Source: Myxococcales bacterium (lineage in GTDB: Bacteria; Myxococcota_A; Polyangia; Fen-1088). From it: a stretch of DNA of 61,549 nt. Position numbers and translations under genes: made by a program. Shown here one piece after another: positions 1 through 61,549 of this stretch. Under the pieces are notes generated by a model, which ran no database searches, was not told where the DNA came from, and saw only the letters and a program-made list of their open reading frames with translations. The stretch is taken from assembly GCA_025350815.1 (NCBI GenBank), contig JANXXE010000124.1, positions 1 through 61,549 of the forward strand, in the 5' to 3' direction. Position 1 is the first letter of the stretch, and every line of letters begins with the position of its first letter.

Positions 1-407
1 CGCGCGGATCTGTGTACACACTGATGTCGTTCCTCAATTGCGAAAAATACCCCCCCTCGCTGGCTTTCGTTCTTATGACCCTCGGCCCGGCGCTGTGCGT
101 GCTGGCCGCGCTGGACGGGCGTGACCCCGGCAGGATCGCAAGACCACTGCTGGTCTTCGGGCGGGTGCCCCTGCTGTTCTACGTGGCGCACCTGTTCTTA
201 CTGCGCTACGCCTCGCTGCCGCTGGCGCTGGCCAAGTGGGGCCCGGCCGGGCTGGCGCCGCCGCCCGGTCATGCCGGAAGTCCGGAACTGCCCCTGTGGG
301 TTGCCTACGTCGCCTGGGCCATCGCGGTGCTGCTGCTGTACCCGCTGTGCCGCTGGTTCGTCGCAGTCAAGGCGCGACGACGCGACTGGTGGCTGTCCTA
401 TCTATAA
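1..407 (+). CDS. C-terminal end of a DUF1624-like multipass membrane protein (partial)
   Basis: The reading frame is open to the window edge, so only the last ~134 residues are present. They hold three hydrophobic segments and begin near a YTLMSFLNCEKYPPSL stretch, which resembles the conserved C-terminal part of DUF1624/heparan-alpha-glucosaminide N-acetyltransferase-like membrane proteins. Such proteins are integral inner-membrane, putative acyltransferases; the substrate cannot be told from this fragment. The tail is basic and aromatic (RRRDWWLSYL), as expected for a cytoplasmic end. A complete, related type of gene lies at 55071-56264. Family assignment rests on recalled sequence pattern; the missing N-terminus would hold the usual LDxxRG motif. 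Confidence 0.7.
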   Translation, partial: RGSVYTLMSFLNCEKYPPSLAFVLMTLGPALCVLAALDGRDPGRIARPLLVFGRVPLLFYVAHLFLLRYASLPLALAKWGPAGLAPPPGHAGSPELPLWVAYVAWAIAVLLLYPLCRWFVAVKARRRDWWLSYL

Positions 408-440
408 GAAGCGACAAAACCGAAAAACCGACCGGGCCGC

Positions 441-1022
441 CTACGGCTTGGCCGGGGCGCTGCCTACGCCACACAGCCGCAGCCAGCCCGCCGCCGGAAG
501 CCCGTCGAGCATGAAGGCGAAGCAGTCGCGCACGGGCACGTAGGCGAGCGCGGCCAGCGAAAGCACGATGCGGCGTTCCTGTTCCACGCGTCCAATCGGG
601 TCCGAAGGGCCGTTGCGATGGCGCCAGAAGCCCTTCGTGACCGCCGACCCCATTCTGAAGACCAGGCGCAGCTCCGACTTCCCCATCTCCAGCTGCATCA
701 CCGTCACCGTCTTGCCCTTGGTGTACACGTAACGCGCGGGGCAGTGGTGAGGACGGCGCCAGCGCTCCTCCGTGATGACGGCCCGCCCGATGCGCTGGAC
801 CAGGGCGACGTATTCTCGGTGCATATCGGACAGCAGCTGCGACGGCTCAAGGGCGTCCCACGCCCGCTCCATGAATTCGCTTGCGGCGGGTAGCCGAAAC
901 AGACTGAACTCCCGAAGGACATTGCCCACCCAGGGCCGAGGTGCCGGGGCCGTGGCCTCGGTGCCCTCTGAATTCGCACCGGCCGCCAGACTTGGTTGCA
1001 GTGTTTCCATACTGTGCTTCAC
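441..1022 (-). CDS. Hypothetical protein, 193 aa
   Basis: I do not recognise a family. The protein is soluble-looking, without a signal peptide or membrane segment, mixed alpha/beta in composition, and ends in a hydrophobic stretch with two Cys residues. The GTG at 1022 is preferred because an AAAGGAGA ribosome-binding site lies about 10 bases upstream. A TTG at 1031 is too close to that site, and an ATG at 1010 is further inside. It lies 195 bases downstream of the methyltransferase-like lipoprotein on the same strand, and converges on the partial membrane gene with 33 bases between stops. GC-rich third positions support real coding. Confidence 0.6.
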   Translation of the reverse strand: MKHSMETLQPSLAAGANSEGTEATAPAPRPWVGNVLREFSLFRLPAASEFMERAWDALEPSQLLSDMHREYVALVQRIGRAVITEERWRRPHHCPARYVYTKGKTVTVMQLEMGKSELRLVFRMGSAVTKGFWRHRNGPSDPIGRVEQERRIVLSLAALAYVPVRDCFAFMLDGLPAAGWLRLCGVGSAPAKP

Positions 1023-1217
1023 GCCTGACAATCTCCTTTTCCGATGAACCCGCCCACTGTCTTATCGCGCGGGCAGCACCGAAAGGCAAGGCTTCCGCGT
1101 CTTCAGGTGGGGCCCGCCACCCTCAGTTCGGTGCGTCGAATACACCTGATTCCAATTCGGACACAGGGTCAGGCCCGCGCTGGCGCTCGGCTGGCACGGC
1201 GCCGGGTGCGGCGGTTG

Positions 1218-2066
1218 TTACGGCTTGACGAATTTCAGCGTCATCCGATCGCTCTCCCCGATGGCCAGGTATTTCTCCTTGTCCTGCTCGCCCATGCGCA
1301 GCGTTGGGGGCAAGGTCCAAACACCCTTCGGATAGTCCTTGGTGTCCTTCGGATTCGCGTTGATTTCTGACTTGTCGGCCAGGCGGAAACCCGCTTCCTG
1401 TACCTTCTTGATCAAGTAGTCCTCCGGCACATAACCGGTGTCCTTCAGCTGCGCGGGATCCGTGCCGGACTTGGCCCGGTGCTCGACGACGCCGAACACG
1501 CCGCCCGACTTCAGCACGCGGAACGCCGCCTCATAGACCTTGCCGTCGTACCCGGCCGGCATCCAGCCGTGGACGTTGCGAAAAGTTAGCACCAGATCGG
1601 CACTGCCGTCGGGGCCAAACGCAATCTCGGTCGGCGGGTTGATCAGGCGAATTTCCACCTTGCCATAAAGGTCGGGCGCCGCCGCCAGCATGTCGGCAAA
1701 TTTCTTGCCGTTGGCGGTGTTCGTGACGGCCAGTTTGCCCTTTTCCTTGAGGAAGGGCGCCAGCACCTGCGTGTACCAGCCGCCGCCTGGCCAGATCTCG
1801 ATGACGTTGGAATCTTCGCGCAACCCGAAGAACGACAGCGTCTCGATGGGGTGGCGAAACTGATCGCGCGCGCGATCCTTTTCCGGGCGGTGGGGCATCG
1901 CCAGCACCGCACGCAGCTTGGCAGCAACGTCGCCGGTCGCAGCCATCGGCGCGGGCGCAGGCGCGGCCGAAGCGGCCGGCGACGAGGGTTTGGCGGTGGC
2001 GCACGACAGGGCCAGCGGCAGTATCAAGAACAGCGGGATTCGGGTGGTCAGGGGCCTGTTGGTCAT
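1218..2066 (-). CDS. Exported class I SAM-dependent methyltransferase-like lipoprotein
   Basis: The 282-residue product starts with a basic n-region, a hydrophobic core and a lipobox (LALSC), so it should be a lipoprotein. A proline/alanine linker follows, then a Rossmann methyltransferase-like domain. The SAM-binding motif I reads VIEIWPGGGWYT, and an FRNVHGW segment falls where motif IV is expected. This pattern matches the COG4798-type predicted methyltransferases. Export of a SAM-dependent enzyme is odd, since SAM is cytoplasmic; the exported forms may have another role. The ATG at 2066 is chosen over an upstream in-frame extension because it gives a clean signal peptide. It is divergent from the OmpA-like gene, with about 200 bases between. 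Confidence 0.75.
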   Translation of the reverse strand: MTNRPLTTRIPLFLILPLALSCATAKPSSPAASAAPAPAPMAATGDVAAKLRAVLAMPHRPEKDRARDQFRHPIETLSFFGLREDSNVIEIWPGGGWYTQVLAPFLKEKGKLAVTNTANGKKFADMLAAAPDLYGKVEIRLINPPTEIAFGPDGSADLVLTFRNVHGWMPAGYDGKVYEAAFRVLKSGGVFGVVEHRAKSGTDPAQLKDTGYVPEDYLIKKVQEAGFRLADKSEINANPKDTKDYPKGVWTLPPTLRMGEQDKEKYLAIGESDRMTLKFVKP

Positions 2067-2270
2067 GGTGGCGGGCAGACTAGCAGAAGGCACCCGGTCG
2101 TAGCCGGTGATCCGTCGCACTGCCGGCCGCCGCCTGACAATTCGGGCGCCCCGTCCAAGGGGGCGGTCAGGGGGCTGCGGAATTGAGTTCACCGGGGGGC
2201 CTATCCGTGAAATAACGCACAAGACTCAGCTCACAGGATTCCAACCACGATGATACCCAGGAGGATTGAC

Positions 2271-3653
2271 ATGACCTTTCCAGCCCGACTGTTGGCACGC
2301 GTGACCGTGGGCGCGACGTTCGCCGCCGCGCTGGCATTCACGTCGAGCAACGCCGCAGCCCAGGATGCCCCGATGTTCAGCGGGCCAAAGTACTGGTTCG
2401 AAGGCGGCGTGTTCGGCGGTGGCCACTTCTTCAACAAGAACCACGGCCTTGGTCGTTTCAAGGAAGATCCGACGGGTCTGTCCCCCGCCCCCGGCGGTGT
2501 CTTTGGTGCCCGCGTGGCGATCAACGCCAACCGTTGGGTGTCGCTGGAGGCCGAAGCCGCTGCGACCCCGACACTGACCCGCGACAAGGTCAGCGCGCTG
2601 TGGGTTTTCGGCTTCCGCGGCAGCCTGGTGGTGAACCTGCTGGACGAAGGTCCCGTTCGCCCGTTCGTGCTGGCCGGCTACGGCACGTTGACGTCGTTCT
2701 CCGAGTACCCGGACTATGTTCCGGGCGACACGGACGGCGCCTTCCACGCCGGTATTGGCGCCAAGGTCCCCTTGACCGAACGGATGGGTCTGCGCATCGA
2801 CGCGCGCATCCTGACCCCGCCGGCTTTCGCGTCGTCCCTGGGCAAGATCGGCGACGAGACATCCTACGGCGGTCCCGACTTCGAGCTTCTGGCCGGCTTC
2901 CACTTCAACTTCGGCGACGGCCCGCGGATGCCGCCCAAGGTGATTATCAAAAAAGAAATCCAGATTGTGCGCCTTCCGCCCGTGGACCCCGACCAAGACG
3001 GGATCGTCGGCAAGGCCGACAAGTGTCCCGAGGTCGCGGAGGACAAGGACGGCTTCGAGGACGACGACGGCTGCCCCGAGGCCGACAACGACAACGACGG
3101 TATTCCCGACGCCCTCGACAAATGCCCCAACAAGGCCGAAGACAAGAACGGTATCGACGACGAAGACGGCTGCCCCGAGGTCGACACCGACGGTGACGGC
3201 TTCCTGGGCTCACGCGACAAGTGCCCGAATGAGCCCGAGACCCGCAACAACTACCAGGACAACGACGGCTGCCCGGATGAAATCCCGAGTGAGGTGAAGA
3301 AGTTCACCGGCGTCGTGGAAGGCATCAACTTCAAGACCAAGTCCGCGGTCATCCTGAAGGGTTCCTATGTCATCCTCGACAAGGCCGTCAAGGTCCTGAC
3401 CAGCTTCCCTGATGTGCGCCTGGAGATCTCGGGCCACACCGACGCCAAGGGCAAGGCGGATTTCAACCGCGACTTGTCGCAGAAGCGCGCCGACGCGGTG
3501 AAGGAATACTTCGTGAAGAAGGGCATCGCGGCCACGCGACTGACCAGCGTTGGCTACGGCATGGATCGCCCGATCGCCGACAACAAGAAGGAGGCCGGTC
3601 GTTCGAAGAACCGCCGGACCGAGTTCGCGTTGATCGCCGACGACGCCAAGTAA
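2271..3653 (+). CDS. OmpA-family outer-membrane protein with thrombospondin type 3 repeats
   Basis: The 460-residue protein has a signal peptide ending at AAAQ, a beta-barrel-like N-terminal half to about residue 220, three Asp-rich TSP3-type repeats of about 32 residues (roughly 239-336), and a C-terminal OmpA peptidoglycan-binding domain (about 350-455). Each TSP3 repeat has the DxDxDG...DKCP...DGCP pattern, known to bind calcium and to act as a stiff spacer. The OmpA domain keeps the ISGHTDAKG and NRRTEF motifs that contact diaminopimelate. It probably anchors the outer membrane to the cell wall. ATG 2271 has a strong AGGAGG site just upstream. A hairpin terminator follows at 3694. Confidence 0.93.
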   Translation: MTFPARLLARVTVGATFAAALAFTSSNAAAQDAPMFSGPKYWFEGGVFGGGHFFNKNHGLGRFKEDPTGLSPAPGGVFGARVAINANRWVSLEAEAAATPTLTRDKVSALWVFGFRGSLVVNLLDEGPVRPFVLAGYGTLTSFSEYPDYVPGDTDGAFHAGIGAKVPLTERMGLRIDARILTPPAFASSLGKIGDETSYGGPDFELLAGFHFNFGDGPRMPPKVIIKKEIQIVRLPPVDPDQDGIVGKADKCPEVAEDKDGFEDDDGCPEADNDNDGIPDALDKCPNKAEDKNGIDDEDGCPEVDTDGDGFLGSRDKCPNEPETRNNYQDNDGCPDEIPSEVKKFTGVVEGINFKTKSAVILKGSYVILDKAVKVLTSFPDVRLEISGHTDAKGKADFNRDLSQKRADAVKEYFVKKGIAATRLTSVGYGMDRPIADNKKEAGRSKNRRTEFALIADDAK

Positions 3654-3656
3654 TAA

Positions 3657-3691
3657 CCTGACGACGGAACCTGACGACGGAACTTGATGAC
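3657..3691. repeat. 13-bp tandem repeat, about 2.7 copies
   Basis: Two perfect copies of CCTGACGACGGAA sit head to tail just after the OmpA-like stop codon (3657-3669 and 3670-3682), followed by a decayed partial copy. It lies between the stop codon and the terminator hairpin, and probably arose by slippage. Confidence 0.85.
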
Positions 3692-3693
3692 AG

Positions 3694-3727
3694 CGTCCGG
3701 GTGGGTCCCTGATCCGCCCGGACGTTT
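3694..3727 (+). terminator. Rho-independent terminator of the OmpA-like gene
   Basis: An 11-bp stem (CGTCCGGGTGG with CCGCCCGGACG, one G-U pair), a 9-base loop and a short T run (TTT) follow the OmpA-like gene. The stem is very GC-rich. It is the clearest terminator in the window and separates this gene from the ThuA-like gene starting 19 bases later. Confidence 0.75.
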
Positions 3728-3745
3728 CCATTTCGAGGGAGACCC

Positions 3746-4558
3746 ATGGCGCACCTGCTAAGACGACGCACCTTCATGAAGGCGGCCCTGGCCGCGGGCG
3801 CCCTGGGTACGCACAGGGCCATGGGCCAGCCAGCGGGAGGACCCCGGCCACGCAAGAAGGCCGTGTTCGTCTACGGTGGCTGGCAGGGCCATGAGCCGAC
3901 CAAAGTGCGCGACATCTTCGTGCCCTTTTTGACCAAGGCGGGCTTCGACGTCGCGGCGTCGGATACCTTGGCTATCTACACCGACCAAAGCGTCATGACG
4001 GCGGCCGACCTGATAGTCCAGGTCTGGACGATGGGGACCATCACGAAGGAACAGCTAAAGGGTCTTCTGGACGCCGTCAGGAACGGGGCGGGTCTCGGCG
4101 GCTGGCACGGGGGCCTTGGCGATGCGTTCCGTCAGGAGACGGACTACCAGTTCATGGTGGGCGGACAGTGGGTCGCACACCCGGGCGGCATCGTCGAATA
4201 CGACGTGCACATCACCGACAAGAAGGATCCCATCACTGCGGGCCTGGCTGATTTTCACGTAAAAACCGAGCAGTACTACATGCACGTCGATCCCACGAAC
4301 AAGGTTCTGGCCACCACGACGTTCAACGGGGCGCACGCATCCTGGATCGATGGCGCGGTGATGCCCGTCGTGTGGAAAAAGATCTACGGCAAGGGTCGGA
4401 TCTTCTATTCGTCGCTGGGACATTCGGCGTCGGTTTTCGACGTGCCGGAAGTGCTTGAGCTGACCCGACGCGGGCTGCTTTGGGCGGCCGACAGCAAGCA
4501 GACTGCCACCCCCAAACTGGTTACGCCGGTGTATCCGGCGCGGTGGTCCATGCCATGA
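3746..4558 (+). CDS. Tat-exported ThuA-like domain protein
   Basis: The 270-residue product opens with a twin-arginine signal (RRRTFMKAALAAG), so it should be exported folded. The rest is a ThuA-like, class I glutamine amidotransferase-related fold: an early VFVYGGWQGHEP segment, a central GLGGWHGGLGDAF turn, and GKGRIFYSSLGH near the end, all typical of ThuA proteins from sugar-utilisation loci. The family's catalytic role is unproven; many members sit in carbohydrate catabolism. A GAGGGAG site precedes the ATG. The 3' end overlaps the convergent transporter gene by 38 bases. The second Tat oxidoreductase (41578) is of the Gfo/Idh type often found with ThuA, but is far away here. Confidence 0.85.
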   Translation: MAHLLRRRTFMKAALAAGALGTHRAMGQPAGGPRPRKKAVFVYGGWQGHEPTKVRDIFVPFLTKAGFDVAASDTLAIYTDQSVMTAADLIVQVWTMGTITKEQLKGLLDAVRNGAGLGGWHGGLGDAFRQETDYQFMVGGQWVAHPGGIVEYDVHITDKKDPITAGLADFHVKTEQYYMHVDPTNKVLATTTFNGAHASWIDGAVMPVVWKKIYGKGRIFYSSLGHSASVFDVPEVLELTRRGLLWAADSKQTATPKLVTPVYPARWSMP

Positions 4559-5753
4559 AGGACAGCAGCCCCAGGGCGACAAGTTCGACGGGCGCCACCA
4601 TGAGGTAGAAAACCCGCGGCGACACCACGCCAGCCAGCCAGCCGCCGACAAGCCCGCCCCACACGCCGCGCAGGTTCGCAAGCGCCATGTAGAACTGGAA
4701 CTGCGTGGCGGCAATGCGCGGGCTGCTGACGTCCATGAAGAATGCCAGCAGCGCGCACTGAAAGGCGCCCCCCAGGACGCCGGAGGCGACAGCATAGGCC
4801 AGCATCCACCCGGGATGCCCCCACCACGGCGCGATCGCCGCGAACGCGATCATGGATCCTGCCTGCGCAAGCAGACCCAGCATCAACGCCCGTGCGTGCC
4901 CCAGACGATCGATGAGCGGCCCCCCCAGCAACGCACCGGCGGCGACACTGAACGTCGCCACCGAGACCATCGTGTTCACCCGGGCATCGCTGTAACCAAG
5001 CTGCGTTTTTACAAGGGGCATCAGCAGGGGCGCCGACAGGTGGTCGCTGGCGCCGGCAATCAGCGCCACCAACCCGGCCACCAGCGATAGGCGGCCGGTC
5101 AGAGCACGCAGCGCCCGCCGCAAGATCTGGGGCCGCGGTGTCGGGGCGGCGCTGGGTTCCTGCGCCAGCCAAACCAGCGGAACGGGCGCGAGTACCAACG
5201 CCACGGCGATGCCGACCGCGACCGGCCAGTCCGCACGACCAAGTACGACCGAAAGGCCCGGGCCACCGACGGCCACGCCCAGAACCTTGCTGGCCCACAT
5301 CACCCCATTGGCGCGACCACGTTGCGCGACCGGCAGCAACAACATCGCCAGTGCGTCCGTGGCCACGTCCTGCGCGGCAACGAACACGTTGTGCGCGAAT
5401 ACCAGTGCCATCAGCCACGGAAGCGATCGCGCCGCATCCAACGCCGCCATCATCACCAACGTGACCGCCATGCCGAACTCTGCCGTCAGGATGATGAGGC
5501 GCCGCGCGCCCGGGCGCAGGTGCGCAAAGCGATCGACCAAGGGACCGAGAACCAACTTCCCCGCCCAGGGAATCGCCGCCACCGCCATGACACGACCAAT
5601 GGCGGAGGCTCCCAGCCCCAGGCCCGTCAGTCGCAACAGCAGCGCGACGGTCACGAATCCATACGGAACACCCTGCGCGAAGTACAGGGCGCCGACCAGA
5701 AACAGGCGGAAACGGGTGCTGACGCCAACAGCGCTGGACGAGCGGACCGTCAT
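4521..5753 (-). CDS. AmpG-like major facilitator transporter
   Basis: The 410-residue protein has about 12 hydrophobic segments. It starts the membrane domain with ALYFAQGVPYGF and carries AAQDVATDALA in the first half; both are hallmarks of the AmpG/PAT branch of the MFS, whose characterised member imports muropeptides for cell-wall recycling. Substrate here is inferred only at family level. ATG 5753 is used because it lies one base past the stop of the upstream gene, which marks translational coupling; the upstream in-frame extension would run through that gene. It is the last gene of a three-gene operon, and its stop lies inside the convergent ThuA-like gene. Confidence 0.82.
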   Translation of the reverse strand: MTVRSSSAVGVSTRFRLFLVGALYFAQGVPYGFVTVALLLRLTGLGLGASAIGRVMAVAAIPWAGKLVLGPLVDRFAHLRPGARRLIILTAEFGMAVTLVMMAALDAARSLPWLMALVFAHNVFVAAQDVATDALAMLLLPVAQRGRANGVMWASKVLGVAVGGPGLSVVLGRADWPVAVGIAVALVLAPVPLVWLAQEPSAAPTPRPQILRRALRALTGRLSLVAGLVALIAGASDHLSAPLLMPLVKTQLGYSDARVNTMVSVATFSVAAGALLGGPLIDRLGHARALMLGLLAQAGSMIAFAAIAPWWGHPGWMLAYAVASGVLGGAFQCALLAFFMDVSSPRIAATQFQFYMALANLRGVWGGLVGGWLAGVVSPRVFYLMVAPVELVALGLLSFMAWTTAPDTPA

Positions 5754-5754
5754 C

Positions 5755-6375
5755 TCAGTCGCCCAGGGGAGCGATGGGCACGGACAGGGGGTTCGGCCGC
5801 TTGCCCGTCTTGATGTCTTCCAGGGTCCGTCGGTGCGCGCCCGCATACCAGGCGCTGAACTGGCCGCCATCCGCCATCCGCGGGTCGCCCAGAAACAGCA
5901 CCTGGCCCCTATCCTGTCGCTCGCCTGGAACGTCGACCATCATCGGGCCCAGCGTGACCAGCTTGACCACCTCCATGGCCAGCGCCACCTTCGGCGCGGG
6001 CGCGTCCACCTGGATGACGCAACTGAGCGTTCGGCACGTGACACCCACCCTGGCTTCGGGTACGAGGGCGCCAAGATCGCGCAGCATGCGGGCGCCCAGG
6101 GCCGCTTCCGCCGCCGGTGCCCAGTCGGGATCGCGAGGCTCTTGCAGGAACACCTGTCCGGGGGAAAGGCCTGCGCGAATTCGATCCATGGGGTCATAAG
6201 CGCCGGCCGCGGGCGGCAGCGGCGGCGCCAGTGGGGACTGGGTTGGCGCGGGCGATCGCGCGGCGTCAGGCGACCGCGACAGCACTGTGGCAGCTGGCGG
6301 CGACGCCCGAAACACCACGAACGCGGCCACCGCCACGACCAAGACACCGACCACGACAACGGAACGCGACGTCAT
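5755..6375 (-). CDS. Bitopic membrane protein of unknown function, 206 aa
   Basis: I do not recognise a family. A single hydrophobic segment (about residues 5-22, rich in Val) is followed by an Ala/Pro linker of about 50 residues and a soluble domain with two Cys (VTCRTLSC) that could form a disulfide in the periplasm. Orientation is therefore probably N-in. ATG 6375 follows the stop of the upstream HEAT-like gene by one base, and its own stop precedes the transporter start by one base, so all three are coupled. It may work with the AmpG-like transporter and the lipoprotein, but nothing in the sequence says how. Confidence 0.72.
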   Translation of the reverse strand: MTSRSVVVVGVLVVAVAAFVVFRASPPAATVLSRSPDAARSPAPTQSPLAPPLPPAAGAYDPMDRIRAGLSPGQVFLQEPRDPDWAPAAEAALGARMLRDLGALVPEARVGVTCRTLSCVIQVDAPAPKVALAMEVVKLVTLGPMMVDVPGERQDRGQVLFLGDPRMADGGQFSAWYAGAHRRTLEDIKTGKRPNPLSVPIAPLGD

Positions 6376-6376
6376 T

Positions 6377-7654
6377 TCAATCCGGCAGCTTGCGCAGGAA
6401 TTCCGTGATTCGCGCGGCTTCCTTGCCCACGGTCGAGGATCCGGGAAGGCCCTTGATTGCGCCGTTGTCCTTGACCAGCTTGACCACGAACTGGGCGTCG
6501 GTCTTGTAGGCGCTGTGTTCAAGAGTCCACAGCACCACCAACCGCGCCAGCGGCGCCCGCGATTCCAGCGCCTCGAACAGGCCCGTGCGAATGTCCATCC
6601 CCATCGTGGTCAACGGTTTCACGAGCTGCTCGCGGACGTCAGAGGGCCTGTAAACCGCGCCGGCCGGCAACGCTTCCAGTGCCGGACGCAGGGCCGCGCC
6701 GCCCCCGGCCTTGAGGGCCGCCTGGTACAAACGAAACTGCGCCGTCTGGTCGGGGGCGGTGGGCACCAGTTTCAGCAGGCCCTGCCAGGCGTCGACGCCG
6801 CCAATGTTCTGTGCCACCTCCAGCATGCGCTCGCGTAGCGCCGACGACGTCGCCGGATTGCCCACCATCCGCAGCGCCACCGGTAACAACGACGGTTCAC
6901 GATGCAGTTTCACCATCGCCTCGGCGGCCGCATCAGCAGCAGCCCCACCGGCCTGCACGCATTCGCCGAGGTAAGCGATGACATCGGGTCCCCCCAGCGT
7001 CGCCAGGGCGGTCCACAGGGGGGCAGCCTCGGGGGGCCGGGCACGCGCCCGTCGCACAAGGGCACCACCAGCGGCCTGGCGCGCAACCCTGTCGCCCACC
7101 TTCTGGACGACCTCGACCCCCAGGGCAAACGGCACCTTCGGATCGTCGAGGCTCTTGAGCACCAACGGCAGCGCGGGACGGCCGATGGCGATCAGAATCT
7201 CCTGCAACGAATGGCCGCTGCCGCCGACGCGGTCGGTGCGCAGATCGCGCTCCAGCGCCGGGAACAACACGCCATCGATGCTGCGCGTGGCCTCTTCGGT
7301 CGTGGCTTGCTGGCGCAACAAGAACAGGGCATCGCGCGCAGCCGACGCAGCTGCGGCATCGGCAGCGATCAGACCCACCGCGACCGCGGGAACGAGGGGG
7401 GGAATCAGGCGCGCGCGCTCGTCGATGGGCAATCCCGATATCGCCTCTTCCATCCGATCAGTCAGGCCCGCCGCCGCCAGGGCCGACGCGGCCTCGACAC
7501 GCAGGTTCAGCGCCACGGACACATCCTTCACGGCGGCGACCAAACGGGCGGCGCCCTCCGGGCTGGTCTTCCAGGCCTGGATCTTCTGTGATGAGACCGA
7601 CTGGCAGGCCGTGGCCAGGAACACAGCGGCGACGACAAGCAGGGCACGCCTCAT
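6377..7654 (-). CDS. Lipoprotein with alpha-helical (HEAT-like) repeats
   Basis: The 425-residue protein has a lipoprotein signal (lipobox LATAC) and then almost only short amphipathic helices rich in Ala, Leu and Val. They occur in paired repeats resembling HEAT/armadillo units, with prolines at turns (for example GRPALPLVLKSLDDP). Such solenoids are protein-binding scaffolds. It leads the operon 7654-4521, with the next gene one base away, so it probably forms an envelope complex with the bitopic protein and the transporter. It is divergent from the next gene at 7698 with only 43 bases between, which must hold both promoters. Confidence 0.78.
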   Translation of the reverse strand: MRRALLVVAAVFLATACQSVSSQKIQAWKTSPEGAARLVAAVKDVSVALNLRVEAASALAAAGLTDRMEEAISGLPIDERARLIPPLVPAVAVGLIAADAAAASAARDALFLLRQQATTEEATRSIDGVLFPALERDLRTDRVGGSGHSLQEILIAIGRPALPLVLKSLDDPKVPFALGVEVVQKVGDRVARQAAGGALVRRARARPPEAAPLWTALATLGGPDVIAYLGECVQAGGAAADAAAEAMVKLHREPSLLPVALRMVGNPATSSALRERMLEVAQNIGGVDAWQGLLKLVPTAPDQTAQFRLYQAALKAGGGAALRPALEALPAGAVYRPSDVREQLVKPLTTMGMDIRTGLFEALESRAPLARLVVLWTLEHSAYKTDAQFVVKLVKDNGAIKGLPGSSTVGKEAARITEFLRKLPD

Positions 7655-7697
7655 GGTAGGGCGCCCATTCTAGGGGAATCTGCTAATTTCCAGCACC

Positions 7698-8471
7698 ATG
7701 TCATACAGCGGCCGCGGCGCCTTCGTTTTGACCGTGCTTGCCTTTCAGATTGCTGCCGGCGCGGGGGCGCACGCCCAGACGGCTCCGACCCCGACACCCC
7801 ACGCGGCGCCGGCGGCGCCAACCGAGATCCCACCCGCGGCGCCCGAGGAACCAACGGTGACCGCGCCCGAAGCTGCCCCCGCGGTGGTCCAGGAACCTGC
7901 CGAGGCGCCCCCCGTGACGGCCAGCCCACGGGCGCGACTGGACCTGCGTTCAGGCCAAGAGGAGATCATCTTCCACTGGCGATCGAGTCATCCCGAAACC
8001 GGCGCGGTGGCTGTGGTGTGGGGCTGGGTCGGCCCGCCGATCACGGTGCGCCCGTCGGGGAAAGAATACGCGCGACTGTGCGAGGCGCCCTGTGCCGTCG
8101 CGTTGCCGGCAGGAGCAACCATGTTGGGGCTGTCGCAGCATCACAGCGGCGTGGTCGCGACGGCCCCGATTGAACTCGGGCCGCGGATGCAGGTGGAAGG
8201 CACTTATGTCTCGCGGCGTTGGGCGCGAACCGCGGGGGTGCTGACTGGGGTCACGGGTATCGCGGCCGGATTGCTGTGGGGGATGGAAGTGGAAGAGCTT
8301 TGCGTGCCGATCACCAACGTACGCGGGATGCTCGACTCGACCTGCAGCCAAAGCCGCCCGCACCTTGGCAAGGGCATGGTCATCGTCAGCGTCTCCGCCG
8401 TCGTGGGCGGACTTATCAGCCTGATTCGCGACAGCGCGGAAATCCGCGCGACACCACTGCCCGGCAAATAG
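7698..8471 (+). CDS. Exported proline/alanine-rich hypothetical protein with two membrane segments
   Basis: This 257-residue protein has a signal peptide (cleavage near AHAQ), a low-complexity Pro/Ala/Glu region of about 60 residues, and a beta-rich middle that reads like a PEGA-style module (EAPCAVALPAGATMLGL). Two hydrophobic helices follow near the C-terminus (GVLTGVTGIAAGLLWG and VIVSVSAVVGGLISL) with Cys residues between them. I cannot name a family. Proteins with this layout are common beside signalling genes in Myxococcota. It ends 8 bases from the stop of the convergent copper ATPase gene. Confidence 0.72.
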   Translation: MSYSGRGAFVLTVLAFQIAAGAGAHAQTAPTPTPHAAPAAPTEIPPAAPEEPTVTAPEAAPAVVQEPAEAPPVTASPRARLDLRSGQEEIIFHWRSSHPETGAVAVVWGWVGPPITVRPSGKEYARLCEAPCAVALPAGATMLGLSQHHSGVVATAPIELGPRMQVEGTYVSRRWARTAGVLTGVTGIAAGLLWGMEVEELCVPITNVRGMLDSTCSQSRPHLGKGMVIVSVSAVVGGLISLIRDSAEIRATPLPGK

Positions 8472-8479
8472 CGCCCCGT

Positions 8480-10822
8480 CTACAGCGGCACGCGGCGCAG
8501 GCGCAGGGCGTTCGCTATCACCGACACAGAACTGGCACTCATCGCCGCGCTGGCCAGCATCGGGCTTAGCAGCGCGCCGAAAAACGGATACAAAACGCCC
8601 GCGGCGATGGGCACACCCAGACTGTTGTAGACAAATGCGGCGAACAGATTCTGGCGGATGTTCCGCATGGTGGCGTGGCTCAAACGACGGGCGCGGGCGA
8701 TACCGCGCAGATCGCCTTCCAGTAGCGTCACGCCCGCGCTTTCGATCGCGACGTCGGTGCCAGCGCCCATCGCGATGCCCACATCGGCCTGCGCCAGCGC
8801 CGGGGCGTCGTTGACCCCATCACCCGCCATCGCGACCACGTGCCCGGCCGCCTGCAAGGTCTTGATGACCGCCGCCTTCTGCGCGGGCAACACCTCGGCC
8901 TCGAGACCGTCGAGACCAAGGGAATTCGCGACCGCCCGTGCCGTGGCCCGGCCATCGCCGGTCAGCATGATGACCCGCACGCCGGCCTCGTGAAGCAACC
9001 GGATGGCCTCGGGCGTGGATTCCTTGATGGGATCCGCGATGCCGACCAGACCCGCCAACCTTCCATCGACGGCGACCAGCACCACCGTCTGGCCTTGGCC
9101 GCGAAGATCGTCGGCGTGGGCGGCCAGGTCCCCCAGTTGCAAGCCGCGTTCGTCGAACAAACCCGAACTGCCGACGATGACGTGCCGGCCGTCGACGGTG
9201 CCCGCGATGCCGCGGCCGGGAAAGGCCTGGACGTCCGTCGCGTTCCCGGGGCCAATCCCACGGGCGACCGCCGCAGCGACCATGGCACCGGCCAGCGGGT
9301 GCTCACTGCCACGCTCAAGACTGGCGGCCAGAAACACCAACTGCGCCTCGTCGCTGACACCGGCGACCGGTACCAGCGTGACCACCCGAGGTTTGCCCTC
9401 GGTCAGCGTGCCAGTCTTGTCAACCACGAGGACGTCCACCTTCTCAAGCACCTCCAGCGCCTCGGCCTGTTTGAACAGGACGCCCATTTGCGCGCCCCTA
9501 CCCAGGCCAACCATGACCGACATCGGCGTCGCAAGACCGAGTGCGCACGGACACGCGATGATTAATACCGCCACGGAATTCACCACCGCGTAGGCCAGGC
9601 GCGGCTCGGGGCCCCACACGCCCCACACAATCGCCGTCCCGATGGCCACGACGGCCACGGCGGGGACGAACCAGGCGGCCACTGCGTCGGCCAATCTTTG
9701 GATGGGCGCGCGGCTGCGCTGCGCCTGCCCGACCATCGCGACGATCTGCGAAAGCACGGTGTCGGCCCCGACACGCTCGGCGCGCATCAACAACACACCC
9801 GTTCCGTTCACGGTTCCGCCAATAACGCGACGACCAGGGGCCTTCGCCACCGGAAGCGATTCACCTGTCAACATCGACTCGTCGATGGCGCTGGTGCCTT
9901 CGAGCACGAGACCGTCGGTGGGCACGCGCTCGCCGGGGCGCACGCGCAGGCTGTCACCCGGGCGAATCTCGTCGATCGCCACGTCCTCGTCGCTGCCGTC
10001 GCTGCGCACCCGGCGGGCGGTTCGGGGCGAAAGCCGCAGCAGGGCCCGGATGGCGCCGGACGTGGCACTGCGCGCGCGTAGCTCGAGCAATTGTCCGAAC
10101 AGCACCAGTGTGACGATGACGGCCGAGGCCTCGAAGTAAACCGGCCCGGCCCCGTGAACCCGAACGTTGACCGGCAACCAGCCCGGCGCCAGCAGCGAGA
10201 CCAAACTGAAGACAAACGCCGACCCGGTGCCCAGTGAAATCAGCGTGAACATGTTCAGACTGCGATGGCGCACCGACGCCCAGCCGCGCTGGAAGAACGG
10301 CCAGCCACCCCCCAGCACCACGGGGCTGGCAAGTAACAACTGAAGCCACAGAAGGTTGCGCGGCGCCAGGCCGTGCATCAGCGATCGACCCGGCAGCATG
10401 TCGGACATCCCCAAGAACAGCAGCGGCGCGGTCAACACCACGCTTGCGCGAAAACGTCGGGTCAGGTCGACCTGTTCGGCGTTGGGCCCGTCACTGACCG
10501 ACGGCATCCGCGGCTCCAGCGCCATCCCGCACAGCGGGCAATCGCCAGGGCCGGCGCGCACGATCTCGGGATGCATCGGACAGGTGAAGGTCGCAGCGGC
10601 CGGCGGGGCGGGCCTGGGCGCCGGCATGGCGTGCGAGCCCGGTTGCGCCAGATAGCGCTGCGGATCGACGGAGAACTTCTCGCGACACGCCGGCCCGCAG
10701 AAGTAGTACGTTTGACCGGCATGCGCGAAACTGCCGCCGTTCGCATGGCCTGGAACGACCTTCATGCCACATACCGGATCCGTGACCACGGGATCCGCAC
10801 CGACCTGTGGCAAAGACTTCAT
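8480..10822 (-). CDS. copA: Copper-translocating P1B-type ATPase with YHS and heavy-metal-binding N-terminal domains
   Basis: The 780-residue protein has, in order, a YHS domain (DPVCGMKV, then [12 protein letters not shown], about 14-55), a small heavy-metal-binding domain (TCPMHPEIV...CPLCGMAL, about 79-107), and a full P-type ATPase core. The core has the TGES actuator motif, the membrane CPC motif (ACPCALG), the phosphorylation site DKTGTLTEG, the SEHPLAGA motif of P1B pumps and [14 protein letters not shown]. It lacks a ferredoxin-like HMA domain; the YHS and HMBD modules replace it, as in many environmental copper or silver exporters. Monovalent copper export from the cytoplasm is the likely role. 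ATG 10822 gives a compact start; a longer in-frame extension overlaps the divergent gene. Confidence 0.93.
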
Positions 10823-12142
10823 GTCCGGCTGATTCTGACAGCCACGCTGTCGATGTCGATGGCCACATCGCTGTATCCGCGCGACGCGCGGGCGCAACAC
10901 GTCCACCAGGCGGCCCCCGAGGGGGCAACGCCGCCCGCAACAACCCCAGACGTTTCATTCGGCGCCCTGGAACTGCAGCGACTGGCCGCCGGAACGGCCT
11001 GGCAGCCCGAAAGCGTTCCGCACGCCGGTTTCCACGCGACGGCGGGCGACTGGAACCTGATGTTCCACGGATTGTTGTTCGCGGGCTACGACATGCAGGG
11101 CGGTAACCGCGGATCGTCGTCGGGCGTCGGCATGGGCTGGCTGATGGCGATGGCCGACCGGCGCCTGGGCACAGGTCACTTCGCCGCGCGGGTCATGCTG
11201 AGCCCCGAGCCGTTGACCGTCGCCAACGGTGGCTATCCCCTGCTGCTGCAGACGGGCGAGACTTACAAGAACCAATCTCTCATCGACCGGCAGCATCCGC
11301 ACGACCTATTCATGGAAATCGCCGCCATTTACACCATGGATCTCGGACCCGCGACGGCGTTGCAACTGTACGCCGCTCCGGTTGGCGAGCCGGCCCTTGG
11401 TCCGCCCGGCTTTCCCCACCGGATTTCGGCGGCGTCCGATCCGATGGCGCCCATCGGCCACCACTGGCAGGACTCGACGCACATCAGCTTCGGCGTGCTG
11501 ACGGCGGGATTCGTGACCCGCCACCTGAAGCTAGAGGGTTCCTGGTTCAATGGCCGCGAACCCGACGAAAAACGCTCGGACATCGAACTGCACACGTTCG
11601 ACTCGTTCGCGGCGCGCCTTTCAGCCAGCCCAGTCCCGTCGCTGGTGGGCCAGGTTTCTGTCGGCTATTTGTCGGGGCCGGAGGCGCTGGCACCTGACCA
11701 ATCGGTCCGGCGGGTGACCGCTTCCGTCAGCCACTACCAGGCCTTTTCCTCGGGTGGTCACTGCGCCACCACGGCCGCGTACGGGTACAACAAGGAAGAG
11801 GGCGAATTCGGCGCGAGTTCGGCGCTGCTGGAAACCGACGTCAACCTCGACGGGCGCAATGTGATCTTCGGGCGCGCCGAGTACGTACGCAAGGCCGGCA
11901 ACGCACTGGCGCTTCCCGGCGATCTGCAACGCTTCTTGTTCGACCTCGGAACGGTGTCGGTCGGCTACCTGCGAAACCTCGGCGCCTTCGCCGGCGTGCA
12001 GCCGGGCGTCGGCGTGCGCGGAACGGTCAATCTGCTGGCCCAGGGGCTGGAACCGTTCTACAGCTCACGCCATCCCCTGGGCGCGATTCTCTATCTGCGC
12101 CTCGCCTCGGCGGCGACCACCGGCGGCCACAGCCACAACTGA
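10745..12142 (+). CDS. Predicted outer-membrane beta-barrel protein, copper-locus associated
   Basis: The mature protein (from about ARAQHVHQ) is rich in alternating hydrophobic and aromatic residues, His, Gly and Tyr, has strand-like segments throughout, and ends in GGHSHN. This suggests a metal-related outer-membrane barrel. No enzyme motif is visible. The start is unsure. ATG 10745 gives an in-frame leader whose hydrophobic stretch ([16 protein letters not shown]) would serve as signal peptide, but it overlaps the divergent copA start by 78 bases. ATG 10853 leaves too short a leader, and a CTG at 10829 would give a normal-length one. The peptidase gene follows 5 bases after the stop. Confidence 0.68.
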
Positions 12143-12147
12143 GCCCG

Positions 12148-14247
12148 ATGACAACGACAAGCGCCGGCGACCAGCCGCTTTTTCGACACGACGAGATCCC
12201 GCGCTTCGACCTCTTCACAGCGCAGATGGTGGTGCCGGCCATTCGCGCCGGCATCGCCCGGCAGGACGCCGCCCTCGCCGCGCTCGAACGCGACATTGAA
12301 CCCAACTGGGCCGGTTTGCTGGAACCGCTCGGACAACTGGCCGAACCCCTGGCGTACGCCTGGGGGGTGGTGCACCACCTGCTGGCCGTGCGCAACAGCC
12401 CCGCCCTGCGCGAGGCCCAGGAAGCCGTCGAGGGCGAGGTTGTGGCCGCCGGCATGCGCCTGGCGCAAAGTCAGCCGGTCTACCAGGGCTTGCTGGCGCT
12501 GCGCGACGGCCCGGGTTGGCAGGGGCTCGACGAGGCCCAGCGGCGCATCGTGACTCTATCCATCCGCAATGCCGAGCAAGCCGGCATCGGCCTGCGCGGC
12601 GAGGCGCGCGCGCGTTTCAACGCCGTGGAGACCGAACTGGCCGAATTGAGCACACGTTTTTCCAATAACGTCCTCGACGCCACACGGGCCTACGCGCTGG
12701 TGCTGACCACGCCCGACGAAGTGGCCGGCCTTCCGCCCAGTCTGTTGGCGGCGGCCGCACAGTCCGCCCGCGCCGCCGCCGCTGACGACACCACGGCCAC
12801 GCAGGCCACGGCCGAGCACGGGCCCTGGCGATTCACGCTGGAAGCGCCCCTTGCCATCCCGTTTCTCGAACACAGCCACAGGCGTGATCTGCGCGAGCGG
12901 CTGTACCGCGCATCGATTGCGCGGGCCTCGGCTGGCGAGTACGACAACCAGCCACTGATCGAGGCGACGCTGCGCCTGCGCCGCGAACAGGCGACCCTGA
13001 TCGGTTACGCGTCGTACGCGACGCTGAGCCTCAGCCGCAAGATGGCCGGCGCGGTGCCAGCGGTGCAAAGCCTGCTCGATGAATTGCGACGGGCGGCCCT
13101 ACCGCACGCCCAACAGGAACTGGCCGACCTGACCGCATTTGCGCGCACCGAAAGCGGTGCCGCCGATTTGACCCTGGCCCTGTGGGACGTCCCCTTCTGG
13201 GCCGAGCGCCTGCGCGAGCGACGCTATTCCTACAGCGACGAAGATCTGCGACCGTACTTTGCCCTGCCGGCTGTGCTCGACGGATTGTTCGCGCTGGCGA
13301 ACCGCCTGTTTGGCGTGACCATCGCACCGGCCGACGGCGAGGTGCCGGTGTGGCACCCGGACGTGCGCTTCTTTCGCATTGTCGACGAAGGCGGCAAGCC
13401 CATGGCCGCCTTCTTCCTCGATCCCTACAGCCGCCCCGCCGACAAACGCGGGGGCGCGTGGATGAACGGTTGCCTCGACAGAAAGTGCCGCGCCGACGGA
13501 GACGTCCGCCTACCCGTGGCCTATTTGATCTGCAACCAAACGCCACCCGTCGACGGCAAGCCGTCGCTGATGACCTTCCGCGAGGTCGAGACACTGTTCC
13601 ACGAATTCGGGCACGGCCTGCAGCACATGCTGACCCGGGTCGACTACGTCGACGTCGCCGGCATCAACAACATCGAATGGGACGCCGTCGAGCTGCCCAG
13701 TCAGTTCATGGAGAACTGGTGCTACCACCGCCCGACGCTGCTCGGTTTCGCGCGGCACCTCGAAACCGGCGCGCCCCTCGGTGAAGACCTGTTCGGCAAG
13801 CTGGTGGCTGCCCGCACCTACCGTGCCGGCTCGCAGTTCCTGCGACAGATCTACTTCGCGACGCTGGACCTGCAGCTGCACCACCACCTGGACCCGGCGG
13901 CGGGCATGGCGGGCGTGATGGCCACCGTGAAAGAAGTCTCGTCCCAGAACACGGTCATCGCGCCCTTGCCCGAGGACCGCTTCCTGTGCAGCTTTTCGCA
14001 TATCTTTTCTGGCGGCTACGCGGCCGGCTACTACAGCTACAAGTGGGCCGAGGTTTTGGCCGCCGACGCTTTCGCAGCCTTCGAGGAGGCGGGGCTGCAA
14101 GACCCACCGGCCGTGGCACGCACGGGGCGGCGCTTTCGCGACACCGTTCTGGCACTGGGTGGCAGCCGCCCGCCCGCCGACGTATTTCGCGCCTTCCGCG
14201 GCCGGGATGCGACGACGCGGGCCCTGCTGACCCACAGCGGATTGTGA
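12148..14247 (+). CDS. prlC: M3 family oligopeptidase (oligopeptidase A)
   Basis: The 699-residue length is normal for M3A peptidases. The zinc site is LFHEFGHGLQH (His485, Glu486, His489), with the third ligand Glu downstream in NNIEWDAVELPSQFMENW. The long helical N-terminal half and the closing C-terminal region (HIFSGGYAAGYYSYKWAEVLAADAF) match oligopeptidase A. The enzyme is cytoplasmic and degrades short peptides such as cleaved signal peptides. It lies 5 bases after the beta-barrel gene, so it is probably co-transcribed. It converges on the small hypothetical gene at 14259 with 11 bases between stops. Confidence 0.95.
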   Translation: MTTTSAGDQPLFRHDEIPRFDLFTAQMVVPAIRAGIARQDAALAALERDIEPNWAGLLEPLGQLAEPLAYAWGVVHHLLAVRNSPALREAQEAVEGEVVAAGMRLAQSQPVYQGLLALRDGPGWQGLDEAQRRIVTLSIRNAEQAGIGLRGEARARFNAVETELAELSTRFSNNVLDATRAYALVLTTPDEVAGLPPSLLAAAAQSARAAAADDTTATQATAEHGPWRFTLEAPLAIPFLEHSHRRDLRERLYRASIARASAGEYDNQPLIEATLRLRREQATLIGYASYATLSLSRKMAGAVPAVQSLLDELRRAALPHAQQELADLTAFARTESGAADLTLALWDVPFWAERLRERRYSYSDEDLRPYFALPAVLDGLFALANRLFGVTIAPADGEVPVWHPDVRFFRIVDEGGKPMAAFFLDPYSRPADKRGGAWMNGCLDRKCRADGDVRLPVAYLICNQTPPVDGKPSLMTFREVETLFHEFGHGLQHMLTRVDYVDVAGINNIEWDAVELPSQFMENWCYHRPTLLGFARHLETGAPLGEDLFGKLVAARTYRAGSQFLRQIYFATLDLQLHHHLDPAAGMAGVMATVKEVSSQNTVIAPLPEDRFLCSFSHIFSGGYAAGYYSYKWAEVLAADAFAAFEEAGLQDPPAVARTGRRFRDTVLALGGSRPPADVFRAFRGRDATTRALLTHSGL

Positions 14248-14258
14248 ACGGCAGTCCG

Positions 14259-14690
14259 TCAGACGACGGATGCTGGCACGATGCCGAAGATCTCGCGCAG
14301 GCGCGGATAACGTTCCTTCGGCAAGTCGATGTCGTGCAGGCCGACGCGCAGGGACACCGACGAACCGTCGCCCCACGGCCACCACAGACCAAAGGGGCCC
14401 GACGCCCCCGGGGCGCCGCTCCACAACAGTAGCTGCCCGCCACGCAGACCGCCTGAATTGGTCGCCACCGCCCTCACCCCGTCGGCGGCACTGCCAATCG
14501 TCGCGGCGTTGAATTCCATGGGCAGAAGGTCGGTCAACGCGGTCCGCGCCCCCGCGGCCTGCGCCGATTCGATGACCGACGTCACGCAGCGAAGCCTGTG
14601 GTCGTAACTCCAATCCGTCGCCGGCCACTTGCCGTGAAAACGTTCCAACGCCCCGAAGATCTCCTGCCACGCGCCCGGTGTGCTCGCCAT
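14259..14690 (-). CDS. Hypothetical protein, 143 aa
   Basis: I do not recognise a family. It is a small soluble-looking protein without a signal peptide, with an aromatic GPFGLWWPWGDG stretch and an ordered C-terminal part (VGLHDIDLPKERYPRLREIFG). ATG 14690 and GC-rich third positions support coding. It converges on the oligopeptidase gene and lies back to back with the first Ser/Thr kinase gene, with 133 bases between that would hold promoters for both. Confidence 0.6.
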   Translation of the reverse strand: MASTPGAWQEIFGALERFHGKWPATDWSYDHRLRCVTSVIESAQAAGARTALTDLLPMEFNAATIGSAADGVRAVATNSGGLRGGQLLLWSGAPGASGPFGLWWPWGDGSSVSLRVGLHDIDLPKERYPRLREIFGIVPASVV

Positions 14691-14823
14691 GCCGTATCAG
14701 ATTACGCTGTCTGCGCGCGCCGCGCTACAGAAAATCCGCGCGGGTGGCAGTACATCCTGATTCGGCCCTGTTGTTTGACGGCCGGCTAAAATACGTTGGA
14801 TTCTATAAGAGAGACCCTACGCA

Positions 14824-16446
14824 GTGCCCGTCCCCAGTACCCCGCTGACCAAGCTTTGCCGCACCTGCGGATATCGCCTCGAGTCCACCCTCGATACGTG
14901 TCCCGTCGATAGCACGCGCCTGGGACGTGAGCGGCCCGAGGCCAGTGTACTTGGGCACTATCGTCTGATGCAGCGATTGGGTACCGGCGGCATGGGCGTC
15001 GTCTACCGGGCCGTGCACGAAAAGCTGGGCCGCACCGTCGCAATCAAGATGATGCACCGGTCGCTCGTATCAGACCGAACCACCATCGCGCGATTCTTCC
15101 AGGAAGCCCGGGCGGTGAATACCATCCGGCATCCCAATGTCGTCGACATCTACGACTTCGTCAGTGCCGGCCCCGATATCTATCTGGTGATGGAGTTTCT
15201 CGTCGGCGAGGACCTGCACCAGCTTATCTACGATGCCGGCGGCCGACCGCTGCCCCTGCCCCGCACGATCCTCATTCTCGAACAGATCTGCGGCGCCCTG
15301 CAGGCGGCCCACGGGCGCAACCTGATCCACCGCGATCTCAAACCTGCCAACGTGTTTCTCACCCGGCGCAACGATCGGGACGACTTCGTGAAGCTGCTGG
15401 ATTTTGGACTGGCCAAGCTCGAACACAGCGACGGGCGGATGACCCGCGACGGTATGGTGCTGGGCACGCCAGAATACATGGCGCCTGAACAGGCCCGCGG
15501 CGACACGATGGATGGCCGGGTGGATCTCTACGCACTGGGGGTCATTGCGTACGAGATGATGACAGGCCGCCACCTGTTTCCCCCCGGTGGTCACGCCGAG
15601 GTCATGGTTCGCCACGTCAAGGAGGCCCCGGTTCCTCCGCGGCAGTGGAACCCCGCCCTGCCGGAGGCCCTGGAAACCGTCCTTTTGCGTTGCCTGGCCA
15701 AGAAGCCTGCAGAGCGACCACCAAGCGCGATGGAGCTGGCCAAAGAATTGTGCGCCGCCATCGATCAGCCTTTCGACACAAGCGGCGCGTTTCTGACGGA
15801 ACGGCCGGGCCCCTACGCCAGCTCGACCAGCGGGCTGGGAATGCTGCCCGCCTCCGCTTCCGGCGAGGCGCCACGGACCTTCCCCGCGTTTGCCTGGACA
15901 CCAGTGCGGCGTCGCCTGGCTCTCGGCGGGGTCGCGACGGCCGCGGCTGCGGCGGCTGTGATGCTGGCGTGGCCCAGCTCGCCCACAAGATCCGGCAGGT
16001 CGTCGCTGCCCCAGGGGGGATCTGCGGGATGGGCGACCTCGACCGGGTCGCAGGTCGGTCCCAAGGTGGATCGACTGGTCAAGATCCTGGTGCAATCCAC
16101 CCCACCCGGAGCGGAGCTGGCCACAAAGTCCGGCACCAAGCTGGGGCAGACCCCTTACGAATTGTGGGCACCTGTGGGTAGCGACCAGCGACTGACCGTC
16201 CACCGCCGTGGTTACGAATCAGCCGAGCTCTCGTTCCGCGTCGACGCCGCCACGACCAAGGCCGTGGTATTGCACGAACTGCACGGCCTGCACGAGCTGC
16301 CCGAGCTGGGCCGCGCGGCAACGGCCACCAGACTGTCGCGCACCCCGCGCGTGGGCCCACCACCACCCCAAGCCCCCGCGGCCACCGACAACAACGGGGA
16401 AAAGGTTCTGGATTCCCGGAACAAGACGATCAATCCTTTTAAGTAG
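14824..16446 (+). CDS. Hanks-type Ser/Thr protein kinase with zinc-ribbon N-terminus and PEGA-like domain
   Basis: The 540-residue protein starts (GTG) with a short zinc-ribbon-like element (Cys12, Cys15, Cys26, CPVDS). A complete kinase domain follows: LGTGGMGVVY, VAIKMM with Lys75, catalytic HRDLKPAN near residue 170, DFGLAK and APEQ. A linker of about 80 residues leads to one transmembrane helix (rich in Ala, about 360-380), then a PEGA-like exported domain and the tail KTINPFK. The layout suggests a membrane kinase with its sensor domain outside. It is the first gene of a probable operon; the second kinase begins directly after its stop codon. All catalytic residues are present, so it should be active. 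Confidence 0.93.
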   Translation: MPVPSTPLTKLCRTCGYRLESTLDTCPVDSTRLGRERPEASVLGHYRLMQRLGTGGMGVVYRAVHEKLGRTVAIKMMHRSLVSDRTTIARFFQEARAVNTIRHPNVVDIYDFVSAGPDIYLVMEFLVGEDLHQLIYDAGGRPLPLPRTILILEQICGALQAAHGRNLIHRDLKPANVFLTRRNDRDDFVKLLDFGLAKLEHSDGRMTRDGMVLGTPEYMAPEQARGDTMDGRVDLYALGVIAYEMMTGRHLFPPGGHAEVMVRHVKEAPVPPRQWNPALPEALETVLLRCLAKKPAERPPSAMELAKELCAAIDQPFDTSGAFLTERPGPYASSTSGLGMLPASASGEAPRTFPAFAWTPVRRRLALGGVATAAAAAAVMLAWPSSPTRSGRSSLPQGGSAGWATSTGSQVGPKVDRLVKILVQSTPPGAELATKSGTKLGQTPYELWAPVGSDQRLTVHRRGYESAELSFRVDAATTKAVVLHELHGLHELPELGRAATATRLSRTPRVGPPPPQAPAATDNNGEKVLDSRNKTINPFK

Positions 16447-18003
16447 ATGAACGGGAACACGCCGCAGCCGGTGGCGGCGTCCGATCCCGCCGCAGGTGTG
16501 CGCGAGCCGCAGATTGGGGACAAGATTGGCTCGTACCGTCTGCTGCGCATGATTGGCGAAGGTGCGGCGGGCCGCGTCTTCGAGGTCGAACACCTGAAAG
16601 TCGGCCGCCGCGCCGCCATGAAGATCCTCGCGCCGGGGCATGCCGCGCGTCCGGGCGCCATCAAGCGCCTGTTCAGCGAGGCCCGCGCCGTCAACAAGAT
16701 CAACCACCCGCATATCGTCGAGGTCACCGACCTTATCCAGGCCGAAGACGAAGGCGACATCAACGCCATCGTGATGGAACTGCTGGAGGGAGAGTCTCTC
16801 GGCCACGCGATGCAGCCGCCCGGCGCGATGGGGCCTGAACGCTACGTGCCCATCATGGTCCAGGTCGCAGGCGCCCTGACCGCCGCCCATGCGGCCGACT
16901 TCGTGCATCGAGATCTCAAGCCCGACAACATCTTCCTGACCGCGCGCGCCGGTCAGCGCGACTACGTCAAGCTGCTGGACTTCGGCCTCGCAAAATCCAT
17001 CGCGGGCGATCTGGCGATCAGCCCTGCGCCGGCAGGACCGGTGTCACTCAGCACGGCCATGCCGCCGCCCATGTCCGCGGCCGAGCCCCAGAAGGCCTCG
17101 CGCAGCACCATCGTTCACGCCACCGCAGACGGGACTTTCGTGGGAACCCCCGCCTATGCCTCACCCGAGCAGGCCGCCGGCAAGCCCCTTGACCGTCGAA
17201 CCGACATCTATTCGCTGGGCGTGATCTTGTACGAACTGCTGTGCGGCCGGCTGCCGTTCGAAGGCAACAATTTCGGCGAGTACCTGGTCAAACACATCAC
17301 CGCGCCGGTGCCGCCACCGCCTGCCGACGTCATGCGTTCCAGCATCGGGCGCCAGCTGTTCTCGGTGGCCGAGCGATGCCTGGCCAAGAACCCGGCTGAT
17401 CGCTGGGCCTCGGCCGCAGAACTGACGGCCGTGTTCGATTCCCTGGCCGCAAGCGCGTCGTCGATGGAGAGCCCGCGCATCAGCACGGCCGCTGCCTTGG
17501 CCAGTCGGTCGAAAAAGTGGCCCGCGATCGCCGCGTTTGCCGCCGCAGCCCTGGTCGCAGGCGCCCTGGCCTGGGTCCTGTTGTCGTCCGGCGGTCCCCA
17601 CCTCGCCCGCAGCACGGCGCGCGCTGTCGAGGCCCAGGCGACCGGGCCCGTGGTCGTGCCCCTTGTGTTCGACAAATCAGTTGTGATCACCTTCGAATCG
17701 GATCCTCCGGGCGCCGAAACGCGACGGGTGGGCGATCCCGATCTTCTGGGCCTCACCGACTTCAAGGTCACCAGACAGGCCAGTGACAAAGAGGAGGAGA
17801 TCGAGATGGTGCTGCCGGGCTATGTCCCGCGGCGATTCAAGTTGCTACCCAACGCCGACGCCACCGTCGGGGGCAGGCTGCGACGGATCGTCGCCACCCA
17901 GGAGCCCAAAAGGGCAGAGTCCGCCGCGCCGTCTGGGGCGGCGCCGCCCGCGTCCCGGCACAAGGTGACGCGGGGCACGACACTCAATCCTTTCGCGCCG
18001 TAG
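16447..18003 (+). CDS. Hanks-type Ser/Thr protein kinase, membrane-anchored
   Basis: The 518-residue product begins with no gap after the previous kinase gene. Kinase motifs are intact: IGEGAAGRVFEVE, the VAIK-like lysine in RRAAMKIL, HRDLKPDN and DFGLAK. An insert of about 40 residues sits between DFGLAK and the GTPAYASPEQ activation segment, longer than in the first kinase. After the kinase come one hydrophobic helix (AIAAFAAAALVAGALAWVLL), a PEGA-like periplasmic domain (FESDPPGAETRRV) and the tail GTTLNPFAP. The pair probably evolved by duplication and may phosphorylate each other; this is inference. Confidence 0.92.
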   Translation: MNGNTPQPVAASDPAAGVREPQIGDKIGSYRLLRMIGEGAAGRVFEVEHLKVGRRAAMKILAPGHAARPGAIKRLFSEARAVNKINHPHIVEVTDLIQAEDEGDINAIVMELLEGESLGHAMQPPGAMGPERYVPIMVQVAGALTAAHAADFVHRDLKPDNIFLTARAGQRDYVKLLDFGLAKSIAGDLAISPAPAGPVSLSTAMPPPMSAAEPQKASRSTIVHATADGTFVGTPAYASPEQAAGKPLDRRTDIYSLGVILYELLCGRLPFEGNNFGEYLVKHITAPVPPPPADVMRSSIGRQLFSVAERCLAKNPADRWASAAELTAVFDSLAASASSMESPRISTAAALASRSKKWPAIAAFAAAALVAGALAWVLLSSGGPHLARSTARAVEAQATGPVVVPLVFDKSVVITFESDPPGAETRRVGDPDLLGLTDFKVTRQASDKEEEIEMVLPGYVPRRFKLLPNADATVGGRLRRIVATQEPKRAESAAPSGAAPPASRHKVTRGTTLNPFAP

Positions 18004-18042
18004 TTTCACATTGTTGCCGTGAACGCCCGGTGGGTGATAATC

Positions 18043-18057
18043 GGGGGGTCGCCCCCC
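18043..18057 (+). promoter_or_regulatory. Short GC hairpin ahead of the TPR-like gene
   Basis: A perfect 6-bp stem (GGGGGG, TCG loop, CCCCCC) lies between the second kinase stop and the ATG at 18066. No T run follows, so it is not a standard terminator. It could tune translation of the next gene or be chance. Confidence 0.3.
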
Positions 18058-18065
18058 TCAACGAT

Positions 18066-18719
18066 ATGGTTCCGCGTCGCGCCGCCTTCCGGGTTTCCTT
18101 GCTCGCCGCCCTCTGGGCGCTGTGCCTTGCCACGGGCCATGCCGGCGCCGCGCCTCACCGCCCCTTGTCCTCCGCCGACGCGAAGAAGGTGTCGCGGCTG
18201 CACTTCGAGAAGGCGGAACAGGCTTATGACCTGGGCAAGTTCGAGGAGGCGCTGCGCGGCTACGAGGCGGCGTACGAGGCACTGGCCCTGACCCCTTTTG
18301 TTTTCAACATCGCCCAGTGTCACCGGAACGTCGGGAACCACGAACGGGCGCTTTTCTTCTACCAGCGTTACCTGGCACTTGAACCGGATCCGCCCAACCG
18401 CAAGATTGTCGAAGATCTGATCGCCGAGGAACAGAAGCGACTGGGCGAGCAGGAGCAGGCGGCCGCGGCCAAGAGATCGGCCGCCGAACGCGAGCACCTG
18501 AGGGCGTCGACCCCGCCGCGTGAGGGTGACCTGTTGTCCCAACCGACAGCGGCTGCCGATTCGCCGCACGACCCTGCCTTTTACAGACGGCCCTGGTTCT
18601 GGGGTGCGGCCGGAAGCGTCATCGTGGCTGGAATCGCCGCCTCACTGCTGATCACGCGGGACGGTCCGATGCCGAAGGGCACCATCGGGACAATCAACGC
18701 GCAAGGGCCAATGAAATGA
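18066..18719 (+). CDS. TPR-like exported membrane protein
   Basis: The 217-residue product has a signal peptide (core VSLLAALWALCLATG), then a pair of TPR-like helices (HFEKAEQAYDLGKFEEALRGYE and VFNIAQCHRNVGNHERALFFY, quoted in part), a charged coiled-coil-like helix, and a C-terminal membrane segment (FWGAAGSVIVAGIAASLLI). This layout is frequent next to Ser/Thr kinases in Myxococcota and suggests a periplasmic adaptor. ATG 18066 is preferred over a GTG at 18030 because it gives a normal signal peptide. Its stop overlaps the PilZ gene start by 4 bases (ATGA), so the two are coupled. Confidence 0.8.
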   Translation: MVPRRAAFRVSLLAALWALCLATGHAGAAPHRPLSSADAKKVSRLHFEKAEQAYDLGKFEEALRGYEAAYEALALTPFVFNIAQCHRNVGNHERALFFYQRYLALEPDPPNRKIVEDLIAEEQKRLGEQEQAAAAKRSAAEREHLRASTPPREGDLLSQPTAAADSPHDPAFYRRPWFWGAAGSVIVAGIAASLLITRDGPMPKGTIGTINAQGPMK

Positions 18720-19060
18720 ATGAAATGAGCGATCGAGATTCCGCGGAACGGAGAAAGCACGAGCGCTTCGAGATCATTCTGAAGGTGACGCTGCAGGCGG
18801 GGGAGACGGTGCTGACAGGCCATTCGCAGGACATCTCCCAGCGGGGCATCTTCATCGCCATGGTGGCGCCGCTGCCACGCGGTGCGGTGGTGGAGCTGGC
18901 CATACAAGACGATGCGACGGCCGATCCCATCCGCATGCAGGGCAAGGTCGTCCACGCACTGGCCGGCATCGGCAATGGCGTCGAATTCGTGTCCCCGACG
19001 CAGGAAGCGGAGCAGGCGCTAGCCCGGCTGATCCGGACGCTGAAGGCCAGCCAGGCCTGA
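18716..19060 (+). CDS. PilZ domain protein, predicted c-di-GMP receptor
   Basis: The 114-residue protein is a single PilZ domain with both nucleotide-binding motifs intact: RxxxR (Arg13-Lys-His-Glu-Arg17) and [D/N]xSxxG (Asp39-Ile-Ser41-Gln-Arg-Gly44). It should therefore bind c-di-GMP in the cytoplasm. No output domain is attached, so it must act through a partner. It overlaps the TPR-like gene by 4 bases and lies downstream of two Ser/Thr kinases, linking the two signalling types. A second ATG at 18725 is also possible. Confidence 0.9.
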   Translation: MNEMSDRDSAERRKHERFEIILKVTLQAGETVLTGHSQDISQRGIFIAMVAPLPRGAVVELAIQDDATADPIRMQGKVVHALAGIGNGVEFVSPTQEAEQALARLIRTLKASQA

Positions 19061-19070
19061 CGGCCCCCGC

Positions 19071-20465
19071 ATGACCGACGAGCCGAGCCGCGCGCCAACG
19101 CCGCCCCTGCGGCCGGGCGACGAAGTCTCTGTCCACATCGACAGCCTGGCCTACGGCGGCGAGGCGGTCGGTCGATACGCCAGTCCCGACGGCAAACAGT
19201 TTGTCCTGTTCGTGAGCAAGGCCGCGCCCGGCGAGGTGGTTCGCGCCCGCGTGAGGCGACTTCGCCGACGCCACGGCGAGGCCGATGTGGTTGCCGTCGA
19301 GCAAGCCTCGCCCGATCGGGTAGAACCCCGCTGTCCCCACGTCGCGCAGGGTTGCGGCGGCTGCAGCTGGCAACACATTGATTACCAGGCCCAGCTGGCG
19401 GCCAAACAGGGTCTGGTGCGCGACAGCCTGGAACGACTGGGCGGATTTCGCGATTTGCCGTTGCGGCCCATCATTGCGGCGACCAGCCCCTGGTACTTTC
19501 GCAACAAGATGCAGTTTGCTTTTCATCCGCTGGGGGGACTGGGCCTGCACGTCGGCGGCGCCTGGGATCGGATCTTCACCCTCGAAACGTGCCTCCTGCA
19601 GTCCGCCCTGTCGGTCGAGATAGTGAAGACGGCGCGCGCCTTCGTGCTGGAACACGGCGTTTCGCTGTACGACCCGCGAACCAAGCAAGGGTTCCTGCGC
19701 GAGCTGGTCATACGAAACAGCGTCGCGACGGGCGAGATCATGGTCGGCATCGTGACCACCGACGGGCCGCAAGCCGTGGTGACCGCCCTTGGCCGGCACA
19801 TCGCGGCCCTGGATGCGCGCATCACCAGCGTCCTGCATGCTGTCAGTCCGGGGGTGTCGGACGCCGCGCCCATTCTGCGCACCAACGTTTTGCACGGGAA
19901 TGCCACCATCACCGAGGCGACCCGGGGCCTGAAATTCCAGATCGCCTTGACGACCTTCTTCCAGACCAACACCGCGCAAGCAGAACAGCTGGTGGACCTG
20001 GTGCGGGAACAAGCGGGCCCGGGGGGCGGTGTCGGGATCGACCTGTACTGCGGCGTCGGCCTGTTCAGTCTGGCGCTGGCCAGCCAATGTGAAACCGTGG
20101 CGGGTATTGAAATCGTGTCGGCCTCCATCGAGGCTGCACGCCAGAACGCCGAGCTCAATCACATCGAGAACGCCACCTTTCACGTGGGCGATGCCCGCAC
20201 GGCCCTGCCCGAGGTCCTGGCCGCCCGGGGCACACCGCGGGTCTTCGTGCTGGATCCGCCGCGCGCGGGCGCCGGCGGTAAGGTGATGCGCCGAATCGCG
20301 CGCTCGACACCCGAGCGCATCGTCTACGTGTCGTGCAACCCGACGACGCTGGCCCGCGATCTGGGCGAGCTTGGTCCCTTCGGTTACCGGATCACCAACG
20401 TGCAGCCGGTCGACCTGTTCCCGCAGACCTACCACGTCGAAACCGTGGTGACCCTGGAACGCTGA
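19071..20465 (+). CDS. rlmD: 23S rRNA (uracil-C5)-methyltransferase, RlmD/RumA type
   Basis: The 464-residue protein has an N-terminal TRAM domain (about 15-75), then the iron-sulfur cluster cysteines (CPHVAQGCGGC plus a fourth Cys in LETCLL), a long RNA-binding middle, and a C-terminal SAM-methyltransferase domain. The SAM site is GIDLYCGVGLFS. Near the end are DPPRAGAG and VYVSCNPTTLARD, the latter with the nucleophilic Cys that attacks uracil C6. Family members modify U1939 or U747 of 23S rRNA; which base is used here is not shown by the sequence. It follows the PilZ gene by 10 bases and may be co-transcribed. Confidence 0.93.
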   Translation: MTDEPSRAPTPPLRPGDEVSVHIDSLAYGGEAVGRYASPDGKQFVLFVSKAAPGEVVRARVRRLRRRHGEADVVAVEQASPDRVEPRCPHVAQGCGGCSWQHIDYQAQLAAKQGLVRDSLERLGGFRDLPLRPIIAATSPWYFRNKMQFAFHPLGGLGLHVGGAWDRIFTLETCLLQSALSVEIVKTARAFVLEHGVSLYDPRTKQGFLRELVIRNSVATGEIMVGIVTTDGPQAVVTALGRHIAALDARITSVLHAVSPGVSDAAPILRTNVLHGNATITEATRGLKFQIALTTFFQTNTAQAEQLVDLVREQAGPGGGVGIDLYCGVGLFSLALASQCETVAGIEIVSASIEAARQNAELNHIENATFHVGDARTALPEVLAARGTPRVFVLDPPRAGAGGKVMRRIARSTPERIVYVSCNPTTLARDLGELGPFGYRITNVQPVDLFPQTYHVETVVTLER

Positions 20466-20518
20466 AGCTAGAACCCGGCCTGCAAGCCAGCGGTGAATGC
20501 TATTTCGACAGCGGTGCA

Positions 20519-22432
20519 CTAGCTGGCCGCGATGACGGCCTCCACGTCGGCGAAAGAAAACGGCTTGTCCAAGCGTGGGTTGGGGACCACCGCCAGGAAC
20601 TCTGCGGCACGCGGGGTGAAAGCCCCACCCGTCATGAAAACGAAGCGGCGTTCAACACCAGGGTGCCTCTGCGCGACCGCGGCGAACAGGTCCATGCCGG
20701 TCATTCGCGGCATCATGAGGTCGCACAACACCACGTCGACGTCGGCGTGTCGGGCGAGAAATTCCAGCGCCTGCGCCCCCTCGACCACGACCGACACATC
20801 GTGATTCGCATCGAGAAACCGCCTCAACACCTCGCCGACGGTGGGCTCGTCGTCGACGATCAGGATTCGTCGGCGACGCGGCGACGCCGGCGCAGGGGCA
20901 ACCGTTGACAGTCCGACCCTTGCCCCCGCATGCCCGCTGCGCGCGGGCAAAGTCATGCGAAAGGTCGTCCCACGCCCCAGTTGACTGTTCACCTCGATCG
21001 TTCCTTCGTGCTCGGTGACGATGCTGCGACAGATCGAAAGGCCCAGCCCCATCCCCGCGCCGGCCGGCTTCGTGCTGAAGAAGGGTTCGAAAACGTGGGA
21101 CTGGGCCGTCGGCTCGATGCCCGCCCCGTTGTCTGACACCTCCAGTACGACCCGCGTGCCTTCAGCGCGAATGACGATGCAAATCTCGTTGTTCGCGCGC
21201 CCTTCCGGCAGCGCCTGGGCCGCGTTCACCAACAGGTTCAAAATGACTTGTTCAAGCTGCGAAGCGCTGCCGGCAATGGCCGGGATGTCTTCATACGTGG
21301 TGGTCAGGCGCGCGCGGTGGCGAATTTCATTCTCGGCAAAACGGGCAGCCCCGTCGGCCACGGCCCGAAGGTCGACCAGCCCGCGCGTGTCCGTCTCTGG
21401 GCGCGAGAAATTGCGAAGGTGACCGACGATGCTGGCAATCCGCTGAACGCCCTCGCGGACGTCACGCAGCCGCTCACGCGCCAAATCGACGGTCCCGGGC
21501 CCGCGCGCCGGCGCGTCGAGCGCCATCATCGCCTGTTCTAGTCCCAGCAGCGTGAAGGTCAGCGGGTTGTTAATCTCGTGCGCCACGCCGGCGAGCAAGG
21601 TGCCAAGAGCCGCCAGGCGATCGGCCTGAATCAGGCGCGCTTCCATTTCCTTGCGCGCGGTCACGTCGCGACCGAACGACAGCACCGCCGGGACGCCCTC
21701 CCATTCAATGGGCACGGACTGGACCTCGACCGGAATCAGGACCCGGTCCCGCCGGTAGGTGCGGTACTCGCGACTTTCCAACGGCTGGCCGCTGGCAAAC
21801 ATCTGTCGCGTCCGTTCAACCAGCGCTGCGCGTTCATCGGGGTGGACGAGATCGCGCGGATCAATCGCCAGCAATTCCTCGACAGTCGCGTAGGCCAGCA
21901 TTCGCGCGGCGGCATCGTTCGCAAAGCACAAGCGGCGGCCGTCGAAGATCCAGATCGCGTCCGGCGCGCTTTCCGTCATCTTACGAAATCGCGCCTCGGA
22001 TTGCCCCAGCGCCTCGAGACTGCGCCGTCGGTCGGTGATGTCGAAAAAAAACGTGACGATGGCCTTATGCCCTTCCAGCGTTATCTCCGACAACGAGACT
22101 TCAAGTGGGATCAGGCGACCATCCTTCGCCTTCGATACGGTCTCGAACGATCGGGGTGCGGGCTCGCCACGCAGACGCCGGGCGCGTTCTTCCGCGCGCG
22201 AGGCCCGTTCTTCGGGCACCAACAGGTCCGACGGAGACATGCCCAGCAATTCGTCCTTCGGATAACCCAGGATTTCGGCGCCGACGTCACTCATGAACAG
22301 GGTGCGCGCCACCGGCTGATCGATCTGAATGACAGAGATGCCGATGCGTGCACCGCTGGCCGCACCCATGATCGCGCCGCCCAGGCGCTCGATCTGCCGT
22401 TGGTCCCAGACGCCCGCAGTGAGGTCAGTCAT
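20519..22432 (-). CDS. Hybrid sensor histidine kinase: PAS-PAS-HisKA-HATPase-REC
   Basis: The 637-residue protein is cytoplasmic, with no membrane segment. Two PAS domains (about 20-140 and 145-270) are followed by a HisKA domain with His285 in AGVAHEINNPL, an HATPase_c domain (VSDNGAGIEP, GMGLGLSICRSIV) and a C-terminal receiver domain with VDDEP and the phosphoacceptor Asp571 in CDLMMPRMTG; Lys is present in RLDKPF. All phosphotransfer residues are present. No response regulator or HPt gene is adjacent, so its output is unknown. It is divergent from the 22543 operon with 110 bases between. Confidence 0.95.
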   Translation of the reverse strand: MTDLTAGVWDQRQIERLGGAIMGAASGARIGISVIQIDQPVARTLFMSDVGAEILGYPKDELLGMSPSDLLVPEERASRAEERARRLRGEPAPRSFETVSKAKDGRLIPLEVSLSEITLEGHKAIVTFFFDITDRRRSLEALGQSEARFRKMTESAPDAIWIFDGRRLCFANDAAARMLAYATVEELLAIDPRDLVHPDERAALVERTRQMFASGQPLESREYRTYRRDRVLIPVEVQSVPIEWEGVPAVLSFGRDVTARKEMEARLIQADRLAALGTLLAGVAHEINNPLTFTLLGLEQAMMALDAPARGPGTVDLARERLRDVREGVQRIASIVGHLRNFSRPETDTRGLVDLRAVADGAARFAENEIRHRARLTTTYEDIPAIAGSASQLEQVILNLLVNAAQALPEGRANNEICIVIRAEGTRVVLEVSDNGAGIEPTAQSHVFEPFFSTKPAGAGMGLGLSICRSIVTEHEGTIEVNSQLGRGTTFRMTLPARSGHAGARVGLSTVAPAPASPRRRRILIVDDEPTVGEVLRRFLDANHDVSVVVEGAQALEFLARHADVDVVLCDLMMPRMTGMDLFAAVAQRHPGVERRFVFMTGGAFTPRAAEFLAVVPNPRLDKPFSFADVEAVIAAS

Positions 22433-22542
22433 GCGGGCCGCATCTTACCATTCTCGCCCCGCGCGCCTTGCAATGGCACCGTGGCATTCCTGCGCAGATC
22501 TCCTCAGTGGCGGCCAGGTAGCGAGATGAATATGATGTTGGT

Positions 22543-24549
22543 GTGCCACCCAAGATTTCTCCCCCGCGACGACGCCACCCACAGTGGTTGCGGGCGTGGG
22601 GGCTGGCCGGCTTGCTTGGTGTTGCGGCCCTGTGTGGCCATGCCGGCCAGGCCCCGGCCCAGGGGGCCAATCCTGCTGCCGCCCGAACCCTGGACGACTA
22701 CCGACACTTCCGCGCGCTGTCGATCGATCTGCTGGGACGCACGCCGACGCGCCAAGAACTGACGGATTTCGAACGCCCGGACTTCAAGCAAGAGGCCTGG
22801 ATCGACAAACGCCTGACTGGACCCGGCTATCCCGAACGGCTTGCGCGCATCTACATGGACGCGCTTCGCCTGGAGGTGGGGCCGGCCTTCGCCTATACGC
22901 CTGCCTCCGTGATCCTCCGACGGCAGCTGGTCAAGGGGCCCGAGGGCGAAGAACTTTACGTCTATTACCGACAGGGCCAGCGGCGGCGGCGCGACGTTAC
23001 CGACGGTGAATTCTGTCTGTCACAGGCCGAGACGGGCCTGTCGTTCCCCCTGGCCGGGATCGCCGTCGGCGAATCGAAGCCGGTTCCGCAGCAGATTCTG
23101 GATGAACGCACTGTCGTGGTCAGGCCGTGGTGGCTGTACCGGGATTTCGAGGCGCCCCACGCGACCGTCCGCCTGCCGACCGAGGGCAAGAACGCCGACC
23201 CCTTGTTCGTTCCCGTCGACGAACTGCTGCGCGATCCGGACAAGAGCCCCACCATCGAGGTGCGGGTGTGCCGCGAAGAAGCGCAAACCGCCGACGTGGG
23301 CGCGCTGTTCAGTTCGGGCCGCACGCCTGCGCCCGCCAAGGCACCCAAGCCGGGGGCACCGACGGCGGACCTGCCGCGCGGACGTTTTCGCCCGTACCCG
23401 GCCGACGACGCCTACGCCAAGGCGCACGTCGGCGATCCCATCTCCTGTCGCAGCGCCGGCGCGCTGACCATGTCGGCGGACTGCGGCTGCGGGCCAGGTC
23501 TGCGCCACTGCCTTCCGGGCGACAGCGGCACCAACAACCCGCGTGCGTTTTCCCTGCCGACGCGCCTGCCCCTGGGACTGGACCTGCCCCTTGGCAGCAC
23601 GCCCCAGACAGTGTCGGACTGGTACAAGTTCTGGTGGACGCAGGAAGCCGCGCGCTTTTTGGGTTACCTTTTCAGCGCGGATCGCGACTTTCGCGAGGTG
23701 CTGGCCGCGCACTATTCATTCGTGAACGGGCCGCTGGCGGCGTTCTACCGCACTGGCGCGCCCGCCAGTTGTTGCGATCGCGAAAAGGCCTTCGGTATGA
23801 TCGAAAGCACCGAACCGCTTTTCGATCCCAAGGCGCTGCCGACCGATCTCGCGCCCTTCGACACCCGCACGTGGAAAATGGTGCCCGACCGGGGCGCCCA
23901 CGCTGCGGGCCTGGTCACGATGCCCGTCTTCTTGGCGAAGTATGCCTCCCGCCGCTCGCGGGCCGCCGCGCTTTATACGACCTTTCTGTGTCGCAACTTC
24001 GTCGCTGGCAAAGAAGAATTGACGCCATCGCAAGAGCCGAACCTGACGGTGCGGCCCGGTTGCGCCAGTTGCCACGCGACCCTGGAACCACTGGCCGCGT
24101 ATTTCTCGCGCGTCGAGGAGGCCAACTGGACCTTCCTGCCCGCGTGGCGCTTCCCGTTGCGGAATCTCACGTGCAAGAAGAACGCGCAGGGGCGCCTACC
24201 GGGCTTTTGTAACGTTTTCTACGACGGTGACTTTTCCGACGCGACGGCAGGCGTATTGCGCGGTGCCTACGCGTCCCTGGATCATGCAGCCGCGGGCGCG
24301 GCGGGCGCGGCTGTGGCCCTGGGCGACGCCCCGGAATTCGCCGCGTGCGCCGTGCAGCGGGTGACATCGTCGTTTTTGGGCCGCCCGCTGACCAGCGACG
24401 ACGACGATCTGCTGACCGCCCTCGGTTCGGAATTTCGCCGCAACGGCCTTCGCATGCGCCCGCTGGTGCGAGCGATCCTTCTATCGGACGCGTACCGACG
24501 CTCGAACAACATCAGCTCGGCCATCTGGCGACGGGGCGATCACGAATGA
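22543..24549 (+). CDS. Exported DUF1549/DUF1588/DUF1585-like protein with c-type haem motif
   Basis: The 668-residue protein has an N-terminal signal (long basic n-region, core GLAGLLGVAALCG) and is Cys-rich. The segment ALSIDLLGRTPTRQELTDF is typical of DUF1549, CASCHATLEPL is a CxxCH haem-type motif as in DUF1588, and the end (GLRMRPLVRAILLSDAYRRSN) resembles DUF1585/DUF1553. Such proteins are abundant in Planctomycetes and Myxococcota and nearly always pair with DUF1501 proteins, as here; their biochemical role is not established. The start is a GTG with no obvious ribosome-binding site. It leads a four-gene operon and overlaps the next gene by 4 bases. Confidence 0.8.
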   Translation: MPPKISPPRRRHPQWLRAWGLAGLLGVAALCGHAGQAPAQGANPAAARTLDDYRHFRALSIDLLGRTPTRQELTDFERPDFKQEAWIDKRLTGPGYPERLARIYMDALRLEVGPAFAYTPASVILRRQLVKGPEGEELYVYYRQGQRRRRDVTDGEFCLSQAETGLSFPLAGIAVGESKPVPQQILDERTVVVRPWWLYRDFEAPHATVRLPTEGKNADPLFVPVDELLRDPDKSPTIEVRVCREEAQTADVGALFSSGRTPAPAKAPKPGAPTADLPRGRFRPYPADDAYAKAHVGDPISCRSAGALTMSADCGCGPGLRHCLPGDSGTNNPRAFSLPTRLPLGLDLPLGSTPQTVSDWYKFWWTQEAARFLGYLFSADRDFREVLAAHYSFVNGPLAAFYRTGAPASCCDREKAFGMIESTEPLFDPKALPTDLAPFDTRTWKMVPDRGAHAAGLVTMPVFLAKYASRRSRAAALYTTFLCRNFVAGKEELTPSQEPNLTVRPGCASCHATLEPLAAYFSRVEEANWTFLPAWRFPLRNLTCKKNAQGRLPGFCNVFYDGDFSDATAGVLRGAYASLDHAAAGAAGAAVALGDAPEFAACAVQRVTSSFLGRPLTSDDDDLLTALGSEFRRNGLRMRPLVRAILLSDAYRRSNNISSAIWRRGDHE

Positions 24550-25250
24550 CGACGCGCCTCACCGCGGGTTCTGCGACCGCACTGGCGCTTGCGCTGTCGG
24601 CGTGTCATCGGCCGCCCATCGCTATTGCCCCGACGACCGTACAACCGTTGCTGGCGACGGCCGTCATTCCGCAAGACACCACGCCCAAAGAGGACGTCCG
24701 CCTTCTGGCAGCCGAGGTTTATCTGCGCACGTATCTGCAGCTGTTCGGCGGCATCCCCCCCGTCGAGGCTCAGCAGCGCGCGCGTGGCAATGAAGGCACG
24801 GCCCTGTTCGATAACTGGAACGACTACCTGGCTGCGCTGGGCTTTCCCGATTACCGCAACGATCTGCCGCGGTCGACACAGACCAACGGCCTGATGATGG
24901 CCACCTTCGACCGACTGGGAATGGCCCTGTGCGCACGCGCGGCCGAACACGATCTGCGCGACGCCACGCCCCTGCCCCAACGTCTGCTTTTCGCCTTTGC
25001 CAACCCGCCGGCCACGCCCGATCGGGTGGCGTTCGCGCCGGCGTTCGACCTGCTGCACCGGACATTTTTGGGCTACCCGGCGCGCCTGGCACCGGCAGGA
25101 CGCACGGACGCCTTTTTCGATGTCTACCGCGACATCGTCGCCCGCCATGCAGACGGCAAGGCGCCCCGCACACGATTGACGCCGGTCCAGGCCGGATGGA
25201 TGGCGGTTTGCCTGGGCCTGGTTCGCCATCCAGAATTCCACACGTACTGA
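24546..25250 (+). CDS. Lipoprotein of the DUF1501 operon, 234 aa
   Basis: The product has a lipoprotein signal (lipobox LALSAC) and a largely helical body (LLAAEVYLRTYLQLFGG, LLFAFANPPATPDRVAF) without any motif I can name. The internal pattern VRHPEFHTY at the C-terminus resembles the endings of DUF1549/DUF1800-like partners, so it may be a shortened relative. ATG 24546 overlaps the upstream stop (ATGA); the longer in-frame extension upstream lies inside the previous gene and is rejected. The DUF1501 gene follows after 17 bases. Confidence 0.75.
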   Translation: MTTRLTAGSATALALALSACHRPPIAIAPTTVQPLLATAVIPQDTTPKEDVRLLAAEVYLRTYLQLFGGIPPVEAQQRARGNEGTALFDNWNDYLAALGFPDYRNDLPRSTQTNGLMMATFDRLGMALCARAAEHDLRDATPLPQRLLFAFANPPATPDRVAFAPAFDLLHRTFLGYPARLAPAGRTDAFFDVYRDIVARHADGKAPRTRLTPVQAGWMAVCLGLVRHPEFHTY

Positions 25251-25267
25251 TTGAGGGAGTGACACGG

Positions 25268-26656
25268 ATGAAATCCAATAACGCTGCACTGCCGTCACGC
25301 CGGGACCTTCTCCGCCAAGGGGCCGCGGGGGCGGCCGCCCTGCTGCCGGGTGGCCTGGCCCTGCGCGCCCTGGCGGACGAACAATCCTTCGGGGATGCCG
25401 GCAAGGACGAGTTTTTCATCTTCATTCACGCCGCCGGCGGCTGGGACGTCACGCTGTGGGCCGACCCGCGCAACACGCGCGCTGGCCTCGTCGAACCCGC
25501 TTCCACCGCCAACACCGAAACCGGCGGGGTCCGTCTGTGGAAGGACGAGACGATGGACGGGGACATCCACAGCTTCAAGTTGTTGCAGCCGTCCGGCTCG
25601 AACCTGGTCTTCGGCCCCGGCATCGGCGGACTGCTGGATTTCCATGATCGTCTGTGCGTGATCAACGGTCTGGCGATGAACACCGTCAGCCACCCCGACG
25701 GAATCACCTTCTCGGTCACAGGCCGGCACCTGCAGGGCAGCCGCAGCCTTCAGCCCAGCATCAACACGGCAATGGCCAACGAACTTGGCTTGGCGCAGAC
25801 GTTTCCGTCGGTGTCGCTGCAATTTCCGTCGTCGTACTGCGGCGACCATCTGGACCGCCGGGCCGTCCCGCTGATGATCGACCGCGTCGGAAACATCGCT
25901 GGCGTCCTGTCGCGCGCCCCGCAATACGCTCTGGACGGCGACGCCATGGCGGTGACAGCGCTGCTGTCGCAAGAGGCGACGGCCCTGGCATCCCGCTCGG
26001 CCTACGGCGATGTGTTGCGCGGGATGGCCCTGCAGTACCGCAGCTTGCCCGGGATGCTTTCGCCCCAGATGCAAAACCTGTTCAACGACGCCAAGCTGCG
26101 CGCCGCGCATCCCGAGTTCAAGTACCAGGCGCGCGGCATGGGCCCCAGCGCCGTCAATGCGGCCTTCGCCCTCGAAGCGATGAAGCGCAACCTCGTCCGC
26201 TGCGTCAGTTTCGCGCTGGGTGGTTTCGACACGCATGCCGGAAACTACCGCCAGCAGGCCCAGCTTCAGCAAACCATGTTCGACATCGTCGCCACCCTGC
26301 TGCGTGGCCTCGACACCACGCCCCATCCGACCAAGGCCGGCGCCAAGCTGTCCGAGCACACACACATCCTGATCATGAGTGAATTTTGCCGAACGCCGCA
26401 GATCAACCTGGGCGGCGGGCGCGACCACTACCCGAACAATTCGGCGCTGGTGATTTCGCCGCGCTTTCGCGGCAATCGCACCTTTGGTCGCACGGATCCC
26501 GACCAGGTCCTGCCACTGGCCACGCGCAAATTCTCCGACGAACAGCGCGCCATCACGCCCCCCGATCTTTTGGCAACCTTTGTGTCCGCATTTGGGATCG
26601 CGCCCCGAAAATATTTCCGCGAGGGCGAGGTGGTGCCAGAGTTGCTGACCGGATGA
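25268..26656 (+). CDS. Tat-exported DUF1501 protein
   Basis: The 462-residue product has a twin-arginine signal (SRRDLLRQGAAG) and then a DUF1501 domain, related to the alkaline-phosphatase/sulfatase fold: FFIFIHAAGGWD at the start, HPDGITFSVTGRH in the middle, GGFDTHAGN and the late ILIMSEFCRTPQIN with GGGRDHYPNN. The metal-ligand-like His and Asp residues of the family appear present. It is exported folded. A GAGGGAG site lies before ATG 25268. Its stop overlaps the cytochrome gene by 4 bases. Function is unknown; partners suggest a periplasmic complex with haem proteins. Confidence 0.88.
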   Translation: MKSNNAALPSRRDLLRQGAAGAAALLPGGLALRALADEQSFGDAGKDEFFIFIHAAGGWDVTLWADPRNTRAGLVEPASTANTETGGVRLWKDETMDGDIHSFKLLQPSGSNLVFGPGIGGLLDFHDRLCVINGLAMNTVSHPDGITFSVTGRHLQGSRSLQPSINTAMANELGLAQTFPSVSLQFPSSYCGDHLDRRAVPLMIDRVGNIAGVLSRAPQYALDGDAMAVTALLSQEATALASRSAYGDVLRGMALQYRSLPGMLSPQMQNLFNDAKLRAAHPEFKYQARGMGPSAVNAAFALEAMKRNLVRCVSFALGGFDTHAGNYRQQAQLQQTMFDIVATLLRGLDTTPHPTKAGAKLSEHTHILIMSEFCRTPQINLGGGRDHYPNNSALVISPRFRGNRTFGRTDPDQVLPLATRKFSDEQRAITPPDLLATFVSAFGIAPRKYFREGEVVPELLTG

Positions 26657-27855
26657 CGAAAAGCCCGGGGCCGTCATTCCTGTGTTTGCTGGCGTGCCTG
26701 TCCTGCGCGGATCTCGCGCCCTACCGCCGCGACAGCGGCCGCTTCGCTGCTCTTGATCTGCGCCGCGAGAGCCCGACCCGACTGGGTGCACGCGGCGCCG
26801 TACAGTCGATGGCCGATGACGGCGCCAGGCAAGTCGTCCTGACTGACGACGGCCCCTGGATAATACGGGGCCAAACCATCGAGCGCGCCCAGGGGCAGCG
26901 TCACTGGCTCAAGGCTGCCCTGATCCCCGCGGCCGACGGTGCCGGAACCTGGGCCGTCGCGATCGACGCGGACGGCCACCTGTGTCGCCTGCGCCCCGGC
27001 GTCGACCCCGAAGACGTCGGCGCACGCTACGGGCTTGAACACGAGCAGATCGCGGACGTCGCGACCGCCGGGGGCCGCCTCGTGGCGTTGCTGCTGAAAG
27101 ACGCCTACGCAATTGCCGATGGCGCCCGTGTGACCCGCTATCCGGCGCAGGGCGTTCGCGCGGTGACCGGAGGCGGGACCCGGGTGGCCGTGCGCTTCGA
27201 TGAAAGGGTCGACGTCATCGATGGACTGCTGCCGACGGCCCAGAATCCGCATGGCACGCCACGCGGGCGGTCCTTCCGGATGAAGGCACCCACGGCGGTC
27301 GCGTTGACCGCCCGCGGCCAGCTATTCGTCGCGGCGGGCAGCGCCCTGTACCGCGAAAATTCATCGGGTGGTTTGTCGCTGATCTACCTTTCTGCCGGGG
27401 CGCCCGGCTTGACGTCGGTCGTGGCTGCGGGATTTGCATTGTGGTTTGCTGACGGCACCACCCTTGGTCACGTTGAGGATGGGTCGACGGCTTTGACGAC
27501 CGCACCCGCCTTGGCTCCGACGTCTCGGCTGCTGGGCGCGGGCGACGGCCGCGTGTGGGCGCTGGCCGGGGGACAGGTGACACTTCTTGCCACCAACCGA
27601 GAATCCTCGTCGGCGGCGGACTGGGACAATGGACTGGGCGCGGTGTTCACCCGGGCGTGCAGCGAGTGCCACCTGCCGGGCGGTCGCTCCGACGTGGACC
27701 TGTCCAGCGCCAGCGCCTGGGCCGCGCGGCGCGACGAAATTCGCGAACGCGTTTTGGTCAAGCACACCATGCCGCCCGCCGGCCGTGCGCTCAGCGAGGA
27801 CGACGCCGCAGCCGTCCGCTCATGGACCCACGAGGCACAGCGATTTCATCCCTGA
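26653..27855 (+). CDS. Lipoprotein with beta-propeller-like body and C-terminal cytochrome c domain
   Basis: The 400-residue protein has a lipoprotein signal (LACLSC), about 300 residues of repeating short strands (GxxxVAL, GxGDGRVWALAGG) that look like a beta-propeller, and a C-terminal c-type cytochrome domain with the haem motif CSECH and a Met in the KHTMPPAG loop as likely axial ligand. It could pass electrons within the operon's complex. ATG 26653 overlaps the DUF1501 stop (ATGA); the in-frame extension to 26386 lies within DUF1501 and is rejected. Confidence 0.82.
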   Translation: MTKSPGPSFLCLLACLSCADLAPYRRDSGRFAALDLRRESPTRLGARGAVQSMADDGARQVVLTDDGPWIIRGQTIERAQGQRHWLKAALIPAADGAGTWAVAIDADGHLCRLRPGVDPEDVGARYGLEHEQIADVATAGGRLVALLLKDAYAIADGARVTRYPAQGVRAVTGGGTRVAVRFDERVDVIDGLLPTAQNPHGTPRGRSFRMKAPTAVALTARGQLFVAAGSALYRENSSGGLSLIYLSAGAPGLTSVVAAGFALWFADGTTLGHVEDGSTALTTAPALAPTSRLLGAGDGRVWALAGGQVTLLATNRESSSAADWDNGLGAVFTRACSECHLPGGRSDVDLSSASAWAARRDEIRERVLVKHTMPPAGRALSEDDAAAVRSWTHEAQRFHP

Positions 27856-27866
27856 CGCAACGTGAA

Positions 27867-27888
27867 CGCGGGGCGTTTTGCCCCCGCG
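27867..27888 (+). terminator. Possible terminator hairpin after the DUF1501 operon
   Basis: A GC-rich stem (CGCGGGGC with GCCCCCGCG, one bulged C) encloses a GTTTT loop, 12 bases past the cytochrome gene stop. No T run follows, so it may be a weak or Rho-aided terminator. Confidence 0.35.
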
Positions 27889-27987
27889 GGGCAGCATGCG
27901 ACGCTGGGAACATCACTTCTGATGCGGCTGCCGGGTCTAAAGGAATAGGCACGTACGATGCTTAGTTATCGCTACCGGAGGTTGAAT

Positions 27988-28812
27988 ATGAACCGCGCGC
28001 TTCCCTCGGCTGGTCTTCTCCCGGCGATCGGCCTGGCCATAAGCCTCTGGCCCTCGCTGGCGCACGCCCAAGCACCTGCAACGCCCCCGCCCGCAGGACC
28101 AGCAGAAGCCGCACCCGAGCCCCCGGTGGTAACCGCGCCGCCACCCGCCGCGCCGACCGATGGTACAGCGCAACCGTACCCCTACATTCCCCCGCCCCCC
28201 GCGAACACTGCCGCCCCGTCTTACCCGCCTGCCGGGCCACCGCCCAACACCTACGGCGGCCAGTACGGCCAGTACAATCCCTACGGCCCCTATCCCAGTT
28301 ACGGCTATCCGCCGCCCCCGCCCCACGGCGTATTTCGGCCGGTCAGTCTGACACTGTCGGTGGGCCCGGGCGTTCTAAATGGCTACGGTTTCGACGGCCG
28401 GCGCGAAACCAACCTCGCCCTTTCCTACAGCGTGTTTCGCCTGGGCTTTGGCGTGGCGCCGAATTTTTCATTGTTCATCGGATACGAAGGCGCGGGCAGC
28501 AGCAGCACGCGCGGGTCGACGGGCACCAGTTCCTGGCTCAGCCAAAATATCTGGTCGTTCGGCCTTCAGTACCATCTACATCAGCGCTTCTACCTGCGCG
28601 CCGGCGCGGGTATCGGGACCGTCGGGGACGATACAAACCAGGGAACCTTTACCTCCGACAACGGCACCGCGTTCGTGGCGGGCGTCGGATACGAATTCGT
28701 ACAGACCCCGGACATCGCCCTCGGGCTCGAAGCCAGCGGCAGCGTCACCAAGTACGCGTTCGACGAATGGTGGCAAACCGCGGGCGTGAACCTCACCCTG
28801 GCGTTCTTTTAG
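27988..28812 (+). CDS. Outer-membrane beta-barrel protein with proline-rich N-terminus
   Basis: The 274-residue product has a signal peptide (cleavage near AHAQ), a region of about 85 residues rich in Pro, Ala, Tyr and Gly, and then about 165 residues of beta-strand pattern ending in LTLAFF, an aromatic terminus as used for outer-membrane insertion. It is an eight-strand-type barrel by length. CGGAGG lies just before ATG 27988. The next gene begins 9 bases after its stop and is probably co-transcribed. No specific function is visible. Confidence 0.82.
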   Translation: MNRALPSAGLLPAIGLAISLWPSLAHAQAPATPPPAGPAEAAPEPPVVTAPPPAAPTDGTAQPYPYIPPPPANTAAPSYPPAGPPPNTYGGQYGQYNPYGPYPSYGYPPPPPHGVFRPVSLTLSVGPGVLNGYGFDGRRETNLALSYSVFRLGFGVAPNFSLFIGYEGAGSSSTRGSTGTSSWLSQNIWSFGLQYHLHQRFYLRAGAGIGTVGDDTNQGTFTSDNGTAFVAGVGYEFVQTPDIALGLEASGSVTKYAFDEWWQTAGVNLTLAFF

Positions 28813-28821
28813 GAGATCACC

Positions 28822-29661
28822 ATGTCAATCAACGCGCTACCCCTGCTGTCGCTCGCCGCGGTTTCCGCTGCAAGTTGTGCGCACTATCCGGCCGACTACC
28901 AACAGGTAGGCGATCAGACCGAGGCCCAGGGTCCGGCGACCGCGTCCTATCCGGTGCCGGCCGCCGCACCAAGGGGCAATCTGCACGTCGTGTCGCTGGG
29001 CGCCGAACAGCTGCCCGCCGGTCCACAGGGGCCAAGCCCATTTCTGCACGTCAGGGTGGCGGCCGAAAACAACGGTGACAGCGCGCCATGGACCGTCGCC
29101 GCGCACGAGCAGACGCTGAGCCTGGGCGGCGGCCAAGGCCTGCTGCCTTCGTTCGCGCAGGCGTCATCCGGCGGCCCCACGCTGTCGGTTGCGCCGGGCG
29201 GTCGTGGCTCGATCGATCTGTATTTCGCGCTGCCCGCCCAGGGCGAGCCGCCATTGGCGACCCTGTCCTGGCGCCTGCACCGCGGCCCCGAGATCATCGC
29301 CGAGGCCACCAACTTTCAACGCCTGGCGGGGCGCGAACCGCAGTACGGCTACTACCAGCCCGTCTACCGCCCCGGTGTGACGCTGGCATTCGGTCCTGCC
29401 TGGTGGTGGTACGGCGGTTGGGGCATGTACGGAGACTTCGGTCCCTGGGGCTACCGCCCGTACGCGTACTACCCACGCCCTGGCGGCTACTACGGGGGCC
29501 ACTATGGTGGCTACTATGGTGGACTTTACGGCGGCGGCCGCGTTTACGCCGCGCCACGGACGGGCGGCGGTGGCCGGGGCGGCAGTGGCCCCGCACCACG
29601 ACCCAGCAGCGGTGGCGGTGGCGGTGGCGGGCGCGGTGGCTGGCGCGGCGGACGACGTTAA
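28822..29661 (+). CDS. Lipoprotein with Gly/Tyr-rich low-complexity C-terminus
   Basis: The 279-residue protein has a lipobox (SAASC), an Ig-like or beta-sandwich domain (about 60-175) and then an aromatic region leading into YYGG-type repeats and a Gly/Arg tail. Low-complexity Gly/Tyr tails can drive adhesion or self-association, but this is inference. AGGAG lies 6 bases before the ATG. It lies 9 bases after the beta-barrel gene, suggesting a two-gene envelope operon, and converges on phoR with 19 bases between stops. Confidence 0.78.
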   Translation: MSINALPLLSLAAVSAASCAHYPADYQQVGDQTEAQGPATASYPVPAAAPRGNLHVVSLGAEQLPAGPQGPSPFLHVRVAAENNGDSAPWTVAAHEQTLSLGGGQGLLPSFAQASSGGPTLSVAPGGRGSIDLYFALPAQGEPPLATLSWRLHRGPEIIAEATNFQRLAGREPQYGYYQPVYRPGVTLAFGPAWWWYGGWGMYGDFGPWGYRPYAYYPRPGGYYGGHYGGYYGGLYGGGRVYAAPRTGGGGRGGSGPAPRPSSGGGGGGGRGGWRGGRR

Positions 29662-29680
29662 CCCGCCTACACGGCCACCC

Positions 29681-31483
29681 TCAGGCCTGCGGCAACTTGA
29701 CCGTGACCGCGGTGCCTCGCCCTGGGGCGCTCTCGACGCTGACGGCGCCGCCCATCGCCTCGACCAGGTGCTTGACGATCGCCAGGCCCAGGCCCGTACC
29801 CCCGCGATCCCGGGAACGCCCCTCGTCGACACGGTAGAATCTTTCGAACAGACGCGGCAGGTGCCTGGCCTCGATCCCGGGCCCGTTGTCGGAGACCGAG
29901 ATCAACACAGCCGCTCCCGCTGCCTTGGCGGCGATGCTGATCTCGCCGTTGTCACCGCTGTACTTGACGGCGTTGTCGACCAGATTGGCCAGGACATGCT
30001 CAAGCGCCTGACGGTCCGCGCGCACGGCGGGCAGATTGTCCGGCAGCTCACGCGCCACGCGCGTCTTGCGCTTGCCGGCCGAGCCGCGGAACAGCAACAC
30101 GACCTGGGCGACGACCGCGCCGACGTCCACGCATTCCAATTCCAGCTTGAAGTGACCCGATTCGATGCGCGACAGGTCCAACAGATCGTTCAACAAGCTG
30201 ACCAGGCGCTCCGCGTTGCGCTCGGCCATTTCCAAAAAACGCTCCGCGCTCGCGGGATCCTGCAAAAGTGCGCTGCGAGCGGTCTCGACGCCGGTGCGCA
30301 GCGCGGTCACCGGCGTGCGCAGCTCGTGCGAGACGTTGGCCACAAAATCCCTTCTGACCGCCTCCAGGCGCCGAATCTCGGTGACGTCCACGAACACCAC
30401 CACGCAGCCGGCCGGCACGCCCGACAGCGGCGCTGCGTGCACCAACAACCGCCGCAGCCGGTGAATGCCGACCTCGATCTCTCCCGTCACAGGCGCAGCT
30501 GACGACAAGGTCGACTCGATGATCACGGCAAGCTCGGCATTGCGAACCACGTCCGCAAGGGGCCGACCCACCAGATCCGTCGGATGGTCCGGCTCGGCCG
30601 TGTAGCCCGGCTCGACATGCGCCAGCAGCATCATTCGCAGGGCGCTGTTCGCAAGGACGATGGTCCGCCCGGCGTCAGCCACCAGGACGCCTTCGTCCAT
30701 CGCCTCCAGAATCTGGCCCAGTCGATCGCGCTCGGCCCGCAGCGCCCCCAGCGTCCCCGACAGGTTGGCCACCACCTGATTCAGCGTGCGGCCAAGGTCC
30801 CCAAGCTCGTCCCCCGATTCCAGATGAACCCGCGCCTCAAGATCCCCCTTCGCCATGCGCCGCGTGACCCGGGTGACGTCGCGCAGGCCCCTGGTCATCA
30901 TGTGCGCGACGATGCTGGATATCAGCAGCGCCAAGACCAGGGCCAGCACAGAGCCCGTGGCGAGGACGCGGTGCAGACGGTCGATAGCCTGATCCACCTC
31001 CGTCAAGGACAGCGCCACCCGCACCACGCCAACACGCTGACCCGCGCGCGAAAACGCCGCCGCCTGATACAGCATTCGCCTTCCCACCGTCGCGCTCATG
31101 CGCTCGCTGGCACCGTGCCCAGTCCGCATCGCCTCGGCTACCTCGGGGCGTGTGGCGTGGTTGTCGATCCCGGGCAATTCACCGATGCCGACCTCCGAGT
31201 CACCGATGACGACGCCATCGCCGCGGACGACGGTCACACGGGTCGCCGAGCGGCGACCGAGTTCATCGGCCAGGCTGTCCCAGCCGCCGAAATCATTCAG
31301 GGCCGCGCCGTGGCCCTCGACCTGACCGCCAACCAGGGTCAATCGCACAGCCAGATCGTTGCGCATCAGCGCGCCCCACTGGTCGTTCAGCCCGTGGGTC
31401 AGGTAGACGTCCGCACAAACCACCGCCGTGGCGATCAGGCCCGCCGACGCAAGGAACAGCTTTGTGCGGAAGCCCCAACGCAT
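29681..31483 (-). CDS. phoR: Phosphate-regulon sensor histidine kinase PhoR
   Basis: The 600-residue protein has an N-terminal membrane helix, a periplasmic domain of about 130 residues, a second helix (VLALVLALLISSIVAHM), a HAMP domain (about 195-250), a PAS domain (about 265-370), HisKA with the His in NVSHELRTPVTALR and HATPase_c with VSDNGPGIEARHLPRLFERFYRVD (quoted in part) and GTGLGLAIVKHL. This is the PhoR/WalK-type arrangement. It is last in the phosphate operon, 17 bases after a pstB gene, which supports PhoR. No phoB gene lies in the window, so the response regulator must be elsewhere. Confidence 0.9.
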   Translation of the reverse strand: MRWGFRTKLFLASAGLIATAVVCADVYLTHGLNDQWGALMRNDLAVRLTLVGGQVEGHGAALNDFGGWDSLADELGRRSATRVTVVRGDGVVIGDSEVGIGELPGIDNHATRPEVAEAMRTGHGASERMSATVGRRMLYQAAAFSRAGQRVGVVRVALSLTEVDQAIDRLHRVLATGSVLALVLALLISSIVAHMMTRGLRDVTRVTRRMAKGDLEARVHLESGDELGDLGRTLNQVVANLSGTLGALRAERDRLGQILEAMDEGVLVADAGRTIVLANSALRMMLLAHVEPGYTAEPDHPTDLVGRPLADVVRNAELAVIIESTLSSAAPVTGEIEVGIHRLRRLLVHAAPLSGVPAGCVVVFVDVTEIRRLEAVRRDFVANVSHELRTPVTALRTGVETARSALLQDPASAERFLEMAERNAERLVSLLNDLLDLSRIESGHFKLELECVDVGAVVAQVVLLFRGSAGKRKTRVARELPDNLPAVRADRQALEHVLANLVDNAVKYSGDNGEISIAAKAAGAAVLISVSDNGPGIEARHLPRLFERFYRVDEGRSRDRGGTGLGLAIVKHLVEAMGGAVSVESAPGRGTAVTVKLPQA

Positions 31484-31500
31484 GGCAGGCTACGCCCTCC

Positions 31501-32277
31501 TCAACCGTAACGACCCTCGATGTACTCAGCCGTCCGCGGGTCGACCGGATTCAGAAACAAATCCTCGGTGCGGCTGTGCTCGATAAGCTCGCCCATCAGC
31601 ATGAAGATGCTTTCGTCGCTGGAACGCCGCGCCTGCGCCATGTTGTGCGTGACGATCAGAATCGTGTACCGACCGCGCAGCTCCCACATCAGCTCCTCGA
31701 TCGCGCGGGTGCCCTCGACGTCCAGGGCCGAACACGGCTCGTCCATCAGAATAACTTCCGGCTTTAGCGGCAGTAGCCGCGCGATGCACAGCTTCTGTTG
31801 CTGTTCGAGTTGCAGTCCTGTGGCCCGCCCCTTCAGACGATCCTTCAGGTCGTCCCACAGGCCCACCTCGCGCAGGCTCTTCTCGACCACCTCATCCGTG
31901 TGGCCCTTGCCCAATTTGCCCTCGGCGTGAATCCGAAGACCAAAGACGATGTTCTCGTAGATCGAGAGCGGCAGCGGATTGGGCCGCTGGAACACCATCC
32001 CGACCGATTTGCGCAACTCGATGAGCGAGATGTCGGGATCGTAGATGTTCTTCTGTAGAATTCGGATCTCACCCTTGGTCGTGACGTAGCCGTAGCGCTC
32101 GTTGACCCGGTTGAAACACCGAAGCAACGTGGTCTTGCCACAGCCCGACGGCCCAATCAGCGACGTGATAAGCCCGTTCTTGATGCCCATGCTCACGTTC
32201 TTGAGCGCCTGGAACTTGCCGTACCACAGCGACAGGTCCTGCGTCTCGATGCTCAGCGCGGGCGCGGCGTCGGTCAT
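31501..32277 (-). CDS. pstB: Phosphate ABC transporter ATPase, paralogue A: intact Walker/Q/H motifs, degenerate signature
   Basis: The 258-residue protein is clearly PstB by overall sequence. Walker A (GPSGCGKTT, 42-50), Q-loop Gln97 (GMVFQRPNP), Walker B with Glu180 (ILMDEP), D-loop (SALD) and H-loop His211 (VTHNMAQA) are normal. The ABC signature, normally LSGGQQQR, reads LQLEQQQK (Leu155-Lys162): both glycines and the serine are lost. As a homodimer it could not form a proper ATP sandwich. It overlaps the other pstB gene by 4 bases (ATGA), so the two are made together. With paralogue B's intact signature it can build one consensus site. Codon use and length show no sign of decay. Confidence 0.93.
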   Translation of the reverse strand: MTDAAPALSIETQDLSLWYGKFQALKNVSMGIKNGLITSLIGPSGCGKTTLLRCFNRVNERYGYVTTKGEIRILQKNIYDPDISLIELRKSVGMVFQRPNPLPLSIYENIVFGLRIHAEGKLGKGHTDEVVEKSLREVGLWDDLKDRLKGRATGLQLEQQQKLCIARLLPLKPEVILMDEPCSALDVEGTRAIEELMWELRGRYTILIVTHNMAQARRSSDESIFMLMGELIEHSRTEDLFLNPVDPRTAEYIEGRYG

Positions 32278-33044
32278 CCAAAGATCCCGTTAACGTAGTC
32301 GAGCGTGTGCTTGCTGGCGGGCGCATCGGAAAAGATCACTTCATTTCGGTCGACCTCGACGATGTTGCCGTTCCACAGGAACATCGTGCGACTGGCCAGG
32401 CGGCGCGCCTGCTGCACCAGGTTGGTCACCAGGATGATCGTCATCTCGTTCTTCAGTTCCTTGAGAACATCCTCGATACGCATCGTCGTCACCGGATCGA
32501 TGGCGATCGAAAATTCATCCAGGCAAAGCACTTCCGGCTGGTGCGACAGGGCGCGCGCAATCGTCAGGCGCTGTTGCTGGCCGCCCGACAACTTGGTGCC
32601 CAGGCTGTCCAGGCGATCCTTGACCTCATCCCACAGCGCCGCCTGCCGCAGGCAGCGCTCGATCAGCCCATCCAAATCGTCCTTGCCTCGAACGCCGGCC
32701 GCCCGCGGGGCGAAGGCGACGTTGTCGTAGATGCTCAGGGGCAGACCCACCGGCAGTGGCGCGACCATACCGATCCGCCGCCGCAGCTCGTACACGCTTT
32801 TGACTTGTTGGACATCCTCACCGTCGACCAGGACCTTGCCCCCCACCCGCGTGCCCGCTGTGAATTCAATGGTCCGGTTGATACAGCGAAGCAGCGAAGT
32901 CTTGCCCGACTGCGCCGGACCGATGATGGCGAAGATCTCGTGCGGCTCGACGTGAAAGGAAATGCCGTGGATAACCTCCTTTGCGCCATACCTCAGGCGC
33001 AGGCCGTCGACCTCGATCTTCTTGCCAGGCGAATCCGCGGTCAT
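32274..33044 (-). CDS. pstB: Phosphate ABC transporter ATPase, paralogue B: intact signature, degenerate Q- and H-loops
   Basis: The 256-residue protein is a second PstB-like ATPase. Walker A (GPAQSGKTS, 42-50), the signature LSGGQQQR (152-159) and Walker B with Glu177 (LCLDEF) are kept. The Q-loop reads GMVAPLPVG, with Pro96 in place of Gln, and the H-loop reads VTNLVQQA, with Asn208 in place of His. The D-loop is IAID rather than SALD. Loss of the Q and H residues predicts poor hydrolysis at its own Walker site. ATG 33044 overlaps the pstA stop by one base (TGATG); ATG 33050 is also possible. A much longer in-frame extension runs through pstA and is rejected. Confidence 0.92.
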   Translation of the reverse strand: MTADSPGKKIEVDGLRLRYGAKEVIHGISFHVEPHEIFAIIGPAQSGKTSLLRCINRTIEFTAGTRVGGKVLVDGEDVQQVKSVYELRRRIGMVAPLPVGLPLSIYDNVAFAPRAAGVRGKDDLDGLIERCLRQAALWDEVKDRLDSLGTKLSGGQQQRLTIARALSHQPEVLCLDEFSIAIDPVTTMRIEDVLKELKNEMTIILVTNLVQQARRLASRTMFLWNGNIVEVDRNEVIFSDAPASKHTLDYVNGIFG

Positions 33045-33928
33045 CACCATTTCTTCCGCGAGCGCAGGTAGACGCGCAACGAAATCGACAGGGCGTTGGC
33101 GAACAGCACCGTCGCCAGCAAGATCACCGCAATCGCGTAAGGCAAGGCCTCGGGCGCGTTCGTGACCTGTGTCGTCACCGTATAAAGATGCATCGACAGC
33201 GCCATGCACTGGTCCCGCAGGTTGTAGGCAAACAGATCGCCCTCGGGGATCTTCTTGAAGAACACGGCGCCCGTGAACATGATGGGCGCCGTTTCGCCCG
33301 CTGTGCGCGACACCTGCAGGATGACGCCCGTCAGAATGCCGCTGATCGAGTTCGGCAGGACGATGCGGCGGATGGTCTGCCAGCGGCTGGCGCCGACGTT
33401 CCAGCACGCCTCGCGAAAAGAAACAGGCACGGCGGCCAGAGATTCCTTGGTGCTGGCGATGATCACCGGCAGGGTCATGATGGCCAAGGTCAGCGACGCC
33501 GCCAGTATGGAACGGCCCATTCCCGCGAAGATCACGAACGCGCCCAGGCCGAACAGGGCGTGGACGATGCTGGGCACGCCCGCCAGATTGACGACGGCCA
33601 GGTTGATGATGCGGGTGAACCAACTGTCGCGGGCGTATTCGTTCAGGTACACGGCCGCCAGCACCCCAATGGGCGCCGAGATACACAGGGACATGACGAC
33701 CAGGTAAATCGTCCCAAGGAACGCCGACCAGACGCCGCCCCGGCGCATGCCACCCACCGGATTGGTGACCAGAAAATCCCAGGACAGCAACGGCCACGCC
33801 CGGGAGACCAGGTGAAAAATGATCAGCAGCAGCGGCACAACCATCGCCACGGCCATCGCGCCGAAGATCCACTTGGCGATGATCTCGTTGCGCTGCTTGC
33901 GCCGGACCAGGGGCGTTTGCGTGAACAT
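33044..33928 (-). CDS. pstA: Phosphate ABC transporter permease PstA
   Basis: The 294-residue protein has six hydrophobic segments and the ABC permease coupling motif region (EACWNVGASRWQTIRRIVLP), followed by the family's SRTAGETAPIMFTG. It pairs with PstC to form the inner-membrane channel for phosphate. It lies 12 bases after pstC and overlaps the start of pstB paralogue B. Length is normal for PstA. Confidence 0.95.
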   Translation of the reverse strand: MFTQTPLVRRKQRNEIIAKWIFGAMAVAMVVPLLLIIFHLVSRAWPLLSWDFLVTNPVGGMRRGGVWSAFLGTIYLVVMSLCISAPIGVLAAVYLNEYARDSWFTRIINLAVVNLAGVPSIVHALFGLGAFVIFAGMGRSILAASLTLAIMTLPVIIASTKESLAAVPVSFREACWNVGASRWQTIRRIVLPNSISGILTGVILQVSRTAGETAPIMFTGAVFFKKIPEGDLFAYNLRDQCMALSMHLYTVTTQVTNAPEALPYAIAVILLATVLFANALSISLRVYLRSRKKW

Positions 33929-33940
33929 CGGCGGCGTCCG

Positions 33941-34912
33941 TCAGCGCTTTCGGATGCCCTTGACCACCAAGTCGGCGGTGAAGTTCACGACGAAGGTTAT
34001 GGAAAACAGAAGAATCCCGATGATGAACAGGACCTGATAGTGCTGCGAGCCAGCCGCCGCCTCGCCAAGTTCCGCCGCTATGGTGGCGGTCAGCGTCCGG
34101 ACGGGGTCGAAGGGGCTGTGGGGAATGTTGACGGCGTGTCCCGTGGCCATCAGCACGGCCATCGTTTCACCGACCGCGCGCCCCACGCCCAAAAGAACAG
34201 CCGCCAGCAGGCCGTTCTTCGCCGCCGGCAGCAGCACCCGGTAGACGATCTGCCAGCGCGTGGCACCCAGGGCCAGCGCGGCCTCGCGGTACGAATCCGG
34301 CACCGCCTTCAAGGCGTCCTCGCCAATGCTGACCATGATGGGCACGCTCATCAGCGCCAGCAGCAAGGCACCGTTGAGGACATTCAAACCGACGGGAACG
34401 CGAAATACCTTCTGGATCAGGGGATTGAGCACCCCCAGACCGATGAAGCCCCAGACCACCGAAGGAATCGCGGCCAATAGCTCGATGACTATCTTCAGGC
34501 CCTCGCGCATGCGCCTCGAACAAAACTCGGAAACGAACACGGCCGCGCCCAACCCAAAGGGCACGGCGATCAGCATCGCCAGCGTGGTGACGCTGAAGGT
34601 CCCGACGATGAGCGCCAGCACGCCGTAGCGCACGTTGCTCTGGGACGTCGGATACCACTCGGTGCTGAACAGAAACTGCCGCAGGTTGAGGCCGTGAAAC
34701 AGGAAGCCCGCCCCTTCGCGCAAGACGAAGAAGAAGATCCCGAAAACAAAAACGATGGCGCTGACACCGCACAGACGGATGAGCCATTCCAGCGCGGACT
34801 CGCCCACCAGTTCCCATCGACGACGCCGCGACGCCGCGCCCCGCGCGACCACGCTGGCCCGCTGCCGCCGTTCGGCCGCTGCGGCGGCTAGGTCGATCGC
34901 TCCGTCACCCAC
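33941..34912 (-). CDS. pstC: Phosphate ABC transporter permease PstC
   Basis: The 323-residue protein starts with a basic cytoplasmic tail of about 45 residues and then six membrane segments. The EAALALGATRWQIVYRVLLP coupling helix and GVGRAVGETMAVLMATGHA are typical of PstC. It forms the channel with PstA. The start is GTG 34912, 3 bases after the pstS stop, so translation is coupled. Each permease's coupling helix may meet a different ATPase, given the two unequal PstB proteins. Confidence 0.95.
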   Translation of the reverse strand: MGDGAIDLAAAAAERRQRASVVARGAASRRRRWELVGESALEWLIRLCGVSAIVFVFGIFFFVLREGAGFLFHGLNLRQFLFSTEWYPTSQSNVRYGVLALIVGTFSVTTLAMLIAVPFGLGAAVFVSEFCSRRMREGLKIVIELLAAIPSVVWGFIGLGVLNPLIQKVFRVPVGLNVLNGALLLALMSVPIMVSIGEDALKAVPDSYREAALALGATRWQIVYRVLLPAAKNGLLAAVLLGVGRAVGETMAVLMATGHAVNIPHSPFDPVRTLTATIAAELGEAAAGSQHYQVLFIIGILLFSITFVVNFTADLVVKGIRKR

Positions 34913-34915
34913 GGT

Positions 34916-35857
34916 CTACTTCTTGGGCAGGGGAACGTATCCGCTTTTCTCGACGATCATCTGACCGACGTCGGACAGGATCCAGTCGAGGTACTTCTTG
35001 ACGTCGGCGCTGGGCTCGCCCGGCGTGTACATGAACATCGGGCGGGCAATCGGGTAGGTCTTGTCGAGGGTGGTTGCGATTGCGGGCATCACACCGGGCT
35101 CGCCCTTCTTGCGGGACACCTTGAGAATTTTCACGCTTGGGGTGGCATACCCGAGGCCGCTGTAGCCGATGGCGTTCGGAGTCTTCGACACCAGGTCCAC
35201 CACGTCTTTCGAGCCATTCATGTCCAGCGAGCCCGCTTTGTAGTCGGCCTTCTTGCCAAGCACGGCCTCGCGAAAGTAGTGGTAGGTACCCGAATTATTC
35301 TGCCGGCTGGCGCGCACAATCTTTTCACCCTCGCCGCCCGGGATGGCTTTCACCCCCAGTTGCGACCACTTATCGATCTTGCCGCCCTCGCGGTAGATCT
35401 CCCCCAGCTCCTCGAGGCTGATTTCATTGAGCGGGTTGCTCTTGTGGACATAAATGGAGAGGGCGTCGTAGCCGATTAGTAATTCCTTCGGCTCCTTGCC
35501 CGTGGCTTTCTTTGCCGCCTCGATCTCCTTGGGCTCCATCGTGCGGCTGGAATTCGCAATATCCGCCGTGCCGTTGATCAACGCCGCGATCCCGATGCCC
35601 GACCCGCCGCCCGACACCTCGATCGAGGTTGCGCTATCAACCTTGCCGTAATCTTCGGCCCACGCCTGTGCCAGATTGATCATCGTGTCGGACCCGATGT
35701 TCTGGATCGCCTTCTTCTTGCCGCCGGCAGGACCGGGGGCCGCCGCGCCCGGCTCGGCCGACGCCCCTTCGGATTCCTTCTTCTTGCAACCCACGAAACC
35801 CAGCGCCGCGCAGGCGGTCAAGGTCACAAAACACACGAATGTCGTCGGTTTGGTCAT
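34916..35857 (-). CDS. pstS: Phosphate-binding lipoprotein PstS
   Basis: The 313-residue protein has a lipoprotein signal (lipobox GFVGC), a Lys/Gly/Ala linker and a PstS-type type II periplasmic-binding fold. Phosphate-site motifs are visible: NIGSDTM, GGGSGIG, ANSSRTM and SRQNNSGTYHYF. It captures phosphate outside the inner membrane and hands it to PstCA. An AGGAG site precedes the ATG. It lies 21 bases after the phoU-arsC gene stop. Anchoring by lipid is less usual than a free periplasmic PstS of enterics but common elsewhere. Confidence 0.95.
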   Translation of the reverse strand: MTKPTTFVCFVTLTACAALGFVGCKKKESEGASAEPGAAAPGPAGGKKKAIQNIGSDTMINLAQAWAEDYGKVDSATSIEVSGGGSGIGIAALINGTADIANSSRTMEPKEIEAAKKATGKEPKELLIGYDALSIYVHKSNPLNEISLEELGEIYREGGKIDKWSQLGVKAIPGGEGEKIVRASRQNNSGTYHYFREAVLGKKADYKAGSLDMNGSKDVVDLVSKTPNAIGYSGLGYATPSVKILKVSRKKGEPGVMPAIATTLDKTYPIARPMFMYTPGEPSADVKKYLDWILSDVGQMIVEKSGYVPLPKK

Positions 35858-35878
35858 AGCGATGCTCCTAGTGCCGTT

Positions 35879-36973
35879 TCAGTCCTTGTCGCCGAGAATG
35901 GCAACAACAAGATCTTGAATGTTCGCCTGCAGGAACTGGTACGTGGCCTCGTAGGCCGCGCGTACATCTGCGGGTGTCCCTTTCACAGTCGACGGATCCT
36001 GGACGCTCCAGTCCAGGCAGACCGCCTTCGTGGGCGGCGGCGGGAAAACCTTCTGGGCTTCCTTCGCCAGGGCCACCACGATCTGGTAGTGGTCGAAGTG
36101 CGGCACCTGGTGGGCGGCCTTCGACGTGTTGCCCGAGATGTCGATTCCCTTTTCCTTCAGGAATGAGACCGTTGCCGGGTCCACGGGCCGCGGGTCCAGG
36201 CCGGCACTGGCGAAGATGAACTTCGGCTGCCCCAGCGAATATCCGATGCCTTCCGCCATCTGGCTGCGGCACGAGTTGTGCTCGTCCACGAACAGCAGCC
36301 GAAAGGTTTCGGTACCCCGGTGCTTGGCGTACTCGCCCGTGCACATATACAGAACTTCCTGGCAGATGGCCTTTGCCTGATCGGAAACCCGTTCGAAACG
36401 GTTCACGATGGTCATCAGAGGGCTCAGCGCTTCAAGCGGAATTTTCCTCTGCTGCTGAAGCTGCACCAGCTCGTCATTGACCTTGTGGCGCAAAACGTCC
36501 ACCTGGTCCTCGGCTTCCATCGTCTTCTTGGCCAGATCGGCGTCCTGAGTCACGAAGGCCTGCACCGCACCCCGCAACATGGGCAGCGCCAGATTGGCGA
36601 TCGCCACGAAGCGGTCGTGAGGAACTTCGAACTCCATCTCGCTGATGGTCAGAATCTGCCGCGCGATGCTCTCGGCATAGTCGCCGATGCGTTCCAGTTC
36701 GAGGTTGATCTTGATGGTGACGTACGCGAAGCGAAGATTGCCGCCCACCGGCTGTTGGCGCAGCAGGAATTCCAGGCACAGGCGGTCGACTTCCTTTTCC
36801 AGCTCGTCGATGCGCTGATCGCGCAGAATCACCGAATAGGCGAGCTTGCGATTCCTTTCCGCCAGCGCCTGCAAGGAACTACGCAGGGCCACTTCGGCCA
36901 GGCCAGCCATCTCAGTCACCTTGCCGCGAATACGGGCGATGTCGCGTTGAAGGCTTTCCTCGAAATGGGTCAC
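35879..36973 (-). CDS. phoU: PhoU fused to an arsenate-reductase/LMW-phosphatase-like domain lacking the nucleophile
   Basis: Residues 1-215 form a complete PhoU with both metal-binding motifs (ERIGDYAE near 94-101 and ERVSDQA near 194-200). Residues 224-364 are an ArsC/LMW tyrosine-phosphatase-like domain: the phosphate loop reads VDEHNSCRSQMAEG, followed by FASAGLDPRPV and WSVQDPS with the general-acid Asp326. In active enzymes the loop begins with the nucleophilic Cys (CTGNSCRS); here that position is Asp230, with Glu231 and His232 next, while Cys235 and Arg236 remain. Catalysis by the usual route is therefore not expected; the domain may sense phosphate or arsenate. The start is GTG 36973, first gene of the pst operon, preceded by a Pho box. 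Confidence 0.9.
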   Translation of the reverse strand: MTHFEESLQRDIARIRGKVTEMAGLAEVALRSSLQALAERNRKLAYSVILRDQRIDELEKEVDRLCLEFLLRQQPVGGNLRFAYVTIKINLELERIGDYAESIARQILTISEMEFEVPHDRFVAIANLALPMLRGAVQAFVTQDADLAKKTMEAEDQVDVLRHKVNDELVQLQQQRKIPLEALSPLMTIVNRFERVSDQAKAICQEVLYMCTGEYAKHRGTETFRLLFVDEHNSCRSQMAEGIGYSLGQPKFIFASAGLDPRPVDPATVSFLKEKGIDISGNTSKAAHQVPHFDHYQIVVALAKEAQKVFPPPPTKAVCLDWSVQDPSTVKGTPADVRAAYEATYQFLQANIQDLVVAILGDKD

Positions 36974-37030
36974 GTCAATCTCTCATCGCGGGTGTAACGG
37001 CCCGACGGTCGCGACTGTGCCATGGGTACC

Positions 37031-37048
37031 GTGACAACTGGGTGACAA
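37031..37048 (-). promoter_or_regulatory. Pho box upstream of phoU-arsC-pstSCABB-phoR
   Basis: On the minus strand the site reads TTGTCACCCAGTTGTCAC: two perfect TTGTCAC units, start to start 11 bases apart. This is the spacing and core (TGTCA) of PhoB boxes. It lies about 58 bases before the GTG start of the fusion gene, a suitable place for activation. Confidence 0.8.
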
Positions 37049-37097
37049 TCACGCAAGCATCCCAACCCTCTGATCACGCATTGCTTCACGACGCCCC

Positions 37098-38258
37098 TCA
37101 AAACTTGGCCTGTAGCTGGGCCGTAAAGACATCGTTTCCTCGGCTGTTCACGCCCTGCTCGGCCAGGTGCTCGTAAACCAGGGTCCCGCGAAGATTCGCC
37201 GACACGGGCACCAGCAAGCCGCCACCCACTGTGGTCACCCGATCAATTGCGGCCGGCGCAGTGACCGTATCCGGGCAGCTTGAGTTCGCGCTGGTGTTCG
37301 GATCGAACTGGTCGACGCGCACGACCACGCCCAGATGCGTGCCGAGATCCTGGACCATCGTCAGGTACCAGCCGAACGCGGTGGCGTCCTTGCAGGGGTT
37401 CGCGGCCACGCCTGAAAACTCAATGTTCTTGTCGCGTGCCCAGATGATCTCGCCCTTGAGCGCGAACTTACCCAGCTTGGGGACCACGGCGTATACCTGC
37501 GCATCGGCCCCGACCCGCAGGCGGCTGAAGTTGTCGTAACTGGCCGGCATCGCGGGTACGGCGGCGGTCGCGGCCTTGGCGGACGTCGTCTTGAGCTCGT
37601 GTCCCCAGTGTCCCGACACGCCCAGGGTCACAAAACCAAATTCCGCCCCCACGCGTCCCACCAGATCCTTGAAACTGGTCTGATCGAAGGTGCCGTACTG
37701 GCTGTCGGTGGTAAACGCATTGCCGTTGATCACGGCGCCGTTGAAACGCAGGTGGCCATACTGCGCTTTCAGCCGCAGGCCTCGGTCGCGCTCGCCGGGA
37801 AACAGCTTTCGAATCACCAGAGATCTCTCGGGCATCTCTCGCTCGCCCGAGGACTGCAAGATCTCGTAGCCGAACGGAACCTTGAACTGCCCCATTGTCA
37901 GGTGCAGCTTCAGCGGCGTCCACGTGTCGATGAAGGTGGCCTCGGCGTCCTTCACCACCACGCCGTCACCGGTCGCATCGATCTGCAACAGGTACTCGGC
38001 ATTTGCCGTCGCATGCACGGCCTTCAGACGGCCCCGGCGGACAAAGAATCGATTCGTCCCCAGTGGCTTGCCGGCGGCGTCCAGCCCGAAGTTGGCGTCG
38101 TCATGCCATTCATAGCGGCTTTGGATGTACCCGCTGATCTTCAGGGGTTCGAAGGCGGGGTGGGCTTCGGCGGCAGGCGCCTCGGCCAGTGCCGGCGAAG
38201 AAATCAAGACCCAGCTCAGGGGCAAAATGCTGAACAGCTCACATGTTTTTCGTTTCAT
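37098..38258 (-). CDS. Phosphate-selective porin (OprO/OprP-like)
   Basis: The 386-residue protein has a signal peptide (cleavage near ALAEA) and strands typical of the OprP/OprO porin family: ISGYIQSRYEWHDD at the start, the FFVRRGRLKAVH segment and a C-terminal Phe (QLQAKF). It would pass phosphate or polyphosphate through the outer membrane. Its position directly upstream of the pst operon on the same strand, and its own Pho-box-like site, support a phosphate role. There are 124 bases between its stop and the phoU-arsC start, which carry the second Pho box, so it is probably a separate transcript. Confidence 0.88.
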   Translation of the reverse strand: MKRKTCELFSILPLSWVLISSPALAEAPAAEAHPAFEPLKISGYIQSRYEWHDDANFGLDAAGKPLGTNRFFVRRGRLKAVHATANAEYLLQIDATGDGVVVKDAEATFIDTWTPLKLHLTMGQFKVPFGYEILQSSGEREMPERSLVIRKLFPGERDRGLRLKAQYGHLRFNGAVINGNAFTTDSQYGTFDQTSFKDLVGRVGAEFGFVTLGVSGHWGHELKTTSAKAATAAVPAMPASYDNFSRLRVGADAQVYAVVPKLGKFALKGEIIWARDKNIEFSGVAANPCKDATAFGWYLTMVQDLGTHLGVVVRVDQFDPNTSANSSCPDTVTAPAAIDRVTTVGGGLLVPVSANLRGTLVYEHLAEQGVNSRGNDVFTAQLQAKF

Positions 38259-38282
38259 GGACTGTCACTATGTCGACCCTGT

Positions 38283-38300
38283 GTGACAGCTGGGTGTCGT
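38283..38300 (-). promoter_or_regulatory. Pho-box-like site upstream of the porin gene
   Basis: On the minus strand the site reads ACGACACCCAGCTGTCAC and matches the pst operon box at 14 of 18 positions, including the whole CACCCAG centre and the second TGTCAC unit. A weaker third unit follows with 11-base period (GGTCGAC). It lies 25 bases before the ATG at 38258. Confidence 0.65.
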
Positions 38301-38388
38301 TTTCGAAAACCCGCGGCGACGCCCAAAACTATCTCATCGTCTCAATCAGTAATGTACTTTACTGTTCTTATTGTTAAGATATAGGGCA

Positions 38389-40071
38389 ATGCGTGCGTTG
38401 GCGACAGAGCGTTCCCGTCGAGGAGCAGGCGCGCGGCGAACCACGTACACCTTGCTTGACCGCATCGGCCGCGGTGGCATGGCGGATGTCTTCAAGGCTG
38501 TCATGCGCCAGGCCGATGGGACCTCTCGTCTGTGCGTGGTCAAACGGATTCGCGCGGACAAGCAGCAGTCCGTGGCGATGGCGCAAATGATGGAGGACGA
38601 AGCGCAGATCACCGCGGCCTTGCGCCACCCGGGCATCGTCAAGATTTTCGAACACGGCACCGTGGAGGACACGTACATCCTGGCGATGGAATACCTCGAC
38701 GGCGAGGATCTGGCCGCCGTGATGGAAACGTTGGCCCGGCAGGGCGTAGATCACCTGCCGCTGTCGGTCGCCGTCTTCGTGGCCCACCAGGTGGCCGGTG
38801 CCCTTGGGCATGCCCACAGCCTGACCGACCAGCACGGGCGCCACCTGGGACTGGTCCACCGGGACGTGAGTCCGGCCAACATCATGCTGGGCTTCAGCGG
38901 TGCCACGACGATCCTCGACTTCGGTGTGGCCAAGCTGACCGAGTTCGTGCGCCAGGGGCGCACCGTCGCCGGGCGCATCAAGGGCAAAGCCGCGTACATG
39001 GCCCCCGAACAAGTGCGGGGCGCACCCCTCGACGCGCGTGTCGATGTGTTCGCCCTGGGCGTCGTATTGTGGGAAATGCTGACCGGCCGTCGATTGTTCG
39101 CCAGTCCGAATGTGTCGACGACCATGACAAATGTGCTCGAGGCCGAGATTCCCCCTCCGTCATGTTTCCGCGCCGAGATCCCGGATGAACTCGACGAGGT
39201 GGTGCTGCGCGCGCTCGAGCGCGACCCGGCCAAGCGCTTCGCCTCAGCGCGCGCCCTGGCGCACGCACTGACGCCCTTCCTGCGCGCACGCCGCCTGGAA
39301 CGCCAGGCGCTAGCCCATCTTCTGGGCCAGCTATTTCCCGAGGGCAGACCCGCGCGAAACCAGCGCACGAAGCAGATCGAAAGCGGCGCGACCCTCCCGG
39401 GCGACGATTTGGTATTCACCGAACTACCCGGGCTGCACCCGGATCGCGATCACGTGACGGTCAGACGGCGACGACCCGCCTCGCAGAATACGGGACCGCA
39501 GGGGGACGCGGGCACTTCGTCCGATGTGACCCGGATCGAGACGCCCCCGCGCCCGCGCCGCAGGGGCGTCAGGACGTCGCCCGCCATGCCTGCCTGGGCG
39601 CCCGAGTTACCGGCGGCGCCCGCACTGCCGTTTCCGGTTCACGCTGCGGGTTCAGGGCGACGACAGAACGGTGTCGCGGGTGGCGTCCTTGCCGCCGCGC
39701 TGCTGACCGGCGCGCTTATTTTGGCGTCGACCTGGCCGACCGGTGGCAGGGGCGGAAGCGCGACGGTCGCGACTCCCTCACCCGGGTCGGCCCCCTCGTT
39801 CATCAGCATCGCCCGTGCACGGCGCCCGGCACCAAGACGCACCGTCGCGGATCCGCCCGAGCCCCGCGCGGCAGATGCCGTGGCGGTTCAGATTCCCGCC
39901 AAACGCCCGCGGCCCGCACACGCGCCCGATCCGGTACGGGCCGCGCACTCCACCGTTGCCGCCGTTGGCCGGAGCGGGGCGGGTCCCATGGATCCCTTCG
40001 CGCCAGATGTGTCCGCCCCACGGGCGAACAGGTCGACGCTTATCGATCCGTTTGCGCCGTCTGCACGCTGA
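38389..40071 (+). CDS. Hanks-type Ser/Thr protein kinase with HRDVSPAN loop
   Basis: The 560-residue protein has a complete N-terminal kinase domain: IGRGGMADVFKA, VVKRI, HRDVSPAN (the Myxococcota-type catalytic loop), DFGVAK and AAYMAPEQ. The second half is a Pro/Arg-rich linker with one hydrophobic segment (GVLAAALLTGALILAS) and an external tail containing MDPFAP and ending LIDPFAPSAR. ATG 38389 is chosen; a TTG at 38371 is also in frame. The region just before it (38335-38385) is markedly AT-rich and should hold the promoter. Its 3' end overlaps the convergent permease gene by 32 bases. Confidence 0.92.
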   Translation: MRALATERSRRGAGARRTTYTLLDRIGRGGMADVFKAVMRQADGTSRLCVVKRIRADKQQSVAMAQMMEDEAQITAALRHPGIVKIFEHGTVEDTYILAMEYLDGEDLAAVMETLARQGVDHLPLSVAVFVAHQVAGALGHAHSLTDQHGRHLGLVHRDVSPANIMLGFSGATTILDFGVAKLTEFVRQGRTVAGRIKGKAAYMAPEQVRGAPLDARVDVFALGVVLWEMLTGRRLFASPNVSTTMTNVLEAEIPPPSCFRAEIPDELDEVVLRALERDPAKRFASARALAHALTPFLRARRLERQALAHLLGQLFPEGRPARNQRTKQIESGATLPGDDLVFTELPGLHPDRDHVTVRRRRPASQNTGPQGDAGTSSDVTRIETPPRPRRRGVRTSPAMPAWAPELPAAPALPFPVHAAGSGRRQNGVAGGVLAAALLTGALILASTWPTGGRGGSATVATPSPGSAPSFISIARARRPAPRRTVADPPEPRAADAVAVQIPAKRPRPAHAPDPVRAAHSTVAAVGRSGAGPMDPFAPDVSAPRANRSTLIDPFAPSAR

Positions 40072-41443
40072 AGCGACGGTAGACGCGATAGACGGGAAAG
40101 CCGAGGGCGGCGATCAGCAGGCCGTAAATGGGCGAGTAATTGCCATCCTTCCATTCACCCCAGACGATGGCCGACACACCGGCCAATGTCCCGACGACGA
40201 ACAGCAAGGGAACCAGCGGATAAAGGGGCACACGGAAGGGCCGGGCGGTGTCCGCCATCGTTCGGCGCAGCACGAACACGGCACCCACGGCGAACAGCAG
40301 CGCGCACCATTCGACGACCACGAAGTAGGTCGTCAGCTTGTCAAAGTCGCGCAGCAGGAAAACCAGCAGCACGGCGATGCTCGACTGCACCAGGATGGCC
40401 ACGTCGGGCGTGAAGCGCGTCGGGTGGTGATGGCCGAGAATCCGGAAGATCAATCCATCCCGCGCCATCGCGTAGGTGGCCCGCGGCTTGACCAGGACGT
40501 TGCCGCTGAGCGAGCCGAATACGCTGCCGACGATGCACAGGCCGACGATCGTGCCACCCGTCGGCCCCAGCACTTCGCGCATCACGCGGGCGGCGATACC
40601 GGTCTTTTCAAGCGCCATGGCATCCACGGGAACGACGTACAGGTAGGCCACGTTGGCGCCGAGGTACAAAACCACAATCACCAACATGCCGGCCACGATT
40701 ATGCGTGTCAGCAGACGCTCGGGCGCGACCACCTCACCGGCAACCATGCTGACGCCGATCCAACCGTCGTAAGTCCAGATCACCGAAGCCACCGCCCGGG
40801 CCAGGGCCGCGTGGTCCACGGCCGCGCCCGTCGCCTGGGTCAGGTGCGACCACGACCCGTGCGAGAAGCCGAAGGCCGCCAGCAAGATCGCCACCAGGGC
40901 CCCGACCTTCACCAGGGTCAGCACCGCACCCAGTGCAGAGCCGGCGCTTGTTCCCAACAGATTGATCACGGTCACGACGACAATCATCCCAACCGCGACG
41001 CACGGGACGAACATCGGGGGCAACGTCTGCGGCGATATGTTCAAAGCCGCCAGAAGAAAATCCACGGTCACTGTCGCCAGGGACGCGCTGGCGGCGGGCC
41101 CCGTGATCAACGTATACAGCCACCCGAACGCGAACGCGGCGCCGTTGCCGTAAGCCAGTCGCAAGTAGACGTAGATACCGCCCGTGCGCGGCAACATGGA
41201 GGCAAGTTCGGCCAGCGTCAGTGCGCCGCACACGCTGATAATCCCGAACAGCGTCCAAAGGCCCAGAATCAGCGTTGGGGACGGAACCAGCGCCGCGATG
41301 GTCGGCGGCTTGCGAAAGATGCCGCTGCCAATCGTCAGGCCGACGACCAACGCGATGCCACCCCAAAGGCCAATCACACGATGCAGCTCGCCTGCGGGGG
41401 CGGCGCCATCGGGCGCGGTCTTCGTAGCCATCGGGTCAGCCAT
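40040..41443 (-). CDS. APC-superfamily amino acid permease
   Basis: The 467-residue protein has 12 hydrophobic segments and the APC signature near the start (IGLWGGIALVVGLTIGSGIF), with GALTLAELASMLPRTGGIYVYL and MARDGLIF further on, matching the LAT/YfnA-like amino acid transporters. Substrate is not told by the sequence. Its stop lies 32 bases inside the convergent kinase gene. It lies back to back with the Gfo/Idh gene, with 134 bases between. Confidence 0.9.
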   Translation of the reverse strand: MADPMATKTAPDGAAPAGELHRVIGLWGGIALVVGLTIGSGIFRKPPTIAALVPSPTLILGLWTLFGIISVCGALTLAELASMLPRTGGIYVYLRLAYGNGAAFAFGWLYTLITGPAASASLATVTVDFLLAALNISPQTLPPMFVPCVAVGMIVVVTVINLLGTSAGSALGAVLTLVKVGALVAILLAAFGFSHGSWSHLTQATGAAVDHAALARAVASVIWTYDGWIGVSMVAGEVVAPERLLTRIIVAGMLVIVVLYLGANVAYLYVVPVDAMALEKTGIAARVMREVLGPTGGTIVGLCIVGSVFGSLSGNVLVKPRATYAMARDGLIFRILGHHHPTRFTPDVAILVQSSIAVLLVFLLRDFDKLTTYFVVVEWCALLFAVGAVFVLRRTMADTARPFRVPLYPLVPLLFVVGTLAGVSAIVWGEWKDGNYSPIYGLLIAALGFPVYRVYRRFSVQTAQTDR

Positions 41444-41577
41444 CTGGAAGCGGCGCAGTCTAGCCGAGATCGATTGTGGTGGGAATGCGCTATCCGGGCG
41501 GTGTCGCCCCTACCCCGCTGTTCTTCGCCCCGGCGCGCCGGTAATTGGGTCATTATGCTGGCCGAGAGGAACAACCC

Positions 41578-42885
41578 ATGAGCGACAGAATCTTCAATCG
41601 ATTTGCGGCGGCGTCACGACGGGGCTTTGTCAAGGGCGCGGGCGTCGCTGCGGCGGCGGGCGCGATGGCCGGACATCTTTTGCGGGCTCCGCGCGCCCGC
41701 GGCGCCTCGACCCAGGATGTGTTGCGCGTGGGCCTGGTCGGGTGCGGCGGACGCGGGACGGGCGCCGCGGCGCAGGCCCTGGCGGCCGATAAAAACGTGC
41801 AATTGGTCGCCCTGGGCGACGTATTCGCCGACCGCCTGGAAAGCAGCCTGGCGCTTCTGCAGAAGAAGGAAGAAGTCGCGTCCCGCATCGATGTACCCAA
41901 GGAACGGCGCTTCGTCGGATTCGACGCCTACAAGGGCGTCATCGACAGCGGCATCGACGTTATCTTGCTGACCACCCCGCCGCACTTCCGTCCCCTGCAC
42001 ATGCAGGCGGCCGTGGACGCGGGCAAGCACGTGTTCGCGGAAAAGCCCGTCGCAGTCGACGCGCCCGGCGTGCGCAAGGTCCTGGCTGCGTGCGCGGACG
42101 CGAAGAAGAAGAACCTGTCCGTGCTGTCGGGTCTGTGCTGGCGCTACCACCAACCGCACGTGGAGACCATTCGGCGCGTCCATGACGGCGCAATCGGGGA
42201 AATCCGCGCCATCTTCGCCAACGACTTCCGCGGACCCATCTGGGCCAAGCCGCGCAAACCCGGATGGTCGGATATGGAGTACCAGATGCACAACTGGTAC
42301 TACTTCCCGTGGATTTCGGGCGACTTCAATGTCGAGCAGCACGTGCACCTGCTGGACACCTGTTCGTGGGCGCTCAAGGGTCAGTACCCGGTGAAGGCCT
42401 ACGGGACGGGCGGGCGCGCCTGGCGCAACGACGCCGAAACCGGAACGATCTATGACCACCACGCGGTCACCTTCGAGTTCGCCAACGGGATGAAGCTGAT
42501 GTCGCATTGTCGGCAGTACAGCGGCTGCCTCAACAACACCGAGGTCACACTCGTGGGCGTCAAGGGCGAAGCGGCGGTCGTGACCCCCGACCTGCGCATC
42601 ACCACCGGCAAGCGCACGTGGAAGCCCCGGGAGGACAAATCGGACAAATATCAAAGCGAGCACGACGCGTTGTTCGCCGCCCTTCGCCGGGGCCAGCGGA
42701 TCGACAACGGCGACTACATGGCCAAAAGCACGCTGATGGGCATCATGGGACGTATGGCCAGCTACACCGGGCAGTTGATCACCTGGGATCAGGCGATGGA
42801 CTCGAAGGAAGATCTGTCCCCCGCCAAGTACGAATGGGGTGCGCTGCCGCCGCCGGTGATTGCGGTGCCGGGGCCCAAGGCCTAG
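41578..42885 (+). CDS. Tat-exported Gfo/Idh/MocA-family oxidoreductase
   Basis: The 435-residue protein has a twin-arginine signal (SRRGFVKGAGVAAAAG) and a Rossmann NAD(P)-binding domain (VGLVGCGGRGTGAAAQA) with the FAEKPVAVD motif of the family. The C-terminal half includes DFNVEQHVHLLDTCSWALKG, where the catalytic His region lies. Exported forms with tightly bound cofactor act on sugars or glycosides in the periplasm, as known for glucose-fructose oxidoreductase; the substrate here is unknown. A GAGGAA site precedes ATG 41578. The threonine dehydratase gene follows at once. Confidence 0.88.
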   Translation: MSDRIFNRFAAASRRGFVKGAGVAAAAGAMAGHLLRAPRARGASTQDVLRVGLVGCGGRGTGAAAQALAADKNVQLVALGDVFADRLESSLALLQKKEEVASRIDVPKERRFVGFDAYKGVIDSGIDVILLTTPPHFRPLHMQAAVDAGKHVFAEKPVAVDAPGVRKVLAACADAKKKNLSVLSGLCWRYHQPHVETIRRVHDGAIGEIRAIFANDFRGPIWAKPRKPGWSDMEYQMHNWYYFPWISGDFNVEQHVHLLDTCSWALKGQYPVKAYGTGGRAWRNDAETGTIYDHHAVTFEFANGMKLMSHCRQYSGCLNNTEVTLVGVKGEAAVVTPDLRITTGKRTWKPREDKSDKYQSEHDALFAALRRGQRIDNGDYMAKSTLMGIMGRMASYTGQLITWDQAMDSKEDLSPAKYEWGALPPPVIAVPGPKA

Positions 42886-44134
42886 CCTGATCACAGCCGC
42901 CGACATACAGCAGGCGCGCCTGCGCATTGCGGGCCGGATCTATGAAAGTCCGTGTGCGCACAGCGAAACCCTGAGCCGTCTGACGGGTGCGCAGTGTTTT
43001 CTGAAGCTGGAAAACCTGCAGATGACCGGCTCGTTCAAAGAGCGCGGGGCGTGTAACAAGCTGACCGCGATGACGGCCGCACAGGTCGCAGCCGGGGTCA
43101 TCTGCGCCAGCGCCGGCAATCACGCGCAGGGCGTCGCCTACCACGCCGCACGCCTGGGCATCGACGCCACGATCGTGATGCCGGAGGCCGCGCCCCTGAA
43201 CAAGGTCGAAAACACGCGGGCTTTCGGTGGCACGACGGGCAAGGTGCGGGTCGTCCTTCACGGTGCGAACTTCGACGACGCGAACGAGCAAGCGCTGCGC
43301 ATCCAGGCCGCCGAGGGACGTACCTTCGTGCATGCCTTCGACGATGATCTGGTGATCGCGGGCCAGGGTACGGTGGGCCTTGAACTCATCGAACAGAACC
43401 CGGACCTCGAGGCGGTGGTGGTGGCCATCGGCGGCGGCGGATTGATAGGCGGCATCGCGGTCGCCGTGAAGGCGGCCAACCCCGCCATCAAGGTCTACGG
43501 CGTCGAGACCGCGGCGCTGGCCTCGATGAAAGAGGCCGTGCGTCTCGACGGTCCCGTGACCCTGCCCGCCGCGCGCACGATCGCCGAAGGCATCGCGATA
43601 CGGCGCGCGTCCGACCGCACCTTGGCCCTGACCAAACGCTACGTCGACGACATTGTGCTAGTCGACGAGGAAGAAATCGCCGCCGCGATTCTGACCCTCC
43701 TGGAAAAAGAGAAGACCGTTGCGGAAGGGGCTGGCGCGGCGCCGCTGGCGGCCCTGTTGCACGACGGCTTGCCCGCAGTGAAGGGGCGCAAGACGGCGCT
43801 TGTCATCGGCGGTGGCAACATCGACGTGAACGTGATCAGCCGCATCATCGAGCGCGGCCTGGCCCGATCGGGGCGGCTCATGCGTCTTGAGGTCAGGATT
43901 CCCGATGTCAGTGGCTCGCTGGCCCAGCTGGCGACCGCCGTGGCCGGCACCCGCGCGAACATCATCGAGATCAATCACGAACGCACTTTCGCCGATGCGG
44001 GTCTAAGTGAAGTCGTGGTCGAGCTGGTTCTCGAGATGCGCGGCTGGGACCACGGCAACGACCTGATGCGGGCACTGGGTGCCGCCGGATATTCCGCGCA
44101 GCTTGTGAAGCCCGGGCCCCGCCACGTGGGCTGA
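42860..44134 (+). CDS. ilvA: Threonine dehydratase (PLP-dependent) with C-terminal ACT domain
   Basis: The protein of up to 424 residues is a fold-type II PLP enzyme: MTGSFKERGA holds the PLP lysine, SAGNHAQGVAY and GGGGLIGG bind the cofactor phosphate and ring. A C-terminal ACT domain (LEVRIPDVSGSLAQLATAV) suggests amino-acid control. It deaminates threonine to 2-oxobutanoate for isoleucine synthesis or catabolism. The start is unclear. GTG 42860 overlaps the previous gene by 26 bases; homology would favour LITAADIQ, which begins at a CTG (42887) with an AAGG before it. Confidence 0.92.
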   Translation: MRCRGPRPSLITAADIQQARLRIAGRIYESPCAHSETLSRLTGAQCFLKLENLQMTGSFKERGACNKLTAMTAAQVAAGVICASAGNHAQGVAYHAARLGIDATIVMPEAAPLNKVENTRAFGGTTGKVRVVLHGANFDDANEQALRIQAAEGRTFVHAFDDDLVIAGQGTVGLELIEQNPDLEAVVVAIGGGGLIGGIAVAVKAANPAIKVYGVETAALASMKEAVRLDGPVTLPAARTIAEGIAIRRASDRTLALTKRYVDDIVLVDEEEIAAAILTLLEKEKTVAEGAGAAPLAALLHDGLPAVKGRKTALVIGGGNIDVNVISRIIERGLARSGRLMRLEVRIPDVSGSLAQLATAVAGTRANIIEINHERTFADAGLSEVVVELVLEMRGWDHGNDLMRALGAAGYSAQLVKPGPRHVG

Positions 44135-44161
44135 GTCCTTCATCACCGACACCGATCACCC

Positions 44162-44197
44162 TGAGGCACCGTGAGGCACCGTGAGGCACCGTGAGGC
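44162..44197. repeat. 10-bp tandem repeat, 3.6 copies
   Basis: The unit TGAGGCACCG is repeated three times perfectly, plus TGAGGC, in the intergenic region between the threonine dehydratase and ATP-grasp genes. It has no dyad symmetry worth noting. Copy number may vary by slippage. Confidence 0.9.
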
Positions 44198-44259
44198 TCG
44201 CGCACTCGGTTTCGATCGGATACAGTGTTGTCTGTAAAGAGCACGGTGGCTGAGATTCA

Positions 44260-45285
44260 ATGAAGAAGGCGCGCGTCTTGGTTTTGTTCGACACGGATGG
44301 GGAGCCACCGGTGCAACAGGACTTCAAGAAAGAGATCGAATCGGCGGACGAGGCGGAATTCGACGTCGCACGGGCGCTGATCGGGGAAGGCCACCAGGTG
44401 CGCATGCTCGGCTTCCGCAACGATCTCGATCAGTTGACGGCCGGTCTGCGCGCTGAACCGACCGACGTCGTGTTCAATTTGGCCGAACGGTTTCGCGGCG
44501 ACTCGGCGCTCGACTACACCATCGCGGCCGTGCTGGAGATGCTGAACCTGCCCCACACGGGCGCCTCATCCGAAGGACTGATGCTGGCGCGGGACAAGGC
44601 ACTGACCAAGATGGTGCTGGCCTACCACGGCCTGCGCATCCCCCACTTCATGGTGTGCCACCACGGCGACAAGACCGTGCAACGCCCCAGCGACCTGCGT
44701 TTCCCCCTGATCATAAAGCCCCTGGACGAGGACGCCTCCGTGGGGATTTCGCAGGCCTCCGTGGTGCGAGACGATTCGGCCCTGGCCGAGCGAGTGGCCT
44801 TCATCCACGACAAATTCCACACCGACGCCATCGTCGAAGAGTTCATCGCAGGACGGGAACTATATGTTGGGGTTTTCGGCAACGATCCCCCGCGCGCCCT
44901 GCCGCCCATCGAGATGGTCTTCGGCAACGAGCCGAACGTCGAGAACCGGATCGCCACCTTCAAGGCCAAGTGGAGCGTCAAGTACCGTGAAAGCCGCGGC
45001 ATCCAGAACATGATCGCCACCGGCCTGTCCAAGGATTTGCAGCAGCGCCTGGCCGACGCAGCCGTGCGCGCCTACAAGGCGGCGGGCCTGCGCGACTACG
45101 GTCGCATCGACGTGCGCCTGGCCCATGACGAAGAAATCTACATCGTCGAGGCGAACCCCAATCCTTATTTGGCCGACGGCGAGGACCTGGCCTGGGCCGC
45201 TGAAGAAGGCGGCAATCTTTATCCGCAGTTCATCGAGAAGATTGCCGACATGGCCATCGGCCGCGGCAAGAAATCTTCCTCCTAG
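44260..45285 (+). CDS. ATP-grasp ligase, D-alanine-D-alanine-ligase-like
   Basis: The 341-residue protein has the Ddl-type layout: N-terminal domain to about 100 with VVFNLAERFRGD, central LPHTGASSEGLMLARDKALTK, ATP-grasp core with PLIIKPLDEDASVGI and EEFIAGRELYVGV, and the metal-binding end YIVEANPNPYL. True Ddl enzymes usually end EINTMPG at that point, so this is more likely another amino-acid or peptide ligase of the superfamily. It is cytoplasmic. The substrate cannot be inferred from neighbours. ATG 44260 follows the tandem repeat. Confidence 0.85.
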   Translation: MKKARVLVLFDTDGEPPVQQDFKKEIESADEAEFDVARALIGEGHQVRMLGFRNDLDQLTAGLRAEPTDVVFNLAERFRGDSALDYTIAAVLEMLNLPHTGASSEGLMLARDKALTKMVLAYHGLRIPHFMVCHHGDKTVQRPSDLRFPLIIKPLDEDASVGISQASVVRDDSALAERVAFIHDKFHTDAIVEEFIAGRELYVGVFGNDPPRALPPIEMVFGNEPNVENRIATFKAKWSVKYRESRGIQNMIATGLSKDLQQRLADAAVRAYKAAGLRDYGRIDVRLAHDEEIYIVEANPNPYLADGEDLAWAAEEGGNLYPQFIEKIADMAIGRGKKSSS

Positions 45286-45334
45286 GGATCGTCACCTGCC
45301 AGTCACCATCGATCAGCCGTCTGTCGAACCCAGC

Positions 45335-45790
45335 GTGCAAGAACGTTACGCCCCGGCGAACCGATGCTTCGGTTGTGGCGTCGCCAACGATCAGGGGCTG
45401 CGGCTGCGCAGTTTCCCGGGCACCGCGCTGGATGAGCTAGTCGCGCATTTCCGCCCCGAGGCCCACCACCAGGCATTCGACGGCGTCCTCAACGGCGGGA
45501 TCATCGGTGCCTTGCTCGACTGTCACAGTAACTGGACGGCGGCCTGCGCCCTGATGCGGGCTGGCCAGTTGCCGGCACCGCCGTGCACGGTGACGGCCGA
45601 GTTTCACGTCAAACTCAAGCGCCCGACGCCGCTGCTGACAACCCTTGATCTGCGCGCGTGGCCCGGCGAAATTTCCGACCACCGCGCCACAATCGAGGCC
45701 ACGCTGTCGGCGGACGGCGTCGTGACCGCCACCTGTCGCGGGGTATTCGTGGCGGTCAAAGAAGGCCACCCCGCTTTTCATCGCTGGTGA
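45335..45790 (+). CDS. Hotdog-fold thioesterase (PaaI-like)
   Basis: The 151-residue product matches a single hotdog domain: NRCFGCGVANDQGLRLR at the start, then FDGVLNGGIIGALLDCHSNW, where the helix holds the active-site residue, and TVTAEFHVKLKRPTP strands. It probably hydrolyses acyl-CoA thioesters in the cytoplasm. The start is uncertain: GTG 45335 gives the usual length, but a CTG at 45296 with a better-placed AGGGA site would add 13 residues. The CDP-alcohol transferase gene follows 4 bases after the stop, so the two may be coupled in lipid metabolism. Confidence 0.82.
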   Translation: MQERYAPANRCFGCGVANDQGLRLRSFPGTALDELVAHFRPEAHHQAFDGVLNGGIIGALLDCHSNWTAACALMRAGQLPAPPCTVTAEFHVKLKRPTPLLTTLDLRAWPGEISDHRATIEATLSADGVVTATCRGVFVAVKEGHPAFHRW

Positions 45791-45794
45791 TCCC

Positions 45795-46328
45795 TTGTTG
45801 TTAGCCGATTTTCTATCTTTGGTTCGTATTCCCCTGGGCGTGTTCTTCCTGGCCCTGGTCGATAGCCCGCCGTGGGCCCTGGGGATTTTGGCAACGGCCG
45901 CGCTGACGGACGTGCTGGACGGCTGGGCCGCGCGCCGGCAGGCCGAGCAAAGTCTGATACCAAACACCCGTGGCGAATGGTTGGACCCCTTGTGCGACAA
46001 GATCTTCCTGACCTTCGTGCTGCTGGCCATCTACACGGCTCGCCAACCGCCCGTGTCGCTGCTGCTGATGACCATGTCGCGCGACATTCTTCAGGTGGTT
46101 GCCCTCATCATCTACAAGTCGGTGGCGTCGCTGCGACGCCTTCGCTACAACTACAAGGCCCATCCGATCGGGAAGGCGGCGACGGTGGCCCAGTTCTGCG
46201 CGGCGGGCGCGTTGCTTATGGGTCACCCCGCTGGCCGGCCGCTCGCCATCACGGCCGCCGCGCTTGGCATGATGGCCTTCGCGATCTACGTCAGCCGGAT
46301 GATAGCCCTCGCCCGCATGGCCTATTAG
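45795..46328 (+). CDS. CDP-alcohol phosphatidyltransferase
   Basis: The 177-residue membrane protein has several hydrophobic segments and the family motif DVLDGWAAR...GEWLDPLCD, holding the metal-binding aspartates that join a CDP-activated lipid to an alcohol. The usual motif has 8 residues between the AR and G; here there are 12 (RQAEQSLIPNTR), a four-residue insert. The product could be a PgsA- or archaetidyl-type synthase; the alcohol is unknown. The start is TTG (45795 or 45798), 4 bases after the thioesterase stop. It converges on the esterase gene. Confidence 0.87.
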   Translation: MLLADFLSLVRIPLGVFFLALVDSPPWALGILATAALTDVLDGWAARRQAEQSLIPNTRGEWLDPLCDKIFLTFVLLAIYTARQPPVSLLLMTMSRDILQVVALIIYKSVASLRRLRYNYKAHPIGKAATVAQFCAAGALLMGHPAGRPLAITAAALGMMAFAIYVSRMIALARMAY

Positions 46329-46345
46329 CCCGGCCGACGCGCGAC

Positions 46346-47494
46346 CTACTTGCCCGCGAACAACTGCGGCGCGACCTCGGCCAGGTAGTCGCGCCAAACC
46401 AGCCACGAATGCACGCCCTCGGTCAGATGCCAGATTAGCGGCACACCCTTTTCCTTCAGGGTGGCGACCAGCGCCTCGTTGCGTTTCAACAAGAAATCAT
46501 CCTTGCCGCACCCAAGCCACAGCCAGCGCAGTTTCTTCGCGACGGCCTTCGGATCGGCCAAGGCGGCGCCCAGGGTCGCATCGGTGGGCGGCGCGCTGCT
46601 GAAGCCCCCGACCCAGGCGAACAGTTCCGGGTGCGTGAGACCGATGGTCAATGACTGCTGGCCGCCCATCGACAGGCCGATGACAGCCCGCGTATCGGCG
46701 GTCTTCTTCACGCGGTAGTTGGCTTCAATGAAGGGCATGACGTCACTCAAAACATCACGGGCGAAAACGTCCGTATTGGATCCCGCTGCGTCGGGCGCAG
46801 GCGCGGCATCCGGGGCGACCGGGTGACCATCCGGCATCACCACGACCATCGGACGGGCCTTGCCCTGGGCGATCAGGTTGTCCAGGATGAACGGCGCGCG
46901 TCCATCCACGGTCCAGGTCGCATCGTTGTCGCCCGAACCGTGAAACAGGTACAGCGTCGGATAGGCGCCGGCGCCCTTCTTGTCGTATCCGGGCGGCGTA
47001 TACACATGCAGGCGACGTACCTGCCCGACGGCCTTCGAACGATAGTGATGAATCCTGACGGCGCCATGGGGCACGTCCTGAAACTCGGTCAGGCGCGCAG
47101 GCGTGCCACGCACTTCCAGCAGACTCGGTGGGGGCTGCAGGCGCTGTGGCTTGACGACGGGATTACCGGGATCGGGCAAGGCGCGCCCATCGATGCTTAA
47201 GCTGTATTCGTAGACGCCGGGCTCGACGGGGCCGACGGTCGCGCTCCACAGGCCGTCGGCATCCTTGGTCAGCGCGGTCTTGTCCTTGCCCCACTGGCCG
47301 CTGACCAGGATCTGCTTGGCGTCGGGTGCGCGCATGCGGAACGTGACGTGGCGATCATCGCTGACCAACGGTGACGACGGTGTCGGCCCACCCCGACGGA
47401 CAACAGGTGGGGCCGGCGGCGCATCGGCCGCCTCGACACGCAGCGCGCCCCACAGCCCCAGAGTGCCCAGCATCGCAAACCGGAATCGCTTCAT
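46346..47494 (-). CDS. Secreted esterase D/feruloyl-esterase-like hydrolase with N-terminal carbohydrate-binding-like domain
   Basis: The 382-residue protein has a signal peptide (core FAMLGTLGLWGAL), an N-terminal Ig/CBM48-like domain (VTFRMRAPDAKQILVSGQW..., about 45-125) and an alpha/beta-hydrolase domain of the esterase D/Fes type. The nucleophile is in GLSMGG, and the catalytic His in EGVHSW near the end. Related enzymes cut feruloyl or siderophore esters or act on hemicellulose. ATG 47494 gives a clean signal peptide. It is divergent from the Nudix gene with 48 bases between. Confidence 0.88.
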   Translation of the reverse strand: MKRFRFAMLGTLGLWGALRVEAADAPPAPPVVRRGGPTPSSPLVSDDRHVTFRMRAPDAKQILVSGQWGKDKTALTKDADGLWSATVGPVEPGVYEYSLSIDGRALPDPGNPVVKPQRLQPPPSLLEVRGTPARLTEFQDVPHGAVRIHHYRSKAVGQVRRLHVYTPPGYDKKGAGAYPTLYLFHGSGDNDATWTVDGRAPFILDNLIAQGKARPMVVVMPDGHPVAPDAAPAPDAAGSNTDVFARDVLSDVMPFIEANYRVKKTADTRAVIGLSMGGQQSLTIGLTHPELFAWVGGFSSAPPTDATLGAALADPKAVAKKLRWLWLGCGKDDFLLKRNEALVATLKEKGVPLIWHLTEGVHSWLVWRDYLAEVAPQLFAGK

Positions 47495-47542
47495 GCGGCC
47501 ATTGTCCACGGTTCGGCCGAACCGGGTGCTAAAATCTTTGCG

Positions 47543-47965
<423 letters not shown>

Positions 47966-47988
47966 GCTATGCTTCCGCACCGACGGAC

Positions 47989-49635
<1,647 letters not shown>

Positions 49636-49648
49636 TTCGCCCGGGTTC

Positions 49649-50095
49649 ATGACGCCCACCCGGACGATTTTTTTCCTGTGTTCGGGCAACTACTACCGCA
49701 GTCGCTTCGCGGAAATTCTGTTCAACGATCTGGCCGCGCGGGCCACGCTGCCGTGGCGGGCGGATTCGGCCGGTCTGCAACCGAACTGCCGCGCGCGCAA
49801 TCCGGGGCCGATATCACCCCACGCTGTAGCGGGCCTTGTCGCGGCTGGCATCACCCTACCCCAGCGGCCCCGTTATCCCCGCGACGCGACAGACGCCGAC
49901 TTCCAGACGGCCGGGCTGGCGATTGCGCTCAAGGAATCCGAACACCGCCCCCTGATGCAGCAGCGATTCCCGCACTGGGCGAACAGCATTCGTTACTGGA
50001 ACGTCGATGACGTGCAGGATGCGTCCCCCGACCGCGCGTTGCCCGAGCTAGCGCGCCTGGTGCGATCACTGGTCAGGGAAATCCATTTGGTTTGA
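49649..50095 (+). CDS. Low-molecular-weight protein-tyrosine-phosphatase-like protein
   Basis: The 148-residue protein has an intact phosphate loop near the N-terminus, FLCSGNYYRSRFAE, with the nucleophilic Cys and Arg of CxxxxxR. A DSAGLQ segment follows, as in LMW phosphatases. The C-terminal acid region (VDDVQDASPD) could supply the general acid. It may dephosphorylate tyrosine or arginine residues, or small molecules. In contrast with the PhoU-fused domain, its catalytic Cys is kept. It lies 13 bases after the fumarase gene. Confidence 0.85.
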   Translation: MTPTRTIFFLCSGNYYRSRFAEILFNDLAARATLPWRADSAGLQPNCRARNPGPISPHAVAGLVAAGITLPQRPRYPRDATDADFQTAGLAIALKESEHRPLMQQRFPHWANSIRYWNVDDVQDASPDRALPELARLVRSLVREIHLV

Positions 50096-50144
50096 TGACG
50101 GTGACACCCGGCGTACCCTGATTGGGAAAGGGGGGCAATCGCCG

Positions 50145-50939
50145 ATGCCATCAACGCGCCTCGTCATCACCCTGGGCAGCCTTATTCTGATGGTCGGCTG
50201 TCAAAAGCTGGCGGCCGTCGACGAGGCGTCCCTGGCGGACGCGGGGGGTGCCGGCCCGGCTGCCAGCGGACCCGGCAAGGACGCGGGCGCCACGAACGCG
50301 GGTGCGGACGCGGGCGACAGCACCGCAACGGCCAGCACCGCAACGGGCAGCACCGCAACGGCAACGAAGGACGCGGGCGTCCCTGCACCGGACACCGCTG
50401 CGGGCGATACGCGGACCATCAGCCCTGACGGGCAGGTAGCGGACGCCGCACCCCGCCCCATCGACGCCGTCGTTTCCGACGTCGCGACATCGACCGATCC
50501 CGAACCGCCGCGCCTGGCTGGCATGACCCGCCTGCACAATGCCGTGCGCGCACAGATCCCCGTTCCGCCCCTGACCTGGGATCCCAACCTGGCCGCGATC
50601 GCCCAGGCGTACGCGGAAAAGTGCGTGTACCAACACAGCCATGCACCCAACCTGGGCGAAAATATCGCCGCCAATTTCCCGACCAACCGCCCCGTGTCCG
50701 AGCCCTTCAAGCTGTGGGCGGACGAGAAGGCCGATTACGACTACGCGACCAACACCTGCAAGGGCATGCAGTGCGGGCACTACACACAGATTGTCTGGAA
50801 GACGACCAAGGCCGTCGGCTGTGGTGTCGCCGTGTGCACCGCGAACTGGCCATTTGCCGGCAAGGCCATGCCGACCTGGGAGTTCTGGGTGTGCAATTTC
50901 TCGCCGCCCGGCAACTACATCGGCCAGCGCCCCTACTAG
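50145..50939 (+). CDS. CAP-domain (SCP/PR-1-like) lipoprotein
   Basis: The 264-residue protein has a lipobox (LILMVGC), about 100 residues of Ala/Thr/Asp-rich low complexity (GDSTATASTATGS), and a C-terminal CAP domain. CAP motifs are clear: LHNAVRAQ, LTWDPNLAAIAQAYAEKC, NLGENIAA, GHYTQIVW and VCNFSPPGNYIGQ. Cys residues are spaced as in eukaryote-like CAP proteins and may form disulfides. These proteins sit on the cell surface; their role in bacteria is largely unknown. AAAGGGGG precedes the ATG. It ends 3 bases from the stop of the convergent giant gene. Confidence 0.9.
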   Translation: MPSTRLVITLGSLILMVGCQKLAAVDEASLADAGGAGPAASGPGKDAGATNAGADAGDSTATASTATGSTATATKDAGVPAPDTAAGDTRTISPDGQVADAAPRPIDAVVSDVATSTDPEPPRLAGMTRLHNAVRAQIPVPPLTWDPNLAAIAQAYAEKCVYQHSHAPNLGENIAANFPTNRPVSEPFKLWADEKADYDYATNTCKGMQCGHYTQIVWKTTKAVGCGVAVCTANWPFAGKAMPTWEFWVCNFSPPGNYIGQRPY

Positions 50940-50942
50940 TTA

Positions 50943-53900
50943 CTAGCGCACGACCGACAGCGAGCCGCCGACGCTGCCGTCATCCTCGGCACGTTGGCCC
51001 GCTCCCCGCGCGCCCCGGTGAATCGGATCGGCGCCGATCGTGCCCTGCAGTTCCAGCAGATAACCGCGCGACTTCACCCGGTCCAGTTGCGCGCGCGCGT
51101 ACGCCAGGCGGCCCGGAATGGCCAGGCGCTCGGCCTCATCGCGGTGGCTCGACAGTGCCAGAAACTCGGTCACCTCGCGCACGTTGGCCTGCCAGAAGGC
51201 GATGTCTCGACTCCGCTTGACCTCCAGCCGGTCCCGGTACCACTGGCTGGACAACAGGGACTCGCGCGTGAACAAGTTTCGCAGCTCGGAATCCCCCACG
51301 CCCCGCCCCTGCCAGTGACCGTGGGCCATGATGTGCAGCAGCGCCTGCAAAGGCGGACACGCGTCGTCGATGCTGCCGTCCTGAAAGTACGCCAGGGCCC
51401 CGCGCTGGTGCGCCTCGACGATGTTGCGGACACCGTCGACGAACACCGCCAGATCCTGCATCTCGGGTTTGAGGATGTCGTCGGTGAACACCGCGGTAGG
51501 ATTGTCGAAAATGCGCCCCAGGTAGGTCCGCACGAACTTGCCCGTGATGCGATAGCCCAGGCGACTGGCCAGCACCGGCGCCCCGTCGTGCTGGAAGTCG
51601 TCGACTTTGTCCAGGTGTCCGTGCGCGATCAGGCGCGCGGGATCGCGTTCCTCGGGACTGAGGCGACACCAAAGCTCGGGAATCAGCAGGCTGACGTCGT
51701 GATCAACCCGGTGCTTGGGCCCGATCCATCCGGCCGCCGTCGAAAAACCGCCGTAGCCACACAGCAACAGCGACACCAGCAGATTGTTCAGATCAGCGGT
51801 CGCGCACAGGGCGTTGAAGGGCCCCTTGGTCAGGGCACCCTCGGATCCCGCACCCGTCGTGCTAGGCGACTTGCCCGTCAGCGACGATATGTAGTCCATG
51901 AACAGCTCGGGCAATTCCTGGTAGTGAATCGGGTTGTAGACACACAGGGGTCGAATACCAGGCTCAGGCGGGTTGTTCCGTCGCCCGGACAGCACGCTGT
52001 GGACGGCGAAGATCACCGCACGATGCGCCGGTAGCCGCCGTTGCAGGCGCGCGCCCAATTCGGCCAGGTAACGATCACGGGGTCGCGAGACATCCGGCCG
52101 GATCTGTAGGTAACGCGGATTCTGACTGGGCTTGCCGCCGACCAGACGCGGGCTGGCCGAACAGATGGCGTAACCGTCGGTGCGCTCGGCCGCTCGCAAC
52201 AGCTGCTGTTGCATGGGCCGCGTGAACGCGTCGAAGACCGAGGCGTGTTCGATGATGTCCTGGGCGTCCGCCGGCCGCAGGGGCTGAAAATTCGATGCGA
52301 ACAGCCCGGGGTCGGACATATCCGCCTCGGTCTGCCGATCGAAACCGGGCTCGATCGCGTCGTCGGGACGCTGGAACAAGCGCCATTCGCAGTTTTCGAC
52401 CAACTTCACGCTGGCGTGACCATCGTAGGACCTGGGCAGGCCAAAAAGCTTGGCCGCCGAAACAACGACGGACGCGCTGATGTCGTCCTCCATCTGGACC
52501 TTGTCGGCCGACACGAAATCCTGCCGCAACTTGAATGTGCGCCAACCGCCCTGCGGCTCCTGGCCGACGCGCAGGTAACTGCCGACCAGCTTACGGCCTT
52601 CGTACTTCAGCTCGTGCCCGGGCGCGCCGTTGATGGCGTCCACGCTGAAGGATTCGCGCCAGTGGCCGCTGCCCTGCTTGTAGAAGCGCTTGATGATGTA
52701 AACAATCGCGCGGATGTGATTGGGGATGCCGCGCAGCCAGGTGTTGTACGCGGGCACGAAATCAAGGTCGCTGGGCGTCAGCAGTTTGATGACCGAACCC
52801 AGGGATCGCTTGGGCGACAGCACCGGCCGCGACGGCCCCGTTCCATTGCGCCGCCCCGGTAGAAACCGATCGCTGTAGTCGCGGCTGAAGATCTCGTCGA
52901 CCAGGGCCATGTCCCGCTCGAAGTCGTTGACGTAAATGGGCCCGTAAAGAACCGCGTCGATCAGGCTCTTGCTGATCTCCGATTTACCGCCGCCCGACAC
53001 CGTGCACGGCTTGTGGCAGAAGGTCCCCTCGGGCGACGTTTCGACCAGACGCCAGCTGGGCGCAGCCGGGTGCTTCTCCATGCGCCGCTTGTGACCGCTT
53101 GGGTAGACATAGACATGGCCCGGCAGCAGGCGCAGATGTTGTTCCTCGCCCTTGCTCAGCCAGCGAATGTCCTGCTTGTGCAGATCGATCTCGGCCTCCT
53201 CGGGCAGGTAATGAACCGACGGGTACCGACGGTCCGTCCCGTAGCCCGATGGATGCACCTCGATGGCATCGCCCAGCAAGGTGCTGACCTCGGCAAAACG
53301 ATGTCCCCCGGCCAGCAACCGTGAATCCGGCACGAACCGGTCACCAATGCTCCACGTAGAAAACGCCAGCGCCCCACCCGCATGCTCCTCCTCGGCCAGC
53401 CCGAACAGGTTGGCCGAAAACCCGATCTGCGTCTTGACCTCTTTTTTGCAGTAGCCGAAGTAATTGTCGGCCAGGATCGTCACCATCACACCGTCGATGT
53501 CGCGCGCCGTGATCTTGAAGGGTCGGCCTTCGTTATAAAGTTCGTCCTCGCGGCTCCAGCACATGCCGCTCGCCTTCTGCGCCGCCGTGGCCTCGCTGAT
53601 CGGGGGCAGGCCCATGTCCTTCTTGCGCATCCGCGTCAGGTGCGGCGCCAGAACGACGCAGCCCGTGTGGCCGGTCCAGCTGTCGATATCGAGACCGGCG
53701 TCGTTTTCCGGCAGATACGGATCGCCCGCGTTGGCGAAAATGCTTTCAACAAAGTCCAGGTTCGAAACCAGGCTGGCGGGCGCAAAAAACCGCACCTCCA
53801 TCCGCTTTTCCGTCGAGACACCGGGCACGGCTGGACAAACCAACGGGCGCAACAACAGCGACGCCGTGGTGTGAACCGGGGGATCCCAGCCCTCGGAAAA

Positions 53901-54488
53901 CGGCAGACGCAACAGATCCGGCGGCGGATTCAAGGCCTCGCGCAGCAGCAAGGCGTAAGTTCGCAACGGTACGGCGACCTTGTCCGCCGGAATCGGCAGA
54001 CCGCCCTCGGCGACGTGGAAGACACCCTGGGTGGTGCGTCGATCGTTCGACGGGTTGTGCAGGACCCCGTTCGCGGTGCGAAAGCTGCTGACATATTCGT
54101 TGTGATAGACGTCGGCGCCGCTGGGAAACGACAGCTCGCGCGCCAGGCCGTGACGGTCGAGAATGAAGGTGGACGGTGGCAGGCGCACCTTGTGCGGCAG
54201 ATTCAAACTGGCGAATTGTTTGTCGAGAAATGCCTGGATGCGGCGGTCCGCCGGATTCAGGTGGTCGCTCAACAGGCGGCTTTGCTCGCGGTAGCGCGCA
54301 AACAGATCTCGTCCCAGCTGCAACACATCCTGGTATTCAGCCTCGTCGGGAATGCGAAAGCCAAGTGCCGCCAGCTTCAAGACGATCGAACGAATCATCC
54401 GGGCGCGATCGGGGACCATCGCCCGACCATCCATCGTCAAACCAATGCGTCGCTCAAGATCCATGTGTGGTGCCGTTGGTATTCGCAT
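50943..54488 (-). CDS. Probable diphosphate-dependent phosphoenolpyruvate carboxykinase (1181 aa)
   Basis: This is the longest gene in the window. Its size and several blocks match, from memory, the PPi-type PEP carboxykinases known from Entamoeba and Propionibacterium, about 1,150 residues long. The blocks are a P-loop-like CTVSGGGKSEISKS near residue 495, the stretch SLTGKSPSTTGAGSEGALTK near 870-885, IRPLCVYNPIHYQELPELF before it, and late VDHDVSLLIPELWCRL. Such enzymes make PEP from oxaloacetate using diphosphate instead of ATP or GTP (EC 4.1.1.38). No signal peptide; cytoplasmic. The fumarase nearby fits C4 metabolism. No clear ribosome-binding site precedes ATG 54488. Without a database search the name stays probable. 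Confidence 0.7.
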   Translation of the reverse strand: MRIPTAPHMDLERRIGLTMDGRAMVPDRARMIRSIVLKLAALGFRIPDEAEYQDVLQLGRDLFARYREQSRLLSDHLNPADRRIQAFLDKQFASLNLPHKVRLPPSTFILDRHGLARELSFPSGADVYHNEYVSSFRTANGVLHNPSNDRRTTQGVFHVAEGGLPIPADKVAVPLRTYALLLREALNPPPDLLRLPFSEGWDPPVHTTASLLLRPLVCPAVPGVSTEKRMEVRFFAPASLVSNLDFVESIFANAGDPYLPENDAGLDIDSWTGHTGCVVLAPHLTRMRKKDMGLPPISEATAAQKASGMCWSREDELYNEGRPFKITARDIDGVMVTILADNYFGYCKKEVKTQIGFSANLFGLAEEEHAGGALAFSTWSIGDRFVPDSRLLAGGHRFAEVSTLLGDAIEVHPSGYGTDRRYPSVHYLPEEAEIDLHKQDIRWLSKGEEQHLRLLPGHVYVYPSGHKRRMEKHPAAPSWRLVETSPEGTFCHKPCTVSGGGKSEISKSLIDAVLYGPIYVNDFERDMALVDEIFSRDYSDRFLPGRRNGTGPSRPVLSPKRSLGSVIKLLTPSDLDFVPAYNTWLRGIPNHIRAIVYIIKRFYKQGSGHWRESFSVDAINGAPGHELKYEGRKLVGSYLRVGQEPQGGWRTFKLRQDFVSADKVQMEDDISASVVVSAAKLFGLPRSYDGHASVKLVENCEWRLFQRPDDAIEPGFDRQTEADMSDPGLFASNFQPLRPADAQDIIEHASVFDAFTRPMQQQLLRAAERTDGYAICSASPRLVGGKPSQNPRYLQIRPDVSRPRDRYLAELGARLQRRLPAHRAVIFAVHSVLSGRRNNPPEPGIRPLCVYNPIHYQELPELFMDYISSLTGKSPSTTGAGSEGALTKGPFNALCATADLNNLLVSLLLCGYGGFSTAAGWIGPKHRVDHDVSLLIPELWCRLSPEERDPARLIAHGHLDKVDDFQHDGAPVLASRLGYRITGKFVRTYLGRIFDNPTAVFTDDILKPEMQDLAVFVDGVRNIVEAHQRGALAYFQDGSIDDACPPLQALLHIMAHGHWQGRGVGDSELRNLFTRESLLSSQWYRDRLEVKRSRDIAFWQANVREVTEFLALSSHRDEAERLAIPGRLAYARAQLDRVKSRGYLLELQGTIGADPIHRGARGAGQRAEDDGSVGGSLSVVR

Positions 54489-54600
54489 GGGTGGGCAGCG
54501 ACGACAAGTTCGGATTCAACGCGCTGGTCCGTGCTGCCATTGCTGGAATGATTCGTTGAGTTTTTTTTGCAGGTTCGTCATCCCGTGGGACAGTGCCTAC

Positions 54601-55065
54601 ATGTCAGCACGGACCTCGTCGGCGGCGTTATCTTCCGAAGTTTTCAGCTCACTGGAACAGACCTTCTTCGAAACCGCGCAGGCCAAGACCGACGCGGCGG
54701 ACCCAGTGTTCATCGACCCGCCCCAAGCCCACGGGCGCGGCAGTCGACGCGTGCTGACCACGATGACAGGGGTCGCCGGGCTGTGCGCGGTCTTTGTGAC
54801 GATTGGCCTGACGACCGGCGGCTGGTCCTGGCGGGTGCGCGACAAGGGCCCCGTTGCCTCGCCGCCAGCGCTCGCCTCGATCACCTTCGGTCCGCCCGTC
54901 ATGGCATCGCCGCGGCCCTCGCACCACGCGGCGTCACACGCCGTGGCGAAGAAAGCCACCCCCGTAAGAATCCAGATGCGTCCCCACGGCAAGCTGGCGA
55001 TGGCCGGCCGGGCCCACCTCGCCAGACTTCACACGCGCCACCACGCGCACCGCGCCCGCGGCTGA
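54601..55065 (+). CDS. Hypothetical bitopic membrane protein with His/Arg-rich tail
   Basis: The 154-residue product has one hydrophobic segment (TGVAGLCAVFVTIGLTTGG, about 60-80), an acidic cytoplasmic part of about 55 residues, and a basic external tail rich in His, Ala and Arg (ARLHTRHHAHRARG). I do not recognise it. ATG 54601 is chosen; the longer in-frame extension upstream runs into the start of the divergent gene. A run of eight T residues lies at 54561-54568, unusual in this GC-rich DNA, in the shared upstream region. Confidence 0.55.
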   Translation: MSARTSSAALSSEVFSSLEQTFFETAQAKTDAADPVFIDPPQAHGRGSRRVLTTMTGVAGLCAVFVTIGLTTGGWSWRVRDKGPVASPPALASITFGPPVMASPRPSHHAASHAVAKKATPVRIQMRPHGKLAMAGRAHLARLHTRHHAHRARG

Positions 55066-55070
55066 TTCCT

Positions 55071-56264
55071 TTAGATGCGCAGGAAGATCTTGCGCCGGTA
55101 CATCCACAGGCAGACCAGCCACAGCACGGCAAGCACGGTCGCCCTTTCCAGCATGGCGACGAAGGGATGGCCGAAAATCTTGAAGATGTCCTGTGAGATA
55201 TGGGTCTTCAAGGTGAAGACGATGAAGCCGGAAATCAGGTGCACAAGGCAATACATCGCGATCGAGTTCATGCCCACGACCAGCAGGGGCGACGTCCAGC
55301 CCTTGCGACCTTTGACGTCAATAACCGCGTAAAAGGTCCCCAGGAACACGCAGGTCCAGCCCGTACTGAAGATGGCCCAGGCCGGCGTCCAGATCCGCTT
55401 CACCGACGGGCACAGGCCGGTGATGTCGAAAATGAATCCCACGACCAGCCCGACCACCCCGGCTGTGCACAGCGTGCGGGCGATCTTCATCGACGGCGCC
55501 CCGCTGCGCACCAGGCCAGCCACCAGCATGCCGAAGATCATGGTCGCCAACGATGGGACGAAACTTAGTGTCAGGTAGCCGCCATCGTTGACGACATAAG
55601 GCCGCGTGCGTGGAAACAGGTTCAAGAACCACTGATCGAAATGGGCCCCGATGTTGCTGTGCTTGTCCCAGTGCTGGGCGAAGCCGTGCAGGCGGTAGGA
55701 CCAGTCCGCCGGTACGCCCAGCGCCACCGTGTCCATGCCCGCCGGAGGCAAGGGGTAAAGGGCAAAGGCGGCCCACACGCCCAGCAGGATGACCCCGGCG
55801 GCCACGGCCTGCGTGCGCGGCCTGGTCCAGGCCAGCAGGAACAAGAACGGGTAACCAAGGCCAATCTGCGACAGCACATCCTCGAAGGTCCAGTTGGTCA
55901 GCGGGCGCCCCACCGACCGCAGGAAAACCCCCAGCAGAACCAGCGTCAACGACCGAACCAGTGCGTGGCGCAGAAGCCGACTGAATGAATCCCCCTTGGC
56001 GCGCCGGCTTGCCAGGGAATACGGCATGGCGACACCCACCATGAACATGAACGACGGCTGGATGAGATCCCACACGGCGCAGCCGCGCCAGGGGGCGTGG
56101 TCCGTCTGGTAGGCCAGGAACCGCCAAAAGCCACTGCCCGGGAAAAATCGCGCGGCCGGACCAAAACCCAAACCCTCGGACGCCATCAACAACATCGCGA
56201 AGCCCCGGTACGCGTCGAGTGACGTCAGACGGGCGACAGGCGACGGTGCAGAATCGGTGGACAT
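55071..56264 (-). CDS. Multipass membrane acyltransferase-like protein (DUF5009/HGSNAT type)
   Basis: The 397-residue protein has about 10 hydrophobic segments. It begins RLTSLDAYRGFAMLLM, the start motif of DUF5009/heparan-alpha-glucosaminide N-acetyltransferase-like membrane proteins, and carries the intramembrane-type WRGCAVWDLIQPSFMFMVG block. The family is thought to pass acetyl groups across the membrane to amino sugars; the acceptor is unknown. ATG 56264 has a GGGAG upstream, and the in-frame extension beyond it has poor composition. It ends 5 bases from the stop of the convergent hypothetical gene. Confidence 0.85.
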   Translation of the reverse strand: MSTDSAPSPVARLTSLDAYRGFAMLLMASEGLGFGPAARFFPGSGFWRFLAYQTDHAPWRGCAVWDLIQPSFMFMVGVAMPYSLASRRAKGDSFSRLLRHALVRSLTLVLLGVFLRSVGRPLTNWTFEDVLSQIGLGYPFLFLLAWTRPRTQAVAAGVILLGVWAAFALYPLPPAGMDTVALGVPADWSYRLHGFAQHWDKHSNIGAHFDQWFLNLFPRTRPYVVNDGGYLTLSFVPSLATMIFGMLVAGLVRSGAPSMKIARTLCTAGVVGLVVGFIFDITGLCPSVKRIWTPAWAIFSTGWTCVFLGTFYAVIDVKGRKGWTSPLLVVGMNSIAMYCLVHLISGFIVFTLKTHISQDIFKIFGHPFVAMLERATVLAVLWLVCLWMYRRKIFLRI

Positions 56265-56409
56265 ACAGGCACGCTCCCAGGACAGAATACTGCGGTCGCT
56301 ACCTCGCAGTCGCATCGAAACGGGAAAAGCGCATTTCCCGCCGGGTGATGGTGCGCACCAACTGCGACACAGGCGCCGCGGTCCTCGGTGTATTCTACTT
56401 GCGTCAGTC

Positions 56410-57804
56410 TTGCGATCGCCAACTGCGTTCTTTTGTCTGGGTGTGCTGGTGGCCGGCAGCGGGTGCGGAACATCCCCCGCCACGCCCTCCGTCGCGGCCG
56501 TGATCAACGTGGGGACAAAGTTGGAAAACCGCGTTCCTTTCGGCCCCGACGAGCGCGCCGCCGAGTTGTCCGAGCTGTGCGAGGTGCTGCGCGACAGCTA
56601 CGCCCATCTGGAGACCAAACGCGCGCAATGGGGTCTCGATCTGGGCGAACTGTGCCCACGCACCACCGCCGCGATTCGCCAGGCCGACACCTGGGATCGC
56701 TACGAGCGCGTGATGGTCGCGTTCGTCAGCGAGTTTCACGATGCCCACGTGGCGTGGCGCCGAGCGCGCGGACCGTCCGAGGTGCGCCGGCGCATCGTGC
56801 GACTGGGCCTTGAAACGCGCTTTGTCGCGGACGCATTGGTCGTCTCGGACGTGTGGCCAGGCTCGGGCGCCGAGCGCGCTGGTCTGCGCAGGGGTGACCG
56901 CATCGCCGCCATCGACGGCCGCACCGTCGACGAAAAGTTGGGCGCCCGCAGCGAGCTGCGCAGTTGGTCGCGAAGCGAGGCCGCCCGGTACGACTTCGCC
57001 GAGGAGTGGCCGGCCGGGCGGGTCGAGGCAGACCACCCGCCACCCACGCGCCGGCTGACCCGCGAGGCGGCCGATGGTGCCTACGAGACACTGGTCGTCG
57101 AGCCGGAAACCGCACCACGTGCGGGACGTGACACGCGGGCCGTATCCGTCGGTCGGCGCGGCAGCGCGACGATCTTGAAGATCGCAACCCTCGCCGGGGC
57201 GGTGGCAGACATTGACAGGCTCCTCGACGAAATCGCGCCCGCGTTCACCGCGGATCCGGGACCGATGGTCATCGACCTGCGCGGCAACCCGGGCGGCCAC
57301 GACAAGGCGGCGCGCGCGGTGGCGTCCAGGCTGATCTCGCAACCGATCACCGGCGGTGCGGTGCGCGTGCGTCTGTCCGCCCGGGCCCGTGCGGAACACC
57401 CCGAGTGGCGATCCCTCGCGGACGATCCCGCCCGCCCCGGCTGGTCGTTGCCGCAACCGGTGACGGCGCTGCCCGCTGGCAAACACCTGACGGCCACCAG
57501 CATCACGGGCTTGATCGACGCCGGCTGTCGCAGCTCGTGCGAGGCCCTGGCGTTGCTGCTGCGGGCGATGGGCGCGCGGCTCGTGGGTGAACGGACGGGC
57601 GGTTCAAGCGGCGCCCCCTTCACCTTCACCCTGCCCCGCAGCGGTGCGCGAGTGACCGTTTCAGCCTGGGCGATGTTCGACAGAGAAGGTCGTCCGATTG
57701 AGGGCCTCGGCGTCGCCCCCGACGAGACTTTCGCCCCGACCATCGCCGATATCAGCGCCGGTCGGGACACGGCACTCGAACGCGCACTTGCCACTCGGCG
57801 CTGA
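56410..57804 (+). CDS. S41-family peptidase-like lipoprotein with PDZ domain
   Basis: The 464-residue product has a lipoprotein signal (lipobox VAGSGC), an N-terminal helical cap, a PDZ domain (about 150-235; VVSDVWPGSGAERAGLRRGD) and a tail-specific-protease fold (VIDLRGNPGGH, RSSCEALALLLRAMGARLVGE). The catalytic Ser would be in CRSSCEA, where C-terminal processing proteases usually have TxSAxE, so activity is likely but not certain. TTG 56410 is chosen because it gives the lipoprotein signal; no ATG is available nearby. Its stop is one base from the convergent kinase stop. Confidence 0.82.
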   Translation: MRSPTAFFCLGVLVAGSGCGTSPATPSVAAVINVGTKLENRVPFGPDERAAELSELCEVLRDSYAHLETKRAQWGLDLGELCPRTTAAIRQADTWDRYERVMVAFVSEFHDAHVAWRRARGPSEVRRRIVRLGLETRFVADALVVSDVWPGSGAERAGLRRGDRIAAIDGRTVDEKLGARSELRSWSRSEAARYDFAEEWPAGRVEADHPPPTRRLTREAADGAYETLVVEPETAPRAGRDTRAVSVGRRGSATILKIATLAGAVADIDRLLDEIAPAFTADPGPMVIDLRGNPGGHDKAARAVASRLISQPITGGAVRVRLSARARAEHPEWRSLADDPARPGWSLPQPVTALPAGKHLTATSITGLIDAGCRSSCEALALLLRAMGARLVGERTGGSSGAPFTFTLPRSGARVTVSAWAMFDREGRPIEGLGVAPDETFAPTIADISAGRDTALERALATRR

Positions 57805-57805
57805 G

Positions 57806-59254
57806 CTACGGCGTCGGATCGAAGGACAGGGAAATCGTCTCGCCAGCGCGCGCGGTGATGGTCTGCTCACGCACGAAGTGCAGCGCGGGATTCTCGACGC
57901 GCAACTGATGGCGCCCCGCACGGATTTCGAAATCCCCGACGTCGTCGCCCAGCTTCTGACCGTCGAGATACACCGCCACCCAGCTTCCGGGCGCGCGGAT
58001 CTCCAGGTGCGCCTGCCGGGCCCGCCGGGCGCCCGCCTTCGCTTCCGGTACCAGCGAATCGTCGGCAGGTCTTGCCGCCGCAGGGGCAGGCGGGGCCTCG
58101 ACCGTCTCCTGGTGTCGCGGGGCCACCGCCGGCACAGCCTGCTGCGCGGTCGCAGGCTTCTGGAACAACCGGCCCTGCAAAAGCGCCCAGGCCGCCACCA
58201 CCAGCACCAGGCTGCCCGCAACAATGTTTCGGACCAGGCGGCGACGGGAGACCCGTGCATCCCCCAGCGCCAGCTCGGGCAGCAGCGTTCCCACGGTCAC
58301 CGACGCCTGCGTCGAAAAGACGATCTCGTCGCCCGACCGATCAGCGGGATCGGCGACATTCGACACCATCCGCGCCAGCACCTGCGCCGGCGGCTCACCC
58401 CCACGCAAAACCTCGGACGCCAGCGATGGCATGAGCGCCGTCTGCACCAGCGCCGCCGTGGCAAACCGGTCCCCGGGCGCCGGCGCCAGCAGCTTGCGGA
58501 CCACAGTGGCGATGTCGTCGGGCACCCCGGGCAGGGGCGGTACGACCACGGGCACGCGGGCGGCCTCCAGCTTGTCCTCGGTCCGCAGGGGACGTCCGAC
58601 CAGAATCTCGGCCAGAACCAATCCCAGGCTGTACAGATCACTGCGCGCATCGGGATCGGCGCCGCTGGCATCCTCGGGCGCCATATAGGCCGGCGTCCCG
58701 GCGACGCTACCGGCTGCGGTGATCGCGCGCGCGATCCCGAAATCCGTCAGGCGAACTTCGCCCAGCCGCGACAAAAGAATGTTCCGCGGCGTCACATCCC
58801 GGTGCAGAATGCCCGACGGCTGCCCCGTCGCGTCGGTCCTCTGGTGGGCATAGGCAAGAGCCTTGCAAACCTCCGCCACGACATAGACGGCCACCAGGGC
58901 GGGAATCGTCTCGCCCCGCTCGCGAAACGTGGCAAGCAGCGCCGACAGGTCACAACCGTCGATCCATTCCATGACCAGGAACGGTCCATTTTCGTCTCGC
59001 CCGAAATCGAACACGGGCACCATGTTGGCGTGCTGCAACGCCAACACCGTGCGCGCCTCTTCCATGAAGCGCTGGATGGCGCGCGGATCCGACGACCGCG
59101 CAGGCAACGGGCGCTTGATACAAACCTGCTTGGCGATTCCCCCCGGCCCCACGGCGCGCGCCAGGAAGACCTCGGCCATGCCACCCCGGGCGATGCTTCT
59201 GACCACCTCGTATCGCCCGATCCGGTCGCCGGCCGGCTGGGGATCACCACTCAT
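57806..59254 (-). CDS. Hanks-type Ser/Thr protein kinase with HRDVTPRN loop and PEGA-like domain
   Basis: The 482-residue protein has a complete kinase domain (IARGGMAEVFLA, VCIKRP, HRDVTPRN, TDFGIAR, GTPAYMAPED), a linker, one membrane helix (NIVAGSLVLVVAAWALL), a Pro/Ala-rich stretch and an external PEGA-like domain (RAPGSWVAVYLDGQKLGDD). The catalytic loop is the Myxococcota type with Asn at the last position. Unlike the other three kinases it has no NPF/DPF tail; it ends SLSFDPTP. Its ATG is back to back with the PEGA-like gene at 59306. Confidence 0.92.
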   Translation of the reverse strand: MSGDPQPAGDRIGRYEVVRSIARGGMAEVFLARAVGPGGIAKQVCIKRPLPARSSDPRAIQRFMEEARTVLALQHANMVPVFDFGRDENGPFLVMEWIDGCDLSALLATFRERGETIPALVAVYVVAEVCKALAYAHQRTDATGQPSGILHRDVTPRNILLSRLGEVRLTDFGIARAITAAGSVAGTPAYMAPEDASGADPDARSDLYSLGLVLAEILVGRPLRTEDKLEAARVPVVVPPLPGVPDDIATVVRKLLAPAPGDRFATAALVQTALMPSLASEVLRGGEPPAQVLARMVSNVADPADRSGDEIVFSTQASVTVGTLLPELALGDARVSRRRLVRNIVAGSLVLVVAAWALLQGRLFQKPATAQQAVPAVAPRHQETVEAPPAPAAARPADDSLVPEAKAGARRARQAHLEIRAPGSWVAVYLDGQKLGDDVGDFEIRAGRHQLRVENPALHFVREQTITARAGETISLSFDPTP

Positions 59255-59305
59255 TAGCGGCGATCATAGTTGACGCCCGGGACCGTCGGGAGACAATTCG
59301 TCCTC

Positions 59306-60502
59306 ATGCCCGGTAATTGCGGCCTGGTACTTCGACTAGCCGCACTGCTTGCGTTCCCGTCGGCGGCCCTGGCCCAAGGAACGGTTCAACCCATCTTTGT
59401 GCGGCTGCCCGGCGTGCCGGTGGACGACGCCGCGCTGAACACGTTGCGGGCCGAAAGTGGCCGTTTCGCCTGGCGCCCCGTGCACCCCGTGGATTTCGCC
59501 GGCCCGCCCGCGTACCACACTGCCGCAACCCTGGAAACCGCCTTGCGCGAGCTGGGCGCGCTACACCTGCAGGACACCCTGCGGGATCTCGACGCCGCCG
59601 CGGCCGAAGCCGCAGCAACCGGCGGCGCCGGCCTGACGAATCCACAGTTGGGCGACATCTACCTTTATCGGGCCATCGCGCGACAGAAGGTCGACCCCAC
59701 CGACGGCGGGCGCGCTTGGGACGACTACGTGCGTGCCGCCACAGTCAACCCCGAACGCGTTCTGGATCCCGGACGTGTGCCACCCGCCGCCCTCGATGCG
59801 TGGAACCGCGCAACCGTGGCCGTCCAGCGCCGCGCGCGCGGCTCGGTGATCATCCAAGGGCCGCCTGCTGCGACGATCTCTGTGGATGCAAGGCCGCCCG
59901 TGCATTCGCCCGCGCTGTTTGCCGGGTTGCCGTACGGCGAACATCTGGTTCGCGTCGAGGAGCCGGGGCACTGGCCGTGGGTGACCACCCTGCCCCTGAC
60001 CGCCGCCACACTGGAAATAGAGGTCCCCGCCCGGCCCGAGCTATCGCTCGACGACGCAGCGGCAGCGGGCGTCGCGAAACACGCCGGGGCCGCCTTCGCC
60101 CTGGTGGCGCAACCGCGCCCGGGCGGCACGGAATCTCTTCTTGAGCTGCGACTCGTCGAGACCGGCACGGCTCTTCGACGCTCGACCGTCGTGGTCGTTC
60201 TTTCCGCGCCCGGCGCGCTGCAGGCGGCGCTCGGCCGCGTGCAAAAACAGGCGCAGAGCAACCCGGCCGACCACCCTGGCCAGGCTCCTGACGCTGCACG
60301 ATTGCTTCTCGACACAAAGGTCCCCCTCGACGCCGCAAATCGCGCCGACGCCGGCACGCAACGGCGGCGCACCTGGGTGCTGGTGGCAGCGGCCGTGGCG
60401 GTCGCCGCGGCGGCTGGTGTCGTCGCCGCGGTGGTCGGGCGGGACCGGAATCCCCATTCGATCTTTTCCGTCAGCGCTGATCCGACGGGCCTCGGCAGAT
60501 GA
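59306..60502 (+). CDS. Exported protein with PEGA-like domain and C-terminal membrane helix
   Basis: The 398-residue product has a signal peptide (cleavage near AALAQ), a helical TPR-like region (about 75-180), a PEGA-like beta domain (SVIIQGPPAATISVDARPP, about 185-250), and a C-terminal hydrophobic helix (TWVLVAAAVAVAAAAGVVAAVVG). It is likely anchored in the inner membrane with its bulk in the periplasm. ATG 59306 is preferred over an earlier in-frame start because it gives a normal signal peptide. The Kelch gene overlaps its stop by 4 bases, so the two are coupled. Confidence 0.78.
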   Translation: MPGNCGLVLRLAALLAFPSAALAQGTVQPIFVRLPGVPVDDAALNTLRAESGRFAWRPVHPVDFAGPPAYHTAATLETALRELGALHLQDTLRDLDAAAAEAAATGGAGLTNPQLGDIYLYRAIARQKVDPTDGGRAWDDYVRAATVNPERVLDPGRVPPAALDAWNRATVAVQRRARGSVIIQGPPAATISVDARPPVHSPALFAGLPYGEHLVRVEEPGHWPWVTTLPLTAATLEIEVPARPELSLDDAAAAGVAKHAGAAFALVAQPRPGGTESLLELRLVETGTALRRSTVVVVLSAPGALQAALGRVQKQAQSNPADHPGQAPDAARLLLDTKVPLDAANRADAGTQRRRTWVLVAAAVAVAAAAGVVAAVVGRDRNPHSIFSVSADPTGLGR

Positions 60503-61549
60503 AGCGCGACTCGCTGGCAGCACTCACTTGCCTGGCGTTTACGGCCTGCGGTTCATCACCGGACGTCTGGACGTTGGAACTGCGCAGCGCACCCGACCCT
60601 TTGCTGCGCGCCGACATCGACACCTTTGCCCTGTCGGTGCTGGACGCGACCGGCCGCCCTCTGCTTTACCGCCGCTTCGGCAAGGACAGCCCGTCGCTGC
60701 GCCTCGACGACGTCGCGCGCGGCGCCCAGCTGACCTTCCTGCTGGAGGGTCTGTTCATGGGGGCGGCGCTGGTCCGGGGACAAAGCTGCCCGACGGACGT
60801 GCTGCCGACCCAGTCACCCACCTCGGTGTCGCTGTTCGTCAGCCGCATCGGATCGTTTTCTCGCCTCGCCGGCACGGCCGAGCCAACCCGGCGCGCACCC
60901 GTGGTTTTCGCCCGCCCTGATGGCGCTGTCGTGGTGGCGGGGGGATCCAACTCCGCGGGCGAGGCCCTTGCGACTGCGGAAATCTACGATCCCACCAGGG
61001 GCACCTGGTCACCCGACAAGTCGCTGCGGTCGGCCCGCCTCGGCGCCGAATCGGCGGGGCTGCCCACCGGCCAGGCGATCGTCGTGGGCGGCGCCGATGC
61101 CCAGGGCAGCCCCTTGCCGGGCGTTGAAACCTATCAGGCGGGCCAGGGTTTCCGTGCGGTGCCCGATTCCGTCGGCGTGGCAGGCATCGGGCTGCGCGCG
61201 ACGGCGCTTCCCGACGGTCGCGTCTTGATTTCGGGCGGTGGCCTCGCCGATGGCGCAGCCCGTGCCAACGTGGTGGTGTTTCAGAACGCGACCGTCCGCG
61301 AGGAAGGGACGCTGTCCACCGGCCGTCGCTGGCATACGATGTCTGTGGTGGGCACGCGCGCGTTCACCGGCGTGTTCGTGATCGGCGGCGACGGGGGCGA
61401 CGGGCAACCGGTCACCGGAGACATCGAGGTCATCAACCCGCGTGCTGCCACAAATCAGATCTTCTTCGGCGGCAGCGTCGGCCGCCTGGTGACCGCGCGC
61501 GCCCAGCACACGGCGACGGTCCTGACCACGGGCGAGATCCTGATCGTCG
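60499..61549 (+). CDS. Kelch-repeat lipoprotein (partial, runs off the window)
   Basis: The frame is open from ATG 60499 to the window end, giving 350 residues. A lipobox (LAFTAC) follows a short basic start. After about 125 residues of beta-rich sequence, Kelch-type repeats begin: VVVAGGSNSAGE, AEIYDPTRGTW, AIVVGGADAQGSP and VLISGGG, each with the Gly-Gly pair and spaced aromatic residues of a beta-propeller. Kelch lipoproteins are common in Myxococcota and bind partners on the surface. It overlaps the upstream gene by 4 bases (ATGA). Confidence 0.85.
   Translation, partial: MKRDSLAALTCLAFTACGSSPDVWTLELRSAPDPLLRADIDTFALSVLDATGRPLLYRRFGKDSPSLRLDDVARGAQLTFLLEGLFMGAALVRGQSCPTDVLPTQSPTSVSLFVSRIGSFSRLAGTAEPTRRAPVVFARPDGAVVVAGGSNSAGEALATAEIYDPTRGTWSPDKSLRSARLGAESAGLPTGQAIVVGGADAQGSPLPGVETYQAGQGFRAVPDSVGVAGIGLRATALPDGRVLISGGGLADGAARANVVVFQNATVREEGTLSTGRRWHTMSVVGTRAFTGVFVIGGDGGDGQPVTGDIEVINPRAATNQIFFGGSVGRLVTARAQHTATVLTTGEILIV

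Follow-up and report, generated by a model that had tools for sequence, protein, structure and literature searches.

The only PhoU detected in the window genome carries a C-terminal tail derived from thioredoxin-type arsenate reductase (ArsC) in which all three catalytic cysteines have been replaced, the nucleophile by an Asp that is held across the family of such fusions (the window is the whole stretch of 61,549 nucleotides that was analysed). The best explanation, which is moderately probable, is that the tail is a retained pseudoenzyme that would serve the Pst-PhoU-PhoR complex as a non-catalytic module, for interaction or allostery. At the sequence level, this account draws on the fusion itself, the loss of catalytic residues, the conservation of the Asp, purifying selection and operon linkage. 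The fold is predicted, and the role of the Asp, the interaction partner and the order of events are inferred.

The fusion gene and the active site of its tail

The phoU-arsC fusion gene has a GTG start, occupies positions 35879..36973 of the minus strand and encodes 364 residues. In a profile search its product is the only match to the PhoU model in the window genome, which is 97.7% complete. Residues 1-215 (36329..36973, minus strand) match the Pfam family PF01895 (E 4.7e-38) and score 151.5 bits with the curated full-length PhoU model of NCBIfam, TIGR02135, above its cut-off of 130.25. Both E(D)XXXD metal motifs of PhoU are present. In the first, E94-R-I-G-D98 (36680..36694, minus strand), E94 and D98 are invariant across the 46 fusions described below; in the second, E194-R-V-S-D198 (36380..36394, minus strand), D198 occurs in at least 90% of them. 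The gene also sits in a pst operon, and by all tests run (model score, metal motifs and operon location) the protein is a PhoU. The tail comprises residues 222-364 (35882..36310, minus strand) and matches the low molecular weight (LMW) phosphatase family PF01451 (LMWPc) with 40.9 bits against a cut-off of 23.2, as well as the ArsC model TIGR02691 with 71.4 bits, below the equivalog cut-off of 174.3. Pfam, NCBIfam and the motifs thus bear out the initial annotation, which had described a complete PhoU with both metal motifs followed by a domain resembling ArsC or LMW phosphatases. A frame or fusion artefact can be dismissed, as four relatives (L068-L071, 60-69% identical) have the same single open reading frame; another relative, L060, is 69% identical to the window protein. 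A porin gene (Porin_O_P) lies upstream on the same strand, and a scan upstream of the fusion gene found no promoter or terminator.

The AlphaFold2 model of the window protein has a mean pLDDT of 94.9 and a pTM of 0.69, the latter making the relative placement of PhoU and tail less certain. In structural comparisons (VIA-align), the N-terminal part superposes on PhoU 1t72 with Z 29.7 and rmsd 1.9 over 214 aligned residues. The tail is predicted to adopt the ArsC fold, superposing on B. subtilis ArsC (1jl3) with Z 21.3 and rmsd 1.9 over 136 aligned residues and scoring lower against LMW tyrosine phosphatases (Z about 17-18). The first strand of this fold ends at residue 230. None of the PDB sequences that match the fusion profile spans both domains. 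A further structural match of the tail (Z 18.4) is chain FW of the Trypanosoma mitoribosome (PDB 7pua/9hny), an assembly part with an LMWPc domain, which is possibly a parallel case of the fold in structural use.

Residue equivalences in the active site were taken from an alignment to B. subtilis ArsC (1jl3). The phosphate loop of the tail, LFVDEHNSCRSQMAEG, covers D230-E-H-N-S-C-R-S237 (36263..36286, minus strand). Asp230 (codon 36284..36286) stands at the position of the nucleophilic Cys10, Cys235 at that of Cys15 and Arg236 at that of Arg16, and the resolving cysteines Cys82 and Cys89 are replaced by Ala303 (36065..36067) and Phe310 (36044..36046), all on the minus strand. Measured against LMW phosphatases, the CX5R loop with its nucleophilic Cys has become DX5R. 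The general acid of the DP loop is present as D326-P327 (Asp326 codon 35996..35998, minus strand), which is not a family-wide feature, since Asp is kept here in just 12 of the 35 type-B members that lack the nucleophilic Cys. N233 and S237 are also kept. The alignment agrees with the earlier reading of Asp at the nucleophile position beside a persisting Cys235, Arg236 and DP-loop Asp326, and extends it by the loss of both resolving cysteines. Thioredoxin-coupled arsenate reduction cannot run without the three redox cysteines. The window domain is very probably neither an active ArsC nor an active phosphatase, and its annotation should name neither arsenate reductase nor phosphatase.

The window genome has two other LMWPc genes. 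One, on contig C75, is an ordinary phosphatase with the loop CLGNICRS; the other lies in the window at 49649-50095 (plus strand), has the intact CX5R loop CSGNYYRS and matches PF01451 with 34.5 bits.

Two families of fusions and a suggested order of decay

The 46 different PhoU-ArsC fusions, that of the window among them, came from searches of three taxa, namely the window's phylum (379 genomes), its class (318) and a second phylum (241), and of one genome collection. Across 17 genomes of the window's own family there was no match covering both domains, the matches being to stand-alone ArsC or to PhoU without a tail. Type B, to which the window fusion belongs, numbers 39 fusions that form one clade in the trees of either domain (SH-aLRT 99% for PhoU; 100/99 for the ArsC domain), and is also found in the second phylum (the genome of L061), which shares no genome handle with the window's phylum. 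The seven sampled fusions of type A (L037, L052, L059, L078, L083, L085 and L117) fall outside type B in both domain trees, which leaves a single origin of all PhoU-ArsC fusions unsupported. Both types have the same domain order and occur in pst operons; however, type A follows one PstB only, with an intact LSGGQ signature, wherever this could be read, whereas type B goes with a PstB pair. The nucleophile position of type A holds Cys in five of seven and Ser in two. Type A came solely as a by-product of the type-B searches, so its counts say nothing about abundance. One genome (L126, G243:C3) has both a type-B fusion (Cys) and a type-A fusion (Ser), at 10460-11668 and 16763-17890, about 5 kb apart and each with its own pst operon.

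Among the 39 type-B fusions, the nucleophile position is occupied by Asp in 31, Gly in three, Glu in one and Cys in four, an acidic residue thus standing there in 32, which is more than chance; in 22 stand-alone relatives it is Cys in all but one, which has Gly. Because Asp recurs in 31 of 39 homologous fusions and these come from separate genomes, a local mutation or a sequencing error in one contig is excluded. The tabulation of this residue that had been proposed with the initial annotation thus does not give the outcome that would have refuted it, namely that nearly all homologous fusions keep Cys.

Members of type B differ in how much of the active site they retain. L074 has the complete ArsC set (Cys10, Arg16, Cys82, Cys89 and DP), and L033, L034 and L072 keep Cys10, Arg16 and DP with Cys82 and Cys89 gone. 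Asp is combined with Arg in the window and in L032, L073, L076, L068, L061 and L115, and in most others the Asp stands without an Arg. When the ArsC domain is placed in a tree with stand-alone outgroups, the earliest branches are L074 and then L033/L034, followed by the Asp-bearing rows, an order that is in part weakly supported. In the full-length tree, rooted on type A, the Cys-bearing rows are nested between two Asp groups, a topology that needs two or three separate Cys-to-Asp changes. A single clade of non-Cys rows (less L031) has an AU p of 0.015 in the full-length tree, for a group named after the tree had been seen. The ArsC-domain tree allows one or two Cys-to-Asp events; the full-length tree disfavours a single one. 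Given that Cys-bearing members branch first in the domain tree and that L074 keeps the full ArsC set, the pattern suggests a stepwise decay from an active enzyme, in which the reducing cysteines would have gone first, then the nucleophile and then the Arg. In two type-B members with Gly at the nucleophile position (L053 and L054), the second metal motif of PhoU is gone as well, E194 and D198 being replaced by Ile and Ala.

Conservation of the Asp and candidate roles of the tail

Over the 35 non-Cys type-B rows, the Asp230 column ranks 10th of 143 in conservation and is 89% Asp, against rank 122 for Arg236, 106 for C235 and 91 for D326. By this comparison, selection acts on the Asp itself and not on the residues of the oxyanion site. 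The loop Arg is kept in 8 of 35 (window, L068, L061, L114, L115, L032, L073 and L076) and lost in 27; its position is Leu in L069, Lys in L070 and Leu in L071, each of which is 60-67% identical to the window protein and has the same operon layout. The Cys15 position (window Cys235) holds Cys in just 10 of 35. These figures bear on the initial annotation's view of a non-catalytic oxyanion-binding domain, in which the dead loop would bind phosphate or arsenate without turnover and report the cytoplasmic anion to PhoU. That the domain is non-catalytic holds for the window and most of the family, but oxyanion binding as a conserved function is not supported: the Arg disappears from 27 of 35, near relatives included, while the Asp stays, which rules anion binding out as a function common to the family. 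In addition, a carboxylate in the loop is expected to oppose anion binding. What speaks for such a sensor is the position of the gene in a phosphate operon, the eight members that keep the Arg and the presence of N233, S237 and DP in the window. It is unlikely on balance, as is the discrimination of arsenate from phosphate as a family role, though the few Arg-keeping members, the window among them, might perform it.

The tail is under purifying selection by the measure of substitution rates, as dN/dS is well under 1 in every unsaturated pair. In eight such pairs it is 0.14-0.39 for the ArsC domain and 0.11-0.29 for PhoU, rough NG86 counting values with high dS in some pairs; one pair saturated in PhoU and one saturated in both domains were left out. 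Not one of the 39 aligned type-B tails is truncated, and four columns of the ArsC domain are invariant. This makes it improbable that the domain is a useless passenger that drifts with no present function, as might be supposed from the decay of its catalytic residues and from its greater variability (mean column entropy 2.14 bits, against 1.85 for PhoU). The conservation of Asp230 also argues against drift, and so does the persistence of the fold. L043 is 28% identical to the window protein and its tail has no ArsC model match in NCBIfam; it is still predicted to have the ArsC fold (pLDDT 91.9; match to 8p6m with Z 18.6, rmsd 1.8 and 129 aligned residues), a prediction that counts as support and not as proof, since its alignment included ArsC-like rows.

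Two further possibilities concern the chemistry of the Asp. It might be a weak nucleophile, the tail then being a slow acid phosphatase or a phosphoryl acceptor. A precedent is the C215D mutant of PTP1B, which reportedly keeps low activity at acidic pH via its Asp, but the Arg and the DP acid are both gone in most Asp-bearing members and this reading is extremely unlikely. Alternatively, the acidic loop, commonly VDE or VDD, might bind a metal, as the two metal motifs of PhoU or receiver domains do. Of the 35 non-Cys members, 22 have an acidic residue (Glu or Asp) at position 231; however, conservation is high at residue 230 alone (rank 64 of 143 for 231 and 116 for 232), and a second conserved acid is not apparent in the loop or the DP region, so a metal site is very doubtful.

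The favoured account, a pseudoenzyme tail that works as a module of the phosphate-signalling complex, would begin with one fusion event that joined a complete thioredoxin-type ArsC to the PhoU of a Pst operon. The original gain may have been the positioning of a reductase at an importer that lets arsenate leak in. Most descendants would then have lost the resolving cysteines, next the nucleophilic Cys, and next the loop Arg and the DP acid, while Asp became fixed in place of the nucleophile and the fold persisted. On structural grounds, the carboxylate of the Asp may fill what was once the oxyanion hole, where it would cap the first helix and the amides of the loop and keep the loop in the shape it takes with ligand, even when no ligand is there. 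The tail is most likely a module of the Pst-PhoU-PhoR complex, a fixed part of PhoU for interaction with, or allosteric action on, the paired PstB ATPases and/or PhoR. E. coli PhoU touches both PstB and PhoR and relays the state of the transporter (PMC4423584, PMC5775613); these contacts are established in that species only. The retention of the loop Arg in the window and seven other non-Cys members counts against this account, as do the nesting of the Cys rows in the full-length tree and the plain PhoUs of sister operons that have the same kind of PstB pair.

The PstB pair and relation to known systems

The operon of the window is compact and runs on the minus strand. The fusion gene is followed by pstS for the phosphate-binding protein (34916..35857; TIGR02136, 231 bits), the permease genes pstC (33941..34912; TIGR02138) and pstA (33044..33928; TIGR00974), pstB_2 (32274..33080) and pstB_1 (31501..32277). 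A gene for a PhoR-like histidine kinase with HAMP, PAS, HisKA and HATPase domains (29681..31483) comes 17 bases past pstB_1, and relatives of this kinase adjoin type-B operons in L130, L131 and L132. In the family at large, pst genes lie within 1.5 kb of 38 of the 39 type-B genes, with the fusion gene either ahead of pstS-pstC-pstA or between pstS and pstC-pstA. The exception is L049, which is accompanied by two PstB-like genes of another kind. This divergent fusion (L049 / L136) sits on a long branch, the neighbouring PstB-like motifs, EFSVGEQQ and LTVPERQ, are both atypical, and pstS and pstC were not found in its neighbourhood; it is possibly a repurposed copy.

The two PstB proteins of the window have complementary defects. 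PstB_2 has a normal LSGGQ but has lost the Q-loop Gln (MVAPLP) and carries Asn for the switch His (VTNLVQ), while PstB_1 is normal in Walker A/B, Q-loop and switch His but has LQLEQ for LSGGQ. Such adjacent pairs are present in all 18 type-B operons read far enough (the window included, L049 left out): PstB_2 keeps LSGGQ, with the Q-loop Gln lost and Asn at the switch His, and in PstB_1 both Walker motifs (A and B), the Q-loop and the His are intact, with LxLE(Q/E/A) in place of LSGGQ. A PstB_1/PstB_2 heterodimer would, judging from these motifs, combine a canonical ATP site with a degenerate one, comparable to asymmetric ABC proteins; no description of an asymmetric heterodimeric Pst ATPase made of such a pair was found. 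The same kind of pair occurs in 14 genomes of two other families, in the order pstA-pstB_2-pstB_1 and then pstS and/or pstC, both proteins being seen in 13 of these operons because PstB_1 is not covered in L173. The downstream gene is a plain PhoU in all ten that are readable. The degenerate pair is therefore not dependent on the fusion, and since plain PhoUs serve operons with the same pair, the ArsC tail is not needed for such a transporter. A more specific proposal is that the half-degenerate PstB pair, with one canonical and one dead ATP site, and the PhoU with its dead ArsC tail form a distinct Pst signalling module, in which the Asp-held tail would contact one particular PstB and pass the transport state to PhoR. 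This is speculative and rather unlikely.

Searches of open-access papers turned up none that describes a PhoU-ArsC fusion or an ArsC pseudoenzyme. If the module account is true, a detoxifying enzyme would have been recruited for signalling at the very importer that admits its former substrate. The fusions form a natural series from L074, a complete ArsC, to L043, which has no catalytic residue, all but one being in the same kind of operon. This series makes the role of the extra domain testable and bears on how PhoU reads the Pst transporter. It would also supply dated intermediates for the passage from enzyme to pseudoenzyme, with a Cys-to-Asp change that is held family-wide and was perhaps fixed more than once.

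Among known systems, the window protein shares with PhoU (TIGR02135; PDB 1t72, 4q25) its full length, both metal motifs, an equivalog score, the pst operon and an adjoining PhoR-like kinase, and differs in the addition of a 143-residue ArsC-derived tail. That tail shares fold and sequence (71 bits) with thioredoxin-type ArsC (TIGR02691; PDB 1jl3, 1jf8), but Cys10, Cys82 and Cys89 have become Asp, Ala and Phe and the score stays below the equivalog cut-off. It has the same fold as LMW protein tyrosine phosphatases (PF01451), with the CX5R position and DP loop recognisable; however, the nucleophilic Cys is absent and the structural match is weaker than to ArsC. PTP1B C215D likewise has Asp for the nucleophilic Cys of a CX5R loop, but it is an engineered laboratory mutant of a single eukaryotic enzyme from another family, whereas the Asp of the window's family is natural and held across that family. 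A pst-phoU operon with neighbouring pstB genes also occurs in Firmicutes, as in the tandem PstB1/PstB2 of E. faecalis (PMC12096839). In contrast to the PstBs of the window, each of which lacks motifs that the other retains, these keep all motifs intact (PMC12096839).
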